From an uncultured Spirochaetales bacterium (GTDB lineage Bacteria > Spirochaetota > Spirochaetia > Sphaerochaetales > Sphaerochaetaceae), in the NCBI GenBank assembly GCA_949282255.1, contig CASDPA010000001.1, positions 124,001 through 188,000 of the forward strand: a DNA stretch of 64,000 nucleotides, in the 5' to 3' direction. Made by a program: the position numbers and the translations under genes. Under the pieces are notes generated by a model. That model saw only the letters and a program-made list of their open reading frames with translations. It searched no databases and was not told the DNA's origin. Positions 1-64,000 of this stretch are shown piece after piece; position 1 is the first letter of the stretch, and every line of letters starts with the position of its first letter.

Positions 1-796
1 TGTTATTAAGAACATTAAGGTTTTTTATCTGCAAAACGACATCTGAGGGCTTAGACTCTTCTTTCTCCACTTTAAAGTTCACAGGACGACCGACCATGAG
101 GGCGGCCATGTCGGAAGCCGAGGTGGATTTCACATCCACAACATCTATAAGTTTTCCGCGTCTGATTATAGAACAACGTTCGGCGACCGCCTTTATCTCC
201 TCAAGCTTATGCGTTATGAGAATGATCGATTTTCCTTCCTTTGCAAGATTACGCATGATCTGCATCAGTTCATCGATTTCCTGAGGAGTCAAAACTGCGG
301 TGGGTTCATCAAAAATAAGGATATCCGCATCCCTGTAGAGCATCTTGAGTATTTCCACTCTCTGCTGCATGCCTACGGTTATCTCTTCGATGACCATATC
401 CGGATCGATGGACAATCCGTAACGGTCTGATATATCTTTGATCTTTTTACTTGCTTTTTTTATATCGTATACAAAGCCGCCTTCCTTTCCTAATATGATG
501 TTCTCGACGACCGTGAAATTATGTACAAGTTGAAAATGCTGATGCACCATACCGATACCCAGGTCGAATGCATCATTCGGGCTTGTTATATGAACCTCCT
601 TTCCTCGGACCTTTATGATGCCTTTATCTGCATGATAAAGACCAAAAAGGATGCTCATAAGAGTACTTTTACCAGCTCCGTTCTCACCCAGCAGAGCATG
701 GATTTCTCCCTCCTCCACCTGTAGGGTGATATCGTCATTGGCAACAATTCCAGGAAATTCCTTACGGATTCCAATCATTTCAATTACATGACTCAT
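1..796 (-). CDS. Simple-sugar/nucleoside ABC transporter ATP-binding protein (partial)
   Basis: The gene reads off the left edge, so only the first 265 codons are present. The translation begins MSHVIEMIGIRKEFPGIVAN and shows a complete first nucleotide-binding domain: Walker A GENGAGKS near residue 38, Q-loop VHQHFQL, a signature-like VGMQQRVEI, Walker B ILIFDEPTAVLT and switch His in LITHK. The family (YufO/RbsA type) normally has two such domains in about 500 residues; the second should lie outside the window. The start is fixed by AGGAG seven bases upstream. It follows the BMP lipoprotein gene on the same strand, so it should power uptake of the ligand that protein binds, probably a nucleoside. 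The exact substrate is inference. Confidence 0.93.
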   Translation of the reverse strand, partial: MSHVIEMIGIRKEFPGIVANDDITLQVEEGEIHALLGENGAGKSTLMSILFGLYHADKGIIKVRGKEVHITSPNDAFDLGIGMVHQHFQLVHNFTVVENIILGKEGGFVYDIKKASKKIKDISDRYGLSIDPDMVIEEITVGMQQRVEILKMLYRDADILIFDEPTAVLTPQEIDELMQIMRNLAKEGKSIILITHKLEEIKAVAERCSIIRRGKLIDVVDVKSTSASDMAALMVGRPVNFKVEKEESKPSDVVLQIKNLNVLNN

Positions 797-841
797 TACA
801 TCTCCTAATGAGGGTGCATCACTGCACAGTAATAACAGCAA

Positions 842-865
842 ATGGCCGCCTGTTGGCGGCCATTT
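842..865 (-). terminator. Intergenic stem-loop between BMP gene and ABC ATPase
   Basis: AATGGCCGCC and GGCGGCCATT form a perfect 10-bp stem with a four-base loop just after the BMP stop codon. No long T-run follows on the minus strand, so it is more likely a partial terminator or 3-prime mRNA stabiliser. That would let the binding protein be made in excess over the downstream ATPase. Confidence 0.7.
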
Positions 866-882
866 CATAAGATCACATCATC

Positions 883-2013
883 TTATTTGATAAGGCCATC
901 GCCAGTTGCCTGAACAACAACGGCGCCGGACCTGACAAGCTCTGCAACCTCTGCAACCTTTGCTTCAATCTCTGGGGTGAGGTTAGGATTGGAAACAGGA
1001 ATTCCTGCTCTTCCCTCTGCAACACCAAGTTCGATATGCCTTCCACCCTGGAATGTCCCATTTGCGGCGGCAACAGCCTGGTCGTATGCCACACCGGCAA
1101 CGTCCTTCATCGCACTTGTCAAGATACAGGACTCGCCATTACCCATGTCGCCAACGGAATACTGGTCAACATCAACACCGATCGCCCAGACATCCTCTCC
1201 GGAAAGCCTTCTATTCTTTGCTTCGTTGATCACTCCCACACCTGTACCACCGGCAGCTGCGAAAACCGCATCGACGCCTGAATCATACATAGCAGTGGCA
1301 AGTTGCTGGCCAAGAGCAAGATCGGCAAAAGAGCCTGAATATACAAAATTGTTAGCATTCATTGCGATGTTCGTGCCGAGATTTGCATTTGCATAGGCAA
1401 CACCCTGCTGGAATCCCCAATTGAACTTCTGTACTGCTGGAATCTCAAGACCACCAACAAATCCAACTTCTCCTTCAACAAGCTTGAGAGCTGTTGCGAC
1501 ACCAGCCAGGAATCCTGCCTCGTTCTCGCGGAAAGTGATGGCAACCGTCTTATCGCCAATACCTGTAGCAAGGGCATCGTCGATAATGATGAGCATGAGG
1601 TCGTCATACACCTGCTGGGCCTGTGTGACAGCCTCAACAAAGAGATATCCGGGACATGCGATGAAGCGGAATCCCTGGTCATAAAGGTCGGAAATCGCTG
1701 TGAAGTAATCAGTCGTGGTGGTTCCCGCCGGGCGGAGATAGGTGCATTCAAGCCCGAGCTCCTCGGCAGCACGCATGACACCTTCATACGTTCCCTGGTT
1801 GAACGAACGGTCGTCGATGGTACCGGCATCAGTGACCATGCCCACTTTCAGCTGAGGCTTCATCTCGGCCTTCGGCGCTTCAGCCTGAGCAGCCGCCGTT
1901 GCGGTTGTCGATGTTGTCGTTGTGGTTTTTGCAGACTCTTCCTTCTTAGAGCAGCCGACAAAAACAGAAAATACTACGCAGACCATCAAGATGATTGCAA
2001 GTGTCTTTTTCAT
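883..2013 (-). CDS. BMP family nucleoside-binding lipoprotein (BmpA/TmpC/PnrA-like)
   Basis: Secreted substrate-binding lipoprotein of 376 residues. It has a signal peptide with lipobox VFVGC, then a Ser/Thr/Ala-rich linker and the BMP fold, with VGMVTDAGTIDDRSFNQGTYEGV near the mature N-terminus (the DxGxIDDxSFNQ signature of PnrA/BmpA proteins). Two ATGs are adjacent; the second (2013) lies six bases from AAGGAG, the first (2016) only three, so the second is preferred. Known relatives bind purine nucleosides for ABC import. The ATPase gene follows immediately. A good promoter (TTGACA, 18-base spacer, TAGAAT) lies directly upstream. Ligand identity is inferred from the family. Confidence 0.93.
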   Translation of the reverse strand: MKKTLAIILMVCVVFSVFVGCSKKEESAKTTTTTSTTATAAAQAEAPKAEMKPQLKVGMVTDAGTIDDRSFNQGTYEGVMRAAEELGLECTYLRPAGTTTTDYFTAISDLYDQGFRFIACPGYLFVEAVTQAQQVYDDLMLIIIDDALATGIGDKTVAITFRENEAGFLAGVATALKLVEGEVGFVGGLEIPAVQKFNWGFQQGVAYANANLGTNIAMNANNFVYSGSFADLALGQQLATAMYDSGVDAVFAAAGGTGVGVINEAKNRRLSGEDVWAIGVDVDQYSVGDMGNGESCILTSAMKDVAGVAYDQAVAAANGTFQGGRHIELGVAEGRAGIPVSNPNLTPEIEAKVAEVAELVRSGAVVVQATGDGLIK

Positions 2014-2044
2014 CATTCTCTCCTTAAGAGTATTGGATGTTTTT

Positions 2045-2074
2045 ATTCTAACAGGCAGGGGAAATACCTGTCAA
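2045..2074 (-). promoter_or_regulatory. Promoter of BMP operon
   Basis: On the minus strand TTGACA (2069-2074) and TAGAAT (2045-2050) are separated by 18 bases. Transcription would begin near 2038, leaving a leader of about 25 bases containing the AAGGAG ribosome site. Confidence 0.7.
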
Positions 2075-2285
2075 ATAAAACAAATGCGGACAAACACGGC
2101 ATAAAATAATGTTAATTCCTAAGACTGTAAAAAATTAGAAAATGAAAAAGTACAACAATTTTTTTTCAAAAAACAATACTATGCAACATTTTTCAAACAG
2201 TTTTGCCGAAAAAGCGTCCATACCATGCCGAAGCCCGGCCACATGACGCAAAAACGCAACATAAAAAGGCAACAAAATGCCTGCC

Positions 2286-2996
2286 CTACCTCCACATCCA
2301 ATAGGAAAGGCCTTTGGCCTGATGCAACCCGAGGCTGGCCTGAAGACGTATGCTCGCCGTGTTCGAAACGTACACGTTGCAAAACGGCACACAGCCGTCA
2401 CAAAGCCTCAAGTTGATGAGGTGGGACAAGAGGAACGTACCGATCCCCCTCCTTCTGAAAGGCGGGAACACCTCGAGCATCCCCATCGAGCCCTCCTTGT
2501 GGAAGCCGGCGAACCCCATCAGGGCCCCGCCGTCGTAGATTCCGGTCACATCCCCCCTTTCTATATCGTCCATGAGCTCCAGCCCGCCCTCATCCGAGCC
2601 GTCGCCGTAATATGCGGTATAGACGGGAAAGTCATCCCTGGTGAAAGTGCGGAAGTCATACGGCCCCTCCTGCTTCCTTGCGCCATGATAGCTGAAAAGA
2701 AAGCACGGCTCCTCGAATGAATACCCTTTTGCGGAGAAAACCCTGAAAAGCTCCTCGTCATGTACGTCGATGAGACGGGCATCGGAGGGGATCGCGTCCA
2801 CCACCGGGCCGATGTCGGAGGAGAAGGATGCGGCGAATACGGTTCCACTGCAATGTCTGAGCACGACTCCTGCCTCGGAAAGATGCAGCAAGGCACAATC
2901 CTCATGCTCCAAAATATGTACCATATCCACGTGTGAAAGATCATCATCGGCAACCAATGCCTTTACAGCTTTTTTCTTATCCTTGTCAGTGTACAT
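2286..2996 (-). CDS. GNAT family N-acetyltransferase
   Basis: A 236-residue protein whose C-terminal third is a GNAT fold: beta strand GMLEVFPPF, acetyl-CoA pyrophosphate loop RRRGIGTF, and NVYVSNTASIRLQASLGL, the usual region after motif A where a bound N-terminus or amine is modified. The N-terminal half resembles no family I can name and may be a second degenerate GNAT-like domain. The start at 2996 is supported by a promoter whose minus-10 box sits seven bases upstream, implying a leaderless mRNA; no ribosome-binding site is visible. A longer reading would extend into the promoter. Substrate unknown. Confidence 0.8.
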   Translation of the reverse strand: MYTDKDKKKAVKALVADDDLSHVDMVHILEHEDCALLHLSEAGVVLRHCSGTVFAASFSSDIGPVVDAIPSDARLIDVHDEELFRVFSAKGYSFEEPCFLFSYHGARKQEGPYDFRTFTRDDFPVYTAYYGDGSDEGGLELMDDIERGDVTGIYDGGALMGFAGFHKEGSMGMLEVFPPFRRRGIGTFLLSHLINLRLCDGCVPFCNVYVSNTASIRLQASLGLHQAKGLSYWMWR

Positions 2997-3003
2997 ACAA
3001 TTG

Positions 3004-3032
3004 AATCTACATCCAATGGAATTTTTTTCCAA
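3004..3032 (-). promoter_or_regulatory. Promoter of GNAT gene, leaderless layout
   Basis: Minus-strand TTGGAA (3027-3032), 17-base spacer, TAGATT (3004-3009), then seven bases to the ATG at 2996. The predicted transcript begins at or next to the start codon. Confidence 0.5.
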
Positions 3033-3081
3033 CAGGAGACGGAATAAGACAAAAAACAGTCGGTCCATAACCATATTTTCA

Positions 3082-3111
3082 TTGACAGTATCAGACCGGC
3101 AGGAATAAAAT
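3082..3111 (+). promoter_or_regulatory. Promoter of uxaB-uxaA-uxaC-iclR operon
   Basis: TTGACA (3082-3087), 18-base spacer, TAAAAT (3106-3111). The GAAAC half-site of the putative IclR operator begins at the next base, so a bound repressor would sit on the transcription start. Confidence 0.65.
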
Positions 3112-3124
3112 GAAACTATGTTCC
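3112..3124 (+). promoter_or_regulatory. Putative IclR-family operator at uxaB promoter
   Basis: GAAACTATGTTCC is an imperfect version (one mismatch in the second arm) of the perfect palindrome GAAACAATGTTTC found between kdgK and eda. It covers the predicted transcription start. IclR-family repressors of the KdgR group bind GAAA...TTTC-type palindromes, and an iclR gene is the last gene of this operon. Confidence 0.5.
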
Positions 3125-3182
3125 ACAAAACGGAATACTAAAAAGTAAAATATCATTTCGGATGTACGGAAGGAGAAGAAAA

Positions 3183-4667
3183 ATGCAATCAATCACAGAA
3201 ACCATCGTAAAAAAGGAAAGGCCGATCAAAGCGATCCAGTTCGGAGAAGGCAACTTCCTCAGAGCTTTCATCGATTATCAGATCGACATCCTCAACGAAA
3301 AAGCGGGATTCAACGGAGATGTGATCATGGTACAGCCTCTTGAAAGGGGTATGGGAGACATGATCAATGCCCAGAATGGTCTTTACACAACAGTACTGAG
3401 AGGTATCGAGAACGGAAAGGAAGTCGAGAACTTCAGAAAAATCACATGCGTACGCGGATGCCTCAATCCGTACACCGATTTTGATAAATACATAGCACAA
3501 GCGGAAAATCCGGATCTCAGATTTGTATTTTCAAACACGACAGAAGCCGGAATCGCCTACGACCCGGAGGTAAAGTTCGAAGATAAGCCGCAGAAATCCT
3601 TCCCCGGAAAAGTGACAGCTTTCCTTTATAAGAGGTATCAGGCATTCAAAGGCGATAAGACAAAAGGATTGATCTTCATTCCTTGCGAGCTGATCGACAA
3701 GAACGGCGCGACTTTGAAAAAGTATGTGCTTGCCCATGCGAAAGATTGGAAGCTGGAAGATGCTTTCATCAGCTGGATTGAGAATGCATGTTCCTTCTGC
3801 AACAGCCTCGTAGACAGGATCGTTCCCGGATACCCAAAGGCAGAGGCGGAAAAGATCCAACAGAAGCTTGGTTATACGGATAATCTCCTCGACGCAGCGG
3901 AAAGCTTCCTTTTCTGGGCGATCGAATACTCCGACAGAAGCCATGAGGATGAGCTGCCGACATCAAAGGCAGGACTTAACGTGGTGTGGACGGATGATAT
4001 GACATTCTACAGGACAAGGAAGGTAAGGATCCTCAACGGCGCTCATACAATGAGCGTGTTGGCTGCATACCAGACAGGTCTCGACACCGTGGAGCAGTGC
4101 ATGCATTCGGAGCTTATTTCCACATTCATGCATAAGGGTCTTTTTGAGGAGATCATCCCATCAATGGATGGAAACAAGGATCTTCTTACAAGCTATGCAG
4201 GAGACGTTCTTGAAAGGTTCAAGAATCCGTATATCGTACACCTGCTGCTTTCAATCAGCCTCAATTCCACATCCAAATTCAAGACAAGGGATCTTCCTTC
4301 GATCCTTGGCTATGTCGAAAAATTCCATAAGCTCCCTGCAGTCCTCACCTTCAGCCTTGCCTCCCTCATAAGCTTCTATGAAGGAACAGAAAGGGAAGCG
4401 GATGCACTCAAGGGAACCAGAAATGGCGAGACATATCTTATAAAGGACAATCCTGAAGTGCTCGACAAGTTCCAAGAGCTTTATAAAGCTGAATACGCAG
4501 ACAACAAGGAAAAGGCAGCAAAAATTGCCCACGAGATCCTTTCCCTTTCTTCTTGGTGGGGCCAGGACCTCACAGCTATAGAAGGTTTTGAGGAATTGGT
4601 CGCAAAAGATCTTGAAATGATCTGGAACGATGGCATGACAAAAGCAATCGAAACCGTTCTGAGGTAA
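3183..4667 (+). CDS. uxaB: Tagaturonate reductase (altronate oxidoreductase)
   Basis: NAD-dependent polyol/mannitol dehydrogenase-family enzyme of 494 residues that reduces D-tagaturonate to D-altronate in galacturonate catabolism. Near the N-terminus the cofactor motif appears as IQFGEGNFLRAFIDYQID. The later stretch SKAGLNVVWTDDMTFYRTRKVR and KVRILNGAHTM contains the conserved Lys/Asn/His catalytic region of the family. Start chosen at 3183 because AAGGAG (3170-3175) lies seven bases upstream. It is the first gene of uxaB-uxaA-uxaC-iclR. Fructuronate reductase (UxuB) is a relative, but the pairing with uxaA favours UxaB. Confidence 0.93.
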   Translation: MQSITETIVKKERPIKAIQFGEGNFLRAFIDYQIDILNEKAGFNGDVIMVQPLERGMGDMINAQNGLYTTVLRGIENGKEVENFRKITCVRGCLNPYTDFDKYIAQAENPDLRFVFSNTTEAGIAYDPEVKFEDKPQKSFPGKVTAFLYKRYQAFKGDKTKGLIFIPCELIDKNGATLKKYVLAHAKDWKLEDAFISWIENACSFCNSLVDRIVPGYPKAEAEKIQQKLGYTDNLLDAAESFLFWAIEYSDRSHEDELPTSKAGLNVVWTDDMTFYRTRKVRILNGAHTMSVLAAYQTGLDTVEQCMHSELISTFMHKGLFEEIIPSMDGNKDLLTSYAGDVLERFKNPYIVHLLLSISLNSTSKFKTRDLPSILGYVEKFHKLPAVLTFSLASLISFYEGTEREADALKGTRNGETYLIKDNPEVLDKFQELYKAEYADNKEKAAKIAHEILSLSSWWGQDLTAIEGFEELVAKDLEMIWNDGMTKAIETVLR

Positions 4668-4672
4668 TGCCA

Positions 4673-6190
4673 ATGGCAAAAAAATTGATAAGAATCACAA
4701 GCCGCGATAATGTTGCAGTTGCGATTTCGCCTCTGGTGAAGGGAGATGTGCTCAACATCGACGACATAACCCTTACGATAACGACCGATGTGCCTGCAGG
4801 GCACAAGGTCGCACTCATGCCGATAAGACAGGGAGAGAAGATAATCAAATACGGCTACCCTATCGGCGCGGCAAAAGAGTATATAGAACAGGGATCCGCT
4901 GTTCACACCTTTAACGTGAAAACCCTTCTCAGCGAAGATGCTGCATATACCTACGATGAAGAGATGGCAAAAGAATGCCTGTTGGAAAACAAGGCCCATG
5001 CTGCACATTACAACGATCAGAACATCCCCAGAATAAATGCATATGAAAGAGCGGATGGACAAATCGGAATAAGAAATGCGTTATGGATCGTACCCACGGT
5101 AGGATGTGTCAACCAGATTTCAAAAAAACTTGAGGCCTGGGGCAACGAGAATCTGCAGGTTCCTGATGGTGTTCATGCATGGATCCATCCATTTGGATGC
5201 TCACAGATGGGAGAGGATCATGAGAAGACAAGGATCATTCTTGCGGATCTCGTGCATCATCCCAATGCAGGAGGTGTGCTCGTAATCGGGCTAGGCTGTG
5301 AAAACAATACCATGCCTGCATTCAAAGAGCTGGTTGGAGCTGTCGATGAAAGCCGTGTGAAATTCATGGTCTGCCAGGATTATGAAGATGAAATAGACGA
5401 AGGAAAAAAGCTTTTAAGCGAGATTGCGGAGCAGATGGCGGCGGACAAAAGAACCTCCGTTCCAATGAGTAGACTCGTCGTCGGCATGAAATGCGGCGGA
5501 AGCGATGGATTTTCCGGCATAACAGCAAATCCGCTTGTCGGAAGATTCACAAATGAGCTTGTTGCGATGGGAGGAACAGCGATACTCACTGAAGTACCGG
5601 AAATGTTTGGTGCCGAACAGATCCTGATGAACAGGGCTGAAAGCCGCGAGGTTTTCGACGATATCGTAAGCATGATCAACGGCTTTAAGCATTATTTCAC
5701 ATCGCACGGGCAGGTTGTTTACGAAAATCCCAGCCCTGGAAATAAGGCGGGCGGCATAACAACTCTCGAGGATAAGAGCCTTGGATGCGTGCAAAAAGGT
5801 GGAATCGCACCTGTATCTGCAGTGCTCAAATACGGACAGAGGGTATCGAAGAACGGCATGAATCTCATGACCGGCCCCGGCAACGACATTGTAAGCACGA
5901 CAGTGCAGACTGCGGCAGGAGCACATATGATTCTTTTCACCACAGGACGGGGCACACCTCTTGGAGCACCGGTTCCAACGGTGAAAATCGCAACAAACAG
6001 CATGCTTGCTGAGAAAAAATCCAATTGGATAGATTTCAATGCAGGTGCTATGCTTATAGAAGATCCGGCAAAAGTAACCGACCGCTTCATTAATTTCGTC
6101 ATCGAAATTGCAAACGGCGAGAAGAAAACGAGAAATGAAGAAAACGGTTATATGGAAATCTCCCTATTCAAGGACGGTGTAATACTATGA
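4673..6190 (+). CDS. uxaA: Altronate dehydratase
   Basis: Dehydrates D-altronate to 2-keto-3-deoxygluconate (KDG). The 505-residue product has both parts of full-length UxaA: an N-terminal SAF-type domain ending near residue 100 (with DVPAGHKVAL and KYGYPIGAA) and a C-terminal catalytic domain with VPTVGCVNQ, HPFGCSQMGEDH, GLGCENN, VGMKCGGSDGFSGITANP and TTGRGTPLGAPVPTVK. The conserved Cys and His residues suit an iron- or manganese-dependent dehydratase. The 4673 ATG is eight bases from GAGG; an ATG at 4667 overlaps the uxaB stop and is the alternative. Translation is probably coupled to uxaB. Confidence 0.95.
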   Translation: MAKKLIRITSRDNVAVAISPLVKGDVLNIDDITLTITTDVPAGHKVALMPIRQGEKIIKYGYPIGAAKEYIEQGSAVHTFNVKTLLSEDAAYTYDEEMAKECLLENKAHAAHYNDQNIPRINAYERADGQIGIRNALWIVPTVGCVNQISKKLEAWGNENLQVPDGVHAWIHPFGCSQMGEDHEKTRIILADLVHHPNAGGVLVIGLGCENNTMPAFKELVGAVDESRVKFMVCQDYEDEIDEGKKLLSEIAEQMAADKRTSVPMSRLVVGMKCGGSDGFSGITANPLVGRFTNELVAMGGTAILTEVPEMFGAEQILMNRAESREVFDDIVSMINGFKHYFTSHGQVVYENPSPGNKAGGITTLEDKSLGCVQKGGIAPVSAVLKYGQRVSKNGMNLMTGPGNDIVSTTVQTAAGAHMILFTTGRGTPLGAPVPTVKIATNSMLAEKKSNWIDFNAGAMLIEDPAKVTDRFINFVIEIANGEKKTRNEENGYMEISLFKDGVIL

Positions 6191-7590
6191 AAAAATTCAT
6201 GGATGAGAATTTTATTCTCGAAAACAAAATGGCTGAGAAGCTGTTCCACGATCATGCGGCAAAAATGCCGATTTTCGACTACCATTGCCATCTGATCCCA
6301 AGTCAGATCGCAGAGGACAAGAGATTCACCACAATTACCGACGCATGGCTCGGAGGAGACCACTACAAGTGGAGACAGATGAGGTGGATGGGATTTGATG
6401 AGAATCTGATCACCGGCAATGCGGATCCCTATGACAAATTCCTTGCATGGGCGGAGACGATGGAAAACCTTATCGGAAATCCGCTTTACCACTGGACACA
6501 TCTCGAACTGCAGAGATATTTCGGCATCAAAGATGTTCTCAGCAGAAAAACCGCAAAAAAGATTTATGATGAGGCAAACGAACAGTTTGCATCCAATCCG
6601 GAGCTCTCCGTATTCGGCATCATGAAGAAATTCAATGTCTATGCAGTAGGAACGACGGATGATCCTGCCGACGACCTTGCCCAGCACAAGATAATAAGGG
6701 AAGATGGCAAATGCCCTGCAAAAGTGATCCCCTCCTATCGTCCGGATAAGGCGATCAACATCGATAAGGCGGATTATCCAGAATATATCAACAAGCTTGC
6801 CGAAGTATCGGGAGTGAAGATCACAAGCGTCGGCGATATCGTAGAAGCCCTTGTAAAGAGGCTCGACTTCTTTGTGGAAATGGGATGCAAGGCCACAGAC
6901 CATGCTTTGATGACCTGCCCGCATACCTTCTGGAAGGAAGAAAATGTCAATTACGTCTTCAAGAAGAAGATGCATGGGGAACCCATAAACGAAACCGAAA
7001 TCGACGCATATCGTACATACATTCTTTACAATCTTGCAAAGGCATACCATGCAAGAGGCATTGCAATGCAGCTCCATTTCGCGGCAATAAGGGACAACAA
7101 CAAGAACATGTTCGCAAAGCTCGGTCCCGATACAGGATTCGATGCAGTCTACGACAGGGAACTTGCAGAAGGTGTTTCCATCTTCTTCAGCAAGCTCACA
7201 GAAACCGACGAGGTACCGAAGTCAATCCTCTATTCCCTCAATCCAAAGGACTATTACAGTCTGCTCACGCTCATGGGCTGTTACCAGGGCGGAGGAATCC
7301 AAGGAAAGATCCAGCTTGGATCGGCTTGGTGGTTCTGCGATCACAAAGATGGCATGGAACAGCAGATCAAGACATTTGCAGACCTCGGAACCCTTCCAAA
7401 ATTCGTTGGAATGCTTACAGACAGCAGAAGCTTCTTGTCCTACCCGAGACATGAGTATTTCAGAAGGATTCTCTGCAATGTCATCGGAACCTGGGCCGAG
7501 AACGGTGAAGTTCCCTATGACGAGGAATACCTTGGAAGGATTGTTGAGGACATCTCCTTCAACAATGCCCAGAAGTATTTCGAAGGTTAA
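6187..7590 (+). CDS. uxaC: Glucuronate/galacturonate isomerase
   Basis: Converts D-glucuronate to D-fructuronate and D-galacturonate to D-tagaturonate, the entry step of the pathway. The 467-residue protein is full length for UxaC and carries FDYHCHLIP near residue 30 (metal-binding HxH of the amidohydrolase fold), AVGTTDDPADD, the MQLHFAAIRDNN region and LTDSRSFLSYPRHEYFRR near the C-terminus. Its ATG overlaps the uxaA stop by four bases (ATGA), with AAGGA upstream, so it is co-translated. No uxuA/uxuB is in the window, so fructuronate derived from glucuronate would need genes elsewhere. Confidence 0.96.
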   Translation: MKKFMDENFILENKMAEKLFHDHAAKMPIFDYHCHLIPSQIAEDKRFTTITDAWLGGDHYKWRQMRWMGFDENLITGNADPYDKFLAWAETMENLIGNPLYHWTHLELQRYFGIKDVLSRKTAKKIYDEANEQFASNPELSVFGIMKKFNVYAVGTTDDPADDLAQHKIIREDGKCPAKVIPSYRPDKAINIDKADYPEYINKLAEVSGVKITSVGDIVEALVKRLDFFVEMGCKATDHALMTCPHTFWKEENVNYVFKKKMHGEPINETEIDAYRTYILYNLAKAYHARGIAMQLHFAAIRDNNKNMFAKLGPDTGFDAVYDRELAEGVSIFFSKLTETDEVPKSILYSLNPKDYYSLLTLMGCYQGGGIQGKIQLGSAWWFCDHKDGMEQQIKTFADLGTLPKFVGMLTDSRSFLSYPRHEYFRRILCNVIGTWAENGEVPYDEEYLGRIVEDISFNNAQKYFEG

Positions 7591-7602
7591 TAGGTTGGCA
7601 GC

Positions 7603-8379
7603 ATGACCAGAGAGAAGGATGATGAGAAGCAGATGAGTGCGGTGCTGCGCACCATAAACATCCTCGAGACGCTCTCGAAATGCGAATCCAGCAATCTTGA
7701 AAATCTGGCCAAGGAAACCGAATTGCCAAAGGCGACGCTGCTGCGTTTCCTTTCAAGCCTTTCGAATCTTGGCTATGTATGGCGGGACGATGCCGACAGA
7801 TATCATCTTACCCTCAAGATGTTCTCGGTCGGATCTCGCAGCCTCAAGTACATGGATCTCATCAGCACGGCACGTCCGTTTGCCCAGGAACTCTGTAAGA
7901 GCCTTGGAGAAACGGTGCATATGGGCATCCTGCAGGATGATTCTGCAGTATATGTGCTTAAGGAAGAATCCTCATACACGCTCAGGATGTATTCCCGGGT
8001 AGGAAAGATGATTCCTCTTTATTGTACGGCAATCGGAAAGATTTTCCTCTCGCAGATGGATGACGCGGAGCTTGACAGCTATCTTGAAAGAAATCCCTTG
8101 AAACCTTTCACAGTCAAATCGATAAGGACAAAGGATGCACTGAAAGAAGAGCTTGAACGCATCCGTCACCGCGGCTACTCGGTGGATGATGAAGAGCATG
8201 AGGCACAAGTAATGTGCATAGCCTGCCCCATCAAGGACCATACGGAAAAAACGGTGGCAGCCATCAGCGTGTCTTGGCCGGTATTCAGATTCAACAGCGA
8301 TGATTTCGATCTTACCGTCAAGAAGATCAAGACAGCGGCGAACAGAATATCTGAAATACTCGGATCCAATGAATTTTGA
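7603..8379 (+). CDS. IclR family transcriptional regulator (KdgR-like)
   Basis: A 258-residue regulator with an N-terminal winged helix-turn-helix (residues about 10-70, LRTINILETLSKCESSNLEN and ELPKATLLRFLSSLSNLGYV) and a C-terminal IclR effector domain (about 85-250, with GETVHMGILQDDSAVYV and YCTAIGKIFLSQM). Members near uronate genes usually repress in the absence of KDG or a related 2-keto acid. It lies 12 bases after uxaC in the same operon. Palindromes GAAAC-N3-GTTTC at the uxaB and kdgK/eda promoters are its likely targets. The effector and binding site are inference. Confidence 0.9.
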   Translation: MTREKDDEKQMSAVLRTINILETLSKCESSNLENLAKETELPKATLLRFLSSLSNLGYVWRDDADRYHLTLKMFSVGSRSLKYMDLISTARPFAQELCKSLGETVHMGILQDDSAVYVLKEESSYTLRMYSRVGKMIPLYCTAIGKIFLSQMDDAELDSYLERNPLKPFTVKSIRTKDALKEELERIRHRGYSVDDEEHEAQVMCIACPIKDHTEKTVAAISVSWPVFRFNSDDFDLTVKKIKTAANRISEILGSNEF

Positions 8380-8384
8380 CACAT

Positions 8385-8409
8385 GCTCCAGGAAACTGGA
8401 GCTTTTTTT
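8385..8409 (+). terminator. Rho-independent terminator of uxa operon
   Basis: GCTCCAG and CTGGAGC pair around a GAAA tetraloop and are followed by seven T residues. Confidence 0.93.
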
Positions 8410-8469
8410 ACAGCTTTGATTGGACAACACATGATTTCCATAATATGGTTATAATCAAAGGAGAAAACA

Positions 8470-10139
8470 ATGAAAAAAGCGCTATTCGCATATCTTTTTA
8501 TCTTCATGATATCTATAAGCACGCTTTATTCCACAACCCAAAAAACATTTTCAATAGACTCTTCGGAATGGAAAGCGGCGGCAGCCCTCTGCATGTCGGC
8601 GGGGGTACTTCCGCCCTCATCTGTATCTCCAACGACCGGAGAGGAGATATTGAACGCACTGGGCCGCATAGACGAGGCTCGTCTGACGGAAAATGAAAAA
8701 GCAATGCTGGAAAGGCTCAGGGAAAAGCTGGATTGGACACCGATGCTGAATACCGAGTAGTTCGGAGCGGATGCAAATGTAATACTTGCACCGGAATTCT
8801 ATGTCCACACATCCAATGATGTAGACAGAAGCATGGATTATCTTTTTCCCAAAAAGGACAGGCTGAACCTTTTGGATTTTTCCTTTAAGATGAATTTTGC
8901 GGACGTAGGATACGGTTTTGTGAATTATCTAGCATTATCCCCAATGCATCTGAACCAATATGACAAAACATGGGGTACCAATGTCGATGCGTTGAAAGAC
9001 GGGCTCGAAATGGTCCATGAAGGAGTACTTGATGCAGGCATACTGTTCGGTAATAAATGGATGAATTTCTCCGTAGCTTCCACCGGACAAAGTCTTGGCT
9101 ACGGTAAGAACGGCAACCTCGGAATATCCGACAATTTTATGCGGCAGCAATACATGAGATTCCATACATTCAGCCGTTATTTCGACTATACACTGAACAT
9201 AACCAGATATAACAGTCTGGTCGAAAATCAAAGTTCAGCCGAAGGTTTTCAAAATTTCAACGGAAAACAGCAGATGTTCCCTGTACACCGATTTGAGGTG
9301 AAGCTGTTCGACAAACTCCAATTTGTATTCCAGGAACAGACGATGATGTATATCGACAATGCATTTGATATAAGATTGCTCAATCCGTTCATCGTATTCC
9401 ATGGTTTTAATAATTATGGCGATGGGATAAATGTTTCCAATGGTGACCAAGCCAACAACAGCATCATCCTAGAGCTTGGTTATACGGTAATCCCACATTT
9501 GAGAATAAATGGACAATTCATAATCGACCAAATAACTCTTCCAGGAGAAATCCGTGGAGAAGACGATACAAGGCCTAATGCTTTCGGAGCCCTTTTGAAC
9601 GTGGAATCCTCCTGGATTCTGGAAAAGTATTTCCTGAATGCATGGCTCGAAACTTCATATATGTCTCCATATGTCTACCTGAACAACAAATTAGATGAAA
9701 GCGGCCAGAATTACAACTTTGACTATATAGTCGGATATGACATATGGGGAGGAAACGACGATATCAACTATACAGGTTACAAATATGGCCTGATTCAATA
9801 GTGCTTTCAATCGGCGCCGACTTCGGAGATCTTGATAGGTTCCTTCTTTCAGGAAGCCTGACTTATGTAATACATGGAAAATACGGATTAGAATATCAAA
9901 CCATGATTGCGGCAATGGGCCCGGACCATATAAATGACCTCACTCCATCCACTGCAACCCCCGAGCATCGTCTTGAGGCGCTTATAGAAGCTGTATATAA
10001 GCCGATTGAAGGGCTTGAAATAAGCTCCGGCTTGGGAATTGTGCAGATATGGAATAGAAAATGTACGCAAGGGGACAATCTTACAGACATGCAATTTAAG
10101 ATAGGAGTGAAATTCGATCCTGTTGCGATGTTCTGCTAA
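8470..10139 (+). pseudogene. Broken outer-membrane/secreted protein gene (stop plus frameshift)
   Basis: AAAGGAG precedes ATG at 8470 and a signal peptide (MKKALFAYLFIFMISIS). The frame runs to an in-frame TAG at 8758-8760, continues open in the same frame to 9801, and then resumes in a different frame around 9790-9800 (PDSIVLSIGADFGDLDRF) to a stop at 10139. Joined, the product would be about 555 residues, rich in alternating aromatic/polar strands (for example KYGLEYQTMIAAMG, GLEISSGLGIVQIW) and ending in F-C, like a spirochaetal beta-barrel outer-membrane protein. Two lesions make it non-functional unless sequencing errors are responsible. Family not recognised. Confidence 0.75.
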
Positions 10140-10164
10140 AAGAGACAGAAAAACAAACATAATG

Positions 10165-10195
10165 GGCTTCCTGGATATTCTCAGGGAGCCTTTTT
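10165..10195 (+). terminator. Terminator after the broken outer-membrane gene
   Basis: GGCTTCCTG and CAGGGAGCC form a nine-pair stem with one G-T wobble, followed by five T residues. Confidence 0.85.
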
Positions 10196-10223
10196 CTATA
10201 GTGCTGTAAATTCAACAACCATA

Positions 10224-10255
10224 GAAAAAAAGAGACCGGAGATCTGTCTCCGGTC
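10224..10255 (-). terminator. Terminator of kdgK
   Basis: GACCGGAGA and TCTCCGGTC form a nine-bp stem with a four-base loop. On the minus strand it is followed by TCTTTTTTT. Confidence 0.93.
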
Positions 10256-10287
10256 CAAGAAGGTGTTTTCTATGATGATTGATTGGC

Positions 10288-11322
10288 TCAGCGCTGCACT
10301 CTTCCGCTTCCATCGCCCTTTGCAAGAGCCTCGACCTCACTCTTTCTTGTAAGGTTGAAGTCGCCGCTGATGGAATGCTTGAGACAGGATGCCGCTACTG
10401 CATAATTGATTGCATACTCCTCGTCCTCATAATGGGAAAGACCATAGATGATGCCAGCTGCAAAGGAATCTCCTCCACCTACCCTGTCCACGATGTTGTG
10501 GATATCATAATGCCTGGAGAGATAGAAGCCTGTGGTTCCTGAAAGAGCTGCAGACCAACCGTTATAATCCGCACTCTTGCTTTCTCTGAGCGTTACTGCA
10601 ACATACCTGACGTTCGGGAACTGCTTTTTAACCTCGGCACAAAGATCCTCGTAGACTTTGGTATCAAGCTCACCTCTGGTGACATCGCTGTCAGCTTCGA
10701 TGCCAAGACACTTCTGGATGTCTTCCTCGTTTGCAATGATGACATCGGCATACTTTACGAGCTCTCTCATCACCTCTGGAGCCTTCTTGCCATAATTCCA
10801 AAGCTTCTTTCTGTAGTTGAGGTCGATGGAAACTGTGGCTCCAGCCTTCTTTGCCGCCTTCATGGCAGCAAGAGCACAGTCTGCCGCTCCCTGGCTGATG
10901 GCAGGAGTGATGCCTGTGGTATGGAACCATGTGGCATCCTTCATGATCTTGTCAAAATCAAAATCCTCAGGTTTCGCATTGGCAACAGCTGAATCAGCCC
11001 TGTCGTATACAACGAGTGACGGACGCTGGTTGGCTCCGGTCTCAAGGAAATATATTCCAAGCCTTGAGCCTTTTACCTTGTTTATATGCTCGGTGCATAC
11101 ACCATACTTCATGAGCTCCCTCTCTGCAGCCTCGCCTACGGCATTATCAGGAAGGGCTGTAACAAATTCCGCTTTTTCCCCAAAAATGGACAGGGACACG
11201 GCAACGTTTGCCTCCCCACCGCCGAAAGTGGCCTCGAGCTCGGGCTTCTGGAAAAGGCGCTCTCTCTCGTTACTTCTGAGACGAAGCATGATTTCACCGA
11301 ATGTGACATATTTATGGGACAT
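10288..11322 (-). CDS. kdgK: 2-dehydro-3-deoxygluconokinase (KDG kinase)
   Basis: PfkB-family sugar kinase of 344 residues that phosphorylates KDG to KDPG, the step after UxaA. The N-terminal PfkB signature is seen in FGGGEANVAVSLSIFG (about residues 33-48), the C-terminal signature with catalytic Asp in VDRVGGGDSFAAGIIYG (about 282-298), and the acid-sugar pocket in SIDLNYRKKLW. AGGAGG lies upstream of the ATG. It is divergent from eda, with a shared 158-bp control region containing a GAAAC/GTTTC palindrome. The surrounding uxa and eda genes make KDG, rather than ribose or fructose, the likely substrate. Confidence 0.94.
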   Translation of the reverse strand: MSHKYVTFGEIMLRLRSNERERLFQKPELEATFGGGEANVAVSLSIFGEKAEFVTALPDNAVGEAAERELMKYGVCTEHINKVKGSRLGIYFLETGANQRPSLVVYDRADSAVANAKPEDFDFDKIMKDATWFHTTGITPAISQGAADCALAAMKAAKKAGATVSIDLNYRKKLWNYGKKAPEVMRELVKYADVIIANEEDIQKCLGIEADSDVTRGELDTKVYEDLCAEVKKQFPNVRYVAVTLRESKSADYNGWSAALSGTTGFYLSRHYDIHNIVDRVGGGDSFAAGIIYGLSHYEDEEYAINYAVAASCLKHSISGDFNLTRKSEVEALAKGDGSGRVQR

Positions 11323-11350
11323 AATGATCCTCCTATTGATTTATGGTTTC

Positions 11351-11379
11351 ATTCTAAAAGTAAAATTGACAATAGTCAA
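11351..11379 (-). promoter_or_regulatory. Promoter of kdgK
   Basis: Minus-strand TTGACT (11374-11379), 17-base spacer, TAGAAT (11351-11356). The next bases GAAACCAT repeat the half-site that follows the uxaB minus-10 box (GAAACTAT). Confidence 0.7.
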
Positions 11380-11387
11380 GCTTTTTC

Positions 11388-11400
11388 GAAACAATGTTTC
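11388..11400. promoter_or_regulatory. Putative IclR/KdgR operator between kdgK and eda
   Basis: GAAACA-A-TGTTTC is a perfect 13-base palindrome in the divergent control region, just upstream of the kdgK minus-35 box. A near-copy covers the uxaB start site at 3112-3124. Confidence 0.6.
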
Positions 11401-11438
11401 ATTTTTGATTTTTTACTATTCCATTATCCCGGAACCCG

Positions 11439-11447
11439 TGATATAAT
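11439..11447 (+). promoter_or_regulatory. Extended minus-10 promoter of eda
   Basis: TGATATAAT is a consensus extended minus-10 box; the matching minus-35 region (TTCCAT, 11419-11424) is poor, consistent with reliance on the extended element. Confidence 0.55.
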
Positions 11448-11480
11448 CCAACTAACGAAACAAAAACAAGGAGAGATAGA

Positions 11481-12446
11481 ATGACCAAAGAAGAACTCTT
11501 TAAGACTTTCCATAACATCGGACTCGTCCCGGTAGTGAAAATCGATGACGCCAGTAAAGCAGAAAAGCTTGCAAAAGCCATGATCGACGGCGGAATTCCA
11601 TGCGCAGAGGTTACTTTCAGAACCGAGGCGGCAGAAGAAGCAATCAAGAGGATGAGCAAGGCATATCCAGAAATGCTTATCGGTGCTGGTACCGTGATCA
11701 ACCCTCAGCTCGCAGAAAAGGCGGTGATGGCAGGAGCAAAATTCATTGTATCCCCTGGCTTCAATCCCGAGACAGTGGAATGGTGCCTCCATCACAACGT
11801 TCCCGTTGTTCCGGGAGTTGCAACCCCGAGTGAAATCGAAAAGGGTCTTTCCTATGGGCTTAATGTGCTGAAATTCTTCCCTTCCGAAGCTTCAGGCGGA
11901 GTACCCATGCTCAAGGATCTTTCCGGTCCGTTCTCCCAGGTCAAGTTCATGACCACAGGTGGAATAAACATCAACAACCTTCCGGACTATGCAAAAGCAT
12001 CAAATGTTCTTGCAATCGGAGGCTCCTGGATGGTCAAGGCCGACCTTATCGCAAACGACCAGTGGGATGAGATCACCAGGCTCTGCAAGGAAGCTGTAAT
12101 AAAGCTCCAAGGCCTTTCCCTCGCTCATATCGGCCTTAATACCCCGAGTGAAAAGGATGCCCTTGATGTTGCATCCCAGTTTGAGAAACTCGGAATGACA
12201 GTAAACAATGGCAATTCATCCGTCTTCATGAACAAGGAAATCGAAATCATGAAAAAGATGTATTTCGGAAAGAATGGCCACATCGGCTTCAAGTGCTATG
12301 ATGTCGAGAGGACCGCATACTTCTTTGAAAAGCAGGGCTTTACCGTCAACAAGGATACTGTAACCTATGATGCAAAGGGCAATATGAAATTCTGCTACTT
12401 CAATGAGGAGATCGGAGGATTCGCATTCCACATCGTAAAGGGTTGA
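11481..12446 (+). CDS. eda: KDPG aldolase with C-terminal VOC-like domain
   Basis: Cleaves KDPG to pyruvate and glyceraldehyde 3-phosphate (and may act on 2-keto-4-hydroxyglutarate). Residues 1-205 are a class I Eda: CAEVTFRTEAA with catalytic Glu43, IGAGTVINP, FIVSPGFNPE, and the Schiff-base Lys in NVLKFFPSEASGG near residue 133, then KFMTTGGININN. Eda alone is about 205-215 residues; here a further 110 follow, with HIGLNTPSEKDALDVASQFE and GKNGHIGFKCYDVERTAYFF, resembling a glyoxalase/VOC fold. AAGGAGAG precedes the ATG. The role of the extra domain is unknown; it could bind or isomerise a related keto acid. Confidence 0.92.
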   Translation: MTKEELFKTFHNIGLVPVVKIDDASKAEKLAKAMIDGGIPCAEVTFRTEAAEEAIKRMSKAYPEMLIGAGTVINPQLAEKAVMAGAKFIVSPGFNPETVEWCLHHNVPVVPGVATPSEIEKGLSYGLNVLKFFPSEASGGVPMLKDLSGPFSQVKFMTTGGININNLPDYAKASNVLAIGGSWMVKADLIANDQWDEITRLCKEAVIKLQGLSLAHIGLNTPSEKDALDVASQFEKLGMTVNNGNSSVFMNKEIEIMKKMYFGKNGHIGFKCYDVERTAYFFEKQGFTVNKDTVTYDAKGNMKFCYFNEEIGGFAFHIVKG

Positions 12447-12472
12447 AAATATCAACATAGCTGAAAATATCG

Positions 12473-12499
12473 TCCTTCCCTTTTCGGGGAAGGATTTTT
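12473..12499 (+). terminator. Terminator of eda
   Basis: TCCTTCCC and GGGAAGGA form an eight-bp stem followed by five T residues. Confidence 0.92.
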
Positions 12500-12631
12500 A
12501 TTTACTCATACACCTGATTTTACATATTATTAGTTTATATAAATTAGTTTTTTACTATTATAAGTATGATTTTTTGTTGACTTGAACAGAATTCTTCTTT
12601 TACACTTTTGCTATCAAAAAAAGGAGAAAAC

Positions 12632-13507
12632 ATGAAAAAGATCAAACTATCAGGTATTCTTTCGGTTATGCTTCTATGCATACCTTGATTTCTTGCGAAA
12701 ACTCGGTAAAAGCTTCTTCCGATGATTTTCTAGAAGATCCGGAAGTTCCTTATGACTCAAGCCAATTAGTCGACCTCACAGATGAGGATATTGCCACGAT
12801 ATCACAATTTTTCCCAAACATGCCGGAAGAAGGAACAAAGTACGGATACCTATACACATCCACTACCGTTTCTTCCTACTCTATCAATGATTTAGAGTTA
12901 GGCACCTCGCTGGTCAGCGGGAAATTGCAGATCAAAAAAGAAACCGACGATATATCCGACAGCATTACTGTCAATGGGGATGTGGGAAATTATGAATTCA
13001 CAGATTTCAATGTGGTTTATGACTACACCACAATCGATACAACGGTTTCAATATCCGGAAAAGTGGAACAGGGCGGAAAGGAGATAACCGATGAAGAGGC
13101 CAAGAGATTGATTATCGATACAATAATCCTTCAGATGTATCAGCCCGAAGTATTCGTATCTTGAGGAAACTTCAGGAGAGGAAGGGGTTGAAATGTATGT
13201 GGAAAACGGTCTGCTGATCAATAGGAACAACGGCTCCAGATTCAATGCAACAGGAGAATACCAGATGGAGACTGCCATATCCGGCACAACCGGAAACCAT
13301 AAGGCCGCATGGCTCATTTCCTATACGGACATCCAGGGCGCGACCTCAAAGTTTTCCGTAGGCTTCACAGCAACGCAGAATGACATATCCGCATATGTTT
13401 TCAGCAATATCAATTTCGAATACCTCTCGATAAATGGAAAATACTTCAGAACATCCACGCTTTATGATACAACAAAAATGGTATTACTCAGATTATTTTA
13501 TTTATAA
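12632..13507 (+). pseudogene. Frameshifted secreted lipoprotein gene
   Basis: AAGGAG precedes ATG at 12632 and a signal peptide start (MKKIKLSGILSVMLL). The frame closes at TGA 12686-12688, but the next frame supplies the lipobox (TLISC-ENS) and stays open to 13164. A third stretch, in the first frame again, encodes SYLEETSGEEGVEMYVENGL and runs to 13507. Joined, it would be a lipoprotein of roughly 290 residues made of acidic, beta-rich repeats (IKKETDDISDSITVNGDVG). Two frameshifts, with no homopolymer at either, argue for decay rather than phase variation. No family recognised. Confidence 0.7.
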
Positions 13508-13573
13508 TAAAAGCCTAATATGAACCGCCATTCCATGCCGCGGAGTGCACACATCGTAATTAAAGAAAAAAAA

Positions 13574-15163
13574 CTATGCATCCCTATAGGAAGGTTCTGT
13601 CTTACCGCTCAATTTCCGCATATATCCGCTCGGAGTCATACCGGACACCTTTTTGAACACCTTGGAAAAATAATAAATATTATCGTAGCCCAAAGCGGTG
13701 GCGATCTCATTTATCTTATCCATTCCGGATGCCATCAGTTCCTTGGCCTTCACCACCTTCATCTGATTGATATAATCGACCAAAGAAATACCGGTAATCT
13801 TCTTAAAATACTGGGAAAGATATCCTGATGAGACACAGGCATGGGAAGCGACATCGGAAAGCGATATGCGCCGGCACACATTCTCGAGAACATACGATCT
13901 GGCCTTATCGATTATCTGGTTGCGGCCATCCCCGTTCATAGAAGATAGTGTCTGCTCAAGCTCCCGTTGCACATCATCCAGGAAGGTAAGAACCAATGTA
14001 CGTCTGGACAAGTATGGAATCACGGAAAAAATATCTTCAAACCTGTCCCTATCTGGTACGCCTATTGCCGCAATCGCGCTGTCTGTTGCCGATTTCAAGG
14101 CGCTGAGCAGGAAAGATATCTGGCTGATGCCATGCTCTACCCCGCCAACAGTATCACGGATGGTTTTGAAATCAGCCTTCAAGGAAGGAATATCCCCGTT
14201 CTTGATATCGCGCTCTATCTTTGGAAACAATCCATCCAGCTCCAATGTTTCAAGCGAATCCGGCTCTTTCCCCAGGTAATAACCGGCACAGGCAAGCTCC
14301 AGCTCATGCCTGGCCTGCTTAAGATTCTCCTTACCGGAATAATGGCCCGAAGTCCGCACAGTGGTCTTAAGTCCGGTCACAAGACCGGAAGCCTTTGAAA
14401 CCCTGGAATCAAGCCTTTGCACAACAGCAGGCCAGGAAGTCGGATCCATGCCGCTCATGAAAAAAAGATACATTGATTTTTTCCCGGAAACAGGAGAAAC
14501 ATGAAAAACAGACCTGCATGCAGGAAGCATTATCTTATCGACGACCTCCCCTTCCCATCCAAACAGCCTGTCATAATCGGAAACGGTCCATATCTTTTCA
14601 AGATTTGAAACCGGATACTCGAAGAACACCCCTAAAAAAGCATAGCTGTCCAACAGTCCATTCTTAAATAAAAGGAGTTGGACCTCATTTGAAATATCGC
14701 GCATCACCATGAGGTTTGCTATTATGGAAGACAATTCGTCCTTCTTGAAATTCTCGAAAGTGATATTGCGCATCAGGCTATGACGACGATCACATTCCGC
14801 TTTCGCCCTGACAAGAGCGGAAGAAAGGATCTGCGGATCCAATTCCGTTTTAAGAAGATAATCGCAGGCATTATACCGTATCGCCTCTTTTGCAAGTTTG
14901 AATTCCTCAAGACTGGTAAGAATGAGAAATACCACATAAGGAAACTCGGAGGAACATTTCTCTAAAAGCTCCAAACCGTCCATAACAGGCATTTTGATAT
15001 CTGTGATGACAATATCAGGATGCTCGTTTCTGATCACTTCATATGCATCCAGTCCGTTTCTTTCCGTCGCAATGATCTCACAATCATATTTTTGCCAATC
15101 CAAGAGGAACCTTATCCCTGAAAGGATGATAGGTTCATCATCCACAACAAGTATCCTATACAT
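13574..15163 (-). CDS. YesN-like response regulator (REC plus AraC DNA-binding domain)
   Basis: A 529-residue transcription factor. The N-terminal receiver domain (about residues 1-120) has ILVVDDEP, phospho-acceptor Asp in IVITDIKMP and Lys in YLLKTELD. A long middle region of unknown fold follows. The C-terminal AraC domain (about 420-520) has two helix-turn-helix motifs, including SLSDVASHACVSSGYLSQYF and INEIATALGYDNIYYFSKVF. Its ATG overlaps the kinase stop by one base (TGATG), with GGAG upstream. Paired with the YesM-like kinase and divergent from a sugar ABC transporter, it probably activates that transporter and the lyase genes when the oligosaccharide is sensed. Confidence 0.92.
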   Translation of the reverse strand: MYRILVVDDEPIILSGIRFLLDWQKYDCEIIATERNGLDAYEVIRNEHPDIVITDIKMPVMDGLELLEKCSSEFPYVVFLILTSLEEFKLAKEAIRYNACDYLLKTELDPQILSSALVRAKAECDRRHSLMRNITFENFKKDELSSIIANLMVMRDISNEVQLLLFKNGLLDSYAFLGVFFEYPVSNLEKIWTVSDYDRLFGWEGEVVDKIMLPACRSVFHVSPVSGKKSMYLFFMSGMDPTSWPAVVQRLDSRVSKASGLVTGLKTTVRTSGHYSGKENLKQARHELELACAGYYLGKEPDSLETLELDGLFPKIERDIKNGDIPSLKADFKTIRDTVGGVEHGISQISFLLSALKSATDSAIAAIGVPDRDRFEDIFSVIPYLSRRTLVLTFLDDVQRELEQTLSSMNGDGRNQIIDKARSYVLENVCRRISLSDVASHACVSSGYLSQYFKKITGISLVDYINQMKVVKAKELMASGMDKINEIATALGYDNIYYFSKVFKKVSGMTPSGYMRKLSGKTEPSYRDA

Positions 15164-16845
15164 CACAACTCCAACAACAGCTTCACCGTGGCAACGGTTC
15201 CTCCAGACTCGGGAGACGAATAAGAAAGGCCGCAATCCTCCCCGTATCCGAGCTTCAGCCTTTCATTTATGTTCTTCACCCCTACTCCGGTCATATTACC
15301 TTTGAAATGGGAAACCTCATCAAAGATATGGTCCATTTTCTCCTTTGAAATCCCAACGCCGTCGTCTGTCACGGTTATGTAAAGATGCTTTTCATCCCTA
15401 TACGCATCAAGGGTTATAGTGCCCTCTCCTCCTTTCGGTTCTATACCATGGAAAATTGCATTCTCAACCAGCGGCTGAAGGGTGAATTTCTGGATGCGGT
15501 AACATTTTAGATCCTCGGGAATGTTATCCACAATCTCATATATTCCCATATATCGTACCTGCTGGATGAGATCGTAATCATGCAAAAGGGCAAGCTCCTC
15601 TTTGAGCATGATATGGTCTTGGGTACCTTTTGCCATGTTTTTCAGCAGATTGGAAAGCCCTCTGGACATGGCCGCAATCCCATCGGCCTTCTGCACTTCG
15701 GCCAGATAATGGATCGATTCGAGGGTGTTATAAAGAAAATGAGGATTGACCTGCATCTGAAGCATAAGCAATTCCGTGTTCTTTTTCTCTTCGAAAAGCT
15801 TTTCATTCCTTTTGAGCAGATTACTGATCGAAAGGCTCATGGCATTGACCGTATGCCCGATACGCGATATCTCGTCACTTCCTTTTTCTATACTCTCATC
15901 CACCGTTCCATAATTGTTTGTCACAGTAAGATACCTTATATGCCTTACCAGCCTGTCCGTTGGCCTAGTGACCATCCTCGTAAACAGCGAGGCCAAGAAA
16001 ATAAAGAGGAAAGAGGCTGCAACCATTATGATCAAAAACATTGTCAGCCCATATGAGGAGGCAAGGGAAAACTGTTTTCTCTCAACAAACATCCTGGCGC
16101 AGATGCCATCGATTGAAAACGGTATGTCGTTAGAAGTGAAGGAGGCGCCATAAAAGCTGTCCTCTATCATTTCAGGCAGAACCCAGGAATCCGATACTAT
16201 GAAAGTTTTTCCTCCCAGGCTGTCTGTTATCAGGGAATCGAACATCGATGTGTCCAATTCCGCATAGATCCATCCGTCCGGCACACCCACAACCCTGCCA
16301 TATGCGACAACAGCATCCTCATACGGTGCATTGAGCGTGGTTGAAAATAAAATCTTAACTATCGCCCCTCCTGCAAGCTTAAGCTCCCTGAACTCTTTTC
16401 TCTCCTCTATCAACTGAACATCCGCAAGATTACCATACCGGGATTTCGCATACTCGAAGAAAACACCGTTTCCATTGAAAACAACCATCTTGTTGACATA
16501 TTCCCACAAGGGGGAAGCGGACAGGTATGTACTTAAACGGGATTGTGCGGCCAATACCTTCTGCTTTGTTTCCTTTGTTTGCGGATAAGAGGATTCCAAA
16601 GCAGCCTTTACCGTACTATCCTGGCTGGCCCAGGCAACGGCTGTAACGAGCTCGGAAAAGACAGAGTCGATTTTCTCCACTTCAGCATCTATCCATTGCG
16701 TATTTATCCTGTCCACTTGTTCATAAACAATTTCGTTCATATATGAAAACAGAATGAACAGGGATGGTATACCTATAGCCATAAAACAGAATAAGGTGCA
16801 AAACAAAATCTTTCCCTTAAGTGTTGTTCTCCCAGATCTACCCAT
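15163..16845 (-). CDS. YesM-like sensor histidine kinase
   Basis: Membrane sensor of 560 residues. One membrane helix lies near residues 12-33, then an extracellular sensor region of about 230 residues, a second helix (LTMFLIIMVAASFLFIFLAS) and a HAMP segment (TRPTDRLVRHI). The His_kinase domain has phospho-His in MQVNPHFLYNTLESIHYL, and the ATPase domain has LQPLVENAIFHGIEP, DDGVGIS and GVGVKNINERL. The ATG at 16845 has no ribosome site, but TATAAT ends eight bases before it, so a leaderless mRNA is possible. A TTG at 16896 would add 17 hydrophobic residues and is the alternative start. Confidence 0.9.
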   Translation of the reverse strand: MGRSGRTTLKGKILFCTLFCFMAIGIPSLFILFSYMNEIVYEQVDRINTQWIDAEVEKIDSVFSELVTAVAWASQDSTVKAALESSYPQTKETKQKVLAAQSRLSTYLSASPLWEYVNKMVVFNGNGVFFEYAKSRYGNLADVQLIEERKEFRELKLAGGAIVKILFSTTLNAPYEDAVVAYGRVVGVPDGWIYAELDTSMFDSLITDSLGGKTFIVSDSWVLPEMIEDSFYGASFTSNDIPFSIDGICARMFVERKQFSLASSYGLTMFLIIMVAASFLFIFLASLFTRMVTRPTDRLVRHIRYLTVTNNYGTVDESIEKGSDEISRIGHTVNAMSLSISNLLKRNEKLFEEKKNTELLMLQMQVNPHFLYNTLESIHYLAEVQKADGIAAMSRGLSNLLKNMAKGTQDHIMLKEELALLHDYDLIQQVRYMGIYEIVDNIPEDLKCYRIQKFTLQPLVENAIFHGIEPKGGEGTITLDAYRDEKHLYITVTDDGVGISKEKMDHIFDEVSHFKGNMTGVGVKNINERLKLGYGEDCGLSYSSPESGGTVATVKLLLEL

Positions 16846-16852
16846 GGCTAAG

Positions 16853-16858
16853 ATTATA
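16853..16858 (-). promoter_or_regulatory. Minus-10 box before YesM-like kinase
   Basis: TATAAT on the minus strand, seven bases before the ATG. No clear minus-35 box is seen in the A/T-rich stretch behind it; TTGGTA-N19-TATTAT slightly upstream is an alternative promoter. Confidence 0.35.
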
Positions 16859-17019
16859 AATGAAAATAATACTAAAAAAAATAAAAATTTTACCAATGCA
16901 CAGGTACGCTACATTGAAATTTTGCTAATTCTTCTTTTTATTGTGCATTTCATGTTTGCAAAAACCATGTTGGAATTTTATTGTACCCAAATCTGAAAAA
17001 GGGGGAAAGGAGAATAAAA

Positions 17020-18285
17020 ATGAAGAAAATCCTTATTTTTGCCCTGGTGGCCCTTATCGCCATCACAGGTGTTTTCGCGAATGGAGAAAAGGAAACGGCT
17101 GCAAGCGATGGAACAACCACACTTAAGCTTGCAAACTGGGATACATCCACAATGCCGTACCTCACAGAAGTCATCAATCAGTTCCAGGCAGAAAATCCTG
17201 GCATCAAGGTTGAAGTGATCGACATCCCTTCCGCAGAATATGTAACAAAACTCAACGTAATGCTTAATGGTGGAAGTGATCTCGACCTCTTCTTCGTAAA
17301 GGAAGCTGATAAGACCAAAGCTTTCTATGACAAGGGACAGCTTGCAGACCTCACAAATTACATTGCACAGGCTGGAATCGACATGGCTGCCTACAACGGC
17401 ACCGATGCAAACTTCATCTATGATGGACATACATATGGCATGCCGGTAAGAACCGACCAGTATGTCCTCTTTTACAACAAGGATATCTTTGATGCCGCAG
17501 GTGTCGCATATCCTGACAACGACATGACATGGACCGAATTTGAGGAAACCGCAAAGGCTATCACAAGCGGAAGCGGAGCAACGAAAAAGTATGGCGCATT
17601 CATCCATTCTTGGCAGGCTTGTGTGCAGAACTGGGGAGTCCAGGATGGAAAGCACACCATCATGAGCGGCGGATATGAATTCTTCAAGCCTTACTATGAA
17701 ATGGTCCTCAGGATGCAGAAGGACGGCTCGATCATGGATTATGCCACAATCTCAAGCTCCGGCATCCACTATTCCGATCCTTTCACACAGGGAAACATTG
17801 GAATGCTCCCGATGGGATCCTGGTTCATCAGCACGATTATCCAGAGAATCAACAGCGGCGAGTCTTCCATCAACTGGGGAGTTGCTGTAATACCTCACGC
17901 AGAGGATGTTCCTAACGGATATACAGTCGGCGCATCCACTCCGATCTGCATCAACAACGCAAGCAGCAAGAAAGATGCGGCATGGAAGTTCGTGGAATTC
18001 ATCAGCGGACCCAAGGGTGCAGAAATCTATGCAACTTATGGTCAGATCCCATCGCTCAGCGATCCTCAATATCTTGAGCTCCTCGCTTCCCAGCCGGGCA
18101 TGCCTGAAGATCTCGTAGATGGACTTTACACCACAAACATCGCTCCTGACCGCCCGGCAATGGATCATGTCACCGAAATCGACCAGATGCTTGCTGAAGA
18201 GCACTCACTCATCATGCTCGGAGAACTCTCCGTCGATGAAGGCATTGCGGAAATGGCAGAAAGGTATAACGAAATCGTAAGATAA
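17020..18285 (+). CDS. CUT1 sugar ABC transporter substrate-binding protein
   Basis: Secreted solute-binding protein (cluster B, SBP_bac_1) of 421 residues. Signal peptide MKKILIFALVALIAITGVFA is followed by NGEKETAA, a typical spirochaetal mature start. The body begins TTTLKLANWDTSTMPYLTEV and has the GGSDLDLFFVKE and GNIGMLPMGSWFIS segments of the family. AAAGGAG stands seven bases before ATG 17020. It is divergent from the YesM/YesN pair and followed by two permeases, two heparinase-like lyases and GH88, so its ligand is probably an unsaturated or sulfated glycosaminoglycan oligosaccharide. No lipobox Cys is present. The ATPase (MsmX type) is not in this operon. Confidence 0.93.
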   Translation: MKKILIFALVALIAITGVFANGEKETAASDGTTTLKLANWDTSTMPYLTEVINQFQAENPGIKVEVIDIPSAEYVTKLNVMLNGGSDLDLFFVKEADKTKAFYDKGQLADLTNYIAQAGIDMAAYNGTDANFIYDGHTYGMPVRTDQYVLFYNKDIFDAAGVAYPDNDMTWTEFEETAKAITSGSGATKKYGAFIHSWQACVQNWGVQDGKHTIMSGGYEFFKPYYEMVLRMQKDGSIMDYATISSSGIHYSDPFTQGNIGMLPMGSWFISTIIQRINSGESSINWGVAVIPHAEDVPNGYTVGASTPICINNASSKKDAAWKFVEFISGPKGAEIYATYGQIPSLSDPQYLELLASQPGMPEDLVDGLYTTNIAPDRPAMDHVTEIDQMLAEEHSLIMLGELSVDEGIAEMAERYNEIVR

Positions 18286-18298
18286 TCAAAAACCACTT

Positions 18299-18334
18299 AG
18301 GCTGCCGACAGGCTGCGGCAGCCTTTCTTTTTTT
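18299..18334 (+). terminator. Stem-loop between binding protein and permease genes
   Basis: AGGCTGCC and GGCAGCCT form an eight-bp stem followed by TTCTTTTTTTT. Such hairpins after a binding-protein gene act as partial terminators, keeping the binding protein more abundant than the permeases. Confidence 0.88.
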
Positions 18335-18373
18335 TCAAGGGGTAAAAGCCCCGCTCCATAAAAGGAGGGAATC

Positions 18374-19282
18374 TTGGCAAATTCAAAAAATAACAACAAT
18401 GGAGTATCTCTCAAGGCAAAAACCGCTTTGATAGGATATTCCTTCATTCTTCCTAATTTTTTGGGCTTTGCAATCTTTATCCTGTTCCCTGTTATTTTCA
18501 CATTCATCCTATCTTTCATGAGCTGGGATGGATTCAATGCAATGAAATTCATAGGATTGGATAACTTTGCATATATATTCACGGACAGGGTTTTCAAAGC
18601 CGCTTTCTGGAAAACGCTTCTGTTCGTAGTATTCACGGTGGTGCTCACGTTGGTTGCATCTCTTGCCCTTGCAATCGCCCTTAATACAAAAATCAAGGGT
18701 CGTGACGGATTCAGAGCCGCAATCTTCTTTCCGTATGTAGCCTCGATGGTGGCCATCGGTGCGGTATGGAAACAGCTTTTCGAGAAAAACTTCGGCCCGA
18801 TCAACCAATTTTTACGCTCAATCGGCGTAAGCGATCCCCCTGGATGGTTTGCATCTTCGCAGTGGGCCATCTATGGAATCATCATCGTATCAATTTGGAA
18901 ATTCATGGGCTATTACATGCTCATTTATTTGGCAGGCTTGCAGGACATACCGGCACAGCTTTATGAAGCGGCCACAATAGACGGCGCAAACGGATGGCAG
19001 AAGTTTAGGAAAATCACACTTCCAATGCTCACCCCAAGCACGTTCTTCGTATTCATAATGCTTACGATCAACAGCTTCAAGAGCTTCGACCTCGTATACG
19101 TTCTCACACAAGGCGGACCGGGTACCAGCACCACCCTGCTTGTAAACTATATTTACAACCAAAGCTTCAAGTATTGGAATTATGGAGCCGCAAGTGCTTC
19201 CTCAATCATCCTGTTTGCAATGGTTTTGGCGGTGACGATAATCCAGTTCCGTGGTGAAAAGAAATTCACCGATTATCTATAA
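18374..19282 (+). CDS. CUT1 sugar ABC transporter permease (MalF-like)
   Basis: Inner-membrane permease of 302 residues with six predicted membrane segments, beginning TALIGYSFILPNFLGFAIFI. The EAA loop that contacts the ATPase is seen as LYEAATIDGANGWQKFRKIT near residue 200. The start is a TTG at 18374, five bases after a strong AAAGGAGG; no in-frame ATG fits. It forms a transporter with the preceding binding protein and the following permease. The LTQGGPGTSTTLLVNYIY segment near the C-terminus is typical of MalF/UgpA-type subunits. Confidence 0.93.
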   Translation: MANSKNNNNGVSLKAKTALIGYSFILPNFLGFAIFILFPVIFTFILSFMSWDGFNAMKFIGLDNFAYIFTDRVFKAAFWKTLLFVVFTVVLTLVASLALAIALNTKIKGRDGFRAAIFFPYVASMVAIGAVWKQLFEKNFGPINQFLRSIGVSDPPGWFASSQWAIYGIIIVSIWKFMGYYMLIYLAGLQDIPAQLYEAATIDGANGWQKFRKITLPMLTPSTFFVFIMLTINSFKSFDLVYVLTQGGPGTSTTLLVNYIYNQSFKYWNYGAASASSIILFAMVLAVTIIQFRGEKKFTDYL

Positions 19283-19296
19283 GGAGGGAAGAATTT

Positions 19297-20130
19297 ATGA
19301 TGATAGAAAAAAGAAGCCCGTGGAAAACAGCGCTTTTATATATTTTGCTTATTCTTCTCACAATCATAACCCTGCTTCCTCTCTTATGGATGCTCAGTTC
19401 TTCCTTCAAGCTGTCAAGTGAGGTCTTCACGTTTCCGATCCAATGGATCCCCAAGACTTTCCATTGGGAGAACTACATAACAATCTGGCAGAAGATAAAC
19501 CTTGCAAGATACACCTTCAACAGCTTCAAGCTGTCGTTCATAATCACAGCAATACAGCTGTTGACCTCGTCTTTTGCAGCTTATGGTTTCTCCAAGTGCA
19601 GATTTCCTGGCAGGAACGGACTGTTCCTTGCATATATTGCGACCATTGCTATTCCATGGCAGGTATACATGCTCCCGCAGTACATCATGATGCAGAAGTT
19701 TGGATTGATAGACACTCATCTCTCGATCATCCTGCTTCAGAGCTTCACGGCATTCGGAGTGTTCCTTTTGAGGCAGTTCTACATGTCGATCCCAGATGAG
19801 CTGCTTGAAGCGGCGAGAATAGATGGACTCAACGAATACAGCACATTCGCCCGTATCGTTCTTCCTCTCACAAAGCCGGCCATGGCAACCCTCATAATCA
19901 TGAGCTTCGTTACGGTATGGAACGACTTCATGGGACCGATGATCTACTTCAACAGTGACAACAAGAAAACGATACAGCTTGGTATCCAGATGTTCACCGG
20001 AATATACTCGACAGAGTACGGTCTCATCATGGCGACCAGCATCCTCGCCCTCATACCTGTATTGGTGGTGTTCCTCGCTTTCCAGAGATTCTTTGTTGAA
20101 GGAATCGCCTCAAGCGGCCTCAAGGGTTGA
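19297..20130 (+). CDS. CUT1 sugar ABC transporter permease (MalG-like)
   Basis: Second inner-membrane permease, 277 residues, with six predicted segments and the EAA loop LLEAARIDGLNEYSTFARIV near residue 170. It ends with FVEGIASSGLKG, the usual GxxKG tail of MalG-type subunits. AAGGAGGG precedes the ATG pair. It lies 14 bases after the MalF-like gene and three bases before the first lyase gene, so transport and cleavage genes are transcribed together. Confidence 0.93.
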   Translation: MMIEKRSPWKTALLYILLILLTIITLLPLLWMLSSSFKLSSEVFTFPIQWIPKTFHWENYITIWQKINLARYTFNSFKLSFIITAIQLLTSSFAAYGFSKCRFPGRNGLFLAYIATIAIPWQVYMLPQYIMMQKFGLIDTHLSIILLQSFTAFGVFLLRQFYMSIPDELLEAARIDGLNEYSTFARIVLPLTKPAMATLIIMSFVTVWNDFMGPMIYFNSDNKKTIQLGIQMFTGIYSTEYGLIMATSILALIPVLVVFLAFQRFFVEGIASSGLKG

Positions 20131-20133
20131 TTT

Positions 20134-22047
20134 ATGGATTATTTCTGGATTAAAGATCCTAAGACTGCGGCACAAAAATGCCGCAGTTTTGCTTCGTGGG
20201 AAAACAATCTTCTCACCCTTGCTGATAAAGCATGCTCAAACACATTCGTTTTCACCGACCACTACGAAATGGAAAGGTGTACCAAAGATGTCATCTTCTC
20301 AAAAAAGATAGATTGGGATCATATCCCTTTTGGGGATCCTGAATGGTGTTATGCATTCAACCGCCATACATTCCTACTGAATTTGGCAAAAGCATACGCT
20401 CTCACAAAAGAAGAGAGGTATAGGCTAGAATGGATAAGACTTTTCAATGATTTTTATGAGAATTCCCATCTCAATGAAAAAACAAAATCCCTATCCTGGA
20501 GAAGTTTGGAATGCGGGATAAGGATAGAGAACCATTTGAGAAGCATTGAAATTTTCGATCGTACCCACCCTCTCGGAAAAGATATCCTAGATAAGGAAAG
20601 GGACCTTATCTCAAAGCATATTGCATTCCTGTTGAGCATCCATACCGACCACCATAGGATGTCCAACTGGGGAATACTTCAAGACCATGGCCTGTTTTTA
20701 GCCGGATGCTACTTGAAAATGGAAGAGGTGCAGAATACAGCGCTTTGCCGACTTGAGGATGAATTCAGGCTGCAGACAATGGCGGATGGAAGCCATTGGG
20801 AACAGAGTCCGATGTATCAGGCAGAGGTGCTGCATTGCGGATTGGATACGCTGCTGATTGCCGGTAGATTAAGCAAGAAGGTTCCAGAAAGCCTGAAAGA
20901 AAATATCCATAATATGGCAAAAGGGCTGGCGAAAATGACCAGGCCTGACGGCAAGTGCTACCTGTTTGGGGACAGCGATGAAATAGATGTCACAGATCTG
21001 TTCCTTCTGGGCGCAATACTTTTCGGCGACGAAGAGCTATGCTGGCATGCAAAAGGCAAAAAAAACTGCGAGTTCTTCTGGGATTTCGAGGAAAACCAAA
21101 CAATTCCAGAAATGAGAAGCCCTACAGAAAAATCCTATTTCATGCCTGACAGCGGCAATATCTTCCTGAGCCTGGATGACAACACTCAGTTGCGGTTCCA
21201 TGCAGGCTTTTATGGAAGCGGGCACGGGCATATAGACCAGCTGCATTTCGATCTTTATAAAAACGGAACCGTATTATTGACCGATACGGGAAGACATACC
21301 TATGTCGACAACAGTCTGAGGAGAGCCTTGAAATCAAGCTATGGCCATAACACAGTCATCGTCGATGACAAGGATTTTTCCAATATCGAGGACAGCTGGG
21401 GAATTTCAGATTTTGCAGAACCCATGGTCGGAAAAGTTATCACTGGAGGTGACTATAAATATATTGAGGCCATACACTACGGCTATATCAGACTTTCTTG
21501 CGTAGTTGAAAGGAAAATCATCACTCTTGAAAACAAGGCCATAATAATTGCAGATGAGATCAGGGCATCAGGGAGCCACACTGCTAAAGCGTTATTCCAT
21601 CTTGATGAGGAGGCCACCCTTCTTTCAGATGGAAGAAAAGCCTGCATATCACATGCTTGCGGCAATCTTTACATCTTTTTTCTTGATGAAGGGGAAACCA
21701 TCATGGAAAGGTATCCGTTAAGCAAGCATTACAATGAGATGGAAAACGGGGATCTGCTGATAAGAAAGATCCACACAGACGGGAATGCAATCATATTGGC
21801 GGTAATCCTTTTAGAAGAAGGAAACGTGGAAAAACTTCCGGTTCAAAAAGCGCTTACAGGCCTTTTCTTGAAAGATAAAGACGCCTCCGGGATAAGGATA
21901 GAAACGGTTAAAGATGTATATGACATAGCCATAATACACACGGAACATCCCGAAGGCGGATTCCTGCTTCGATGCGGCAATGCCGAAGCATATGCAAGGG
22001 TATTCGTTTCCAAAAATGGTGGAAACACACATATAATAAAATATTGA
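20134..22047 (+). CDS. Heparinase II/III family polysaccharide lyase
   Basis: A 637-residue lyase without signal peptide, so it should act in the cytoplasm on imported oligosaccharides, cleaving next to a uronic acid by beta-elimination. An N-terminal alpha/alpha toroid (about residues 1-330) contains RMSNWGILQDHGLF and DGSHWEQSPMYQAEVL near 216-230, where catalytic Tyr/His are found in the family. A C-terminal beta-sandwich contains GHGHIDQLHFDLYKNG near 363 and LLTDTGRHTY. The ATG follows the permease stop by three bases. A terminator-like hairpin lies in codons 10-19. Heparin/heparan sulfate, chondroitin or hyaluronan fragments are all possible substrates; the exact PL family cannot be settled by eye. 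Confidence 0.9.
   Translation: MDYFWIKDPKTAAQKCRSFASWENNLLTLADKACSNTFVFTDHYEMERCTKDVIFSKKIDWDHIPFGDPEWCYAFNRHTFLLNLAKAYALTKEERYRLEWIRLFNDFYENSHLNEKTKSLSWRSLECGIRIENHLRSIEIFDRTHPLGKDILDKERDLISKHIAFLLSIHTDHHRMSNWGILQDHGLFLAGCYLKMEEVQNTALCRLEDEFRLQTMADGSHWEQSPMYQAEVLHCGLDTLLIAGRLSKKVPESLKENIHNMAKGLAKMTRPDGKCYLFGDSDEIDVTDLFLLGAILFGDEELCWHAKGKKNCEFFWDFEENQTIPEMRSPTEKSYFMPDSGNIFLSLDDNTQLRFHAGFYGSGHGHIDQLHFDLYKNGTVLLTDTGRHTYVDNSLRRALKSSYGHNTVIVDDKDFSNIEDSWGISDFAEPMVGKVITGGDYKYIEAIHYGYIRLSCVVERKIITLENKAIIIADEIRASGSHTAKALFHLDEEATLLSDGRKACISHACGNLYIFFLDEGETIMERYPLSKHYNEMENGDLLIRKIHTDGNAIILAVILLEEGNVEKLPVQKALTGLFLKDKDASGIRIETVKDVYDIAIIHTEHPEGGFLLRCGNAEAYARVFVSKNGGNTHIIKY
20161..20190 (+). terminator. 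Terminator-like hairpin inside the lyase coding sequence
   Basis: ACTGCGGCA and TGCCGCAGT form a nine-bp perfect stem (extendable to 12 pairs with one wobble) around CAAAAA, followed by TTTT. It lies in codons 10-19 of the lyase. It could act as a leaky terminator separating transporter from enzyme expression, probably open to antitermination by translating ribosomes. Confidence 0.5.
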
Positions 22048-22056
22048 GAGGAGCTT

Positions 22057-23220
22057 ATGGAAAGAAAGGAACTCACTGAAAAAGAAAGGTTGGAAGCATT
22101 GGACAACGCCATTGCAATAATCAGACGGAACCTTCCTGATTATACATACAAGTGCCAGCAGGCCAATACCGACGGCGGGATTTATGAGGCAATCGACAAT
22201 ATCGAATGGACAACCGGATTCTGGCCAGGAGAGCTCTGGTTGGCATATCTGAATACGAATGATGAGATTTTCGCACATGTGGCGGGGATATTCGTCGAGG
22301 ATTTCAAAAAGAGAATTGAGACCAAGACCGCAGTGGAGCATCATGACATGGGCTTTTTGTACACACCCTCCTGCGTTTCGGCATGGATGATAAAGCAGGA
22401 TTGCCATGCAAGGGAAGCTGCCATAAAGGCGGCAGATCAGCTCATTTCCAGATTCCAGGAAAAGGGACAGTTCCTTCAGGCCTGGGGCGTGCTGGGAGCA
22501 AAGGATAATTACCGCTACATAATTGATTGCCTATTAAATCTTCCCCTGCTCTATTGGGCAAGCAGCGAGACAGGTGATCCCAAATACAGGGAAATCGCTT
22601 TAAAGCATACAAGAACCTGCATAAGCAATTCATTCAGGAAAGACTATTCAAGCTTCCATACTTTCTTCATGGATCCGGAAACAGGAGAGCCTGTAAGAGG
22701 AGAGACCTGCCAAGGATACAAAGCCGATTCATCTTGGGCAAGAGGTCAGGCCTGGGGTGTTTACGGTTTGGCATTGGCATACAGGCATACAGGAAACAGG
22801 GATTATCTCGACCTTTTCGAGCCGGTGTCAAAATACTTCTTGGATAAGCTTCCAGAAGACATGATTCCTTATTGGGATCTTATTTTCACAAGCGGAGATG
22901 AACCAAGGGATTCTTCCTCTGCATCCATTGTGGCATGCGGATTTTTGGAAGCGGCTTCCTCCTTTGAAAAGCTTGGGGAATACGATAAGGCTGTGAAATA
23001 CCGCAAGCTGGCAAAACAGCTTCTCAAGGCTGTTTATGACACCTGCATGGTAAAAAAGGAAGAGGAAGGCATCAACGGACTTGTAAAGCACGGAACCTAC
23101 AGCAAGAAGAGCCCGTACAACACCTGCACTCCAGCTGGAGTCGATGAATGCGTAAGCTGGGGCGACTATTACTGGATGGAAGCATTGACAAGATTAGGCG
23201 GTTGGAAGAGCTGGTGGTGA
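22057..23220 (+). CDS. GH88 unsaturated glucuronyl hydrolase
   Basis: Removes the 4,5-unsaturated uronic acid left by polysaccharide lyases, by hydration of the enol ether; it acts in the cytoplasm as no signal peptide is present. The 387-residue alpha6/alpha6 barrel has TTGFWPGELWLAY, the two expected catalytic Asp positions in HHDMGFLYTPS (about residue 95) and IIDCLLNLPLLYW (about 156), SSWARGQAWGVYGLAL and RDSSSASIVACGFLEA. AGAGGAG precedes the ATG. Its position between two lyase genes fits a lyase-then-hydrolase route, whose product, after spontaneous ring opening, needs KduI/KduD (not in this window) to reach KDG. Confidence 0.95.
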   Translation: MERKELTEKERLEALDNAIAIIRRNLPDYTYKCQQANTDGGIYEAIDNIEWTTGFWPGELWLAYLNTNDEIFAHVAGIFVEDFKKRIETKTAVEHHDMGFLYTPSCVSAWMIKQDCHAREAAIKAADQLISRFQEKGQFLQAWGVLGAKDNYRYIIDCLLNLPLLYWASSETGDPKYREIALKHTRTCISNSFRKDYSSFHTFFMDPETGEPVRGETCQGYKADSSWARGQAWGVYGLALAYRHTGNRDYLDLFEPVSKYFLDKLPEDMIPYWDLIFTSGDEPRDSSSASIVACGFLEAASSFEKLGEYDKAVKYRKLAKQLLKAVYDTCMVKKEEEGINGLVKHGTYSKKSPYNTCTPAGVDECVSWGDYYWMEALTRLGGWKSWW

Positions 23221-25025
23221 TGAGTAATCTTATTTCTAACATAGCCGCCTCCTGCGGCAAAATATCCGCTTTCTCAATGAAAGGGATGGATATATGCAAT
23301 AGGGATTTTTGGCAAACGATACCCTCTTGGATGAAAAAAGAAGCGATAAAGGATGCAGAAGCGGCCCTCGAGGAAGATTTTGCATACCTTCCACTATCAC
23401 TATACAAGGACTTTTCCAAAACGGGAAACCGCAAAAACTACGAAACCCCTTTCTTCAAAAAAAGGAAGATGCTCTCGGATCTGGTGATTGCGGAATGCCT
23501 TGAGGACGAAGGGCGTTTTTTGGACAAGATCGAGGACGGCATATGGTCAATCCTTTCCGAGCCGGGATGGGCGATCCCTGCGCACAACTGCTACATAAGG
23601 GATACCACCCAGCTTCCCCTACCTCTTGTTGAAAGGCCCATTTTGGATCTTTTCGCCTGCGAAACCGGAGAGATACTCGCGCTTGTGCGCATACTTCTGA
23701 AAGGAAAACTCGAAAACGAGTTGTCAGAGGATATCCGGTTTGAACTTGAGCGGCGCATCCTCAAGCCCTACCTTAACGACCATTTCTGGTGGATGGGAGG
23801 AGATGGCAAGCTCAACAACTGGAGTCCCTGGTGCATTCAGAACGTTCTGATTGCAACCCTTTCGCTTGAGACGCTCACAGAAGATGTCAAAAAAGAAATA
23901 ATATCAAGAGCCGCCAAAACATTGGACCTCTTCTTGGATGAGTATGCCGATGATGGCTGCTGCGACGAAGGAGCCCAGTATTGGCATGCCGCCGCGTTGG
24001 CGTTGTGGGGATGCCTGTTTGTCCTGTCAGAGGTAAGCGGAGGCGGGACGGACAGGATATTCGACGATATGAAGATACGTGCCATGGCCGCCTACATAGA
24101 GAAGGTCCATGTAGTGGATGACATATATATCAACTATGCGGACTGTTCTCCAAAAGCAGGAAAACTTGGCGCAAGGGAATACCTCTACGGAAAAGCAGTC
24201 AAGGACATGGGGATGATGGTGCATGCCATTAGGGACTGGAAAAAATACGGGTATAAGGAAGACGATAATAATTACAACCTGTTTTATAAGGCTCTTGCCT
24301 TCTTCTCTGCCCGGGAAATCGAAGAAGGGCAAGAAGGAGCAAATCAAGAGAAAAAGCCCTCTTTTGTCAATTTTGAAAAGACTGGCATCGCCATCTATCG
24401 CAAAAACGGCGTGGTGTTCGCAATTAAGGCAGGATGCAACGACGACAGCCACAACCACAATGATGTAGGAAGCATCACCTTGTATTATGGAAATAAGCCA
24501 CTGCTTATCGATATAGGGGTTGAAACCTATACGAAAACGACGTTCTCAAAGGACCGCTATACACTTTGGCCGATGCAGAGCGCATACCACAATACGGTAA
24601 ACTTCCCGCCATTCATGCAAAAAGACGGTCCGGAATTCAGAGCCACGGATGTTTCCTACAGTTTCAAGACGGCAAAAATGGAAACAAAAGAGGCTTATGA
24701 CATCAACGCCGGTGTGAAAACATGCAAAAGAAGCGTCGAATTTGATGGATTGAGGATTTTGGTCGTCGATGAGGCCAAGGCAAAAACAATGCCCACACTC
24801 ACCTTGATGAGCGTGGAGAAGCCTGAATTTGGAGAGCATCTCGTCTCCTACCCGTCATTCAGAATATATTTCAAAGGGGATGTGGGTCTTAAGACCGAGG
24901 AAATCGAAATTAACGACAAGAGGCTTAGAATAGCATGGCCGGAAAAGGTTTATAGAACATTGGTGGATTTCAAGGACAGACTTGAATGGACTATAGAAAT
25001 CAAACAGGAGGAAACATGGAAATAA
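23220..25025 (+). CDS. Second heparinase II/III family protein
   Basis: A 601-residue cytoplasmic protein distantly like the first lyase. The N-terminal half is helical with WAIPAHNCYIRD, KLNNWSPWCIQNVL and CDEGAQYWHAAALALWG near 245. The C-terminal half has the heparinase II/III beta-sandwich core DDSHNHNDVGSITLYY near 408 with LLIDIGVETYTKTTF. The ATG at 23220 overlaps the GH88 stop by one base (TGATG). Having two different lyases suggests two linkages or sulfation patterns in the substrate. Specificity cannot be read from sequence; the RDTTQLPLPLVERPI stretch is not one I recognise from a named PL family. Confidence 0.85.
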   Translation: MSNLISNIAASCGKISAFSMKGMDICNRDFWQTIPSWMKKEAIKDAEAALEEDFAYLPLSLYKDFSKTGNRKNYETPFFKKRKMLSDLVIAECLEDEGRFLDKIEDGIWSILSEPGWAIPAHNCYIRDTTQLPLPLVERPILDLFACETGEILALVRILLKGKLENELSEDIRFELERRILKPYLNDHFWWMGGDGKLNNWSPWCIQNVLIATLSLETLTEDVKKEIISRAAKTLDLFLDEYADDGCCDEGAQYWHAAALALWGCLFVLSEVSGGGTDRIFDDMKIRAMAAYIEKVHVVDDIYINYADCSPKAGKLGAREYLYGKAVKDMGMMVHAIRDWKKYGYKEDDNNYNLFYKALAFFSAREIEEGQEGANQEKKPSFVNFEKTGIAIYRKNGVVFAIKAGCNDDSHNHNDVGSITLYYGNKPLLIDIGVETYTKTTFSKDRYTLWPMQSAYHNTVNFPPFMQKDGPEFRATDVSYSFKTAKMETKEAYDINAGVKTCKRSVEFDGLRILVVDEAKAKTMPTLTLMSVEKPEFGEHLVSYPSFRIYFKGDVGLKTEEIEINDKRLRIAWPEKVYRTLVDFKDRLEWTIEIKQEETWK

Positions 25026-25789
25026 AAATCATTGGCAAGGAATGCGTGAAAGCGGAAGTATCCGGAAAGCAGGAGATATATCTCGTATATCAAAAAGAGT
25101 ACGAGGAAGGGGATTATATTTCATTCACTCCATCAGAAGCAGGTTTCTACACATTGCAGTTCGATGCGGTGCTTGGAAGAGCCACTGTATATTCAAATGG
25201 AAGCGAATATAAAATGCCCATTCCTTTTGCCCAGAAGCATGACTGCTACCAGGAAGCCGTATATAAGGGATCGCTGCATTTTTTGTGGGTAAGGAAAGCA
25301 TATGAATGGGAAATAGGTTATCGCAACCTTTCATTGAACCCGTACGATGCACATGAGAACACAGCGCTGTTCCCACACGCAAAAGCAAACATAGAAACCA
25401 GAGGGGAATCGGTTTTCGCAGCAAGAAACGCGATTGATGGAATTGTGGCGTCAAACAACCATGGGAAATGGCCGTGGTCCAGCTGGGGAATAAACCGGGA
25501 TCCGAATGCCGCACTGACTTTGGACTTCGGCAGAAACATCATTACAGACAGGATCATTTTCTATACCCGTGCGGATTTTCCCCATGACGCATGGTGGGAC
25601 AAAGGGACCATGGCATTCAGCGATGGAAGCGAAATGGTGTTTGACCTCAAGAAGAAGGATGGCCCACAGGAATTCATCTTCCCGGAAAAAAAGATTTCCT
25701 CTCTTGTTCTCGACCGTCTTATAAAGAGCGACGACCCATCGCCGTTCCCAGCATTGATCCAGCTTGAAGTATATGGGCGGGAAGCCTGA
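25016..25789 (+). CDS. Discoidin-like carbohydrate-binding protein of unknown function
   Basis: A 257-residue protein without signal peptide. Residues about 130-257 resemble an F5/8 type C (discoidin) domain: ARNAIDGIVASNNHGKWPWS, WGINRDPNAALTLDFG, ITDRIIFYTRADFPHDAWWD and LIQLEVYGREA. The first half is a beta-rich region with EAGFYTLQFDAVLGRATVY. The ATG lies ten bases inside the end of the preceding lyase gene behind AGGAGG, so expression is coupled. Its place after two lyases and GH88 suggests it binds or processes the same oligosaccharide in the cytoplasm. No catalytic motif is recognised. Confidence 0.75.
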   Translation: MEIKIIGKECVKAEVSGKQEIYLVYQKEYEEGDYISFTPSEAGFYTLQFDAVLGRATVYSNGSEYKMPIPFAQKHDCYQEAVYKGSLHFLWVRKAYEWEIGYRNLSLNPYDAHENTALFPHAKANIETRGESVFAARNAIDGIVASNNHGKWPWSSWGINRDPNAALTLDFGRNIITDRIIFYTRADFPHDAWWDKGTMAFSDGSEMVFDLKKKDGPQEFIFPEKKISSLVLDRLIKSDDPSPFPALIQLEVYGREA

Positions 25790-25798
25790 TTAAAAGCC

Positions 25799-25824
25799 GG
25801 CAGGACATGGTCCTGCCTTTTTTT
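25799..25824 (+). terminator. Terminator of the glycosaminoglycan operon
   Basis: GGCAGGAC and GTCCTGCC form an eight-bp stem with a three-base loop and seven T residues after it. It lies between two converging genes and may also slow transcription from the GH31 side. Confidence 0.92.
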
Positions 25825-27832
25825 ATTCAAAAACCGAGATACCGTTACGGAAGAAAAATGGAATCTGATCCAGAGGAGCATCCACAGTTATGGTCGTGCC
25901 TCCCTCAAACCTTTCCTTTGTCCAATGATTGGTCCAAAAACATCCTTCAGGCAGATAAACATCCCTTTTAAACAGTCCCTCATACATTATCGGGGCGACA
26001 AGCACATCAGGGCCGAACATGTATTGCTCCAAATGCTCATCCCACGCTTTTTTATCCTGAGGAAAATCATAAAAAAGCGGTCTCATCACCGGAGTTCCTT
26101 TTTCGTGGGCTTCAGCCATGATTTTCTTGAGATATGATTTCATGCTGTTCCGCATATGGATATAGCGGGTAAGGATCTTCTCAACCTTTTCACCATAACT
26201 CCATATCTCATTATCCGCACCGGAAACGCATAATGAACCACCTCCTGTTCCAAGCGGCTTTTTATGTGGATCCCTGTCACCATGGATGCGCATCACAGGA
26301 CAAAAAAGGCCGTATTCGAACCATCTGATAAGAAGTTCATGGAAAGAAGGATCATTTACATCTCCCCCATGGAAGCCTCCGATATCTGATGTCCACCAAG
26401 GAATTCCTGAAATCCCCATGTTGAGACCGGCCGCAAACTGATTCCTCAAAGAGGAAAAACTTGAATGGATGTCGCCGGACCATACCAAAGCTCCATATCT
26501 CTGGCTTCCAGCCCAGGCACACCGTATGAGGTTGATGATGTTTTCCTGCCCATTATTTTTCATGCCGTCAAAAAAGGTTTTGGCATACATTACAGGAAAT
26601 ATGTTTCCGATCTTGACATTCGGCCCCAGATAATAACGGTAATTCTCGAAATCATAAACCGCGTATTCCGGTTCCGCCTCATCCAGCCAGAAGGCCTTTA
26701 TTCCCTTATCGTAATAATTCTTTTTTACCTTTTCCCATACATATTTTCTAGCACCGGGGTTGGTTGCGTCAAAATGAAGCGTGTTTCCCATATACACCAT
26801 GCTTAACCGGAATCCTTTTTCTGTTCTTATAAGATACCCCTTTTCAAGCATTTCGGAAAAATTGCTGCTGCGGTAATCCACGGTTGGCCATATGGAAACC
26901 ATAAGTTCGATTCCCATGCTCTTGAGCTCGGATACCATGGCTTCAGGATCCGGCCAATACAAGGGATCGAATTTCCATTCCCCTTGCATGGGCCAATGGA
27001 AGAAATCGCATATTATCACCGATATGGGGACACCTCTTTTCTTATACCCCCTCGCAACTTCCAAAAGTTCCTCCTGCGTCCTATACCTGAGCTTGCACTG
27101 CCAAAAGCCTAAGCCGTAATCCGGCATCATCGGTACAGTACCTGTGACAGCGGTGTAATTCTCCTCTATCGAGGAAGGAGTTGATCCCGTGGTGATCCAA
27201 TAATCCAGCTGATCCGAGAAAAAAGCTTCAAAGCACGTTATGTTCTTACCGAATACAGCTCTTCCAACTGCGGGATTATTCCACAAAAAGCCATAGCCCA
27301 AGGAAGATAGGAAGAAAGGCACGCTTGCTTGGCTGTTACGGTGCGCCAGCTCAAGATCCGCCCCCTTGATATTCAGATATGGCTGTTGATACTGCCCCAT
27401 ACCGAAAATCTTTTCATCCTCTGAAAGGGATTCGAATCTTGCTTTTATCGAATAGCCCCCACCGATCACAGGCTTGAACTCCCTGGCCTCGATTTCCAAC
27501 GCCGAGCAGTTCGGGCTTCTGAAATCAAGACGGTTCCTGGAGTACTCCTTCAAAATCAGCCTGCCTGAGGAATCGAAAACCTGCAAGAAACCTGTCTTAT
27601 CAAGTACAGCCCTTATCCTTCCGTTTTCGATAGATGCGGAACCATCATAAAGGTTCATCACCGGATTACAGGCACATGGCTTCAAAAGTGCCCAATCATT
27701 GGTAGAAAACTCCTTTCCTCTGACGGCACGCACTCGCAGGCTGTCCTTTCCCCAAGCTTCGATCATAACGGTCTCGTTATCGAAAAAATAAAACAGCTTA
27801 CCTTCTCTTTCAAAAAATCTGGAATCCACCAT
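25823..27832 (-). CDS. Glycoside hydrolase family 31 enzyme
   Basis: A 669-residue GH31 alpha-glycosidase with no signal peptide. It shows the N-terminal beta-sandwich with EKIFGMGQYQQPYLN and ending in YGFLWNNPAVGRAVF, the (beta/alpha)8 core with VIICDFFHWPMQGEWKFDP, the nucleophile Asp in KAFWLDEAEPEY near residue 380, ALVWSGDIHSSFSSLRNQ with the probable acid/base Asp, and DIGGFHGGD. AGGAGG precedes the ATG. It converges on the lyase operon and is separated from tdk by a terminator, so it has its own promoter. Family members cleave alpha-glucosides or alpha-xylosides; the neighbourhood suggests a host glycan but the substrate is unknown. Confidence 0.92.
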   Translation of the reverse strand: MVDSRFFEREGKLFYFFDNETVMIEAWGKDSLRVRAVRGKEFSTNDWALLKPCACNPVMNLYDGSASIENGRIRAVLDKTGFLQVFDSSGRLILKEYSRNRLDFRSPNCSALEIEAREFKPVIGGGYSIKARFESLSEDEKIFGMGQYQQPYLNIKGADLELAHRNSQASVPFFLSSLGYGFLWNNPAVGRAVFGKNITCFEAFFSDQLDYWITTGSTPSSIEENYTAVTGTVPMMPDYGLGFWQCKLRYRTQEELLEVARGYKKRGVPISVIICDFFHWPMQGEWKFDPLYWPDPEAMVSELKSMGIELMVSIWPTVDYRSSNFSEMLEKGYLIRTEKGFRLSMVYMGNTLHFDATNPGARKYVWEKVKKNYYDKGIKAFWLDEAEPEYAVYDFENYRYYLGPNVKIGNIFPVMYAKTFFDGMKNNGQENIINLIRCAWAGSQRYGALVWSGDIHSSFSSLRNQFAAGLNMGISGIPWWTSDIGGFHGGDVNDPSFHELLIRWFEYGLFCPVMRIHGDRDPHKKPLGTGGGSLCVSGADNEIWSYGEKVEKILTRYIHMRNSMKSYLKKIMAEAHEKGTPVMRPLFYDFPQDKKAWDEHLEQYMFGPDVLVAPIMYEGLFKRDVYLPEGCFWTNHWTKERFEGGTTITVDAPLDQIPFFFRNGISVFE

Positions 27833-27887
27833 GATCCTCCTTTTCGCCGGATTGATATGTTGATTGTATCACCAGCATATTGCCATG

Positions 27888-27917
27888 AAAAAGAAAAACC
27901 GCTGCAAACCGCAGCGG
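27888..27917 (-). terminator. Terminator of deoC-tdk operon
   Basis: CCGCTGC and GCAGCGG pair around five bases; the minus strand continues TTTTTCTTTTT. Confidence 0.92.
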
Positions 27918-27923
27918 AGTCGA

Positions 27924-29066
27924 TCAAAAGAGCAATCCCTGCTCGAACGAGACAGGATGCCTGTTATCATAAAGGGTTTTTTCCATATAAGCCGTATCAA
28001 GCTTGAGATCCGATACAATCTTCTGTAAAAGCGCCTCTCCGATGAGATTCTGCTCGCAAAACAGATAGCATAGCGCCTTTTCCGCGATATATCCGGGCTT
28101 GAGGGAATTCATATATTTCTCCCCGTCAGGCCCATCTGAATAGCGGAGCCTTATGTTTTCATACAGTTGACTCTTGGAAATATCCTCTTTCAGGGCCTTT
28201 ATCTCCTTTAAGAGCGGACCTGGATTGCCGCCTCCCGCCTCCTGTCCCAAAGGCTTCAATGTGAAAAACGTATACTCTTTTCCAGGAAGATAATGGTGCC
28301 TGTCGCATCTTGCGGCATAGTTGGGTTCAAGGGAGCCGTTCTTCTCCCTATCCCCGCCTACCACGATCAAAGGATCGAAATAAAGTGCGGGACACTCGGC
28401 TCCGTCCACCTGATAATAACGATACGTATAAAAAGCGCTGTCCATGCAGTCATGATGTTCGCAATAAGCAGTAAGGGGAATGACATCCGTTGCGATATCC
28501 AGCATCAGCCGTGCTGTCGAATTGAATATGTCCCTGCGGAAGTTGAGTATCAATGTGGGAAAGATGAACATGCAACCTTTCTCAAGGGAATAATTGCGCA
28601 CGACATAAGCAAGCCGTTCGTCAAAAAATGAAGCCTCATCGATAATGAATGTGCCGACAGACGGATTATCGTTTATCACCTGTTCAAGTCCGAAGCTGTC
28701 GCGGATGTGCGCAATATTCTCCCCGCAGCGCACATACCCGTTGCGATAGCACAGGGCATCAGAAGGGTAATCTTTGAACCTGGCGGAGTCTATTTCGCTT
28801 CTTATGAAAAAGACATTCCTTCGATCAAGACCTTCTGTGCTTGTGAGCTTTTTCACAACATCGCTCTTTTTCTGGGCAATTGCGGCATCATGCCACACCC
28901 TTGCGGCAAATTCAGTCTTTCCCGAACCCATCGGCCCTATCAAAAGGACTCTGCGACCTGGTTTTGTGAAATCGAAATGGGTGAACGTGTCATGGACATC
29001 GATGGTTGGAAAGCCGAGCGATTTGAGAAAATCCTCACCTTCCCGTTTATCCTCAATACGAGGCAT
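27924..29066 (-). CDS. Thymidine kinase-like protein with C-terminal extension
   Basis: A 380-residue type II thymidine kinase-like ATPase, longer than the usual 190-220. It has P-loop [18 protein letters not shown] near residue 40 (TK normally GPMFSGKT), [19 protein letters not shown] matching the DEAQFF motif, and a zinc lasso with Cys/His in AYCEHHDC and AARCDRHH. The last 110 residues, from about PLGQEAGGG onward, form a helical extension I do not recognise. The ATG at 29066 overlaps the deoC end by 14 bases. Together they suggest pyrimidine deoxynucleoside salvage. The extension may make it act on another substrate or multimer. Confidence 0.85.
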
Positions 29067-29715
29067 TGCTCTTTTCCCCGTTGATGATAGCAACCCCGGA
29101 GGAGGTTCCAAGCCTGGTTGCTCCCGCTTCAATCATGGCCAAAGCGGTTTCATAGCTTCTGATGCCGCCGCTTGCCTTGACCTGCACATGATCGGAAACC
29201 GAGGCTCTCATCAAGCGCACATCTTCAGCTGTTGCGCCTCCCTTGGAAAAACCGGTGCTGGTCTTCACGAAATCAGCTCCTGCTTTTTCTGAAAGCTGGC
29301 AAGCGATCTTTTTTTCATCATCGGTCAAAAGGCAGGTTTCGATAATCACCTTCAAAACCTTATTTCCTACGGCTTTTCTCACCGCCTTGATATCTTCTTC
29401 AACGAAATCATACATCCCGCTCTTTAATGCACCGACGTTTATGACCATATCCACTTCGCTAGCGCCGTCCTTGACTGCTGTCTCAGCCTCGAAGGCCTTT
29501 GCAGCAGAGCTTGTGGCACCCAAAGGAAAGCCGACAACCGTGCACACGTTCACATCGGAGCCTTCAAGCTCCTTTTTTGCAAGGGCCACCCATGAACTGT
29601 TTATGCAAACCGAAGCGAAATTGTTTTCCCTGGCCTCCCTGCAGAGGTCGATGATCTTCTGACGCGTCGCATCCGCAGCCAGAACCGTATGATCGATAAA
29701 CTTTGAAAGTTCCAT
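29053..29715 (-). CDS. deoC: Deoxyribose-phosphate aldolase
   Basis: Class I aldolase of 220 residues that splits 2-deoxyribose 5-phosphate into acetaldehyde and glyceraldehyde 3-phosphate in deoxynucleoside breakdown. It begins [18 protein letters not shown], and has [38 protein letters not shown], the Schiff-base Lys in [14 protein letters not shown] and the second active Lys in [13 protein letters not shown] precedes the ATG at 29715. It is first in an operon with the thymidine kinase-like gene, and complements the BMP nucleoside importer at the left end of the window. Confidence 0.96.
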
Positions 29716-29805
29716 AGCTTTCCTCCGTCCGATTATCATAGCTCAAGAAGAAGGAGTGCGCAACAAAACCTTGAAAACTTGGGCCAAGACATATAAGCTT
29801 TCGAT

Positions 29806-30747
29806 ATGCTTCTTAATTTTTTCAGTGCATCCTTCACTTGGATAATGCTATTCATACTTCTTTTGAACATGCAGCAGAGGAAGTATCCATATTCGGCAAA
29901 AAAAAGGCGTGCAGTCCTCTTATTGGCCGCACTATATCTGACCGTCTACATGATACTGATTGTTTTCAATACGGCAAAGCTGCCCTCTTGGACGCAGTGG
30001 CTGGCACTTGCAATCGGTGTGGTCCTTCTTGTGATTTTCCGCAAGGCGTGTTTTCCCTTCAAGAGAAAATGTGTCGAATGCGGGAAAAAACTCACTTTCG
30101 ATTATTTCATCGGCAATGACGAGAACCTTTGCGAGGACTGTTTTTATAAAAAGCATCCTGAGCTGAAAAAGAAAAAACAGAATCAGAGCATGAAAAAGGA
30201 GGATATTATCGACTCCTTCAAGGATGCAAAGAAAATCGAAGAAATCAAATGGGGCCTTTGGGAACCGGACGAAAGATGCGTCCTCACATACATAATCGAC
30301 AGGGCAGAAAGGAAAATCCTGCTTATTGAAAAACTGAGAGGAATGGGAACAGGACTTCTGAACGGGCCTGGAGGACATATCGAGCTTGAAGAGACCGCGA
30401 TGGAGGCCGCAATCAGGGAAACAAAGGAAGAAACAGGACTTGATGTCTGCAATCTTGAAGAAAGAGGCATATTGCGTTTCCAATTCACAGACGGTCTCAA
30501 GATGATAGGCTATGTATTCTTCACTGACAGCTATTCTGGAACCCTGTTGGAAAGGACCGATGAAACGGTTCCGGCATGGCATGACCTTGATGATATCGAT
30601 TACAGCCGAATGTGGGAGGATGACAAGATGTGGCTGCCAAGTGCTATGGAAGGAAAGCATTTTGAAGGCTGGTTCATCTTCGACGGGGAGACCTTGCTGG
30701 ACGGAAAAGTGGAATACGAAGAAGAAACCGACGAAGAAAATGAATGA
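29806..30747 (+). CDS. Membrane-anchored zinc-knuckle Nudix hydrolase
   Basis: A 313-residue fusion. Residues 1-85 form two or three membrane segments (SASFTWIMLFILLL, AVLLLAALYLTVYMILIVF, WLALAIGVVLLVIF). Residues about 88-115 hold a Cys4 knuckle, CVECGKKL and CEDCFYK. Residues 150-290 are a Nudix domain with the complete box GGHIELEETAMEAAIRETKE plus ETGLDV, most like MutT/8-oxo-dGTP diphosphatases. It presumably hydrolyses a nucleoside diphosphate derivative at the cytoplasmic face. No ribosome site is seen; TATAAG ends eight bases before the ATG, hinting at a leaderless start. The next gene overlaps it by eight bases. Substrate unknown. Confidence 0.85.
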   Translation: MLLNFFSASFTWIMLFILLLNMQQRKYPYSAKKRRAVLLLAALYLTVYMILIVFNTAKLPSWTQWLALAIGVVLLVIFRKACFPFKRKCVECGKKLTFDYFIGNDENLCEDCFYKKHPELKKKKQNQSMKKEDIIDSFKDAKKIEEIKWGLWEPDERCVLTYIIDRAERKILLIEKLRGMGTGLLNGPGGHIELEETAMEAAIRETKEETGLDVCNLEERGILRFQFTDGLKMIGYVFFTDSYSGTLLERTDETVPAWHDLDDIDYSRMWEDDKMWLPSAMEGKHFEGWFIFDGETLLDGKVEYEEETDEENE

Positions 30748-31624
30748 AGACATCATTTTCGGCCTTTGGAGCCAAGGAGATTCATCCGGTTTTCATAGCC
30801 CTATCGATAACCGGAAAGCAAAGAATATAATCAAAACTGCTTATAAACAGGGAATACGAGTCTTCGATACCGCTTTCAGTTACAAGCAGTCGAACAGCCT
30901 CTTATATTCTGCTTTAAAAGAAATCGGCGTAAAAACGGAGGATGTCGGCATCACGCTGAAAATAATGCCATATCCAAGTTTCCTAAAAAAAGTTGAGTCA
31001 AGTCTGAAAGCGCTGGCAACAGAACATGTCACGACGGTTTTGCTCCATTGGCCGGCAAAGGAGGAATTACTTTTTCCTGCATTAAAGGAGCTGGAAAAAA
31101 TAAAGGATAAAGGAATCTGTAAAGAGATCGGAGTTTCGAATTTTCCCCTACCTCTTTTAAAAAAGATATCTTCTGACTTCAACATCTTTATCCATCAAAG
31201 GCCTGTTTCCGCAATATGGAAGAAGGATCTTGAAAAGGAGTTTCTCAAGATACAAGGTTACGGAGCAATCGGTTTTGGAACTCTTGCCGGCATGGATATT
31301 CCCAAGGACAACAGAAGAAATCTATACATATACAAAGAAGCAAAAACAGATTTTCAAAACCTCATTGCCGCAATAAGGGAGATTGCAGCTAAGAATTCCA
31401 CCTCAATGGCGGAAACAACATTGTCTTATGCCAGAAGCTTATCAAGTGGAACGACCATAATAGGCGCAAGCGAGGAAAATCAATTGTCCATCCTGCAGCA
31501 TCCCCCATTTCTTAGTGAAGAGGATAAAAAGAGGCTGGACGCGCTTTCGGATAAACTTTTAAGATTCCAGATGAATGACAACATCTTCGGACATGACTGG
31601 AGGGGCGATGTACACACTGATTGA
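30740..31624 (+). CDS. Aldo/keto reductase family protein
   Basis: A 294-residue NADP-dependent oxidoreductase-like protein. The AKR barrel shows IRVFDTAFSYKQSNSLLYSAL near residue 40 with catalytic Asp and Tyr, Lys in VGITLKIMPYP, His in VLLHWPAKEELL near 100, GVSNFPLPLL, and the cofactor end TTIIGASEENQLS near 240. It is a little shorter than usual and the sequence around the Tyr (SYKQSN rather than YGNE) is divergent. The ATG at 30740 overlaps the Nudix gene end by eight bases, so translation is coupled. The substrate is not predictable. Confidence 0.88.
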   Translation: MNEDIIFGLWSQGDSSGFHSPIDNRKAKNIIKTAYKQGIRVFDTAFSYKQSNSLLYSALKEIGVKTEDVGITLKIMPYPSFLKKVESSLKALATEHVTTVLLHWPAKEELLFPALKELEKIKDKGICKEIGVSNFPLPLLKKISSDFNIFIHQRPVSAIWKKDLEKEFLKIQGYGAIGFGTLAGMDIPKDNRRNLYIYKEAKTDFQNLIAAIREIAAKNSTSMAETTLSYARSLSSGTTIIGASEENQLSILQHPPFLSEEDKKRLDALSDKLLRFQMNDNIFGHDWRGDVHTD

Positions 31625-32195
31625 AAGAGCGGAAGCGGAAATCATAGTCAAAAAATCCAGATTCATCGCCATTGCAATACCGGCATCCAGTTTGGAAGAG
31701 GTCAAGAAAGCCGTGGAAAGCGTCAGGATGGAACATCCGGAAGCAAACCATGTGGTACATGCCGCCGTTGTCGGAAAGGCGGGCACGCTCTACTCCTCTT
31801 CAGATGATAAGGAACCTAAAAACACTGCAGGCCGCCCTGCTTTGGAGGTGTTGAAAGGCCGGCACATCACAAACATCGCCGTATGTATAGTACGATACTT
31901 CGGAGGAACCCTTTTGGGGACAGGCGGACTTGTCAAAGCCTATGGTGACAGCTGCAAGGCGGTATTGGACAAAGTCAAGACCGAGGAGCTCGTAGAAAAG
32001 ACCGACATGGAATTATTGATGGATTACAGCTATCTGACACAGGCAAAGAGGATATTCCAGGAAATGGAAGCGCTCGTTGTCGAAGAAGAGTATGGAACTG
32101 CTGTAAAGCTGAAGATAAGGTTAATAAAGGACAAGGAAGAGGAAATGAGGCATAAGCTGATGGATCTTGGACAAGGAAGGATAACAATACGATAA
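31608..32195 (+). CDS. YigZ/IMPACT family protein
   Basis: A 195-residue member of the UPF0029/IMPACT family: MYTLIERAEAEIIVKKSRFI at the N-terminus, HPEANHVVHAAVVG and the family signature VCIVRYFGGTLLGTGGLVKAYG, followed by a C-terminal ferredoxin-like domain with DYSYLTQAKRIFQE. Bacterial YigZ has no settled biochemical role; eukaryotic relatives influence translation control. The ATG at 31608 is preceded by GGAGGGG and lies 17 bases inside the aldo/keto reductase gene. It ends eight bases before the converging peptidase gene. Confidence 0.92.
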   Translation: MYTLIERAEAEIIVKKSRFIAIAIPASSLEEVKKAVESVRMEHPEANHVVHAAVVGKAGTLYSSSDDKEPKNTAGRPALEVLKGRHITNIAVCIVRYFGGTLLGTGGLVKAYGDSCKAVLDKVKTEELVEKTDMELLMDYSYLTQAKRIFQEMEALVVEEEYGTAVKLKIRLIKDKEEEMRHKLMDLGQGRITIR

Positions 32196-32203
32196 AGACA
32201 GAA

Positions 32204-33556
32204 TCAGTCGATTTCCGTAATTTTATAACGCTTTTTCTTCAACAGGCTGTCCTCTTCCACTGTTTTTTCAAACAACGATTCCTTTTCGTCCACGGCATTC
32301 ACATATTTGATTGCCATGCTTATCGCTTCTTCCAAAGTTTTCAAGCTTATTGATTGGATTATATCCCCTTTGCTATGCGCCGGAGTCTCCACGCCGGGAG
32401 CCATGCAGGTGATCGTCGCAGAAGTTATGCCGTATTTCCTTGCACTTGATGCATCGGTTGCACCCGATAGCATATCCAGCCTGCCGATCTTAACAGCGTA
32501 TCCCATCGCTTTTGCCGTATCTCCCAGGACAACCGCAAGACTATCGTCCACAGCTCCCCTGTCCACAGCCTCCCTTGAGATGACCACAAGGTCCTCGCTC
32601 CTATAAAGACCGTCGACATTGATATTCTCCACTTTCCCTTCAAACCGGTTCTTCTTGTAATAATCCAATGACCCCTGCCTGCAGCATTCCTCCCCGTCGA
32701 AGGATACGAATACAAGGCGGACCGAATCGGGCCTGTTCTTTGAAAAATATTCGCTTAAGGCAAGGCAAACTCCCACTCCACTTAAATTGTCCCCGCATCC
32801 GGGAGAAAACGAAGAGGAATAGAAATTCCAGGATTTTACAAGAGACAATACCGAAAGCACCACAGAAGGAATGATTGCCAAAAATGGTAGAAAAGTCGGA
32901 ATATTCAGCCTCAGCATGATTCCTTTGGAAATCTCTTCAATCGTAAAAGCTGTGGAAATAAGCAGATTGTATATGATGCTTGCCATCGTAAAACCCAATG
33001 GACGCTTATCCTCGGCACGATTCTCAAGCCTTGCGCTATCAAGATGGGAAGAAAAAATCACGGTCCTCGATGCTTCCTTTCCTGCTTCCAAGACAGCTTC
33101 GACATTGTGCCCCGCATTCTTCACCATAAATCTTGAAAGCAGGCTGCGCCCCGCAACAATCTCCAAAAAAAACTCGATCAGAGACAATATTGAAACAAGG
33201 ATGGAAACATAGCCCAAGCCCATAAAGATAAGAAAGGATGACAAAATCATCAATGGTGGAATCACCTTGGTCCAGAAAGTGCCCAAAAGAGGATCTATCT
33301 TCACCGTGTCCATTCTGACGGAATCCGTAAAGCCCTCAAAAATGGACGCTATGTTGTTTGCGGCTCTCCTGGAAGATCTAGAAGCAGCTGGTCGCTCTCC
33401 TATCATGGAAAGCTTTTCAACATAAGCAAAGGCCTTTTTTGCCATCACTGCAGGACTAAGGGTATCATTTACATTGTATACCGTCTCCTTGACCTTTTCC
33501 TCTCTCTTTTTCTTTCCTTTCCCTAAAAATGGAAATTTTCCCTTCAAATCCCACAT
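32204..33556 (-). CDS. Membrane M28-family metallopeptidase
   Basis: A 450-residue zinc peptidase with membrane segments inserted in the fold. After a basic N-terminus come two hydrophobic stretches near residues 100-135, the metal-binding VIFSSHLDSARLE near 172, a further pair of hydrophobic segments about 195-250, then PGCGDNLSGVGVCLALSEYF with the bridging Asp, VSFDGEECCRQGS with the catalytic Glu, NVDGL and TPAHSKGD with the last zinc ligand. All zinc ligands expected for M28 aminopeptidases appear present. The ATG lacks a ribosome site, but an extended minus-10 box ends nine bases before it. Peptide substrate and membrane side are unknown. Confidence 0.88.
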   Translation of the reverse strand: MWDLKGKFPFLGKGKKKREEKVKETVYNVNDTLSPAVMAKKAFAYVEKLSMIGERPAASRSSRRAANNIASIFEGFTDSVRMDTVKIDPLLGTFWTKVIPPLMILSSFLIFMGLGYVSILVSILSLIEFFLEIVAGRSLLSRFMVKNAGHNVEAVLEAGKEASRTVIFSSHLDSARLENRAEDKRPLGFTMASIIYNLLISTAFTIEEISKGIMLRLNIPTFLPFLAIIPSVVLSVLSLVKSWNFYSSSFSPGCGDNLSGVGVCLALSEYFSKNRPDSVRLVFVSFDGEECCRQGSLDYYKKNRFEGKVENINVDGLYRSEDLVVISREAVDRGAVDDSLAVVLGDTAKAMGYAVKIGRLDMLSGATDASSARKYGITSATITCMAPGVETPAHSKGDIIQSISLKTLEEAISMAIKYVNAVDEKESLFEKTVEEDSLLKKKRYKITEID

Positions 33557-33564
33557 ACGAGGGA

Positions 33565-33573
33565 ATTCTAACA
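33565..33573 (-). promoter_or_regulatory. Extended minus-10 box of M28 peptidase gene, leaderless layout
   Basis: TGTTAGAAT on the minus strand matches an extended minus-10 element; eight bases separate it from the ATG at 33556. Confidence 0.5.
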
Positions 33574-33700
33574 GAAAGAAAAAAGGCTATAAAGGATAAA
33601 AATTGCAAAACCATAAAGAAAACGCATTGCAAAGGAGAAATCAAGATAAAAAAGAAAAGTTCATTCCAATTCATTTTTTTTCAAAGAATTAGTATGCATA

Positions 33701-33729
33701 TTGACAAAGAACACCTACTTTCATAATAT
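33701..33729 (+). promoter_or_regulatory. Promoter of tRNA cluster
   Basis: TTGACA (33701-33706), 17-base spacer, TAATAT (33724-33729), with the first tRNA beginning 18 bases later. Confidence 0.75.
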
Positions 33730-33746
33730 GAAAAGGCTTGATTATT

Positions 33747-33831
33747 GGAGAGATGTCCGAGTGGTCGATGGTGGCAGTCTTGAAAACTGCTGTGGGGCAA
33801 CTCACCGGGGGTTCGAATCCCTCTCTCTCCG
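33747..33831 (+). tRNA. tRNA-Ser (anticodon TGA)
   Basis: Acceptor GGAGAGA pairs with TCTCTCC at the 3-prime end and is followed by discriminator G. The anticodon stem GCAGT/ACTGC encloses CTTGAAA, giving anticodon TGA at 33781-33783. A long variable arm and GGTTCGAATCC T-loop complete a class II tRNA. CCA is not encoded. Confidence 0.96.
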
Positions 33832-33843
33832 GATTAAGAAAAT

Positions 33844-33933
33844 GGAAAGGTGCGAGAGAGGCCGAATCGGGCTCCCTGCTAAGGAGTTGACCTGCTAAAC
33901 CCGGGTCCGGGGGTTCGAATCCCCCCCTTTCCG
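33844..33933 (+). tRNA. tRNA-Ser (anticodon GCT)
   Basis: Acceptor GGAAAGG pairs with CCTTTCC, discriminator G. The anticodon loop CTGCTAA, closed by CTCC/GGAG, gives GCT at 33878-33880. It has a long variable arm and T-loop GTTCGAATC. It starts 12 bases after the previous tRNA. Confidence 0.96.
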
Positions 33934-33941
33934 TTTTTTTT

Positions 33942-34015
33942 GAGACCATAGCTCAGCTGGATAGAGCATCAGTTTGCGGAACTGAGGGTCGGAGGTTCGA
34001 ATCCTCTTGGTCTCG
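33942..34015 (+). tRNA. tRNA-Arg (anticodon GCG)
   Basis: Acceptor GAGACCA pairs with TGGTCTC, discriminator G. The anticodon stem TCAGT/ACTGA encloses TTGCGGA, giving GCG at 33976-33978, decoding CGC. Most bacteria instead carry ACG, deaminated to ICG, for CGU/CGC/CGA; a GCG Arg tRNA is uncommon. Confidence 0.92.
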
Positions 34016-34021
34016 TAGATT

Positions 34022-34109
34022 GGAGAGATGTCCGAGAGGTCGAAGGAGACGGACTCGAAATCCGTTGTAGTGCCTAGCATTACCGAGGGTTCGAATCCCT
34101 CTCTCTCCG
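34022..34109 (+). tRNA. tRNA-Ser (anticodon CGA)
   Basis: Acceptor GGAGAGA pairs with TCTCTCC, discriminator G. Anticodon stem ACGGA/TCCGT encloses CTCGAAA, giving CGA. Class II variable arm and T-loop GTTCGAATC are present. Confidence 0.96.
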
Positions 34110-34114
34110 GAAGG

Positions 34115-34142
34115 AAAGCACTGTGGAAACGGTGCTTTTTTT
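34115..34142 (+). terminator. Terminator of the tRNA cluster
   Basis: AAGCACTGT and ACGGTGCTT pair (one G-T) around a GGAA tetraloop and run into seven T residues. The T-run overlaps the stop codon of the converging gene at 34141. Confidence 0.9.
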
Positions 34143-34611
34143 ATTTTAAGTTTTCCTTACAGCTCCAGCTCTCCACTTCGACTTTTATGATTTCAACAGA
34201 ATCTGCATGCCTTTTAGTCAAAAGATCGCCATCGCCTCCATAGTGGGATAATATCAAGCCCAAAGCATAAAGCTTCTCCTCAGCATCATCTACAATAACC
34301 GCATGACCGGTCCCCATTATGCTTTGAAACGAAAAAGAATAAGAGCAGGGGTCATCCTTTGCGATAAGAAAATGTGCGGTATCCATTTCAAAGGAAACAG
34401 TTTTGCATTTTTTTATCAGATCCAATTTGCGGCCCTCTTTTGCACAATGGAAATAAATTTCCAAACAACCATTTTGAGCCCGATAACCGAAATTAAGAGG
34501 AACGATGTACACCTCGTCCTTATCAAGCAGTCCGAGCCGACAGCAATCGCAGGAATCCAAAATGGAAATCATCCTATCCCAATTTACAACTTGCCTGTCT
34601 TTTCTACGCAT
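34141..34611 (-). CDS. Pyridoxamine 5-phosphate oxidase-like FMN-binding protein (NimA-type)
   Basis: A 156-residue split-barrel flavoprotein of the nitroimidazole-resistance/PPOX group. It begins with MRRKDRQVVNWDRMISILDS, followed by CRLGLLDKDEVYIVPLNFGY, LEIYFHCAKEGRKLDLI (phosphate/flavin-binding basic residues) and FSFQSIMGTGHAVIVDDAEEK. Related proteins bind FMN and reduce small electrophiles or nitro compounds; some have no known activity. GGAGG precedes the ATG. It stands alone, converging on the tRNA cluster. Substrate unknown. Confidence 0.9.
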   Translation of the reverse strand: MRRKDRQVVNWDRMISILDSCDCCRLGLLDKDEVYIVPLNFGYRAQNGCLEIYFHCAKEGRKLDLIKKCKTVSFEMDTAHFLIAKDDPCSYSFSFQSIMGTGHAVIVDDAEEKLYALGLILSHYGGDGDLLTKRHADSVEIIKVEVESWSCKENLK

Positions 34612-34664
34612 AAGACCTCCATCTTTCTTTTATGATAAAACAAAAGAGGCTTTTAACAAAAAAT

Positions 34665-35987
34665 TCACGATAATTGTCCACAGACCGGAAGAGAAATGGA
34701 TACACTGAAAGAACCATCTTTCGAAGTAAAATCGAACATGCCCTTATGATATCCGATTATCCTGCGGCATGTGTTAAGACCAATACCGGTACTTCGTGGA
34801 CCCTTCGGAGAAGCTGCGATGCGGTTTTCAACATATAAACGCACCATATCCCCTTCTCTTTTATATGAAATATAAACCGGATACGCGCAATCGGCATATT
34901 TTTCTATATTTGAACAGATATTATCGAAAGCCCTGATCATAAGCGGCATGTCCAAATATATTCTGCATGAAAGAGAACAAAAAGAACATTCGACGTCAAA
35001 ACCATTACTCTTTAAAGAAAACGACGCCTCTTTCCAATACTGTTCGAAAAAACCATCGGCATCGGTACCTGTCAGTTCAAGAGGCTCCCAGCCGGAGGAA
35101 TAAACCAAAAGATATTCAAAAAGCTTATCGGCCATAGCTTTGATCGTATACGTCTTCTCAAGACTTCTTTTGACGAAATAACCCGCCTGTTCCTGGCTTT
35201 CATATTTATGGCCGTCCAAAAGTTCCAAATAAACGAGCAAAGATGTCAGCGGAGTCCTCAAATCATGGGACAGCGCAGTAACCAATTCGGAATTCTCCAT
35301 CCTGATTTTATCCTCTGCCATCTGATGGGCGACGACAGCTTTACGCAATTGCTCAATACCGTTTGCAAGTTCTCCAAGCTCATCGTTTCCTTTAACTCCA
35401 ACCTGATAATCAAGATCACCCCCGGCAAGTATGTCGAGATCCTTTTTTAATTTTTCTATGTATTTGAGCTTATAATTCACAAAAAGAATGAAACAAATAT
35501 AGAATGCCACGAAAGAAAAGAACCCTGAAATGACTATGGTCCAATAATAATAGGCATCTCCGGAATAATAATATAAAAAAGCGCTTAAAACCGTGCCATC
35601 GTTCAAAATAAGATCATGCCGGTTTTCCTCATCCTCCAGGGATGGATCATATAGTGTCGGATTGAGTTTTATCCATGATTTCAGAACGGATTCATATACT
35701 ATTCTGTCTCCAAGATATATCGAGAGATAAACACGATCCCCCCTGCTGCACCATATGTCCAACGGCCTAAGATTAGAAATCGACACATCCTCGTCAAAGA
35801 CAAAAAGCTGGAGGTCGTTAAAATATTTATCCCCCATGCTGTCCATAAACTTAAACCCATATACCGTACGATCCAGAATTTCATTTCCAACAAACAAAAA
35901 AACGAAAAAGACAAATGCGGCGACAAGGGTTGAAACGGCGATTCCTATAAGAAGTTTCACTTTCAGCCTGATCCGGCGTTCACCCAA
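34665..35987 (-). CDS. Sensor histidine kinase of OmpR-type system
   Basis: A 440-residue membrane kinase. Membrane helix one is VKLLIGIAVSTLVAAFVFFV; an external domain of about 110 residues follows; helix two is YYYWTIVISGFFSFVAFYIC. Then come a HAMP segment (LAGGDLDYQVGVKGNDELGELAN), the H-box VTALSHDLRTPLTSLLVYLE near residue 240, and an ATPase domain with N-box FDNICSNIEKYAD and a G2-like STGIGLNTCRRI. No DxGxG (G1) motif is evident, so its ATPase site is reduced. No ATG fits: a TTG at 35987, behind AGGGGG, overlaps the regulator gene by eight bases. Confidence 0.88.
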   Translation of the reverse strand: MGERRIRLKVKLLIGIAVSTLVAAFVFFVFLFVGNEILDRTVYGFKFMDSMGDKYFNDLQLFVFDEDVSISNLRPLDIWCSRGDRVYLSIYLGDRIVYESVLKSWIKLNPTLYDPSLEDEENRHDLILNDGTVLSAFLYYYSGDAYYYWTIVISGFFSFVAFYICFILFVNYKLKYIEKLKKDLDILAGGDLDYQVGVKGNDELGELANGIEQLRKAVVAHQMAEDKIRMENSELVTALSHDLRTPLTSLLVYLELLDGHKYESQEQAGYFVKRSLEKTYTIKAMADKLFEYLLVYSSGWEPLELTGTDADGFFEQYWKEASFSLKSNGFDVECSFCSLSCRIYLDMPLMIRAFDNICSNIEKYADCAYPVYISYKREGDMVRLYVENRIAASPKGPRSTGIGLNTCRRIIGYHKGMFDFTSKDGSFSVSISLPVCGQLS

Positions 35988-36675
35988 CTTTATACCCCCT
36001 GCCCCAAACGTTTTGAATGATCCTGCTGTTCTGATTATCATCCCCAAGCTTTCTTCTTATATTCCGTATATGTACCATGACCGTATTGTTGCAGCTGTAA
36101 AAAAACGGTTCGTTCCATACGCTCTCATAAATATTCTGGATGGAAAAGACTTTTTGGGGATGAGACGCCAAAAGAAGAAGTATGCGATATTCTATATCTG
36201 TTAGGACCACATCGACACCTGCCTGCTTTACGATACACTGCACAGGATCGATTTCAACATCTCCGCCGATTACGATCGTCTTATCGGATTCGCTTTTTTT
36301 AGCACCATACTCGTAATACCTTCTCAATAAAGCTTTTACTCTGGAGATTATTTCACTGCATGAAAACGGCTTTACCAAATAATCATCACCACCAACGGAA
36401 AATCCTAAAGTCTTATCCGAGTCTTGTGATTTCGCAGTAAGAAAGAGAATCGGTACGGCCGAACGCTTACGTATTTCCGAACAAACTCCATATCCGCCGA
36501 GACCGGGCATCATTACATCCAAAATCACTAGATCTATGGATTCATCCATAAGACGCAGCACTTCCGTTCCTTCCGAGGCCTCGACTACCTCGTAGCCCTC
36601 GCTTTTCAAAAGAAGGCGCAGCACTTCTCTTATCTCGGGATCATCATCTGCAAAAAGTATTTTCCGGGGGTTCAA
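35980..36675 (-). CDS. OmpR/PhoB-family response regulator
   Basis: A 231-residue two-component regulator. Receiver domain 1-118: ILFADDDPEIREVL, phospho-Asp in LVILDVMMPGLGG, Thr in ILFLTAK and Lys in DYLVKPFS. Winged-helix DNA-binding domain about 130-231: VLTDIEYRILLLLASHP, NNTVMVHIRNIRRKLGDD and WGRGYKVG. The start is a TTG at 36675, five bases from GGGAGG. The kinase gene follows with an eight-base overlap. It is divergent from the TVP38-pssA-psd genes, with an inverted repeat in between, so it may control phospholipid synthesis; the sensed signal is unknown. Confidence 0.93.
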   Translation of the reverse strand: MNPRKILFADDDPEIREVLRLLLKSEGYEVVEASEGTEVLRLMDESIDLVILDVMMPGLGGYGVCSEIRKRSAVPILFLTAKSQDSDKTLGFSVGGDDYLVKPFSCSEIISRVKALLRRYYEYGAKKSESDKTIVIGGDVEIDPVQCIVKQAGVDVVLTDIEYRILLLLASHPQKVFSIQNIYESVWNEPFFYSCNNTVMVHIRNIRRKLGDDNQNSRIIQNVWGRGYKVG

Positions 36676-36753
36676 AACAGCCTCCCAACAATTATTTTTG
36701 ATAATTATAAACCGACAAAAAAACGTTGTACAGAAAAGGGATTTGGATTTCAG

Positions 36754-36790
36754 ATTTCTTAAGATTTGTCATTACCGGATATTAAGAAAT
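36754..36790. repeat. Inverted repeat in divergent control region
   Basis: ATTTCTTAA (36754-36762) and TTAAGAAAT (36782-36790) are perfect nine-base inverted arms 19 bases apart, between the response regulator gene and the TVP38 gene. It may be a binding site for the adjacent OmpR-type regulator. The right arm overlaps the first ATG of the TVP38 frame. Confidence 0.45.
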
Positions 36791-37433
36791 GCCTGATAAA
36801 GTCATAAAAAAAAGAAAAGGGCAGCGGAAAACTATGGAAAAAGGTGTTGATTCCATCGACCAAAAAGGTACAGGCATTAAAAACGGACTTACCATATTGC
36901 TTATCTTACTGCTGCTCTTTTCTTCCATATTCCTGTTAAAAGCTTATTTTTCAGGCGATTTCGATTCTGCGGAAAGTCTCAGGGCCTATATCAGCCACTT
37001 CGGCCTATTTGCACCTTTTATTTTGGTACTGATTCAGATAATCCAGGTGATACTCCCCATACTGCCTGGATTTCTGGGCTGTATCGTCGGGGCCGGAATG
37101 TTTGGTGTTTTCGGTGGTTTCATATACAATTACATAGGTATAAGCGCAGGATCGATCATCGCCTTTTTTCTTGCAAGAAGATTTGGTTCATCGTTCGTAA
37201 AGAAGATGATTCCAAAAAAGAAATACAGCTCCTATGTCGATTGGGTGAACACTAAGAAGAGCTATACCGTCTTTTTGTTTCTTGCAATACTGCTACCTCT
37301 CGCTCCCGACGATTTCCTCTGCTATTTCTCCGGGCTGACAGGAATGAAAGCCAGCAAGTTCATCTGGATCATCATAATCGCAAAACCATGGTGCATATTA
37401 GCATACAGCATCATATTTGGATATTTAATTTAA
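36789..37433 (+). CDS. TVP38/TMEM64 (DedA-like) family membrane protein
   Basis: A 214-residue integral membrane protein. After a basic N-terminus come five or six hydrophobic segments with the family signature LPGFLGCIVGAGMFGVFGGF (about residues 95-114), IGISAGSIIAFFLARRFG and PDDFLCYFSGLTGM. VTT-domain proteins of this kind act as lipid scramblases or phospholipid transporters in cases studied. It is followed 12 bases later by pssA and psd, which fits a lipid role. The first ATG has no ribosome site and sits in an inverted repeat; the next ATG at 36834 would give 199 residues and may be the true start. Confidence 0.9.
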   Translation: MPDKVIKKRKGQRKTMEKGVDSIDQKGTGIKNGLTILLILLLLFSSIFLLKAYFSGDFDSAESLRAYISHFGLFAPFILVLIQIIQVILPILPGFLGCIVGAGMFGVFGGFIYNYIGISAGSIIAFFLARRFGSSFVKKMIPKKKYSSYVDWVNTKKSYTVFLFLAILLPLAPDDFLCYFSGLTGMKASKFIWIIIIAKPWCILAYSIIFGYLI

Positions 37434-37445
37434 GGAGGCTGAGGA

Positions 37446-38066
37446 ATGCTGGGTTTTTACAATTACACGGTGGTACTTACATACATGGGTATGTTGATTT
37501 CATTTCTTGGAATAACATCCGCATTAAATGATGGTATATATCTTTCATTGGTATGTTTGATGCTCTCAGGAGTCTGCGACATGTTCGATGGCAAGATAGC
37601 TTCCACGATGGACAGAAACAGCAGGGAAAAAAGCTTCGGCATACAAATAGATTCGCTGAGCGATCTGATATGTTTCGGCATGCTGCCTGCGATAATAGTA
37701 TTCAAGATATCGGCTCCAGGAAGGAGTGCCATCTACATATGCTCGCTGTATCTTCTAGCTGCATTGATACGTTTGGCATACTTTAATGTCGAAGAAGAGG
37801 AAAGACAGCGCACTACAACGGACGACCGAAGGGTCTATCTCGGTCTACCGGTGACATCGGTTGCTCTATTTCTGCCGCTTTTTCTCTGCTTCGCCAGCTT
37901 CTTCTCCCTTCCCGGAGATAAAATCGGAAAAGTAGTGCTATCGATCATGGCGATAGCCTTCCTTACACCTTTCCCTCTTAAAAAACCTAAAATACGTGGA
38001 AAAATTGCTCTCATTTTATGCGGCTGCGCCGAACTTTTTCTGATTGTAAAAACGAGGGGATTATGA
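37446..38066 (+). CDS. pssA: CDP-diacylglycerol-serine O-phosphatidyltransferase
   Basis: Makes phosphatidylserine from CDP-diacylglycerol and serine at the inner membrane. The 206-residue protein has about six hydrophobic segments and the CDP-alcohol phosphotransferase motif DMFDGKIAS (near residue 45) followed by FGIQIDSLSD, matching DxxDG...G...D...D. AYFNVEEEERQR and YLGLPVTS are typical of type II PssA. AAGGAGG precedes the ATG. psd overlaps its stop by four bases, so the two steps to phosphatidylethanolamine are made together. Confidence 0.93.
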   Translation: MLGFYNYTVVLTYMGMLISFLGITSALNDGIYLSLVCLMLSGVCDMFDGKIASTMDRNSREKSFGIQIDSLSDLICFGMLPAIIVFKISAPGRSAIYICSLYLLAALIRLAYFNVEEEERQRTTTDDRRVYLGLPVTSVALFLPLFLCFASFFSLPGDKIGKVVLSIMAIAFLTPFPLKKPKIRGKIALILCGCAELFLIVKTRGL

Positions 38067-38893
38067 AGAACGACAAAAGTGTTGAATTCCTATACAAAAC
38101 GGCTATCGGAAGAACGATTATGAGGATAATGCTGAAAACACATATGGACCGCATCGCCGTGGCATATCTCAAATCACCGTTCTCAAAACCGATGATTGAA
38201 AAATATGTCAAAAAGCATAATATCCGGATGGAAGAGTTCAAAAAATCGGATTTCCATTCCTTCAGAGACTTCTTTGCAAGAAAAAGAAACAGTATCACAT
38301 TCGATAGAGATCCCGAACATCTGATCAGTCCCTGCGACGGTTTTTTAAGCGAATATGAAATAAACAGAGACAGTATTTTTCATATAAAAGGGTCATATTA
38401 TTCGGTCAAGGATCTAATAAAATATGAAACGCTCGCAGATGAATACCAAAACGGTATATGCCTCATATTCCGTTTATGCGCCTCTGATTATCATCATTAT
38501 TGCCATATAGACGACGGCTACCAAGGAAAAAACCACTACATTCCCGGGGGCTTGCACAGCGTACAGCCCGCTGCATTTGAAAAATACCCCATATTTAAAA
38601 CAAATAGACGCACATGGACGCTGATGGCTACGGAAAACTTCGGTCCCGTAGTACAGATCAATATAGGAGCGTTCGTCGTAGGCGGAATAGTAAACCTTAA
38701 AGAGAACTCACGATTTTCAAAAGGGGATGAGATGGGATATTTCGATCTTGCAGGATCAACAATAGTCCTTTTATTCCAGAATGGAAGAATATCCCTATGC
38801 GAAAAACTTTTATCAGACCTCAAAAAGCATAAGGAGGTACGTGTAAATCAGGGAATGTGGATAGGCGTTTCCAAAAATATAAAAACACGATAA
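38063..38893 (+). CDS. psd: Phosphatidylserine decarboxylase
   Basis: Converts phosphatidylserine to phosphatidylethanolamine. The 276-residue proenzyme shows FRDFFARKRN, ISPCDGFLSEYE, LCASDYHHYCHIDDG with catalytic His, and the self-cleavage site in YFDLAGSTIVLLF near residue 235, where cleavage between Gly and Ser makes the pyruvoyl group. The site reads AGST rather than the usual LGST. The ATG at 38063 overlaps the pssA stop (ATGA). Its length and sequence fit the clostridial type II Psd group. Confidence 0.94.
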   Translation: MKNDKSVEFLYKTAIGRTIMRIMLKTHMDRIAVAYLKSPFSKPMIEKYVKKHNIRMEEFKKSDFHSFRDFFARKRNSITFDRDPEHLISPCDGFLSEYEINRDSIFHIKGSYYSVKDLIKYETLADEYQNGICLIFRLCASDYHHYCHIDDGYQGKNHYIPGGLHSVQPAAFEKYPIFKTNRRTWTLMATENFGPVVQINIGAFVVGGIVNLKENSRFSKGDEMGYFDLAGSTIVLLFQNGRISLCEKLLSDLKKHKEVRVNQGMWIGVSKNIKTR

Positions 38894-38917
38894 AAATTAT
38901 TTTTTTACTTTTACCTC

Positions 38918-38961
38918 TTGATTACTTCCTCTTCTTTCTATATTGTTAGATTATACTAACA
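38918..38961 (+). promoter_or_regulatory. Promoter with metal-repressor-like palindrome before DUF3793 gene
   Basis: TTGATT (38918-38923), 17-base spacer, TATTGT (38941-38946). TGTTAG-ATTATA-CTAACA (38944-38961) is a perfect palindrome starting in the minus-10 box, where a repressor would block transcription. Confidence 0.5.
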
Positions 38962-39038
38962 TATGCTTCTTGTTTTAGCTCTGTTTCTCTTTATTTGAAC
39001 AAAAAATATAAGAATGAGCAAAAAAACAAAGTATTAAG

Positions 39039-39056
39039 TTAGTTTAATCAAACTAA
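39039..39056 (+). promoter_or_regulatory. DtxR/IdeR-like palindrome before DUF3793 gene
   Basis: TTAGTTT-AATC-AAACTAA is an exact inverted repeat directly before the ribosome site of the DUF3793 gene. It resembles the TTAGG...CCTAA boxes of DtxR/IdeR iron repressors and shares TTAG/CTAA arms with the upstream palindrome at 38944-38961. Confidence 0.5.
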
Positions 39057-39069
39057 ATAAGGAGTAAAG

Positions 39070-39606
39070 ATGTCCTTTGAAGAGTTGCTTGTCTTACATG
39101 CTTCCCCTACTCTTGCAGGGATGAAATGCGCATCGCTCATATGCCTTAAGAATTTTGACGGACAGATGTCCGAAGCGGCGGAAAAACTTCTTGAAAAAGG
39201 GATCATGTTCCTTAAGCTTATGGGGAAAAACGGATGTCCCCTTTTATTGGTGTACCGTATGAATAAACTTGAGCAGGCCCTTAACGACGAGACAGCAAAA
39301 AAGATTCTGTCCGACCTAGGATATTTTGGTAATTTATCAAATAAGCTGGATCGTTTGAAAAACAGGTTTCTGGAAAGCTCCTGTCCTCATGAGGTGGGAC
39401 TGTTTTTAGGCTATCCAAGTCACGACGTCCTCTCCTTTATAAAAAACGAAGGGCGCGGATTTATATGTTCAGGACATTGGAAGGTATACCATGCCGAGCA
39501 AGAGGCAAAAAAGACATTCAGGAAATTCAGTATTTGCAGACAAAAATACTGCTTCATGCTTAAAAACGGAATAGAAATATCCAGGCTGTGCGTAACAACG
39601 GTCTGA
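39070..39606 (+). CDS. DUF3793 family protein
   Basis: A 178-residue cytoplasmic protein of a family I recognise from its beginning LHASPTLAGMKCASLICL, the middle LLVYRMNKLEQAL, and HEVGLFLGYPSHDVLSFI and CSGHWKVYHAEQEA near the end. It has nine cysteines. The family has no known activity; in anaerobes it commonly neighbours flavodoxin and ferrous-iron uptake genes. AAGGAG precedes the ATG, and the flavodoxin gene follows 10 bases downstream. Two iron-repressor-like palindromes lie upstream, so expression in iron shortage is likely. Confidence 0.88.
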   Translation: MSFEELLVLHASPTLAGMKCASLICLKNFDGQMSEAAEKLLEKGIMFLKLMGKNGCPLLLVYRMNKLEQALNDETAKKILSDLGYFGNLSNKLDRLKNRFLESSCPHEVGLFLGYPSHDVLSFIKNEGRGFICSGHWKVYHAEQEAKKTFRKFSICRQKYCFMLKNGIEISRLCVTTV

Positions 39607-39616
39607 GGAGGATAAA

Positions 39617-40033
39617 ATGAAGAGAATCGCAATCGTTTATTATTCCGCGACAGGTAACACCGAAGCCATGGCGGATATCATCAAGACCACGCTCCAAGGA
39701 AAAGCTGATGTGGACACATTCACCTGCGACAACTTTTCTCCAGAGATGGTAAAAGATTATGAAGCCATTGCTTTTGGTTGTCCGGCGATGGGGGACGAGG
39801 TTTTGGAGGAGGATAGCTTCGAGCCCATGTTTACAAGCGTGGAGCCCATGCTGGAGAAAAAGACGACGGCACTGTTCGGATCCTATGGATGGGGTGACGG
39901 CGAATGGATGCGCAATTGGAAGGAACGAGCCGAAAACGACGGGGCTGTTCTAGTTTCCTCCGTCATATGCCAGGACGCTCCTGACGAGGTGGCGAAAGCA
40001 GAGCTGGAAACTTTGGCAAACGCCCTCTTATAA
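39617..40033 (+). CDS. Flavodoxin
   Basis: A 138-residue FMN electron carrier that can replace ferredoxin under iron limitation. The phosphate-binding loop is YYSATGNTEAMA near residues 8-19; flavin-stacking regions are FGCPAMGDEVLEE and LFGSYGWGDGEWM. AGGAGG precedes the ATG. It is the second gene after the DUF3793 gene and ends at a strong terminator. The iron-responsive role is inferred from the palindromes upstream. Confidence 0.96.
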   Translation: MKRIAIVYYSATGNTEAMADIIKTTLQGKADVDTFTCDNFSPEMVKDYEAIAFGCPAMGDEVLEEDSFEPMFTSVEPMLEKKTTALFGSYGWGDGEWMRNWKERAENDGAVLVSSVICQDAPDEVAKAELETLANALL

Positions 40034-40059
40034 AAAATCATAAATGTCTGCCAAGATTT

Positions 40060-40092
40060 GAAATACCAGGTCCCTGGTATTTCTTTTTTTTT
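40060..40092 (+). terminator. Terminator of DUF3793-flavodoxin operon
   Basis: GAAATACCAGG and CCTGGTATTTC form an eleven-base inverted repeat followed by nine T residues. Confidence 0.93.
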
Positions 40093-40110
40093 CATATTCC
40101 AACGCCGTCA

Positions 40111-40139
40111 AAATAAAAAACGGAGGGTCTCCCCTCCGT
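40111..40139 (-). terminator. Terminator of the galacto-N-biose operon
   Basis: ACGGAGGG and CCCTCCGT form an eight-bp stem; on the minus strand it continues TTTTTTATTT. Confidence 0.92.
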
Positions 40140-40156
40140 CCGAAAAATCGACGACA

Positions 40157-42319
40157 TCATATCTTGAACCATAATATTTCATTTGCTTCGAGATCAAGAT
40201 CGAAAGATGATCCGTCACCCCGATATACCGTAGTGGACTGTTTTTCATAGGTGTTGTTGACAACACAGTACTTGCCGTTCTTCACATAAGCATGCACTTC
40301 CACATTATAGTTGGTACTGAACCAGATTTTGATCTCCGCTTCGGAATTACCCGCCCATAGAACAGATCTGTAGAGAATCCTATTGTTCTCAAACGTATAA
40401 GGAAGTCCGCTGATATAGACGCATCGGCCTTTTCCATATTCATTGACCGCCATTTGCACTTCCTTGTTTCTCTGTACGAGCACCGTGGCCCCATCCAAAG
40501 CATAGATCGATTTCATCCCTTCACCGAAATCAACATCCCCATTCACATCAGCAAGGATGAAGTGATCCCGATGCTCCTGCCAATTGTATTTGTCATAATT
40601 AAGAGTGAATCCGGTCTCCTTCTCAACCCCGAGAGCACCAGCCAATTGGAAGAATCGTCCCTGATTCTGATGGGCAGTCGGCTCTCCGACTCCGATGAAA
40701 CCACCACCATCGTATATAAACGATCTGATTTTCTCGACGATGAAAGGATCAATCCAGTTTTCACCTCCCGTATGTGCAGTATCAGCTCCACCGACATTTA
40801 TTATCACATCAATGTCCTTAAGGATATCGGGATTGCGTCTTATATCGTCAAAGCAGATGAACGACACATCAAACGGCGCACCGGAAAGGGCCTCTATGAT
40901 TCCGGCATAACTGTAATTCTGCTTCTGATAGAGTGCGTGATGAACCATATGGGCACCCCACGAACGGCTCTTACCCCAGCAGTTGAGCACCGCAACCTTT
41001 TTCATACAATACGGTGTGGTTCCCTTTATATTCTCATAAAGCGTCCTGAACTCGTCGCAAACGGATTTGACATAATCGATAAACTCAGGAAAGTCGAGTG
41101 CAAGCTTGAGATATCCGCCATAACCTATCCTGTCGATGGGGCTTCTGAGAATAGCCCTTCGTGCCGTCACCCAGTTCTCCTTCGCCTCTTTCACAGGATT
41201 CCCATGCTCGTTGAAAGTATCGGGGAAGAAATACGGAAGGAACCGCCCTTCCCTATACCTGACCCCTTTTATATCGGAAATCAGACGAAGGGTGCTTCCG
41301 TTTCCCACGCTTCCGACGATAGCATCGATGCCGGTCTTCTCAAAACCATCCACAAACGGTTCGGTGCCGATCCAATGATCGCCAAGGAACATCATCGCCT
41401 CCTTACCGCACTCATGTGTGATGTCGACCATCTCTTTGACCAGAGCCCTTACCTCTTTCATCTGGAAAGCCATGAAATCCCGATATTCTTTGCTTGGTAT
41501 CCTATACTGGTTGTTATGATATCCCTGATCGATTATGAATTCAGGGCGGAATTTATAACCGACCTCTTTTTCAAACTTATCGAGAATATAGGGGCTGACC
41601 GATGCGGAATAGCCATACCAATCCACAAACTTCTCCCTTGCAAGTTCATCGAAAACGAGTGTGAACTGATGGAAGAACGTAGTGAATCTGATGACATCCA
41701 CATAAGGATGTTCGATGATGAACTTTCTGAGCCTCTTCATTGTGAAATCATGTGTCTTCGGCTGTCTCACGTCAAATGTTATCTGATGTTCGACATTCCA
41801 GCCGTTTATGACGGCATTATACATATGAACAGGATCCCAGATGATGAAAGCAAGGAAACTGACCGTATATTCATGGAAAGGTATGGTATGACTTATAGTC
41901 ACCTCGCCGGATTTTTCGTCATAGCTCCAAAACCGTACCGGTACCACCTGCCCCGTAGTCCTGTCGATAACCTCCCACCACCTCTCACGATCTTTCGGAT
42001 TTACCTCAAGCATGTCGGGATAAAGGCCTTTCATAAGTTTTATGGAAAGCTTATCGGAAACCGCGGGATAAAAAGGAGTCATGAGATACATCTGTTGAAT
42101 CTCATCGGGATTGGCTTTCGCCCATGCATTATCCTTTCTTGTCGTATAATACGTAGAATATATCCTTGCATCGGCATCCTTCAGCTCCTGAGGGAAATCG
42201 GTTCCATCACAGTCCCTGATCGCATCAGCTCCCCAATATTTGAGAATCTCCAAGGTTTCCTTTACTATCCCTTCATCGGTCGGGATGGTGACACGCCCAT
42301 GTTTTTTATCTTCACTCAT
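40157..42319 (-). CDS. lnpA: GH112 galacto-N-biose/lacto-N-biose phosphorylase
   Basis: Phosphorolyses Gal-beta-1,3-GalNAc or Gal-beta-1,3-GlcNAc to galactose 1-phosphate and N-acetylhexosamine in the cytoplasm. The 720-residue length fits GH112. The protein begins GRVTIPTDEGIVKETLEILK and has YWGADAIRDCDGTDFP, IYSTYYTTRKDNAWAKAN, the AFIIWDPVHMYNAVINGW and TTFFHQFTLVFDE segments of the barrel, and a glutamine-amidotransferase-like middle domain with VIINVGGADTAHTGGENW and GGFIGVGEPTAHQ. GGAGG lies ten bases before the ATG. It is last in a binding protein-permease-permease-lnpA operon, which should import the disaccharide from mucin or milk-type glycans. Confidence 0.95.
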   Translation of the reverse strand: MSEDKKHGRVTIPTDEGIVKETLEILKYWGADAIRDCDGTDFPQELKDADARIYSTYYTTRKDNAWAKANPDEIQQMYLMTPFYPAVSDKLSIKLMKGLYPDMLEVNPKDRERWWEVIDRTTGQVVPVRFWSYDEKSGEVTISHTIPFHEYTVSFLAFIIWDPVHMYNAVINGWNVEHQITFDVRQPKTHDFTMKRLRKFIIEHPYVDVIRFTTFFHQFTLVFDELAREKFVDWYGYSASVSPYILDKFEKEVGYKFRPEFIIDQGYHNNQYRIPSKEYRDFMAFQMKEVRALVKEMVDITHECGKEAMMFLGDHWIGTEPFVDGFEKTGIDAIVGSVGNGSTLRLISDIKGVRYREGRFLPYFFPDTFNEHGNPVKEAKENWVTARRAILRSPIDRIGYGGYLKLALDFPEFIDYVKSVCDEFRTLYENIKGTTPYCMKKVAVLNCWGKSRSWGAHMVHHALYQKQNYSYAGIIEALSGAPFDVSFICFDDIRRNPDILKDIDVIINVGGADTAHTGGENWIDPFIVEKIRSFIYDGGGFIGVGEPTAHQNQGRFFQLAGALGVEKETGFTLNYDKYNWQEHRDHFILADVNGDVDFGEGMKSIYALDGATVLVQRNKEVQMAVNEYGKGRCVYISGLPYTFENNRILYRSVLWAGNSEAEIKIWFSTNYNVEVHAYVKNGKYCVVNNTYEKQSTTVYRGDGSSFDLDLEANEILWFKI

Positions 42320-42343
42320 AAAATTTTAGCCTCCAAGCGACGG

Positions 42344-43231
42344 TCAACCTTTAAGTCCACCCATCGAGATACCTTTTGTAAGGTTTTTCTGTACGAAGCA
42401 GTATAGGATCAGCACAGGAAGCATGACAAGCACAAGACCTGCGTACATTCTTCCATAATCGGTGGCCGTCCTCGCCTCCTGCATAATGGAAAGGACACCA
42501 ACAGGAAGGGTCCTCTTTTCTGGTGTTATCAGGAAAGTCTGCGATACGAGGTATTCGTTCCAGTATGAAAGGAATTGGAACAATATCACAGTCAGAACGC
42601 TCGGTTTACAAAGGGGGACTATGACCTTCGTCAATATGGTCCAATGACCGCAACCATCGATCTCCGCAGCCTCCTCATATCCTTTCGGCAGGCCTTTAAG
42701 GAACCCTGAAAGAAGATAAACACTGAACGGGACGGAACATACGGCATTTATTATGGCGACTGTCACAAGATTATCGGTAAGAAGAAGACCGTTGCCGAAT
42801 GCAGCTTTGCCAAAATCATTGATCATGAGATATATCGGATAAACGATATAATTGACATTGATAAAAAGTCCGGCCATCATGATCATCTGCAGCACCTTGC
42901 AGCCAGGGAATTTGAACCGTGTCAGAACATAGCTTGTGGGAATGACAAGGAGTATGAGGATTATCATAGCCAATGCGGTCACGAAAACCGAATTGAAAAA
43001 ATAATCTCCCATGCTTGCTCCGACCCACGCGTTGACATAGTTCACAAACTGAGGAACCGCAGGAAGGCTGAACGGAGACTGACGGATCTCCGCGGAAGTC
43101 TTAAGGCTAGAAATAAAAGCCCATAAGACCGGATAAGCGAAAATAATAGTGAAAATCACCAGCACGATATAGCTGAGCCAATTTTCCTTTATGTTTTTCC
43201 ATATCTTGTTTTTTTTCTTTAAATTTTCCAT
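42344..43231 (-). CDS. CUT1 ABC transporter permease (MalG-like) for galacto-N-biose
   Basis: A 295-residue inner-membrane permease with six predicted segments. The EAA loop is GYEEAAEIDGCGHWTILTKV near residue 195 and the protein ends NLTKGISMGGLKG. The ATG at 43231 stands behind GGGAGGGGG; an in-frame TTG 18 bases upstream is less likely. It follows the MalF-like permease by 14 bases and precedes lnpA, so it completes the importer for the substrate of the phosphorylase. Confidence 0.93.
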   Translation of the reverse strand: MENLKKKNKIWKNIKENWLSYIVLVIFTIIFAYPVLWAFISSLKTSAEIRQSPFSLPAVPQFVNYVNAWVGASMGDYFFNSVFVTALAMIILILLVIPTSYVLTRFKFPGCKVLQMIMMAGLFINVNYIVYPIYLMINDFGKAAFGNGLLLTDNLVTVAIINAVCSVPFSVYLLSGFLKGLPKGYEEAAEIDGCGHWTILTKVIVPLCKPSVLTVILFQFLSYWNEYLVSQTFLITPEKRTLPVGVLSIMQEARTATDYGRMYAGLVLVMLPVLILYCFVQKNLTKGISMGGLKG

Positions 43232-43245
43232 TACCCCCTCCCATG

Positions 43246-44148
43246 TCAATCCAAAGGATCCTTGCTGGTAAGTTTGTTAACGACAAGGGCCAAACCATAA
43301 GCAAAGACAAAGAGTATACTTCCGATAGCCATTGCATATCCGAAGTTTCCCGCGCTCCTCTGATTCGCCATATATACCAAGAGCACATTGCTTGCACCGT
43401 CGGGTGCACCATTCGTCATAGCCTTTACAAAAAGGAAACTCATGTTGATCGTGCTTATTATGAAGAATGTCAAAGTAACCCTTACGACCTGCCAGGTAAG
43501 AGGAAGGGTGATATTGAAAAACTGACTGAGTTTTCCAGCCCCGTCGAGTCCCGCGGATTCATACAATTCATCGGATATGCTATCCATAGCAGCAAGGTAC
43601 ATGACCATGTAATAACCTATCGCCTGCCACATCATTGCAATTGCGATCGCATTCACAACCGAATCCGGATTTCCAAGAACGCCTGTATATTCCTTCCCGA
43701 AAAGCTTCATGATAGGAGTCAGAATTCCATAATCGGCACTGTAAAGCATATAGAAAATTGAAGAGATTACAACGATCGAAAGGATGTTCGGTATATAAAA
43801 GACAATCCTGAAAAAACTTTTTCCTTTTATTTTGCTTTTCGCCAACATGCTTGCAAACAAAATCGCAAGAATGAAGGTGACTATTGTCACTACTATGATC
43901 AGATAAACCGTATTGCCGAATGCCGGCCAGAAATTCGAATCATCGGTAAACAATATCTTGTAATTCTGAATCCCATAAAATGTTTTCTGTCCCAACAGGC
44001 CATTCCATTTCACAAAAGAAAGGGCAAACATATTCACTATGGGATAAAGCACAAAAATTGCATATAAAAGAAATGTCGGAATCGTACAAATGGCTATAAA
44101 CCGTTTTGTCGCTCCGTTCATCTTCTTCTTTTTAATAATACTATCCAT
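43246..44148 (-). CDS. CUT1 ABC transporter permease (MalF-like) for galacto-N-biose
   Basis: A 300-residue inner-membrane permease. The first segment is FIAICTIPTFLLYAIFVLYP, and the EAA loop appears as LYESAGLDGAGKLSQFFNIT near residue 200. The end lacks the usual charged tail, finishing NKLTSKDPLD. AAGGCGG precedes the ATG. It stands between the binding-protein gene and the second permease. As in the other sugar operon, no ATPase gene is present, implying a shared MsmX-type ATPase elsewhere. Confidence 0.93.
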   Translation of the reverse strand: MDSIIKKKKMNGATKRFIAICTIPTFLLYAIFVLYPIVNMFALSFVKWNGLLGQKTFYGIQNYKILFTDDSNFWPAFGNTVYLIIVVTIVTFILAILFASMLAKSKIKGKSFFRIVFYIPNILSIVVISSIFYMLYSADYGILTPIMKLFGKEYTGVLGNPDSVVNAIAIAMMWQAIGYYMVMYLAAMDSISDELYESAGLDGAGKLSQFFNITLPLTWQVVRVTLTFFIISTINMSFLFVKAMTNGAPDGASNVLLVYMANQRSAGNFGYAMAIGSILFVFAYGLALVVNKLTSKDPLD

Positions 44149-44170
44149 AATACCGCCTTATGATTAATTA

Positions 44171-44192
44171 AGCTCCGCCGTAAGACGGAGCT
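44171..44192 (-). terminator. Stem-loop between binding protein and permease genes
   Basis: AGCTCCG and CGGAGCT form a seven-bp stem on the minus strand after the binding-protein stop. Only a weak T-rich tail (CTTAATTAAT) follows, so partial termination or mRNA stabilisation is more likely than full stop. Confidence 0.65.
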
Positions 44193-44214
44193 TTACCGCT
44201 ACTTGAGAACAATA

Positions 44215-45597
44215 TCAGAGACTGGCCTTAAGCTTGGCGCTGTCGGATGCAAGCTGGTCGATCCAATCCTGTACGCTCTTTGAACCATTCATCACGCTGT
44301 CCATTGTGAAACAGTAGGTCTGCTTCCAGTCGACACCTTCCGCACTGGCGGCGAGGAAGGAACCAACAAGAACTTTTGCCGATCCATCGTAATATCCGGC
44401 ATAACCGGCGACCGCACCTGCGTTCATACCGTTATCGACTGCGATCTTATCATAGCCCTTTGCGGGGACGAATGCACCGTTACCGTATTTTGCAATTATG
44501 GCAAGGCCTTCGTCTGAATACATGAAGAGGATGAAATCTTCTGCAAGTTCGGGTACTTTTGTATTGGCGTTGATCCAAATCTGCTCAACATTGACTGTAC
44601 CGTATCTCTCCCCTCCGTTGCTGAATGCGAGGAAAGGTGCCGATCCCCAATTGAATCCTGCAGGAGTGGTATCGGCCATCTCACCTTTCACCCAATCACC
44701 GTTTGTCATGAAAAGGGCCTTACCGTCGATGACTGCCTGCTGATTGTTTCTAAACCCATCGGTATTTGCGTTGCCTACGGTTGTCGGAAGAATATAATCC
44801 TTGATCCTTCCAAGATATTCGAATACCCTTTCAACTTCAGGATCGTTCCAAATCGGCTCATACGCAAAAGCTTCCTGCACTACTGCTTCTCCTGCACTTG
44901 CAGCAATTGAGGCGGGAATCAAAGTATCAAGATATCCAGCCGTCGGATAGGTGAAAAGATAAGGAGTATCCGGATTGGTCTTCCTTTCTTCGTTAAGAAT
45001 ATCGCCCAATGCGAAGAACTCATCCCAAGTGGAAGGCATCTCATATTTTCCATCCGTTTTCGCATCTTCGACACCATTTCCATTATTCTCATAGAAAAGG
45101 TCGGCATTGAAGAAAAGACCGTTAGAAGAGAAGAAAAGAGGAAGCATGTAATTGGTGTCATCACCAGGATAAGGATTGGTTACGCCGTTGCCCATGATGG
45201 AAGAGAGGATCTTATCTCCAAGCGTCACATCGGAATTATAAACATTCTTTCCAAGAAGACCGGTAAGATCTCTAAGCGCATGAGAAGAGATCATTGCTTC
45301 TGTAAGCTGAGCCTCTCTGCCGGTAGCAAGGTACACCACATCCGGACCTGCGCCTGCCTGTATCTGCGGCATAATCGTATTCTCGACCTGAGCTTCGATT
45401 GTAAGCTGAACATCAACTCCGGGATGGGAAGCCTCAAAAGCCTTCTCAAGCTCCTTCCAATATTCTTCACCATATGCGCCCCTAAGTCCTGCAACTTTGA
45501 GAACTTGAGTTCCGCTCTCGCTGGATCCGCCGGCAAAAACCATGCTCGCGGCAACGAGAAGGATTAGAGCAACTGAAATAAATTTCCTGATTTTCAT
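44215..45597 (-). CDS. CUT1 ABC transporter substrate-binding protein for galacto-N-biose
   Basis: A 460-residue secreted binding protein. Signal peptide MKIRKFISVALILLVAASMVFA is followed by GGSSESG, with no lipobox. The mature part has LKVAGLRGAYGEEYWKELEK, GAGPDVVYLATGREAQL and ALFMTNGDWVKGEM of the SBP_bac_1 fold. Of two adjacent ATGs, the second lies six bases from GGAGG and is preferred. The operon order with two permeases and GH112 indicates galacto-N-biose or lacto-N-biose binding. It is divergent from the AraC-type regulator. Confidence 0.92.
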   Translation of the reverse strand: MKIRKFISVALILLVAASMVFAGGSSESGTQVLKVAGLRGAYGEEYWKELEKAFEASHPGVDVQLTIEAQVENTIMPQIQAGAGPDVVYLATGREAQLTEAMISSHALRDLTGLLGKNVYNSDVTLGDKILSSIMGNGVTNPYPGDDTNYMLPLFFSSNGLFFNADLFYENNGNGVEDAKTDGKYEMPSTWDEFFALGDILNEERKTNPDTPYLFTYPTAGYLDTLIPASIAASAGEAVVQEAFAYEPIWNDPEVERVFEYLGRIKDYILPTTVGNANTDGFRNNQQAVIDGKALFMTNGDWVKGEMADTTPAGFNWGSAPFLAFSNGGERYGTVNVEQIWINANTKVPELAEDFILFMYSDEGLAIIAKYGNGAFVPAKGYDKIAVDNGMNAGAVAGYAGYYDGSAKVLVGSFLAASAEGVDWKQTYCFTMDSVMNGSKSVQDWIDQLASDSAKLKASL

Positions 45598-45691
45598 CAT
45601 AAACCTCCAAGTAGGAATACAACCTACACTGTCAGTTAACTATGGTTTTTTTCTTCCAACAATCAATAAATTGCTCTCTTTTTTATATTTC

Positions 45692-45720
45692 TTGCTATTT
45701 GACCAAAAGAATCCGATAAT
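45692..45720 (+). promoter_or_regulatory. Promoter of AraC-type gene, leaderless layout
   Basis: TTGCTA (45692-45697), 17-base spacer, GATAAT (45715-45720), then six bases to ATG 45727. No ribosome-binding site exists, so the mRNA probably begins at the start codon. Confidence 0.6.
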
Positions 45721-45726
45721 TTTGAT

Positions 45727-46590
45727 ATGAGCACTACAAGATTTGAGATTTCTCGTGGAAATAAAGAATTAACGCCTGAATTCAGGTATATTACCCATGC
45801 AAAATACGGAGCCGACTGGTCAAGTGTCATGCATTCGCACGCAATAACAGAAATGCTTTATATAACAGGAGGAAAAGGAAGCGTACTTACACGTACAGGC
45901 ATATTTGATGTGAATTGCGGGGATTTTCTTATCATCCCACCACACTTCATGCACACTGAAAAATCATCACCTCAACAGCAAATGGAATATTACGTAATCG
46001 GAATAGAAAATATCTCCTATTTGGAGGAGAATATGGATGACTTCAACCCAATAGTTCCGTTAAGCAACAGCGGCGAAGCTGTGCGTTCCTGCATCGATCA
46101 GATGTACAGAGAGATACAGAAAAAAGATGAAGGCTATGAAATGATGGTGAAAAGTCTCCTCCTACATTTAACGGTACTTTTGATGCGAAGGAAAAAAATA
46201 GACATAGACATAGAAAAAACCGATTCCATAAGAAGCGACATCGCAGCTTTGAAAACATATATAGACGGCCATTACAGTGAGAATATCACGCTTGAAAAAC
46301 TTGCGAAGATGTCGTTTTTGAGCAAATATCATCTTTCAAGGGAATTCAGAAAAGAAGTGGGGACCTCTCCTATCTGCTACATGATAGAAAAGAGAATAAC
46401 CGAATCAAAAAGCTTGTTGGCCTCAACAGAAATGAGCATATCCGACATATCTTCCAGTGTCGGATTCTCCTCCTCAAGTTATTTTTCACAGCGTTTCAAA
46501 CTCATAACGGGAACAACCCCTCTTGATTTCAGGAGGGCAAGTCTCGGGGAAAAACTCTTGCCCTCGCACAAAATAGTAAATAAGCTGTAA
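45727..46590 (+). CDS. AraC family transcriptional regulator
   Basis: A 287-residue regulator. Its N-terminal cupin-like ligand domain (about 15-110) has DWSSVMHSHAITEMLYITGG and GDFLIIPPHFMHTEKS. Its C-terminal AraC DNA-binding domain (about 180-280) has ITLEKLAKMSFLSKYHLSREF and ISDISSSVGFSSSSYFSQRF. It is divergent from the galacto-N-biose transport operon and immediately upstream of the sulfatase gene, so it probably activates both in response to a sugar. The gene lacks a Shine-Dalgarno sequence and has a leaderless-type promoter. Confidence 0.93.
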   Translation: MSTTRFEISRGNKELTPEFRYITHAKYGADWSSVMHSHAITEMLYITGGKGSVLTRTGIFDVNCGDFLIIPPHFMHTEKSSPQQQMEYYVIGIENISYLEENMDDFNPIVPLSNSGEAVRSCIDQMYREIQKKDEGYEMMVKSLLLHLTVLLMRRKKIDIDIEKTDSIRSDIAALKTYIDGHYSENITLEKLAKMSFLSKYHLSREFRKEVGTSPICYMIEKRITESKSLLASTEMSISDISSSVGFSSSSYFSQRFKLITGTTPLDFRRASLGEKLLPSHKIVNKL

Positions 46591-46592
46591 TT

Positions 46593-48032
46593 ATGAAGAA
46601 AAAGCCCAACATACTGGTCATAATGGCCGATCAGTTCAGAGGAGATGCCCTTTCATGCATGGGGCATCCGGATGTGAAGACACCGTACCTCGATTCGCTG
46701 GCATCAAGGGGTGTGCTTTTCGAAAATGCCTACTCGGCCTGCCCAAGCTGCATAGCGGCACGGGCTGGTTTCCATACAGGATTGAAACCGGAAAACCATA
46801 AAAAAGTCGGTTATGAAGATGGAACAGCATGGAAATATCCACATACGATAGCTTCCGAGATTAAAAAGGCCGGTTATTATGCGCAGGCTGCCGGTAAGAT
46901 GCATGTGCATCCGTTAAGGAATCTGATAGGCTTCGATCATGTGGACCTTCACGACGGTTATCTTCATGCGGCGAGGTTTCAAAGCGTAAGCTACAAAGAA
47001 TCACAGAAAAACGCCGATGATTATTACCATTGGCTCAGATGCACTCTCGGAGCGGATGCTGATGTAACGGATACCGGATTAGAATGCAACAGCTGGATAT
47101 CCAGACCTTGGTGCTATGATGAAAAATACCATCCCACGAACTGGGTGACCGATAAAGCTGTAGATTTTTTAAGGTGGAAGGATCCTGATAAGCCGTTTTT
47201 TCTTTACACCTCATACCTGAAACCCCACCCGCCTCTCGATCCTCCTGAATATTATTACAACATGTATATGGATATGGATCTCAGGATGCCGGCCATCGGC
47301 AACTGGGAAGATGAGGGAGCATTTGTAAATTCACCGGTACTTTTCGATTCAAAGACGGGGCCGAAGGATAAATTTGAAATAAAACAGATGTTAGCTGGCT
47401 ATTATGGATTGATCACCCATCTGGATCATCAGATCGGAAAACTAATCCAGGCTCTGGTTGAAGCGGAGGAATATGATAATACGATCATAATCTTCACCGC
47501 AGACCACGGAGAGGAACTAGGAGACCACCATCTCTTTAGAAAATCACGCGCATACGAAGGATCAAGCCATATACCATTGATAATAAGCGCTCCAGAGTCA
47601 TTAATCCCCGGCATAAAAAGAGGTTCGAAATGCAAGGCCGTCGTCGAGCTGATGGATATCATGCCGACCATACTGGATCTTGCAGGAGCAAAATGCCCGG
47701 ATGTCGACGGAGTCAGCCTGAAAGATCTGCTCATTAATCCGGAGCAAAAAGTCAGGGATTATCTTCATGGTGAACATTCCTACGGTCCTCTCTCATCGCA
47801 TTGGATAGTAACCGAAAGCGATAAATACATTTGGAATTCAGATTCCGGAAAAGAAGAATATTTCAATTTGGACGTGGATCCGAGGGAAATGAACGAATGC
47901 TCGGCTTCCAACACTGCTAGAACCACGCAACTGAGAAACATCCTCATAAAAGAGTTGAAAAATAGAAAGGAGGGCTTTGTCAAGGACGGCTGTCTTATAG
48001 CAGGGGTACCCTATCCTCCATATATTAAGTAA
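46593..48032 (+). CDS. Cytoplasmic sulfatase (formylglycine type, Cys-type site)
   Basis: A 479-residue alkaline phosphatase-superfamily sulfatase without signal peptide. It begins PNILVIMADQFRGDAL with metal-binding Asp13, and the activation site is CIAAR with Cys53 as the residue expected to become formylglycine, here with Ala in place of the usual Pro. GKMHVHPLRN, HLDHQIGKLIQAL and IIFTADHGEELGDHH supply further metal and sulfate ligands. The gene begins two bases after the AraC gene and has no ribosome site, so translation is probably coupled. Next to the GH112 operon, a sulfated HexNAc or galactose of mucin is a plausible substrate. It needs an anaerobic maturase not seen here. Confidence 0.92.
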   Translation: MKKKPNILVIMADQFRGDALSCMGHPDVKTPYLDSLASRGVLFENAYSACPSCIAARAGFHTGLKPENHKKVGYEDGTAWKYPHTIASEIKKAGYYAQAAGKMHVHPLRNLIGFDHVDLHDGYLHAARFQSVSYKESQKNADDYYHWLRCTLGADADVTDTGLECNSWISRPWCYDEKYHPTNWVTDKAVDFLRWKDPDKPFFLYTSYLKPHPPLDPPEYYYNMYMDMDLRMPAIGNWEDEGAFVNSPVLFDSKTGPKDKFEIKQMLAGYYGLITHLDHQIGKLIQALVEAEEYDNTIIIFTADHGEELGDHHLFRKSRAYEGSSHIPLIISAPESLIPGIKRGSKCKAVVELMDIMPTILDLAGAKCPDVDGVSLKDLLINPEQKVRDYLHGEHSYGPLSSHWIVTESDKYIWNSDSGKEEYFNLDVDPREMNECSASNTARTTQLRNILIKELKNRKEGFVKDGCLIAGVPYPPYIK

Positions 48033-48071
48033 ATAATCCGTCGCGAAAGAAGAAATATTCCTTCATTCCTG

Positions 48072-48123
48072 ATGAATCCTTGACAAGCAGAGCAGTTTAA
48101 GTCTAAATTAGTCAAGGATTCAT
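48072..48123. repeat. 13-bp perfect inverted repeat bracketing a stable-RNA promoter
   Basis: ATGAATCCTTGAC (48072-48084) and GTCAAGGATTCAT (48111-48123) are exact inverted copies 26 bases apart. The left arm contains most of the minus-35 box and the right arm falls at the expected transcription start, so the pair acts at DNA level rather than as an RNA hairpin. Confidence 0.7.
48080..48109 (+). promoter_or_regulatory. Promoter of tRNA-Ser and 4.5S RNA
   Basis: TTGACA (48080-48085), 18-base spacer, TAAATT (48104-48109); tRNA-Ser begins 20 bases after the minus-10 box. Confidence 0.65.
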
Positions 48124-48129
48124 TCATTT

Positions 48130-48215
48130 GGAGAGATGTCCGAGTGGTCGAAGGTGCACGATTGGAAGTCGTGTATGGTCAAAAGCCATCGGGGGTTCGA
48201 ATCCCCCTCTCTCCG
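48130..48215 (+). tRNA. tRNA-Ser (anticodon GGA)
   Basis: Acceptor GGAGAGA pairs with TCTCTCC, discriminator G. The anticodon stem CACGA/TCGTG encloses TTGGAAG, giving GGA. It has a class II variable arm and T-loop GTTCGAATC. Only four bases separate it from the 4.5S RNA, so both come from one transcript. Confidence 0.96.
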
Positions 48216-48219
48216 TTTT

Positions 48220-48329
48220 CCAGCAACAGATCCCAGGCTATATGAGCCGCCCAACCCCGTCAGGATCGGAAGGTAGCAGCGGTAAGTGGATTTCATATGA
48301 GACCCGGACCATTTGTTGCTGGTTTTTTT
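48220..48329 (+). ncRNA. ffs: Signal recognition particle RNA (4.5S type) with terminator
   Basis: CCAGCAACA (48220-48228) and TGTTGCTGG (48314-48322) close a single long hairpin. Near its tip lies GTCAGGATCGGAAGGTAGCA, the highly conserved Ffh-binding domain with GGAA tetraloop and asymmetric bulge (AGCAG). Length is about 103 bases, the short bacterial form without an Alu domain. Seven T residues follow and end the transcript. It works with Ffh and FtsY in targeting membrane proteins. The dnaX gene follows. Confidence 0.95.
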
Positions 48330-48459
48330 CAGCAGTAACACTTTCATAAAAAGAAAAGGAAGCATCACCTGTTACAGCCGATTCTTTAAGCAAATATCCG
48401 ATATGAGGAAGAATTCCAACCTGATTATGTGTTATTATAGTCTCACAACCGGAGGATAA

Positions 48460-50181
48460 ATGGCATACGAGGTAACAGCAACAAGGAAAAGGCCACAGGA
48501 TTTCAATGCCCTGATAGGACAGGAGTTCGTGGTATCGACGCTCGAAAACGCCATCAAGGAAAACAGGATCGCACACGCATATCTGTTTTCCGGTCCGAGA
48601 GGTGTCGGAAAAACAAGCTCGGCAAGGCTTTTGGCAAAATCCTTGAATTGTCAAGAAGGACTAAGTGCACATCCGTGCGGGAAATGTTCATCCTGCCTGG
48701 AAATAGCAAAAGGTTCAAGTGTGGACGTCATAGAGATTGACGGAGCATCAAACAATGGTGTGGACGCAGTCAGGGCAATCAGGGAGGAAGTGACATTTCC
48801 ACCTCAATCATCAAGATATAAGATATATATCATCGACGAGGTGCACATGCTGAGCATAAACGCATTCAATGCCCTTCTGAAAACCATAGAGGAACCTCCA
48901 GAATATGTGATTTTCATTTTTGCCACCACTGAGCTTCAAAAGGTTCCCCAGACAATCCGTTCAAGATGCCAGCAATTCCATTTCCAGCTCATAAGCCAGG
49001 AAAACATTGTCAAATGCCTTAAAAGTGCCGCCGAGGATCTCAATATCAAGGCCGATGAGGATGCGCTTTATTGGATGGCCAGGGAAGGAGCTGGGTCGAT
49101 GAGGGATTCATACACACTGTTCGATCAGGTGGCGGCTTTTTCCTCCGATCACATAACTCTTGCAAAAATCAGAGAGAAGCTGGGAGTGGCGAGTGCCGAA
49201 CAGATATCAGGTATTCTATCTTTCTGCCTGGCAGGAGATGCTTTAGGGGCCATAAACGAACTCGAGCGGATGTTCGTCTCAGGAACAGGGGAAATGCAGC
49301 TGGTGAAAGACTTCACATCATATATACGTTCCCTTCTTTTTTACAAGCAGGGTATAAGACGTGCAGAGGTTCTTTCCTACGCAAAGCAGGATATGCCGGA
49401 TGAACTGATCGATGGATTCACCAAAGATCAGCTGGAAACCATGATGAGGGCTTTCCTCGACCTATACAGGGATATGCGTTTTTCTTTGAACCCCAAATTC
49501 GAGATTGAACTGTTGATATCCCGGCTGTGCTCCATAAGATATCTGAGCACCCCTATATCCATCGTTGAAAAGCTTGAACAGATACGAGAAGGCATCAAGA
49601 AAGGCAAACTGGAAATAAAAACGCAGAAGGTTCCTTTGGCTCCGGTTTCCATCCAACAGGATGCGGAAATAAAAAAAAACGTTCCGATAACTGAAAATGG
49701 AGAGAAAAAAAAGGAGATGGCGCCTCCATCCTCCCCTGCCGAGCTCATGAAACCGGCTGTCGATGATACGACATTACACAAGCTTGCAAGCAGGCTCAGG
49801 GAAAAAGGACTGCCATTTGAAGCGAGACTGATTGCAAGTTCAATAAAAAGTTATGTATTTTCAAATCCGAAACTGGAACTTGTGATCGAATCCCAGAGGG
49901 CTTACGATGCGATAAACATGAAAAAAGGGGATATTGAAGCCGCATTGGAGGAAATTGCAGGCACAAAGATATTCCTTTCAACAACGCTCTTTGTCAAAGA
50001 AGCGATAAAATATTCAAAAGAAATAGAACTCATTCTTAAGACGTTCAAAAACGCCGAGGTCGGCGAATTGAAGCAGGAGGTGGTTACCCATGAACATAAA
50101 CCCGTTCGAACTGATGAAACAATTGGGCTCAATAGAGAGTCATATGAAAACGATGAAGGAGGACTTGGCGAAACTGACTAG
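48460..50181 (+). CDS. dnaX: DNA polymerase III subunit tau (and gamma by frameshifting)
   Basis: Clamp-loader ATPase, 573 residues as tau. Domain I has Walker A GPRGVGKTSSA near residue 45, a zinc module with Cys in LNCQEGLSAHPCGKCSSC, Walker B YIIDEVHML and the SRC motif IRSRCQQFHF near 170. Domain III for oligomerisation ends near 370; a low-complexity Lys/Pro linker and a C-terminal domain follow. In the linker two heptamers, A-AAA-AAC (49674-49680) and A-AAA-AAG (49707-49713), allow slippage to short minus-1 ends, giving gamma forms of about 411 or 435 residues. ybaB begins inside its 3-prime end. Confidence 0.96.
   Translation: MAYEVTATRKRPQDFNALIGQEFVVSTLENAIKENRIAHAYLFSGPRGVGKTSSARLLAKSLNCQEGLSAHPCGKCSSCLEIAKGSSVDVIEIDGASNNGVDAVRAIREEVTFPPQSSRYKIYIIDEVHMLSINAFNALLKTIEEPPEYVIFIFATTELQKVPQTIRSRCQQFHFQLISQENIVKCLKSAAEDLNIKADEDALYWMAREGAGSMRDSYTLFDQVAAFSSDHITLAKIREKLGVASAEQISGILSFCLAGDALGAINELERMFVSGTGEMQLVKDFTSYIRSLLFYKQGIRRAEVLSYAKQDMPDELIDGFTKDQLETMMRAFLDLYRDMRFSLNPKFEIELLISRLCSIRYLSTPISIVEKLEQIREGIKKGKLEIKTQKVPLAPVSIQQDAEIKKNVPITENGEKKKEMAPPSSPAELMKPAVDDTTLHKLASRLREKGLPFEARLIASSIKSYVFSNPKLELVIESQRAYDAINMKKGDIEAALEEIAGTKIFLSTTLFVKEAIKYSKEIELILKTFKNAEVGELKQEVVTHEHKPVRTDETIGLNRESYENDEGGLGETD
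49671..49694 (+). promoter_or_regulatory. First dnaX slippery run (nine A) with minus-1 stop
   Basis: Nine consecutive A bases then C give the heptamer A-AAA-AAC in the reading frame. After a minus-1 shift, translation reads R-S-D-N and stops at TGA 49692-49694. Nine-A runs of this sort cause transcriptional slippage in Thermus thermophilus dnaX. Confidence 0.6.
49697..49766 (+). promoter_or_regulatory. Second dnaX frameshift signal (A-AAA-AAG with hairpin)
   Basis: GGAGAG is followed by eight A and G, giving heptamer A-AAA-AAG as in Escherichia coli dnaX. Directly after it, GGAGATGG can pair with CCATCCTCC (one bulge). The minus-1 frame encodes 17 more residues and stops at TGA 49764-49766. 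Confidence 0.65.
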
Positions 50182-50404
50182 TACCGGCAGCAGCGGTGCA
50201 GGTCTTGTTGAAGTCACTGTCAACGGAGAATACAAGGTTGTCAAGCTGACAATCAACCCTGTGATCATCGATAAAAACGAGCAGAGCACTTTGGAGGTGC
50301 TCATCCAAAGCGCCTTTAATGATGCCACACAGAAACTGAAGGACATCATTGAGGATTATACCAGACGGAAACTTGCGCAAGCAGGCATCGGGGAAAAGAA
50401 ATGA
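50090..50404 (+). CDS. YbaB/EbfC family nucleoid-associated protein
   Basis: A small (104-residue) DNA-binding protein of the YbaB/EbfC family, which forms tweezer-shaped dimers on the nucleoid. It starts MNINPFELMKQLGSIESHM and has the family core GLVEVTVNGEYKVVKLTINP and LIQSAFNDATQKL. AGGAGGTGG lies before the ATG, inside dnaX: the first 92 bases overlap the dnaX 3-prime end in another frame. It overlaps recR by four bases. dnaX, ybaB and recR are together in many bacteria. Confidence 0.93.
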   Translation: MNINPFELMKQLGSIESHMKTMKEDLAKLTSTGSSGAGLVEVTVNGEYKVVKLTINPVIIDKNEQSTLEVLIQSAFNDATQKLKDIIEDYTRRKLAQAGIGEKK

Positions 50405-50991
50405 ATGCGATTGAGGATCTTGCACGTCTTTTGAAAAAGCTGCCAGGCATGGGTGAGAAATCGGCCTTGAGGCTTTCATATCATCTGATCAAGACCGAAC
50501 CGTCGTTCAACAAAGCTTTAGGGGAAAAGATTGCTACGCTGCAGGATAACATTCACCCCTGCCCCATATGCGGCAGCTATACCGAAGACGACATATGCCA
50601 ATTCTGCTCCTCCGCAGAAAGGGATCGCAGCCAGTTATGCATTGTCGAGCAGGCGCAGGATGTTGTATCTATAAACCAGGCAGGCATATACAACGGGCTT
50701 TTCCATGTCCTGGGAGGGGCGATAAATCCATTAAATGGAATCGGTCCTGCACAGCTGAACTTCAAAGCGCTGGCAAAAAGAATAGAAGAAGGGGATTTTA
50801 AAGAAATCATAATCGCAACAAACCCAACAGAAGAAGGGGACACCACTGCCCTTTATATCAAGCAGATACTCAGGGATAGGACAGATATCACGATCTCCAG
50901 GCTTGCATCAGGCCTACCTATTGGAGGTGATCTGGGTTATGTGGATAAGACGACACTGGCACGATCACTAAGAGGAAGGGTCAAACTTTGA
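50401..50991 (+). CDS. recR: Recombination protein RecR
   Basis: A 196-residue recombination mediator that helps load RecA with RecF/RecO. It shows the helix-hairpin-helix LARLLKKLPGMGEKSALRLS, the Cys4 zinc finger HPCPICGSYTEDDICQFCSS near residue 55, and a Toprim domain with LCIVEQAQDV and IIATNPTEEGDTTALYI, ending RLASGLPIGGDLGYVDKTTL. The start overlaps the ybaB stop as ATGA. Its last 24 bases overlap, tail to tail, with the permease gene on the opposite strand. Confidence 0.97.
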   Translation: MNAIEDLARLLKKLPGMGEKSALRLSYHLIKTEPSFNKALGEKIATLQDNIHPCPICGSYTEDDICQFCSSAERDRSQLCIVEQAQDVVSINQAGIYNGLFHVLGGAINPLNGIGPAQLNFKALAKRIEEGDFKEIIIATNPTEEGDTTALYIKQILRDRTDITISRLASGLPIGGDLGYVDKTTLARSLRGRVKL

Positions 50992-51747
50992 TCCTTCCTG
51001 TATCAGTATCAGCGACAAAGCAAGAAAAAAAAGCACCATCGAGGGGAACAATACCATATGGAACGAGGTCAGCATGACTTTCCTGCCCTCGCTCAATATC
51101 GATCCTATGGAAGGCAGATACGCAGGTATCCCACACCCTAAAAAGGAAAGAGATGCTTCAGTAAGGATGCTTGAAGAAAATACGGCAACAGCCTGGCTTG
51201 AAAGCTCGGCAATGATATGAGGAATATAATGGCATATGACAATACGCCATTTTTTTACGCCTTGGCTTTCAAGAGCAAGAATAAAGTCCTTCTTGGAAAG
51301 GACCTTGAGCCTCAAATAACCCGTATAAGCAATATTCGGTATATGGGAAAGGGTAAGAGAAAGGATGACCAGAAACACCCCGGGGCCGAACAATGCGGAA
51401 AGAAACAATGCAAACAAAATGGCAGGGATGCTCTTTACCGCATTGCAAACCATCTTGAAAAATGATCCTACAACACCATTGACGAGCATCAAAAGGGAAA
51501 GAAGAAGTCCGAAGACCAAGCTCAGAAGAGAAACACAAAGCCCTATGAACAAAGAAATCAGGCCTCCACTACATACAAGGGACAACAGATTTCTTCCAAA
51601 GGAATCTGTTCCGAAAGGGAATTCCATTGAAGGTGGAAGATAGGCCATTTCAGGGATGAATTCTGTTTGGCCGGAGAAAACAAGAAAAAATAGAAGCAGA
51701 AAGAAAAAGAGGAACAGGCCGGAAAAAAGCTTATTATTCACTTTCAT
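50968..51747 (-). CDS. Peptide/nickel-type ABC transporter permease (DppC-like)
   Basis: A 259-residue inner-membrane permease. After the first membrane segment it has PFGTDSFGRNLLSLVCSG (the DxxGRD-like signature of DppC/OppC), several further segments, the coupling loop KKDFILALESQGVKKWRIVI and ILTEASLSFLGCGIP. GGGGG precedes the ATG, which overlaps the DppB-like gene by 14 bases. The gene converges with recR and overlaps it by 24 bases. The operon has binding protein and both permeases but no ATPases, unlike most complete dpp/opp operons. Confidence 0.9.
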   Translation of the reverse strand: MKVNNKLFSGLFLFFFLLLFFLVFSGQTEFIPEMAYLPPSMEFPFGTDSFGRNLLSLVCSGGLISLFIGLCVSLLSLVFGLLLSLLMLVNGVVGSFFKMVCNAVKSIPAILFALFLSALFGPGVFLVILSLTLSHIPNIAYTGYLRLKVLSKKDFILALESQGVKKWRIVICHYIPHIIAELSSQAVAVFSSSILTEASLSFLGCGIPAYLPSIGSILSEGRKVMLTSFHMVLFPSMVLFFLALSLILIQEGSKFDPSS

Positions 51748-52687
51748 CCCCCTTTCTTATCAGTATTCTAGGATCTATCAAGGCTGCAATAAACTCAGAA
51801 ACAATTGAGAAAACGGCAATCAGCAGTGAGATGAGCATGACAAGGGTTGTCACAAGATCCACATCCCGGCTTAAGGAAGCACTAACCAAAAGAGATCCGA
51901 TACCAGGCAACGCGAATACCGTCTCAACAACAGCAGATCCGGCGATAAGGGAGGCAACCGATTGGAAAACAAGGGACACGAAAGGCACGCAGGCAGGTCG
52001 CAACGCCTCAAAAAATCCGACATGTTCCTCACCCCTTGAAACAGCAACCAGCACATAGGGTTCGGCCATTTCCCTGAAAAGGCTTTTTTTCAGTATCCTG
52101 ACATATAGCGCTGAATGCATCAGAGCAAGTGTGAGAGCTGGAAGAAACAGGCTCCCGATATTATAAAACGCATTATCGGAAAACCTGACAAAACCGCCTA
52201 CAGGGAAGATTTTCAGCTTATACGAAAAAAGGAACATGAAGCCCAAGGAAATCATGAAAGAAGGAAATGAAAAAATGATTGTTGAGAAAACTGAGGAAAG
52301 GACATCCACCGCACCTTTCCTCCTTGATGCTGATATCAGGCATATGATAATTGAAAACGGCACGGCAAGCAACAATGAAAACAGCGCCAATTCCGCTGTG
52401 ACCACACCTCGCTGCAAAACAAGCTCCCTTATGTCAAACCCTTGCATGCTCACAGGCCAGGACAACGTAAAGAAATCCTTGAGAAAAAGGACATATCTAT
52501 ATAAAAAAGGCCTATCAAGGCCGAGTGCTGAGCGCAGATTGGCAATTTCCTCATACCTTGCATTCTCTCCTGCAAGATAAAACGAGGCATCCCCTTTTGC
52601 AAAGGAAGAAAGAGTGAAAACCAAGAACGAAACCATTAAAAGCGTCAACAGGATCAGCACGCTTTCCTTCAAGGCCTTAACCATCAC
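51734..52687 (-). CDS. Peptide/nickel-type ABC transporter permease (DppB-like)
   Basis: A 317-residue inner-membrane permease with about six segments. Family features are LRSALGLDRPFLYRYVLFLKDF after the first segment, PSFMISLGFMFLFS, the coupling loop EPYVLVAVSRGEEHVGFFEA and VVETVFALPGIGSLLVSA near the C-terminus. Its ATG overlaps the stop of the binding-protein gene by four bases (ATGA), and the DppC-like gene overlaps its own end. Transported compound unknown. Confidence 0.9.
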   Translation of the reverse strand: MMVKALKESVLILLTLLMVSFLVFTLSSFAKGDASFYLAGENARYEEIANLRSALGLDRPFLYRYVLFLKDFFTLSWPVSMQGFDIRELVLQRGVVTAELALFSLLLAVPFSIIICLISASRRKGAVDVLSSVFSTIIFSFPSFMISLGFMFLFSYKLKIFPVGGFVRFSDNAFYNIGSLFLPALTLALMHSALYVRILKKSLFREMAEPYVLVAVSRGEEHVGFFEALRPACVPFVSLVFQSVASLIAGSAVVETVFALPGIGSLLVSASLSRDVDLVTTLVMLISLLIAVFSIVSEFIAALIDPRILIRKGDESE

Positions 52688-54198
52688 TCCTCCCTATAAG
52701 CCGACCAGAAATGATTGCCGTCCTGGATGATGATCCCTTTTATATCGGAGGAAGAGGCATTAATGGTGATGTAATGACCGGGAATTATTGCAGGAAGAAC
52801 AGACCATAGATACTGCTGTGCCTCCTTCCAAAGCATGGAAGCCTTTGCTACATCTTCCGCTTCGTTCAATTTCACAAGATAGGCCTTTGCCTTTTCATCC
52901 TCAAACCATCCAGGATAATCAGAAGAAAGATAAAGCTTCATCTGGGGAAGAGGCACAGAAGAAAAAGCAGAAATGAAAATATCAAATGAACCAGGATTGC
53001 TCCTTTCGCTTAAGAATCCTGTCCAATCCAATATGGATACCTCCACATTCATACCGATATTTTCAAGCATATCTTTCAAGGCCAGGGCTATCTTATCCAA
53101 ATTGGAATTGTTGCTTGATAGGATTCTGACAACCTCACCTTCATATCCGTTCTTCTCAAGCAGCTTCCCAGCCTCATCAACATCCAAATTGCAATACGGA
53201 TCACCTGAGACAGAGAACAGCTTTTGATGATCTTCCATGTAATCGGAATGGAGGTTATAACCGTAATTTCCATAACAGGCCTTCATCAAAGCATCATGAT
53301 CCACGCCCAATGCAACCGCCCTTCTGAACCAAAGCTCCTTGCCCAGTCCACTTCTTTTGTTGAATACAAGAGCTATGCTTCCTGTTTCCTCCCCGCCAAG
53401 CAATCTCACATCTCCATTTTTTTCAAGGTCGGGTATATCATAGCTCATCACATCGTTGATGAAATCGTATTCCCCTGTTTCAAGACCAAGACGGCGGGTT
53501 ACAGGATCAGGTACTATCAGATACCTGATCGTATCGAAATATGCTTTTTTTTCCCCCCATAAGCCGCTGCTGCCATCTCCATAGGGTGTATAATCCTGAA
53601 ATCTGTCAAGCGTAAGCCCTACTCCGGATTCAAAGGAAGAAAGCATATACGGCCCTGTCCCCACAACGGAGGAAACCAACGAAAAAGCATTCTCCCCCAA
53701 ACTTTCCTTGCTGGCGATAACAGCCGCCTGCGGGCTGGAAGCGATAAGATAAGGAAAAAGTGAGAGGTTGTTCTCACTCTCAATCCTCAAAGCGCCATCC
53801 TTGATGTAAAAGCGGGCGCCAGCAACCATATCCGATGCTTGGGAATAACTATCCAACCAACGGTTCATCGAGGCCAACGCATCCTCAAGAGAAAGGATCG
53901 ACCCGTCATGCATACGTACATTTTCACGGAGGCTTATGGTAAGGACATGGTTGTCCTGGTCAAATAAATATCCGGAGGCGAGTTCGCAGCATGGAATCCC
54001 CTCCGCATCCATCACAAAAAGCTTTTCATACACACTGCCGACAAGCATATCCCTCAAGGATCTGTTTGTATTCTTTTGCACATCAAGGTTCGGTATCTCC
54101 TGGCTGTAGGCGATAACAAGCGTCCTCTCATCCTGCTTGCGCACACAAGAAGAAAGCAGGCATAAAAAGATGATAAGCAAGACAGGAAATTTCTTCAT
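52684..54198 (-). CDS. Peptide-type ABC transporter substrate-binding lipoprotein
   Basis: A 504-residue SBP_bac_5 family lipoprotein. The signal peptide ends in lipobox LLSSC (Cys near residue 18). The mature protein has TLVIAYSQEIPNLDVQKNTN, the family region GSILSLEDALASMNRWLD, VVGTGPYMLSSFESGVGLTL and IALVFNKRSGLGKELWFRRA. Members bind peptides, nickel chelates or oligosaccharides; the ligand here is not predictable. It is first in the operon; the trehalase-like gene upstream ends 20 bases before it on the same strand behind a hairpin. Confidence 0.9.
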   Translation of the reverse strand: MKKFPVLLIIFLCLLSSCVRKQDERTLVIAYSQEIPNLDVQKNTNRSLRDMLVGSVYEKLFVMDAEGIPCCELASGYLFDQDNHVLTISLRENVRMHDGSILSLEDALASMNRWLDSYSQASDMVAGARFYIKDGALRIESENNLSLFPYLIASSPQAAVIASKESLGENAFSLVSSVVGTGPYMLSSFESGVGLTLDRFQDYTPYGDGSSGLWGEKKAYFDTIRYLIVPDPVTRRLGLETGEYDFINDVMSYDIPDLEKNGDVRLLGGEETGSIALVFNKRSGLGKELWFRRAVALGVDHDALMKACYGNYGYNLHSDYMEDHQKLFSVSGDPYCNLDVDEAGKLLEKNGYEGEVVRILSSNNSNLDKIALALKDMLENIGMNVEVSILDWTGFLSERSNPGSFDIFISAFSSVPLPQMKLYLSSDYPGWFEDEKAKAYLVKLNEAEDVAKASMLWKEAQQYLWSVLPAIIPGHYITINASSSDIKGIIIQDGNHFWSAYREE

Positions 54199-54218
54199 AT
54201 ACGGAAAGTTTATATATT

Positions 54219-55682
54219 TTACAAAAAAAAGACCACCCTTTCAGATGGTCTCATAGTCATAGCTTGTCTATCAGCATGGAACACTTTCCAGATGGAATCG
54301 GAAGGGTCTTTTTCTTCCTCTTCCAGAATGTGTATGGTGAAATAATAAAGCTTTTCACTCTCGAGCCTGATTTCCCAGCCTCTGATATTTTTATTCGAAA
54401 GGATCGTAATATTATTCTTCTTCAGAGAGAGTTTCTCTATACCCATCTCCTCCAAAGTCTGCATCGTCCAGTAAACGGTCTTTCTTGGAAGTGATATATC
54501 AAGTCCGACGATGTTTTCGATAATAAGCGTGATCGTCACAAGGCCGAGCATCGGAAGAAACCGTTTGCGGTTTCCACATGAAGAGGGGCTTGCACCTTCA
54601 CCTACCGGCCTGTATATTTCCCACACATCCCCCATTACCTCCTGGTCCGGATGCAATGTGTCGAGAATATAATAAAGATGTCGGATTGCACATTCCCTGG
54701 CGAAAATAAAGGAATTGTAATTCATCAATCCTTTCACAACCATGTATGTGCAGAAAGGAACAACCCCGCAACGATACCCGTCGCCTTTCTCGTTGTAGTA
54801 TTTCGAAGATACAGGAACTGTCGGGAAAGGATTGTCGGTTCCAAATTCCTTGTCATCCTTGAGCTGATCAACAAGGAAAGAGGCATACTCGTCGTTTGGG
54901 ATTTCCGCAAGCAATGTCCAAAAGCCTCCGATATGCTTGTTCATTATCATCTTTTCCGAGCCATCCAGATCATAATAGAACTTGGTCTCGGGATCCCACA
55001 TCATGGAGTTTATTCTGGTCTTAAGAGAAAAATAAACCCTCTTATAGCGGAAAGCAAGCTCCTTGTCGTTGAGGATATCTCCTATGTTTGACATATAAAG
55101 AGCGGCGATGGCAACCATGCTGTTGAAATCGACGGTATAGACAGCACCTTCCCTCTCCAAATCATGCATCTCGGTTGCAGCATATGGAACCTCGAAAAGA
55201 CCATTAGGCTTCTGGAAATTATTTTTAAGCCATTCGAAATACTTTTCCATGTAAGGCACGACATCCTTAAGTCTCTTCTTGTTTCCAATCTTGTGGTAGA
55301 ACATATATTCCACATATGGAAAGAGCGGAAGGGAAAGCCCCAAGGGATTATCATCGTCAACCACAGGCTCAAGAGTCGAGAGATCATACCGATTGGAAAT
55401 TCGACCATCCTCCATCTGCCTGGCATAGAAAAAATCAACCATTGAATATGGGCTGTAGGTTTGATTGCTGTACACAAGAAAAAGGGAACTTATCATAACC
55501 TGGAACAGGTCGATCACGTTTCCCCCATCAAATGTATAAAAACCTTCTTCAAAGTTGCCGTTATCTTCTTTTGTCTTCCATAGTTCGTCGATCCAGACCC
55601 ATGTCCTATCGTACATATCTACGAAATCCTGATCGTAAAAATGAATTCTTGGCACTAAATCCTTAACCACAAAAAACTCCAT
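54219..55682 (-). CDS. Trehalase/GH63-like glycoside hydrolase
   Basis: A 487-residue cytoplasmic alpha/alpha-barrel protein of the MGH1/six-hairpin glycosidase group. It has GFYTFDGGNVIDLFQVM, PLGLSLPLFPYVEYMFYHKI, LFEVPYAATEMHDLERE, AVYTVDFNSMVAIAALYMSN with a probable catalytic Asp, MWDPETKFYYDLDG, HIGGFWTLLAEIP and VWEIYRPVGEGASPSSCG. Related enzymes cut trehalose or mannosyl- and glucosyl-glycerates; the substrate cannot be named. Upstream, TATTTT ends nine bases before the ATG and no ribosome site is visible. A terminator hairpin overlaps the last codons. Confidence 0.8.
   Translation of the reverse strand: MEFFVVKDLVPRIHFYDQDFVDMYDRTWVWIDELWKTKEDNGNFEEGFYTFDGGNVIDLFQVMISSLFLVYSNQTYSPYSMVDFFYARQMEDGRISNRYDLSTLEPVVDDDNPLGLSLPLFPYVEYMFYHKIGNKKRLKDVVPYMEKYFEWLKNNFQKPNGLFEVPYAATEMHDLEREGAVYTVDFNSMVAIAALYMSNIGDILNDKELAFRYKRVYFSLKTRINSMMWDPETKFYYDLDGSEKMIMNKHIGGFWTLLAEIPNDEYASFLVDQLKDDKEFGTDNPFPTVPVSSKYYNEKGDGYRCGVVPFCTYMVVKGLMNYNSFIFARECAIRHLYYILDTLHPDQEVMGDVWEIYRPVGEGASPSSCGNRKRFLPMLGLVTITLIIENIVGLDISLPRKTVYWTMQTLEEMGIEKLSLKKNNITILSNKNIRGWEIRLESEKLYYFTIHILEEEEKDPSDSIWKVFHADRQAMTMRPSERVVFFL
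54222..54251 (-). terminator. Terminator overlapping the 3-prime end of the trehalase-like gene
   Basis: AGACCA and TGGTCT (54230-54251 region) pair around ten bases on the minus strand and are followed by eight T residues. The stop codon TAA (54219-54221) lies one base after the T-run. Confidence 0.75.
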
Positions 55683-55818
55683 ATCTGTTGAAAATACAAC
55701 AAATTTCGTCCTAAAACCGCATTATATAGAATAATTCATATCAAGAGCAAAGTCAACGAAATTTTTTTATATTCTAAATCATGCAAAACAAGAAATTACA
55801 AAAAACATGTAATTTATT

Positions 55819-56763
55819 TTACCTATTGCAAGAAGGCGTACGGAAAACATATACGGCAGAGGGAATCAAGTCCACATCAAAATCCTTTCCATCCATGTAT
55901 GCCACAATTTCACCATCGGCATGGGAAGCGACTTCTGCACTCAAAGACCTTATTCTGACGGATTTCGTCCTATACCCACAGAAAAACTTCTTATGCTTAA
56001 GATGGTGCCCCAAAAGGAACCATATAACCGCAAGAAGCAGGGAAAACCTGGTAAAAGGACGTCTTGTATACATCAGATCGAAATAACCGTCGTCCACTTT
56101 TGCCTGAGGAGCCAGGATGAAAGCGGAGCCCATCCTCCGCCCTATGCAAACCGATATCTGCTGCGTAGAGATGTCCACCGACTCCTCCTCCGTCTCCAAA
56201 TGTATGGAATAAGGTTTTGGAGGAGAAAAAAGTATTTTTATAAAACCCAGGACATAACTGGCCATTCCGTTGACCCGTTTGAATTCCATCGCCTTGAAAT
56301 TCACAAGCGGTTCAAATCCATAGCCGTTTCCATTTAAAAAATATTGCTTGCTGTTTTTTTCCAGCCGTCGGACAACTCCGACATCTACGGGAGCGCCCGA
56401 ACCGGAAAGGATAAGATCAACAGCCTTGACAATATCATTCGGGACACCAATAGCCCAGGCATAGTCATTTCCTCTTCCGACAGGAATGATACCCAGTTTC
56501 GGTTTCAAAGGATTGTCATAACGCATCATTCCGTTTATGACCTCGTTCACACAACCATCTCCACCAGCGGCCACAATCGTATCATATCCTTCCCTGGAGG
56601 CGGAAAAAGCCAGTTCCTCCGCGTGCCCCTGTGCCTTTGTGAAGGCAATGAAGACTTTTCTTCCCGCTTCTTTGAAAAGTCTTTCTATCTCAGCAGCTTT
56701 TCCACCTGCCCTGCCCTTGCTCGCTTTGGGGTTGATGATTACAAAAATATCCTTATCACCCAT
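55819..56763 (-). CDS. Diacylglycerol kinase-family lipid kinase (YegS/DgkB type)
   Basis: A 314-residue cytoplasmic lipid kinase. The DAGK catalytic domain has IFVIINPKASKGRAGG, the nucleotide-binding VAAGGDGCVNEVINGMM near residue 70 and IIPVGRGNDYAWAIGVP near 97. The C-terminal domain has FLNGNGYGFEPLVN, VDDGYFDLMYTRR and ASHADGEIVAYMDG. It probably phosphorylates diacylglycerol to phosphatidate. The ATG at 56763 is chosen because TTGCTA-N17-TAACAT ends nine bases before it; an ATG seven codons upstream lacks a ribosome site. It is divergent from the MATE gene. Confidence 0.92.
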   Translation of the reverse strand: MGDKDIFVIINPKASKGRAGGKAAEIERLFKEAGRKVFIAFTKAQGHAEELAFSASREGYDTIVAAGGDGCVNEVINGMMRYDNPLKPKLGIIPVGRGNDYAWAIGVPNDIVKAVDLILSGSGAPVDVGVVRRLEKNSKQYFLNGNGYGFEPLVNFKAMEFKRVNGMASYVLGFIKILFSPPKPYSIHLETEEESVDISTQQISVCIGRRMGSAFILAPQAKVDDGYFDLMYTRRPFTRFSLLLAVIWFLLGHHLKHKKFFCGYRTKSVRIRSLSAEVASHADGEIVAYMDGKDFDVDLIPSAVYVFRTPSCNR

Positions 56764-56771
56764 ATTATGGA

Positions 56772-56800
56772 ATGTTAACTTCATTACGGACCATTAGCAA
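56772..56800 (-). promoter_or_regulatory. Promoter of lipid kinase gene, leaderless layout
   Basis: Minus-strand TTGCTA (56795-56800), 17-base spacer, TAACAT (56772-56777), eight bases before ATG 56763. The minus-35 hexamer is identical to that of the AraC gene at 45692. Confidence 0.45.
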
Positions 56801-56813
56801 TAAAAAGAGGGTG

Positions 56814-56842
56814 TTGACCTAACATATATGTTCTGCTAGACC
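56814..56842 (+). promoter_or_regulatory. Promoter of MATE gene, leaderless layout
   Basis: TTGACC (56814-56819), 17-base spacer, extended TGC-TAGACC (minus-10 at 56837-56842), eight bases before ATG 56851. No Shine-Dalgarno sequence is present. Confidence 0.5.
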
Positions 56843-56850
56843 CTATTAGC

Positions 56851-58194
56851 ATGAAGAACGGAAATTTCTACGGAAGGCTTGCCTACATCTGCATACCCAT
56901 AATGGTTCAAAATTTGATCTCATCCTCACTCTCCTTCGTTGACACCCTGATGATCGGACAGATCGGGCAGAATGAAATCGCGGCCGTAGGAATAGCCAAC
57001 CAGGTATTCTTCCTCATAAGCTTATTTTTCTTCGGCATAGCAAGCGGAACCGGTATATTCCTAAGCCAGTTCCATGGCTCCGGTGAAAAAGAAAAGATGA
57101 AAAGCACGATGGCCTTTGCTTGCACAATATGTGTCATGGGGGCCCTGCTTATTTCAATTTATTCCTTCTTTTTCCCTGAATCCATACTTGGCATCTTCAC
57201 TTCAGATTCACTAGTGACCACACCGGGAAAAGATTATCTGAAATGGGTTGCAATAAGCTATATCTTCAGTGCGGTAAGCACGACACTCTCAATTGGCTTC
57301 AGGGCGATAAACAAAGCACATTGGCCTATGGTCGTAACAATGATTTCGCTGACAACCAATGCCATTGGCAACTATCTGCTCATCTTCGGAATCGGCCCAT
57401 TCCCAGAAATGGGAGTATCCGGAGCTGCTTTGGCAACAACGCTGTCACGTATGTTGGAAATGCTTATGCTCCTTTACCTGACATGGACAAAGAAACAGGA
57501 TTTCGCTTTCAGAAGAAAGGATTTCTCATGGGATCGGGGCTTCATAGGCTCCTTCACAACCACAAGCATACCTGTTGTTTTCAACGAAGTCTTCTGGGCT
57601 CTCGGCATGATCCTTTACAAGGTGGCATACTCAAAACTCGGCACTGAGGCGCTGGCTACCATAAACATAACAGAAAGTATTGCCAACTTCTTCTTCATTG
57701 CCATGATGGGAATCGGAAACGGCACAACCATACTACTGGGAAATATGCTTGGTGCAGGAAGAAAGGAAGAGGCAAGAAAAAATGCACGCCTAATCCTCCG
57801 CCTTGCAATAGTCATCGGAGTATTGATGTTTGTCTTCGAATATCTAAGTGCACCGCTGTTCGCCTCCTGGTTCAACGTTTCAAAACAGGTCGCACTCACA
57901 GCCATAGCCTGCCTGAGGCTGAATGCGGTATTGCAACCAATAAAGAGCCTCAACATGGTCATAATAGTGGGGATCCTTCGTTCCGGAGGAGATACCAAAG
58001 CCGCAATGGCCATAGAAATGATCGGCTTATATTTAGTCGGTGTTCCTTTGTCTTTCTTCTTCGTTCTCGCTCTATCATGGCCTCTTTACCTGGTATATAT
58101 CGCAACAGGATTTGAAGAGCTTGTAAAGCTGCTCCTCGGCTTTACAAGATACAAGAAATACAAATGGGCCAAAGTACTTACAAACAAAGCCTGA
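56851..58194 (+). CDS. MATE family multidrug/metabolite exporter
   Basis: A 447-residue inner-membrane antiporter with twelve predicted helices in two related halves. First half: IPIMVQNLISSSLSFVDTLM, AAVGIANQVFFLISLFFFGI and GTGIFLSQFHGSGE. Second half: SIPVVFNEVFWALGMILYKV, ATINITESIANFFFIAMMGI and NGTTILLGNMLGAGRKEEAR. MATE proteins export cationic drugs or metabolites using Na+ or H+ gradients; the substrate is unknown. The mRNA looks leaderless. nagA starts 21 bases downstream with its own extended minus-10 box. Confidence 0.95.
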   Translation: MKNGNFYGRLAYICIPIMVQNLISSSLSFVDTLMIGQIGQNEIAAVGIANQVFFLISLFFFGIASGTGIFLSQFHGSGEKEKMKSTMAFACTICVMGALLISIYSFFFPESILGIFTSDSLVTTPGKDYLKWVAISYIFSAVSTTLSIGFRAINKAHWPMVVTMISLTTNAIGNYLLIFGIGPFPEMGVSGAALATTLSRMLEMLMLLYLTWTKKQDFAFRRKDFSWDRGFIGSFTTTSIPVVFNEVFWALGMILYKVAYSKLGTEALATINITESIANFFFIAMMGIGNGTTILLGNMLGAGRKEEARKNARLILRLAIVIGVLMFVFEYLSAPLFASWFNVSKQVALTAIACLRLNAVLQPIKSLNMVIIVGILRSGGDTKAAMAIEMIGLYLVGVPLSFFFVLALSWPLYLVYIATGFEELVKLLLGFTRYKKYKWAKVLTNKA

Positions 58195-58200
58195 GTATTG

Positions 58201-58209
58201 TGTTATACT
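58201..58209 (+). promoter_or_regulatory. Extended minus-10 promoter of nagA, leaderless layout
   Basis: TGT-TATACT is an extended minus-10 box ending six bases before ATG 58216. There is no ribosome site, so the transcript likely starts at the start codon. Confidence 0.55.
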
Positions 58210-58215
58210 TTTGAC

Positions 58216-59316
58216 ATGGAAACAAAAACTTTCAAAGGAATTCTTGCTTATACTCCGAAAGGAGCGGAATATCTTGACATCACCGTCAAGAACGGACGTA
58301 TTTTCTCTTTAGAGAAATCTGACGAAAAAAGTTCTCTTATCGCCGTTCCTGGCTTCATAGACACCCATATCCACGGCTTCTGCGGCTACGGTACCGAAGA
58401 CTGCAGTGTGGATTCCATCCTGAAAATGAGTGAAAACCTGATCCGCTTCGGCATCACATCTTTTTTCCCGACCATATATACTGATATGGAAGAAAAAATG
58501 ATAAAGGGCATCAAGGCCTGCTATGAAGCAAAGGGCAAAGAAAAAGGAGCATCGATAAGAGGCATACACATTGAAGGGCCTTTCATTTCACCAAAGCGCA
58601 TTGGCGCCCAGAATCCGCTTGGAAGAAAAGATCCGTCTGTGGTGCTTTTCAACAAATATCTTGATGCCGCACCCGGGCTGGTCAAAGCCATGACAATAGC
58701 ACCGGAACTGGCAGGAGTGGAAGAAGTCGCAGCCAGGGCAAAAGAGGAAGGGGTCGTCCTTCTATGCGGGCATACCGATGCAAACTATAATGAGGTCATG
58801 AACGGCTATAAATGCGGGGTGTGCCATGCAACGCATCTTTTCAATGCAATGAAGGGATTGCATCACAGGGAACCGGGTACGGTTGGAGCGGTGCTTTCCT
58901 CCGATATGACTGCAGAGATAATCGCAGACGGCCTTCATGTGCACCCTGTTGTCGCCAAGTATGTAATCGACACAAAAACCCCTGACAAGGTATGTGCCAT
59001 CACAGATTCCCTCAAACCAACCGAACAGGAGAATGGACCTTTCACAGCAAACGATGTAGAAGTTGAAATCCTTGACGGCCTCTGGGTCACGAAAGGCAGG
59101 CCGGAATTGATACAAGGCTCATCTTTGACAATGTACAAAGGTTTCAAGAATCTGATCAGCTGGGGACTCAGCGTGGAAGATGCCGTAAAACTGACGTCCT
59201 CCACTCCGGCAAGAATATACTCACTTGACGACGTAGGTTCGATAGAGGAAGGGAAAACAGCGGATATTGTCATAATGGATAAGAACTATGACATCAAATC
59301 CGTCATAAAAGGATAA
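58216..59316 (+). CDS. nagA: N-acetylglucosamine-6-phosphate deacetylase
   Basis: Amidohydrolase-fold enzyme of 366 residues that removes acetate from GlcNAc-6-P (or GalNAc-6-P). Metal and substrate residues are seen in GFIDTHIHGFCGYGTEDC near residue 45, IRGIHIEGPFISPKRIGAQN near 115, LLCGHTDANYNEV, THLFNAMKGLHHREPG, IIADGLHVHPVVAKY and the catalytic Asp in ICAITDSLKP-type VCAITDSLKPT. It begins with an extended minus-10 promoter and a probable leaderless start. It would process the HexNAc released by the GH112 route after phosphorylation. nagB is not in the window. Confidence 0.94.
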   Translation: METKTFKGILAYTPKGAEYLDITVKNGRIFSLEKSDEKSSLIAVPGFIDTHIHGFCGYGTEDCSVDSILKMSENLIRFGITSFFPTIYTDMEEKMIKGIKACYEAKGKEKGASIRGIHIEGPFISPKRIGAQNPLGRKDPSVVLFNKYLDAAPGLVKAMTIAPELAGVEEVAARAKEEGVVLLCGHTDANYNEVMNGYKCGVCHATHLFNAMKGLHHREPGTVGAVLSSDMTAEIIADGLHVHPVVAKYVIDTKTPDKVCAITDSLKPTEQENGPFTANDVEVEILDGLWVTKGRPELIQGSSLTMYKGFKNLISWGLSVEDAVKLTSSTPARIYSLDDVGSIEEGKTADIVIMDKNYDIKSVIKG

Positions 59317-59321
59317 GAACA

Positions 59322-60746
59322 ATGTGGTACGATAAACTTCAGAACAAGAGGATGTGGGAGATATTTAATGAAATTTCCGCCATCCCACGTGAAAGCGGCA
59401 ACGAGGAGGGAATAAGAAAATTCCTTCTGGATTGGGCCGGGAAAAACAGCCTGGAAGCAAAAAGGGATGAAATAGGAAATGTCTTTATTTATGCACCGGC
59501 GACAAAAGGTTATGAGAAAATCAAGCCAACCGCGCTGCAGGGACATATGGACATGGTCTGTGTAAAGACCAAAGAAAGTTCCCACGACTTCAATAAGGAT
59601 GCGATAGAAATAATTCTGGATGGAAACAATGTAAGGGCAAAGGATACAAGCCTTGGTGCTGATAACGGCATTGCAATTGCCATGATCCTTGCCATCTTCA
59701 CCGATCCGGAAGCGCAGCACGGCCCATTGGAGGCGATATTCACAATAAGCGAGGAAACAGGTCTCACGGGAGCATTCAATATCGATCCAAGCATGGTCAA
59801 GGCAAAAAGGATGATCAATCTTGACAGCGAAGAAGAAGGGATCATTTATATAGGATGCGCAGGAGGAATCGATCTTACATCAAAGCTCAAAGCTAAATGG
59901 ACATCAAATAAATATGATCACAGCTACCGTATCGAGGTCCTTGGGCTTTTAGGTGGGCACAGCGGAAGTGAGATAAACAAACAGAGAGGCAACGCAATAA
60001 AAATCCTTGCGCGTATTCTCAAGAGCCTAAATAAGTATTCCTTAAGTGAGATTTCAGGCGGAACAAAGAGAAATGTCATACCAAGCTATGCCCAGGCCGT
60101 AATCAATTCAAACAACAATATTGAGAAAAAAGTACAAAAACTCATAGCTGATATCAAGAATGAATTGAAATACTCCGATCCGGGCTTTACTGTGCATATT
60201 ACGGAAATAGAGCCAAGGCAGGAAGCTCTCACTGATAAGAAGAGGAAAAACCTTGTCAACGCATTGTTCACAGCACCTGCCGGAGTCAAGGCTATGAGCA
60301 CCGCCATCTGTGGTATAGTGGAAACCTCAAACAATCTGGCAATCATCAGCACCACGGAAGAAGAAGTGGAGGTGATCAACAGCATACGAAGCAATATCGC
60401 AAGTGCAAAAGAAGAACATCTCGAAGTGCTTAAGACACTTTACGGCGGATTTGGTTTCAATTGCGAAAGCGGTGAAGGCTATCCCGAATGGGAACCCAAC
60501 CCATCCTCCAAATTCCTTGCCGCCGTAAAAAAGGCCTATAAGGAAATAGAGAAAAAAGAGCCTGTTATAACTGCCATACATGCCGGGCTTGAGTGCGGTA
60601 TCATCAACACCCGGATAAAAGGAATGGATTCACTATCAATGGGGCCAAACCTGTTTGATGTGCATTCAGTGAACGAGCATATCGAAGCAGACAGCGCAGA
60701 AAGAGTCGCATACTTTTTAAAACAACTTCTGGCGAAATTAAAATGA
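59322..60746 (+). CDS. pepD: Aminoacyl-histidine dipeptidase (PepD-like, M20 family)
   Basis: Cytosolic metallodipeptidase of 474 residues, full length for PepD. Metal ligands appear in ALQGHMDMVC (His, then Asp) near residue 75, LGADNGIAIAM near 112, the catalytic Glu in FTISEETGLTGAF near 143, LINLDSEEEG-type MINLDSEEEGIIYIG, LLGGHSGSEI with the lid His, and AIHAGLECGI near 425. It releases amino acids from Xaa-His and other dipeptides. AAGGA precedes the ATG, five bases after the nagA stop. The next gene overlaps by four bases. Confidence 0.95.
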   Translation: MWYDKLQNKRMWEIFNEISAIPRESGNEEGIRKFLLDWAGKNSLEAKRDEIGNVFIYAPATKGYEKIKPTALQGHMDMVCVKTKESSHDFNKDAIEIILDGNNVRAKDTSLGADNGIAIAMILAIFTDPEAQHGPLEAIFTISEETGLTGAFNIDPSMVKAKRMINLDSEEEGIIYIGCAGGIDLTSKLKAKWTSNKYDHSYRIEVLGLLGGHSGSEINKQRGNAIKILARILKSLNKYSLSEISGGTKRNVIPSYAQAVINSNNNIEKKVQKLIADIKNELKYSDPGFTVHITEIEPRQEALTDKKRKNLVNALFTAPAGVKAMSTAICGIVETSNNLAIISTTEEEVEVINSIRSNIASAKEEHLEVLKTLYGGFGFNCESGEGYPEWEPNPSSKFLAAVKKAYKEIEKKEPVITAIHAGLECGIINTRIKGMDSLSMGPNLFDVHSVNEHIEADSAERVAYFLKQLLAKLK

Positions 60747-61468
60747 ACAGGACACCAATAATAGGCATTGCCGGATATCTTCTTCCTCCGGTAAACAGTG
60801 TTTTTCCATACAGACAGGAAACAATCAATGAAGCATATACCTCCGCCATACAAAAGGCAGGAGGTTTCCCTTTTCTCCTATCCTGCACAAATGATGAGAA
60901 GCTGCTTGAGGCTGCGGTTGATGCAGTGGATGGGATATTGATACCAGGAGGGCTTGACGTCGATCCATCCATGTATGGTGAAGAAACCCTTGCATGTTGC
61001 AAGGAGCATTATAGGGAAATAGATCTTTTCCAATCAGTCCTGATAGATGTTGCGATCAAAAAAAATCGCCCGATTCTAGGAATATGCAGAGGTTGCCAGA
61101 TCATAAACGTACACCACGGAGGATCCTTGTACCAGGATCTGGAAACCTGTTTTTCAAAAGAGATATGCCATCCGAGTCTGGATAAACCGGAAGAAGCGGT
61201 CCATGAAGTGACAATAAAAGAAAAAAGCCTGTTGTACGGAATATTTAATAAAGAGAGGCTTTACGTGAATTCCCTTCATCACCAGGGTATAAAGACATTG
61301 GGAAAAGGACTGAATGCGGTTGCAACAGCACCGGACGGACTTATCGAAGGTATAGAGGATGAAAATAATGGCATAATTGCTGTACAATGGCATCCTGAAG
61401 CGATGATGAAAACAGATTGTTCTTTCCTAGGGCTTTTTAAAGAACTTATACATATGACAAGGATGTAG
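60743..61468 (+). CDS. Class I glutamine amidotransferase-like protein (gamma-Glu-GABA hydrolase type)
   Basis: A 241-residue peptidase C26 family enzyme. It begins PIIGIAGYLLP and has VDGILIPGGLDVDPSMYGEE near residue 65, the nucleophile elbow LGICRGCQIINVHHGGSLYQ near 115 (catalytic Cys), NSLHHQGIK and the His-Glu pair in AVQWHPEAMM near 215. Relatives hydrolyse gamma-glutamyl bonds, as PuuD does with gamma-glutamyl-GABA. The ATG overlaps the pepD stop (ATGA), suggesting joint use of dipeptides and gamma-glutamyl compounds. Confidence 0.92.
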   Translation: MNRTPIIGIAGYLLPPVNSVFPYRQETINEAYTSAIQKAGGFPFLLSCTNDEKLLEAAVDAVDGILIPGGLDVDPSMYGEETLACCKEHYREIDLFQSVLIDVAIKKNRPILGICRGCQIINVHHGGSLYQDLETCFSKEICHPSLDKPEEAVHEVTIKEKSLLYGIFNKERLYVNSLHHQGIKTLGKGLNAVATAPDGLIEGIEDENNGIIAVQWHPEAMMKTDCSFLGLFKELIHMTRM

Positions 61469-61470
61469 AC

Positions 61471-61920
61471 ATGCAGGAAACCAGAGTACAGAAGCTCACA
61501 CTTGCCCACCCTCTGACCTATAAAAGGGAAAAATTCAGCTTCAACGAGCTGATCAGAGTCATGTTGTCGGAACCGACAGGAACCGACAGCTTCATCAAAT
61601 TAAAAATAGGGTATAACGACAGCGGTGCTGTATTCGAATATCTTGACTCAGGAAAAAAAACTCCTCTGACAAAGGAAGAAAAAGATCGGATAGAAGCAGG
61701 GTTCAGCCCGATAATTAGGACTACTGACAATACTGAAATTCCAGCTGCCACATACTATTTCGAACAATTTCCCGATCTTTCCGAAGAAAGCCTTCTGACA
61801 ATCACTCTAGCAGGCCTGATGAGCCGTAAGAGCGATAGCGATGTGATTTTCCTGCGCCTTTACAAGGAAAACTCTCTGGAACTCATTATGCAAGGTTTCC
61901 GCCCTTGCACCTCAAGGTGA
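61471..61920 (+). CDS. Hypothetical protein, 149 residues
   Basis: Starts two bases after the amidotransferase gene and ends before traB; reading frame and spacing support a real gene. No signal peptide, membrane segment or known motif is visible. Segments include LTLAHPLTYKREKFSFNELI, FIKLKIGYNDSGAVFEYLDS and ITLAGLMSRKSDSDVIFLRL, giving a mixed alpha/beta, rather charged protein. The duplication EPTGTDSF in DNA (ggaaccgacag repeated) is minor. Function cannot be assigned; neighbours suggest only co-transcription with pepD and the amidotransferase. Confidence 0.75.
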   Translation: MQETRVQKLTLAHPLTYKREKFSFNELIRVMLSEPTGTDSFIKLKIGYNDSGAVFEYLDSGKKTPLTKEEKDRIEAGFSPIIRTTDNTEIPAATYYFEQFPDLSEESLLTITLAGLMSRKSDSDVIFLRLYKENSLELIMQGFRPCTSR

Positions 61921-61928
61921 TTGTTGGT

Positions 61929-61934
61929 TATATT
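61929..61934 (+). promoter_or_regulatory. Minus-10 box of traB-like gene, leaderless layout
   Basis: TATATT lies six bases before ATG 61941; TTGCAC (61905-61910) with an 18-base spacer is a possible minus-35 box. No Shine-Dalgarno sequence is present. Confidence 0.45.
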
Positions 61935-61940
61935 CATTTT

Positions 61941-63131
61941 ATGCAAGTTGAGAAAATAAGCGATTCATTGCACAGGTTGACTTTTTCAAATGGGGATGAA
62001 GTTGTTCTGATCGGAACAGCCCATGTCTCCTCTGGAAGTGTGGAGCTTGTGCAAGAAACGATAGAAAAGGAAAATCCGGACAGGATATGCATTGAACTGG
62101 ACAATTCCAGGATGAAGAGCAAAAGCGAAGGCAGTTCCTGGAAAGATATGGATATAAGAAAGGTCATAAGGGATGGAAAAGGATTCTTTCTGCTGGCAAA
62201 TACCGCTCTGGCATCTTTCCAAAAACGGATGGGAAACCAGACTGGAATCACACCCGGGGATGAAATTCTGAAGGCGGCATCGATAGCAAAAGAAAAAAAC
62301 ATTCCACTCTCTCTGTGCGACAGGGAGATCCAGACCACATTCAAAAGAGCTTGGGCAAAAAGCAGCATTTGGAACAAATGCAAGCTTCTTGCAACCCTGA
62401 TTTCAGCTGCATTCTCCAATGAAACACTGACTGAAGAGGAGCTTGAAGAGCTAAAGAAGCAGGACACATTGGAAAGCATGATGAATGAAATTGCAAAGGA
62501 ACTGCCGACTGTAAAGGAAGTCCTGATTGATGAAAGAGACCGTTATCTTGCCACAAGTGTCTACCAGGCAGAAGGGAAAAAGAAGGTTGTGGTTATCGGA
62601 GCCGGACATACAAACGGAATTATCAAGACCCTTGGAAAACTTGAAAGCGGAGAAATCGGAACCGATATAAATGAAATCAATTCCATTCCCAAGGCAAAAC
62701 CATGGGGAAAGATCGCATCATACATCATCCCCTCTCTCATAATACTTCTGGTAATACTGGGAATAGTAAATACAGGCTGGGATCAAGGTATAAGGATGTT
62801 CTTATATTGGATGGCCGCGTGTGCGCTTTCGACGGGCATATTTTCAATCCTTGCACTAGCTCATCCACTGAATATTCTCCTTAGTGCTGTCACCGCACCA
62901 TTTTTTGCTTTGAATCCTGTACTTGGGATAGGTATGCTTGCAGGTGTTTTGGAGGCCACCTTCCGAAAACCGAAAGTAAGGGATTTTGAAGGAATAAACG
63001 ATGATGCGACATCCCTAAAAGGATGGTATAAGAATAGAATCCTGCATGCTCTTTTAGTGTTTTTGCTTTCAAGTATAGGAAGCATGATTGGAACATTCAT
63101 CGCTTTCCCAATGTTGATATCCCATTTATAA
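61941..63131 (+). CDS. TraB/PrgY family membrane protein
   Basis: A 396-residue member of the TraB/PrgY (GumN/TIKI-like) family. The N-terminal EreA/TIKI-type domain has VVLIGTAHVSSGSVELVQET near residue 22, RICIELDNSRM, PLSLCDREIQTTFKRAW near 122, and KVVVIGAGHTNGI near 215, with the paired GTAHVS and GAGHTNG motifs that hold the presumed metal site. Three or four C-terminal membrane segments follow (YIIPSLIILLVILGIV, FLYWMAACALSTGIFSILAL, ILHALLVFLLSSIGSMIGTF). PrgY degrades or blocks a peptide pheromone; the role here is unknown. The start at 61941 fits a leaderless promoter. Confidence 0.92.
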   Translation: MQVEKISDSLHRLTFSNGDEVVLIGTAHVSSGSVELVQETIEKENPDRICIELDNSRMKSKSEGSSWKDMDIRKVIRDGKGFFLLANTALASFQKRMGNQTGITPGDEILKAASIAKEKNIPLSLCDREIQTTFKRAWAKSSIWNKCKLLATLISAAFSNETLTEEELEELKKQDTLESMMNEIAKELPTVKEVLIDERDRYLATSVYQAEGKKKVVVIGAGHTNGIIKTLGKLESGEIGTDINEINSIPKAKPWGKIASYIIPSLIILLVILGIVNTGWDQGIRMFLYWMAACALSTGIFSILALAHPLNILLSAVTAPFFALNPVLGIGMLAGVLEATFRKPKVRDFEGINDDATSLKGWYKNRILHALLVFLLSSIGSMIGTFIAFPMLISHL

Positions 63132-63141
63132 AAACGAAATA

Positions 63142-63171
63142 AAGGAAGCCAAAAAGCTTCCTTCTATTTTT
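63142..63171 (+). terminator. Terminator after traB-like gene
   Basis: AAGGAAGC and GCTTCCTT form an eight-bp stem with a six-base loop, followed by CTATTTTT. Confidence 0.88.
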
Positions 63172-63206
63172 ATCAAATTCATTAATTAGCAACACTAACT
63201 AAATAA

Positions 63207-63222
63207 TGTTTCATGTGAAACA
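63207..63222. promoter_or_regulatory. parS-like 16-mer
   Basis: TGTTTCATGTGAAACA differs from the ParB-binding consensus form TGTTTCACGTGAAACA by one base in the centre. It lies between two converging genes (traB-like and radA), where a promoter operator is not expected. Confidence 0.5.
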
Positions 63223-63232
63223 TTTTGCCAAC

Positions 63233-64000
63233 TCATATCAAAAAGGCACTCTTAATAGCTGTCTTTATACTTTTAACTGCTATAAGCCCTTCATCGCTTC
63301 TTATGGTCTTTGCATATGGAGCAACAACTTTCTTAAAGCCCAAGTCCCTGGAGGCTTTCATCTTTCTTTCCATGAAAGGAACATTCCGTACCTCTCCGGC
63401 GAGAGAAAGTTCTCCGAAAGAAACCAAAGAACCAGGCAAGTTGCGATTGATCTTAGAGCTATACAAAGCAAGAGCAAGAGGAAGTTCAATGGATACATCA
63501 TTAAGTTTGACTCCTCCTGCAACATTCACATAAATGTCCTGGTCTGTAAGCCGTAAGCCTACATGACGTTCCAGAATTGCAGCAACCCTTGAAACCCTGG
63601 CATTATCCACCTTATCCGAATAGATACGCTGCAAACCGCTTTTTGCAGGAACGACAAGAGCCTGGATCTCAACAACGAAAGTACGTGAGCCTTCCACAAT
63701 ACTTGTGAAAGCAATCCCAGGTGGCAATTCATCCTCTCCCCTTGAAGATAAGAAAACCTCTGTAGGATCTTTTAATCCATGGAGTCCCTTGGAATCCATT
63801 TCAAACAATCCAATTTCATCAACAGAGCCAAAACGATTCTTCACAGCTCGTAAAAGTCTTATACCATTCTCTGCTGTTTCAAAATAAAGAACGGTATCAA
63901 CCATATGCTCAACTATTTTGGGTCCTGCAATATTTCCATCTTTTGTAACATGTCCAACAAAGAATATTGAAGATCCTATTTTCTTTGCCATCATGGATAA
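63233..64000 (-). CDS. radA: DNA repair protein RadA (C-terminal part)
   Basis: The gene enters from the right edge; 255 codons of the usual 450 are present, so the zinc finger and Walker A lie outside. The segment starts in the RecA-like core (KKIGSSIFFVGHVTKDGNIA), includes the RadA-specific motif AVKNRFGSVDEIGLFEMDSKG, and continues through the Lon protease-like C-terminal domain with LGLRLTDQDIYVNVAGG-type VGLRLTDQDIYVNVAGGVKL and LSLAGEVRNVPFMERKM. RadA (Sms) is a branch-migration ATPase acting in recombination. Confidence 0.95.
   Translation of the reverse strand, partial: LSMMAKKIGSSIFFVGHVTKDGNIAGPKIVEHMVDTVLYFETAENGIRLLRAVKNRFGSVDEIGLFEMDSKGLHGLKDPTEVFLSSRGEDELPPGIAFTSIVEGSRTFVVEIQALVVPAKSGLQRIYSDKVDNARVSRVAAILERHVGLRLTDQDIYVNVAGGVKLNDVSIELPLALALYSSKINRNLPGSLVSFGELSLAGEVRNVPFMERKMKASRDLGFKKVVAPYAKTIRSDEGLIAVKSIKTAIKSAFLI

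Follow-up and report, generated by a model that had tools for sequence, protein, structure and literature searches.

Leaderless initiation is already known in bacteria, spirochaetes included. In Leptospira interrogans, dRNA-seq placed the transcript start of about 440 genes no more than 10 nt from the start codon, and for about half of these no more than 2 nt from it, and the authors reported no common promoter motif besides that of sigma-54 (PMC5243855). A high frequency of leaderless transcripts has also been stated for Borrelia burgdorferi (PMC10618245). Zheng et al. (2011) predicted TA-led genes in 6 of 18 spirochaete genomes, with a mean of 3.9% of genes and a maximum of 6.9% (PMC3160421). 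The genome analysed here resembles Leptospira as a spirochaete with apparent leaderless mRNAs, and Borrelia as one rich in them. It differs in that the starts, which were mapped in the first and are known from transcripts in the second, are here computed from sequence, and in that a clear sigma-70-type promoter is present, unlike in Leptospira. With the TA-led genes of Zheng et al. it shares a TANNNT hexamer some 12 bp upstream of the start codon and the lack of a Shine-Dalgarno (SD) sequence (PMC3160421). As in Deinococcus deserti and Mycobacterium, the -10 abuts the start codon of first genes, with SD-led genes alongside; those organisms are G+C-rich, whereas here the -10 is TATAAT-like and accompanied by TTG at 17 bases or by TGn.

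The initial annotation of this DNA had called the layout more familiar from actinobacteria and Deinococcus than from spirochaetes. That is fair as a matter of emphasis and misleading as a claim of novelty, given Leptospira (PMC5243855), Borrelia (PMC10618245) and the 6 of 18 genomes with predicted TA-led genes (PMC3160421). The value of the present case is quantitative and comparative, in that leaderless starts appear to be frequent, and also conserved, within an uncultured genus. A search of the open-access literature found nothing on this genus, nor on leaderless mRNA starts in Treponema.

The 64,000-nucleotide stretch analysed (the window) is C1:124001-188000 of a 2.35-Mb draft genome in 51 contigs, in which no match to a 16S rRNA gene was found. 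Positional statistics were taken over 464 kb, about a fifth of the genome, consisting of the window and 400 kb more from the same genome. Genes were called by a dicodon model from coding content alone, blind to ribosome sites and promoters, yielding 421 usable genes: 230 first genes (divergent from the upstream gene, or at least 50 bases from it) and 191 internal ones. Dinucleotide shuffles provided the null for TANNNT counts, and E. coli K-12 (negative control) and Deinococcus deserti plasmid 1 (positive control) were passed through the same pipeline. The comparison set included 23 other members of the genus; the remainder share only the class, none being from the same family or order. Abundance was estimated with a two-block promoter model whose EM training drew on SD-less genes from G105 and four genus members, the source genome being left out; its fit is to promoters of mid G+C, and it gives values that are too low for G+C-rich genomes. 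A homologue of ribosomal protein S1 was found that covers nearly the full model span, at 564 bits just under the curated cut-off of 577, so that there is no obvious loss of the machinery for leadered translation. The rpoB gene of the source genome (G000, C4:101320-104046) has the lowest score among the sampled class members (1065.5 versus 1195-1343 bits) with a match longer than most of theirs, which suggests a diverged or inserted region.

Eight genes of the window had been singled out as having a -10-like hexamer 6-8 bases before an ATG. All eight hexamers and distances could be confirmed, as could the -35 at exactly 17 bases in four cases (araC, GNAT, lipid kinase and MATE). An SD in -18 to -3 is absent from all eight, and Pfam backs their names. 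The araC-type regulator (45692-45729, forward strand; Pfam AraC) has TTGCTA at 45692-45697, a 17-base spacer and GATAAT at 45715-45720, 6 bases before the ATG at 45727 (promoter score 4.4, no SD); the gene caller misplaced this start, putting it at 45982. The MATE transporter (56814-56853, forward; Pfam MatE; score 2.7) has TTGACC at 56814-56819, a 17-base spacer and the extended -10 TGC-TAGACC at 56834-56842, 8 bases before the ATG at 56851. The YegS-like lipid kinase (56761-56800, reverse; Pfam DAGK/YegS; score 3.7) carries TTGCTA at 56800-56795, a spacer of 17 and TAACAT at 56777-56772, 8 bases before the ATG at 56763. An upstream ATG at 56784 was considered as its start and rejected, as ortholog N-termini favour 56763. 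The nagA-like amidohydrolase (58201-58218, forward; Pfam Amidohydro_1; score 3.8) has the extended -10 TGT-TATACT at 58201-58209, 6 bases before the ATG at 58216.

The traB gene (61905-61943, forward; Pfam TraB; score 5.5) has TTGCAC at 61905-61910, an 18-base spacer and TATATT at 61929-61934, 6 bases before the ATG at 61941. The other three lie on the reverse strand: the M28 peptidase (33554-33573; Pfam M28; score 4.5), with the extended -10 TGT-TAGAAT at 33573-33565, 8 bases before the ATG at 33556; the YesM-like histidine kinase (16843-16858; Pfam His_kinase; score 3.7), with TATAAT at 16858-16853, 7 bases before the ATG at 16845; and the GNAT acetyltransferase (2994-3032; Pfam GNAT), with TTGGAA at 3032-3027, a 17-base spacer and TAGATT at 3009-3004, 7 bases before the ATG at 2996. 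Assignments for single genes are uncertain, as the GNAT score of only 1.3, the lowest of the eight, illustrates. Two further forward-strand genes with Pfam support, both outside the initial list, have the same layout and a score of 4.4. In a NUDIX gene (29771-29808), TTGAAA at 29771-29776, a 17-base spacer and TAAGCT at 29794-29799 stand 6 bases before the ATG at 29806, and the ortholog in G136 has a promoter score of 3.3; in a sulfatase gene 3' of araC (46558-46595), TTGCCC at 46558-46563, a 17-base spacer and TAAGCT at 46581-46586 stand 6 bases before the ATG at 46593, and the ortholog in G139 scores 6.1.

The scan of -10 position in SD-less genes that had been proposed as a check was run over the 464 kb and gave a sharp peak at 6-8 bases. 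TANNNT lies 6-8 bases before the start in 45 of 134 SD-less first genes, against 12.1 (SD 3.0) in shuffled sequence (z = 11), with 25, 13 and 8 occurrences at 6, 7 and 8 bases and 0-9 at other distances. All SD-less genes together give 60 with a -10 in this position (34 at 6, 18 at 7 and 8 at 8). Only 2 of 233 SD-led genes have one (1/96 first, 1/137 internal), and in SD-led first genes TANNNT is scattered over 16-33 bases, as for short leaders. The same pipeline returned 0 of 32 in E. coli K-12 and 8 of 46, against 1.1 expected (z = 6.7), in D. deserti plasmid 1. A peak at 6-8 is also seen in the genus members G136 and G139 (z = 7.0 and 6.3), whereas two of the four members sampled beside the source genome, at 80 kb each, show peaks that are only weak and not significant (z = 1.6 and 1.3). 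De novo discovery of 9-mers with a flat position prior picked out a -35-like motif, peaking some 28-29 bases 5' of the start, in place of the -10, and was set aside.

Features that played no part in selecting the 60 genes agree with their being promoter-led. TTG at a 16-18 base spacer occurs in 35% of them versus 6% of all TANNNT occurrences in the sample, and an extended -10 TGn in 33% versus 7% in background; one or the other is present in 65%. The model, trained on other genomes, learnt a spacer of 17 in 73% of cases and a distance of 6 in 48% and 7 in 28%. The start codon is ATG in 57 of the 60, versus 99 of 128 other SD-less genes. A pyrimidine precedes the start codon in 30 of the 34 genes at distance 6 versus 68 of the 128 (p = 1.4e-4). 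RNA polymerase favours start sites with a purine at +1 following a pyrimidine at -1, and the excess therefore indicates the A of the ATG as +1. The genes show what marks the bacterial leaderless (TA-led) class, namely no SD, an excess of TANNNT over shuffles and an AUG start (for which the class rarely has GUG), together with the TTGACA-like -35 at 16-18 bases, or TGn, of a sigma-70-type promoter.

The reading that we consider highly probable is that sigma-70-type promoters are set so that transcription starts at the start codon of about a quarter of first genes, which would yield leaderless, SD-less mRNAs. Ordinary housekeeping-sigma promoters would start transcription at the A of the start codon or about 2 bases from it, the resulting mRNA would have neither 5' leader nor SD, and recognition of the 5'-terminal AUG would allow translation to begin; most operon-internal genes would use SD sites. 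We infer both the transcription start site and leaderless translation; +1 would fall on the A of the ATG because the modal -10 distance of 6 is the canonical spacing. A -10 at 6-8 bases could also give leaders of 1-3 nt, and genes of this class may be transcribed mainly from a second promoter further upstream.

The alternative that survives best keeps the -10s as real and places the starts a few bases upstream, so that the mRNAs would have very short leaders (1-9 nt) and be translated as other SD-less messages are. Genes with the -10 at 7, 8 or 9 bases are indeed seen (18 genes at 7, 8 at 8), and primary starts in Leptospira range over 0-10 nt (PMC5243855). However, the mode is exactly 6, and the pyrimidine before the ATG in 30 of 34 such genes is as expected if +1 is the A, which makes this alternative improbable. 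Far less credible is the idea that the start codons are misplaced and the true starts lie downstream behind ordinary leaders: some calls are wrong, as with araC at 45982, but the motif is in register with starts called from coding content alone, N-termini agree in 15 of 15 leaderless/leaderless pairs, and traB aligns from residue 1-2 in 24 genomes. A chance selection of fitting TANNNT-like hexamers before ATGs in an A+T-rich genome is refuted by the position peak in the sample: although TANNNT is common and counts before any ATG, made without gene calls, are too noisy to give a clear peak, the z = 11 peak in SD-less first genes vanishes in SD genes, shuffles and shifted starts.

Leaderless initiation as set out above had been claimed to be common for first genes, and the model bears this out as a prediction from sequence. 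In the 464 kb, the estimate for the leaderless class is 17% over all genes and 26% among first genes, common and not the rule, with shuffled upstream regions giving 0.2% and starts shifted 10 bases upstream 0.9%. Taken with the -35, TGn, the -1 pyrimidine and the orthologs, leaderless initiation is well supported by these statistics. The 17% contrasts with the spirochaete mean of 3.9% of Zheng et al., although the methods differ and the two are not directly comparable. Among genus members the share of first genes is 31% in G136, 34% in G139, 13% in G133 and 8% in G127, each of these two sampled over 80 kb. Similar values are reached in family f3 of the same class, with 27% in G019, which was outside the training set, and 29% in G105, which was in it. 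Families f44 (12%, shifted control 7) and f45 (15%) come next, and the other class families have 8 (f2), 4 (f5), 3 (f14), 3 (f10) and 7% (f21), with 0 in E. coli. In G070, a class member of 1.2 Mb and 29% G+C, the value of about 4% is close to the shifted control of 3%. D. deserti, leaderless-rich by mapping, obtains only 8% from this model fitted to mid-G+C promoters.

Conservation was followed in reciprocal best hits with agreeing N-termini, taken pairwise over five genomes, the source and four genus members. There are 15 leaderless/leaderless, 5 leaderless/SD, 9 leaderless/unclassified and 73 SD/SD pairs; about 3 leaderless/leaderless pairs would be expected among the 93 classed pairs under independence, a figure that serves only as a guide since pairs share genes. 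Of the 29 pairs with a leaderless member, 14 have a partner that is SD-led (5) or unclassified (9). The traB gene was found in all 24 genus genomes, the source included, with alignment from residue 1 or 2 in each. A -10 stands shortly before the homologous ATG in 21 of the 24: 19 by the model, plus L185, which has a low model score, and L199, where what looks like an SD is a GAGG lying 5' of a strong -10. In G139, G140 and G120 (loci L187, L186 and L188) traB is SD-led instead, possibly because it lies directly behind another gene, which would make these loci a naturally occurring change in how the gene is initiated. Among M28 orthologs of 30-35% identity, many have a TGCTATATT-like extended -10 located 6-10 bases before the ATG, and the leaderless layout of M28 is found in about half or more of the genus genomes. 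For the lipid kinase, 13 of 24 genomes have a leaderless-like layout.

The accompanying claim that operon-internal genes have normal ribosome sites holds for most of them: an SD is present in 137 of 191 internal genes (72%) versus 96 of 230 first genes (42%). However, 15 of the 54 SD-less internal genes have a -10 at 6-8 bases, among them nagA, only 21 bases past the MATE gene.

Divergent neighbours were also surveyed. Pairs scored as leaderless on both sides have gaps of only 46-87 bp (L018:2725-2772, 716-779 and 5507-5571; L020:3415-3498; L006:13427-13514; window 56763-56851). Since each promoter takes up about 36 bp from -35 to ATG, an overlap of the two is unavoidable at gaps of 46, 62 and 63 bp. 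The median divergent gap is 193 bp with no leaderless gene, 99 with one and 87 with two. The sample has 12 divergent leaderless/SD pairs; in the window, the apparently leaderless araC shares a 126-bp region (45600-45727) with a divergent SD-led gene at about 44215-45600, which has a strong SD (TTGGAGGTTT). The protein of this SD-led control (about 44218-45600) has no clear orthologs within the genus.

More broadly, leaderless initiation may be a long-conserved major mode in this spirochaete class, a view that we put forward tentatively, at slightly less than an even chance. It would serve about a quarter of transcription units in the genus and in family f3, be kept gene by gene over deep divergence, be switched to SD where a gene becomes operon-internal, and permit back-to-back pairs with overlapping promoters. 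Gene finders that depend on ribosome sites misplace leaderless starts. Promoter prediction would be unusually easy in such a genome, because the ATG fixes the position of the -10. Since most genus members have an apparently leaderless traB and a few an SD-led one, the lineage would also offer a test of how genes shift between leaderless and SD-led initiation.
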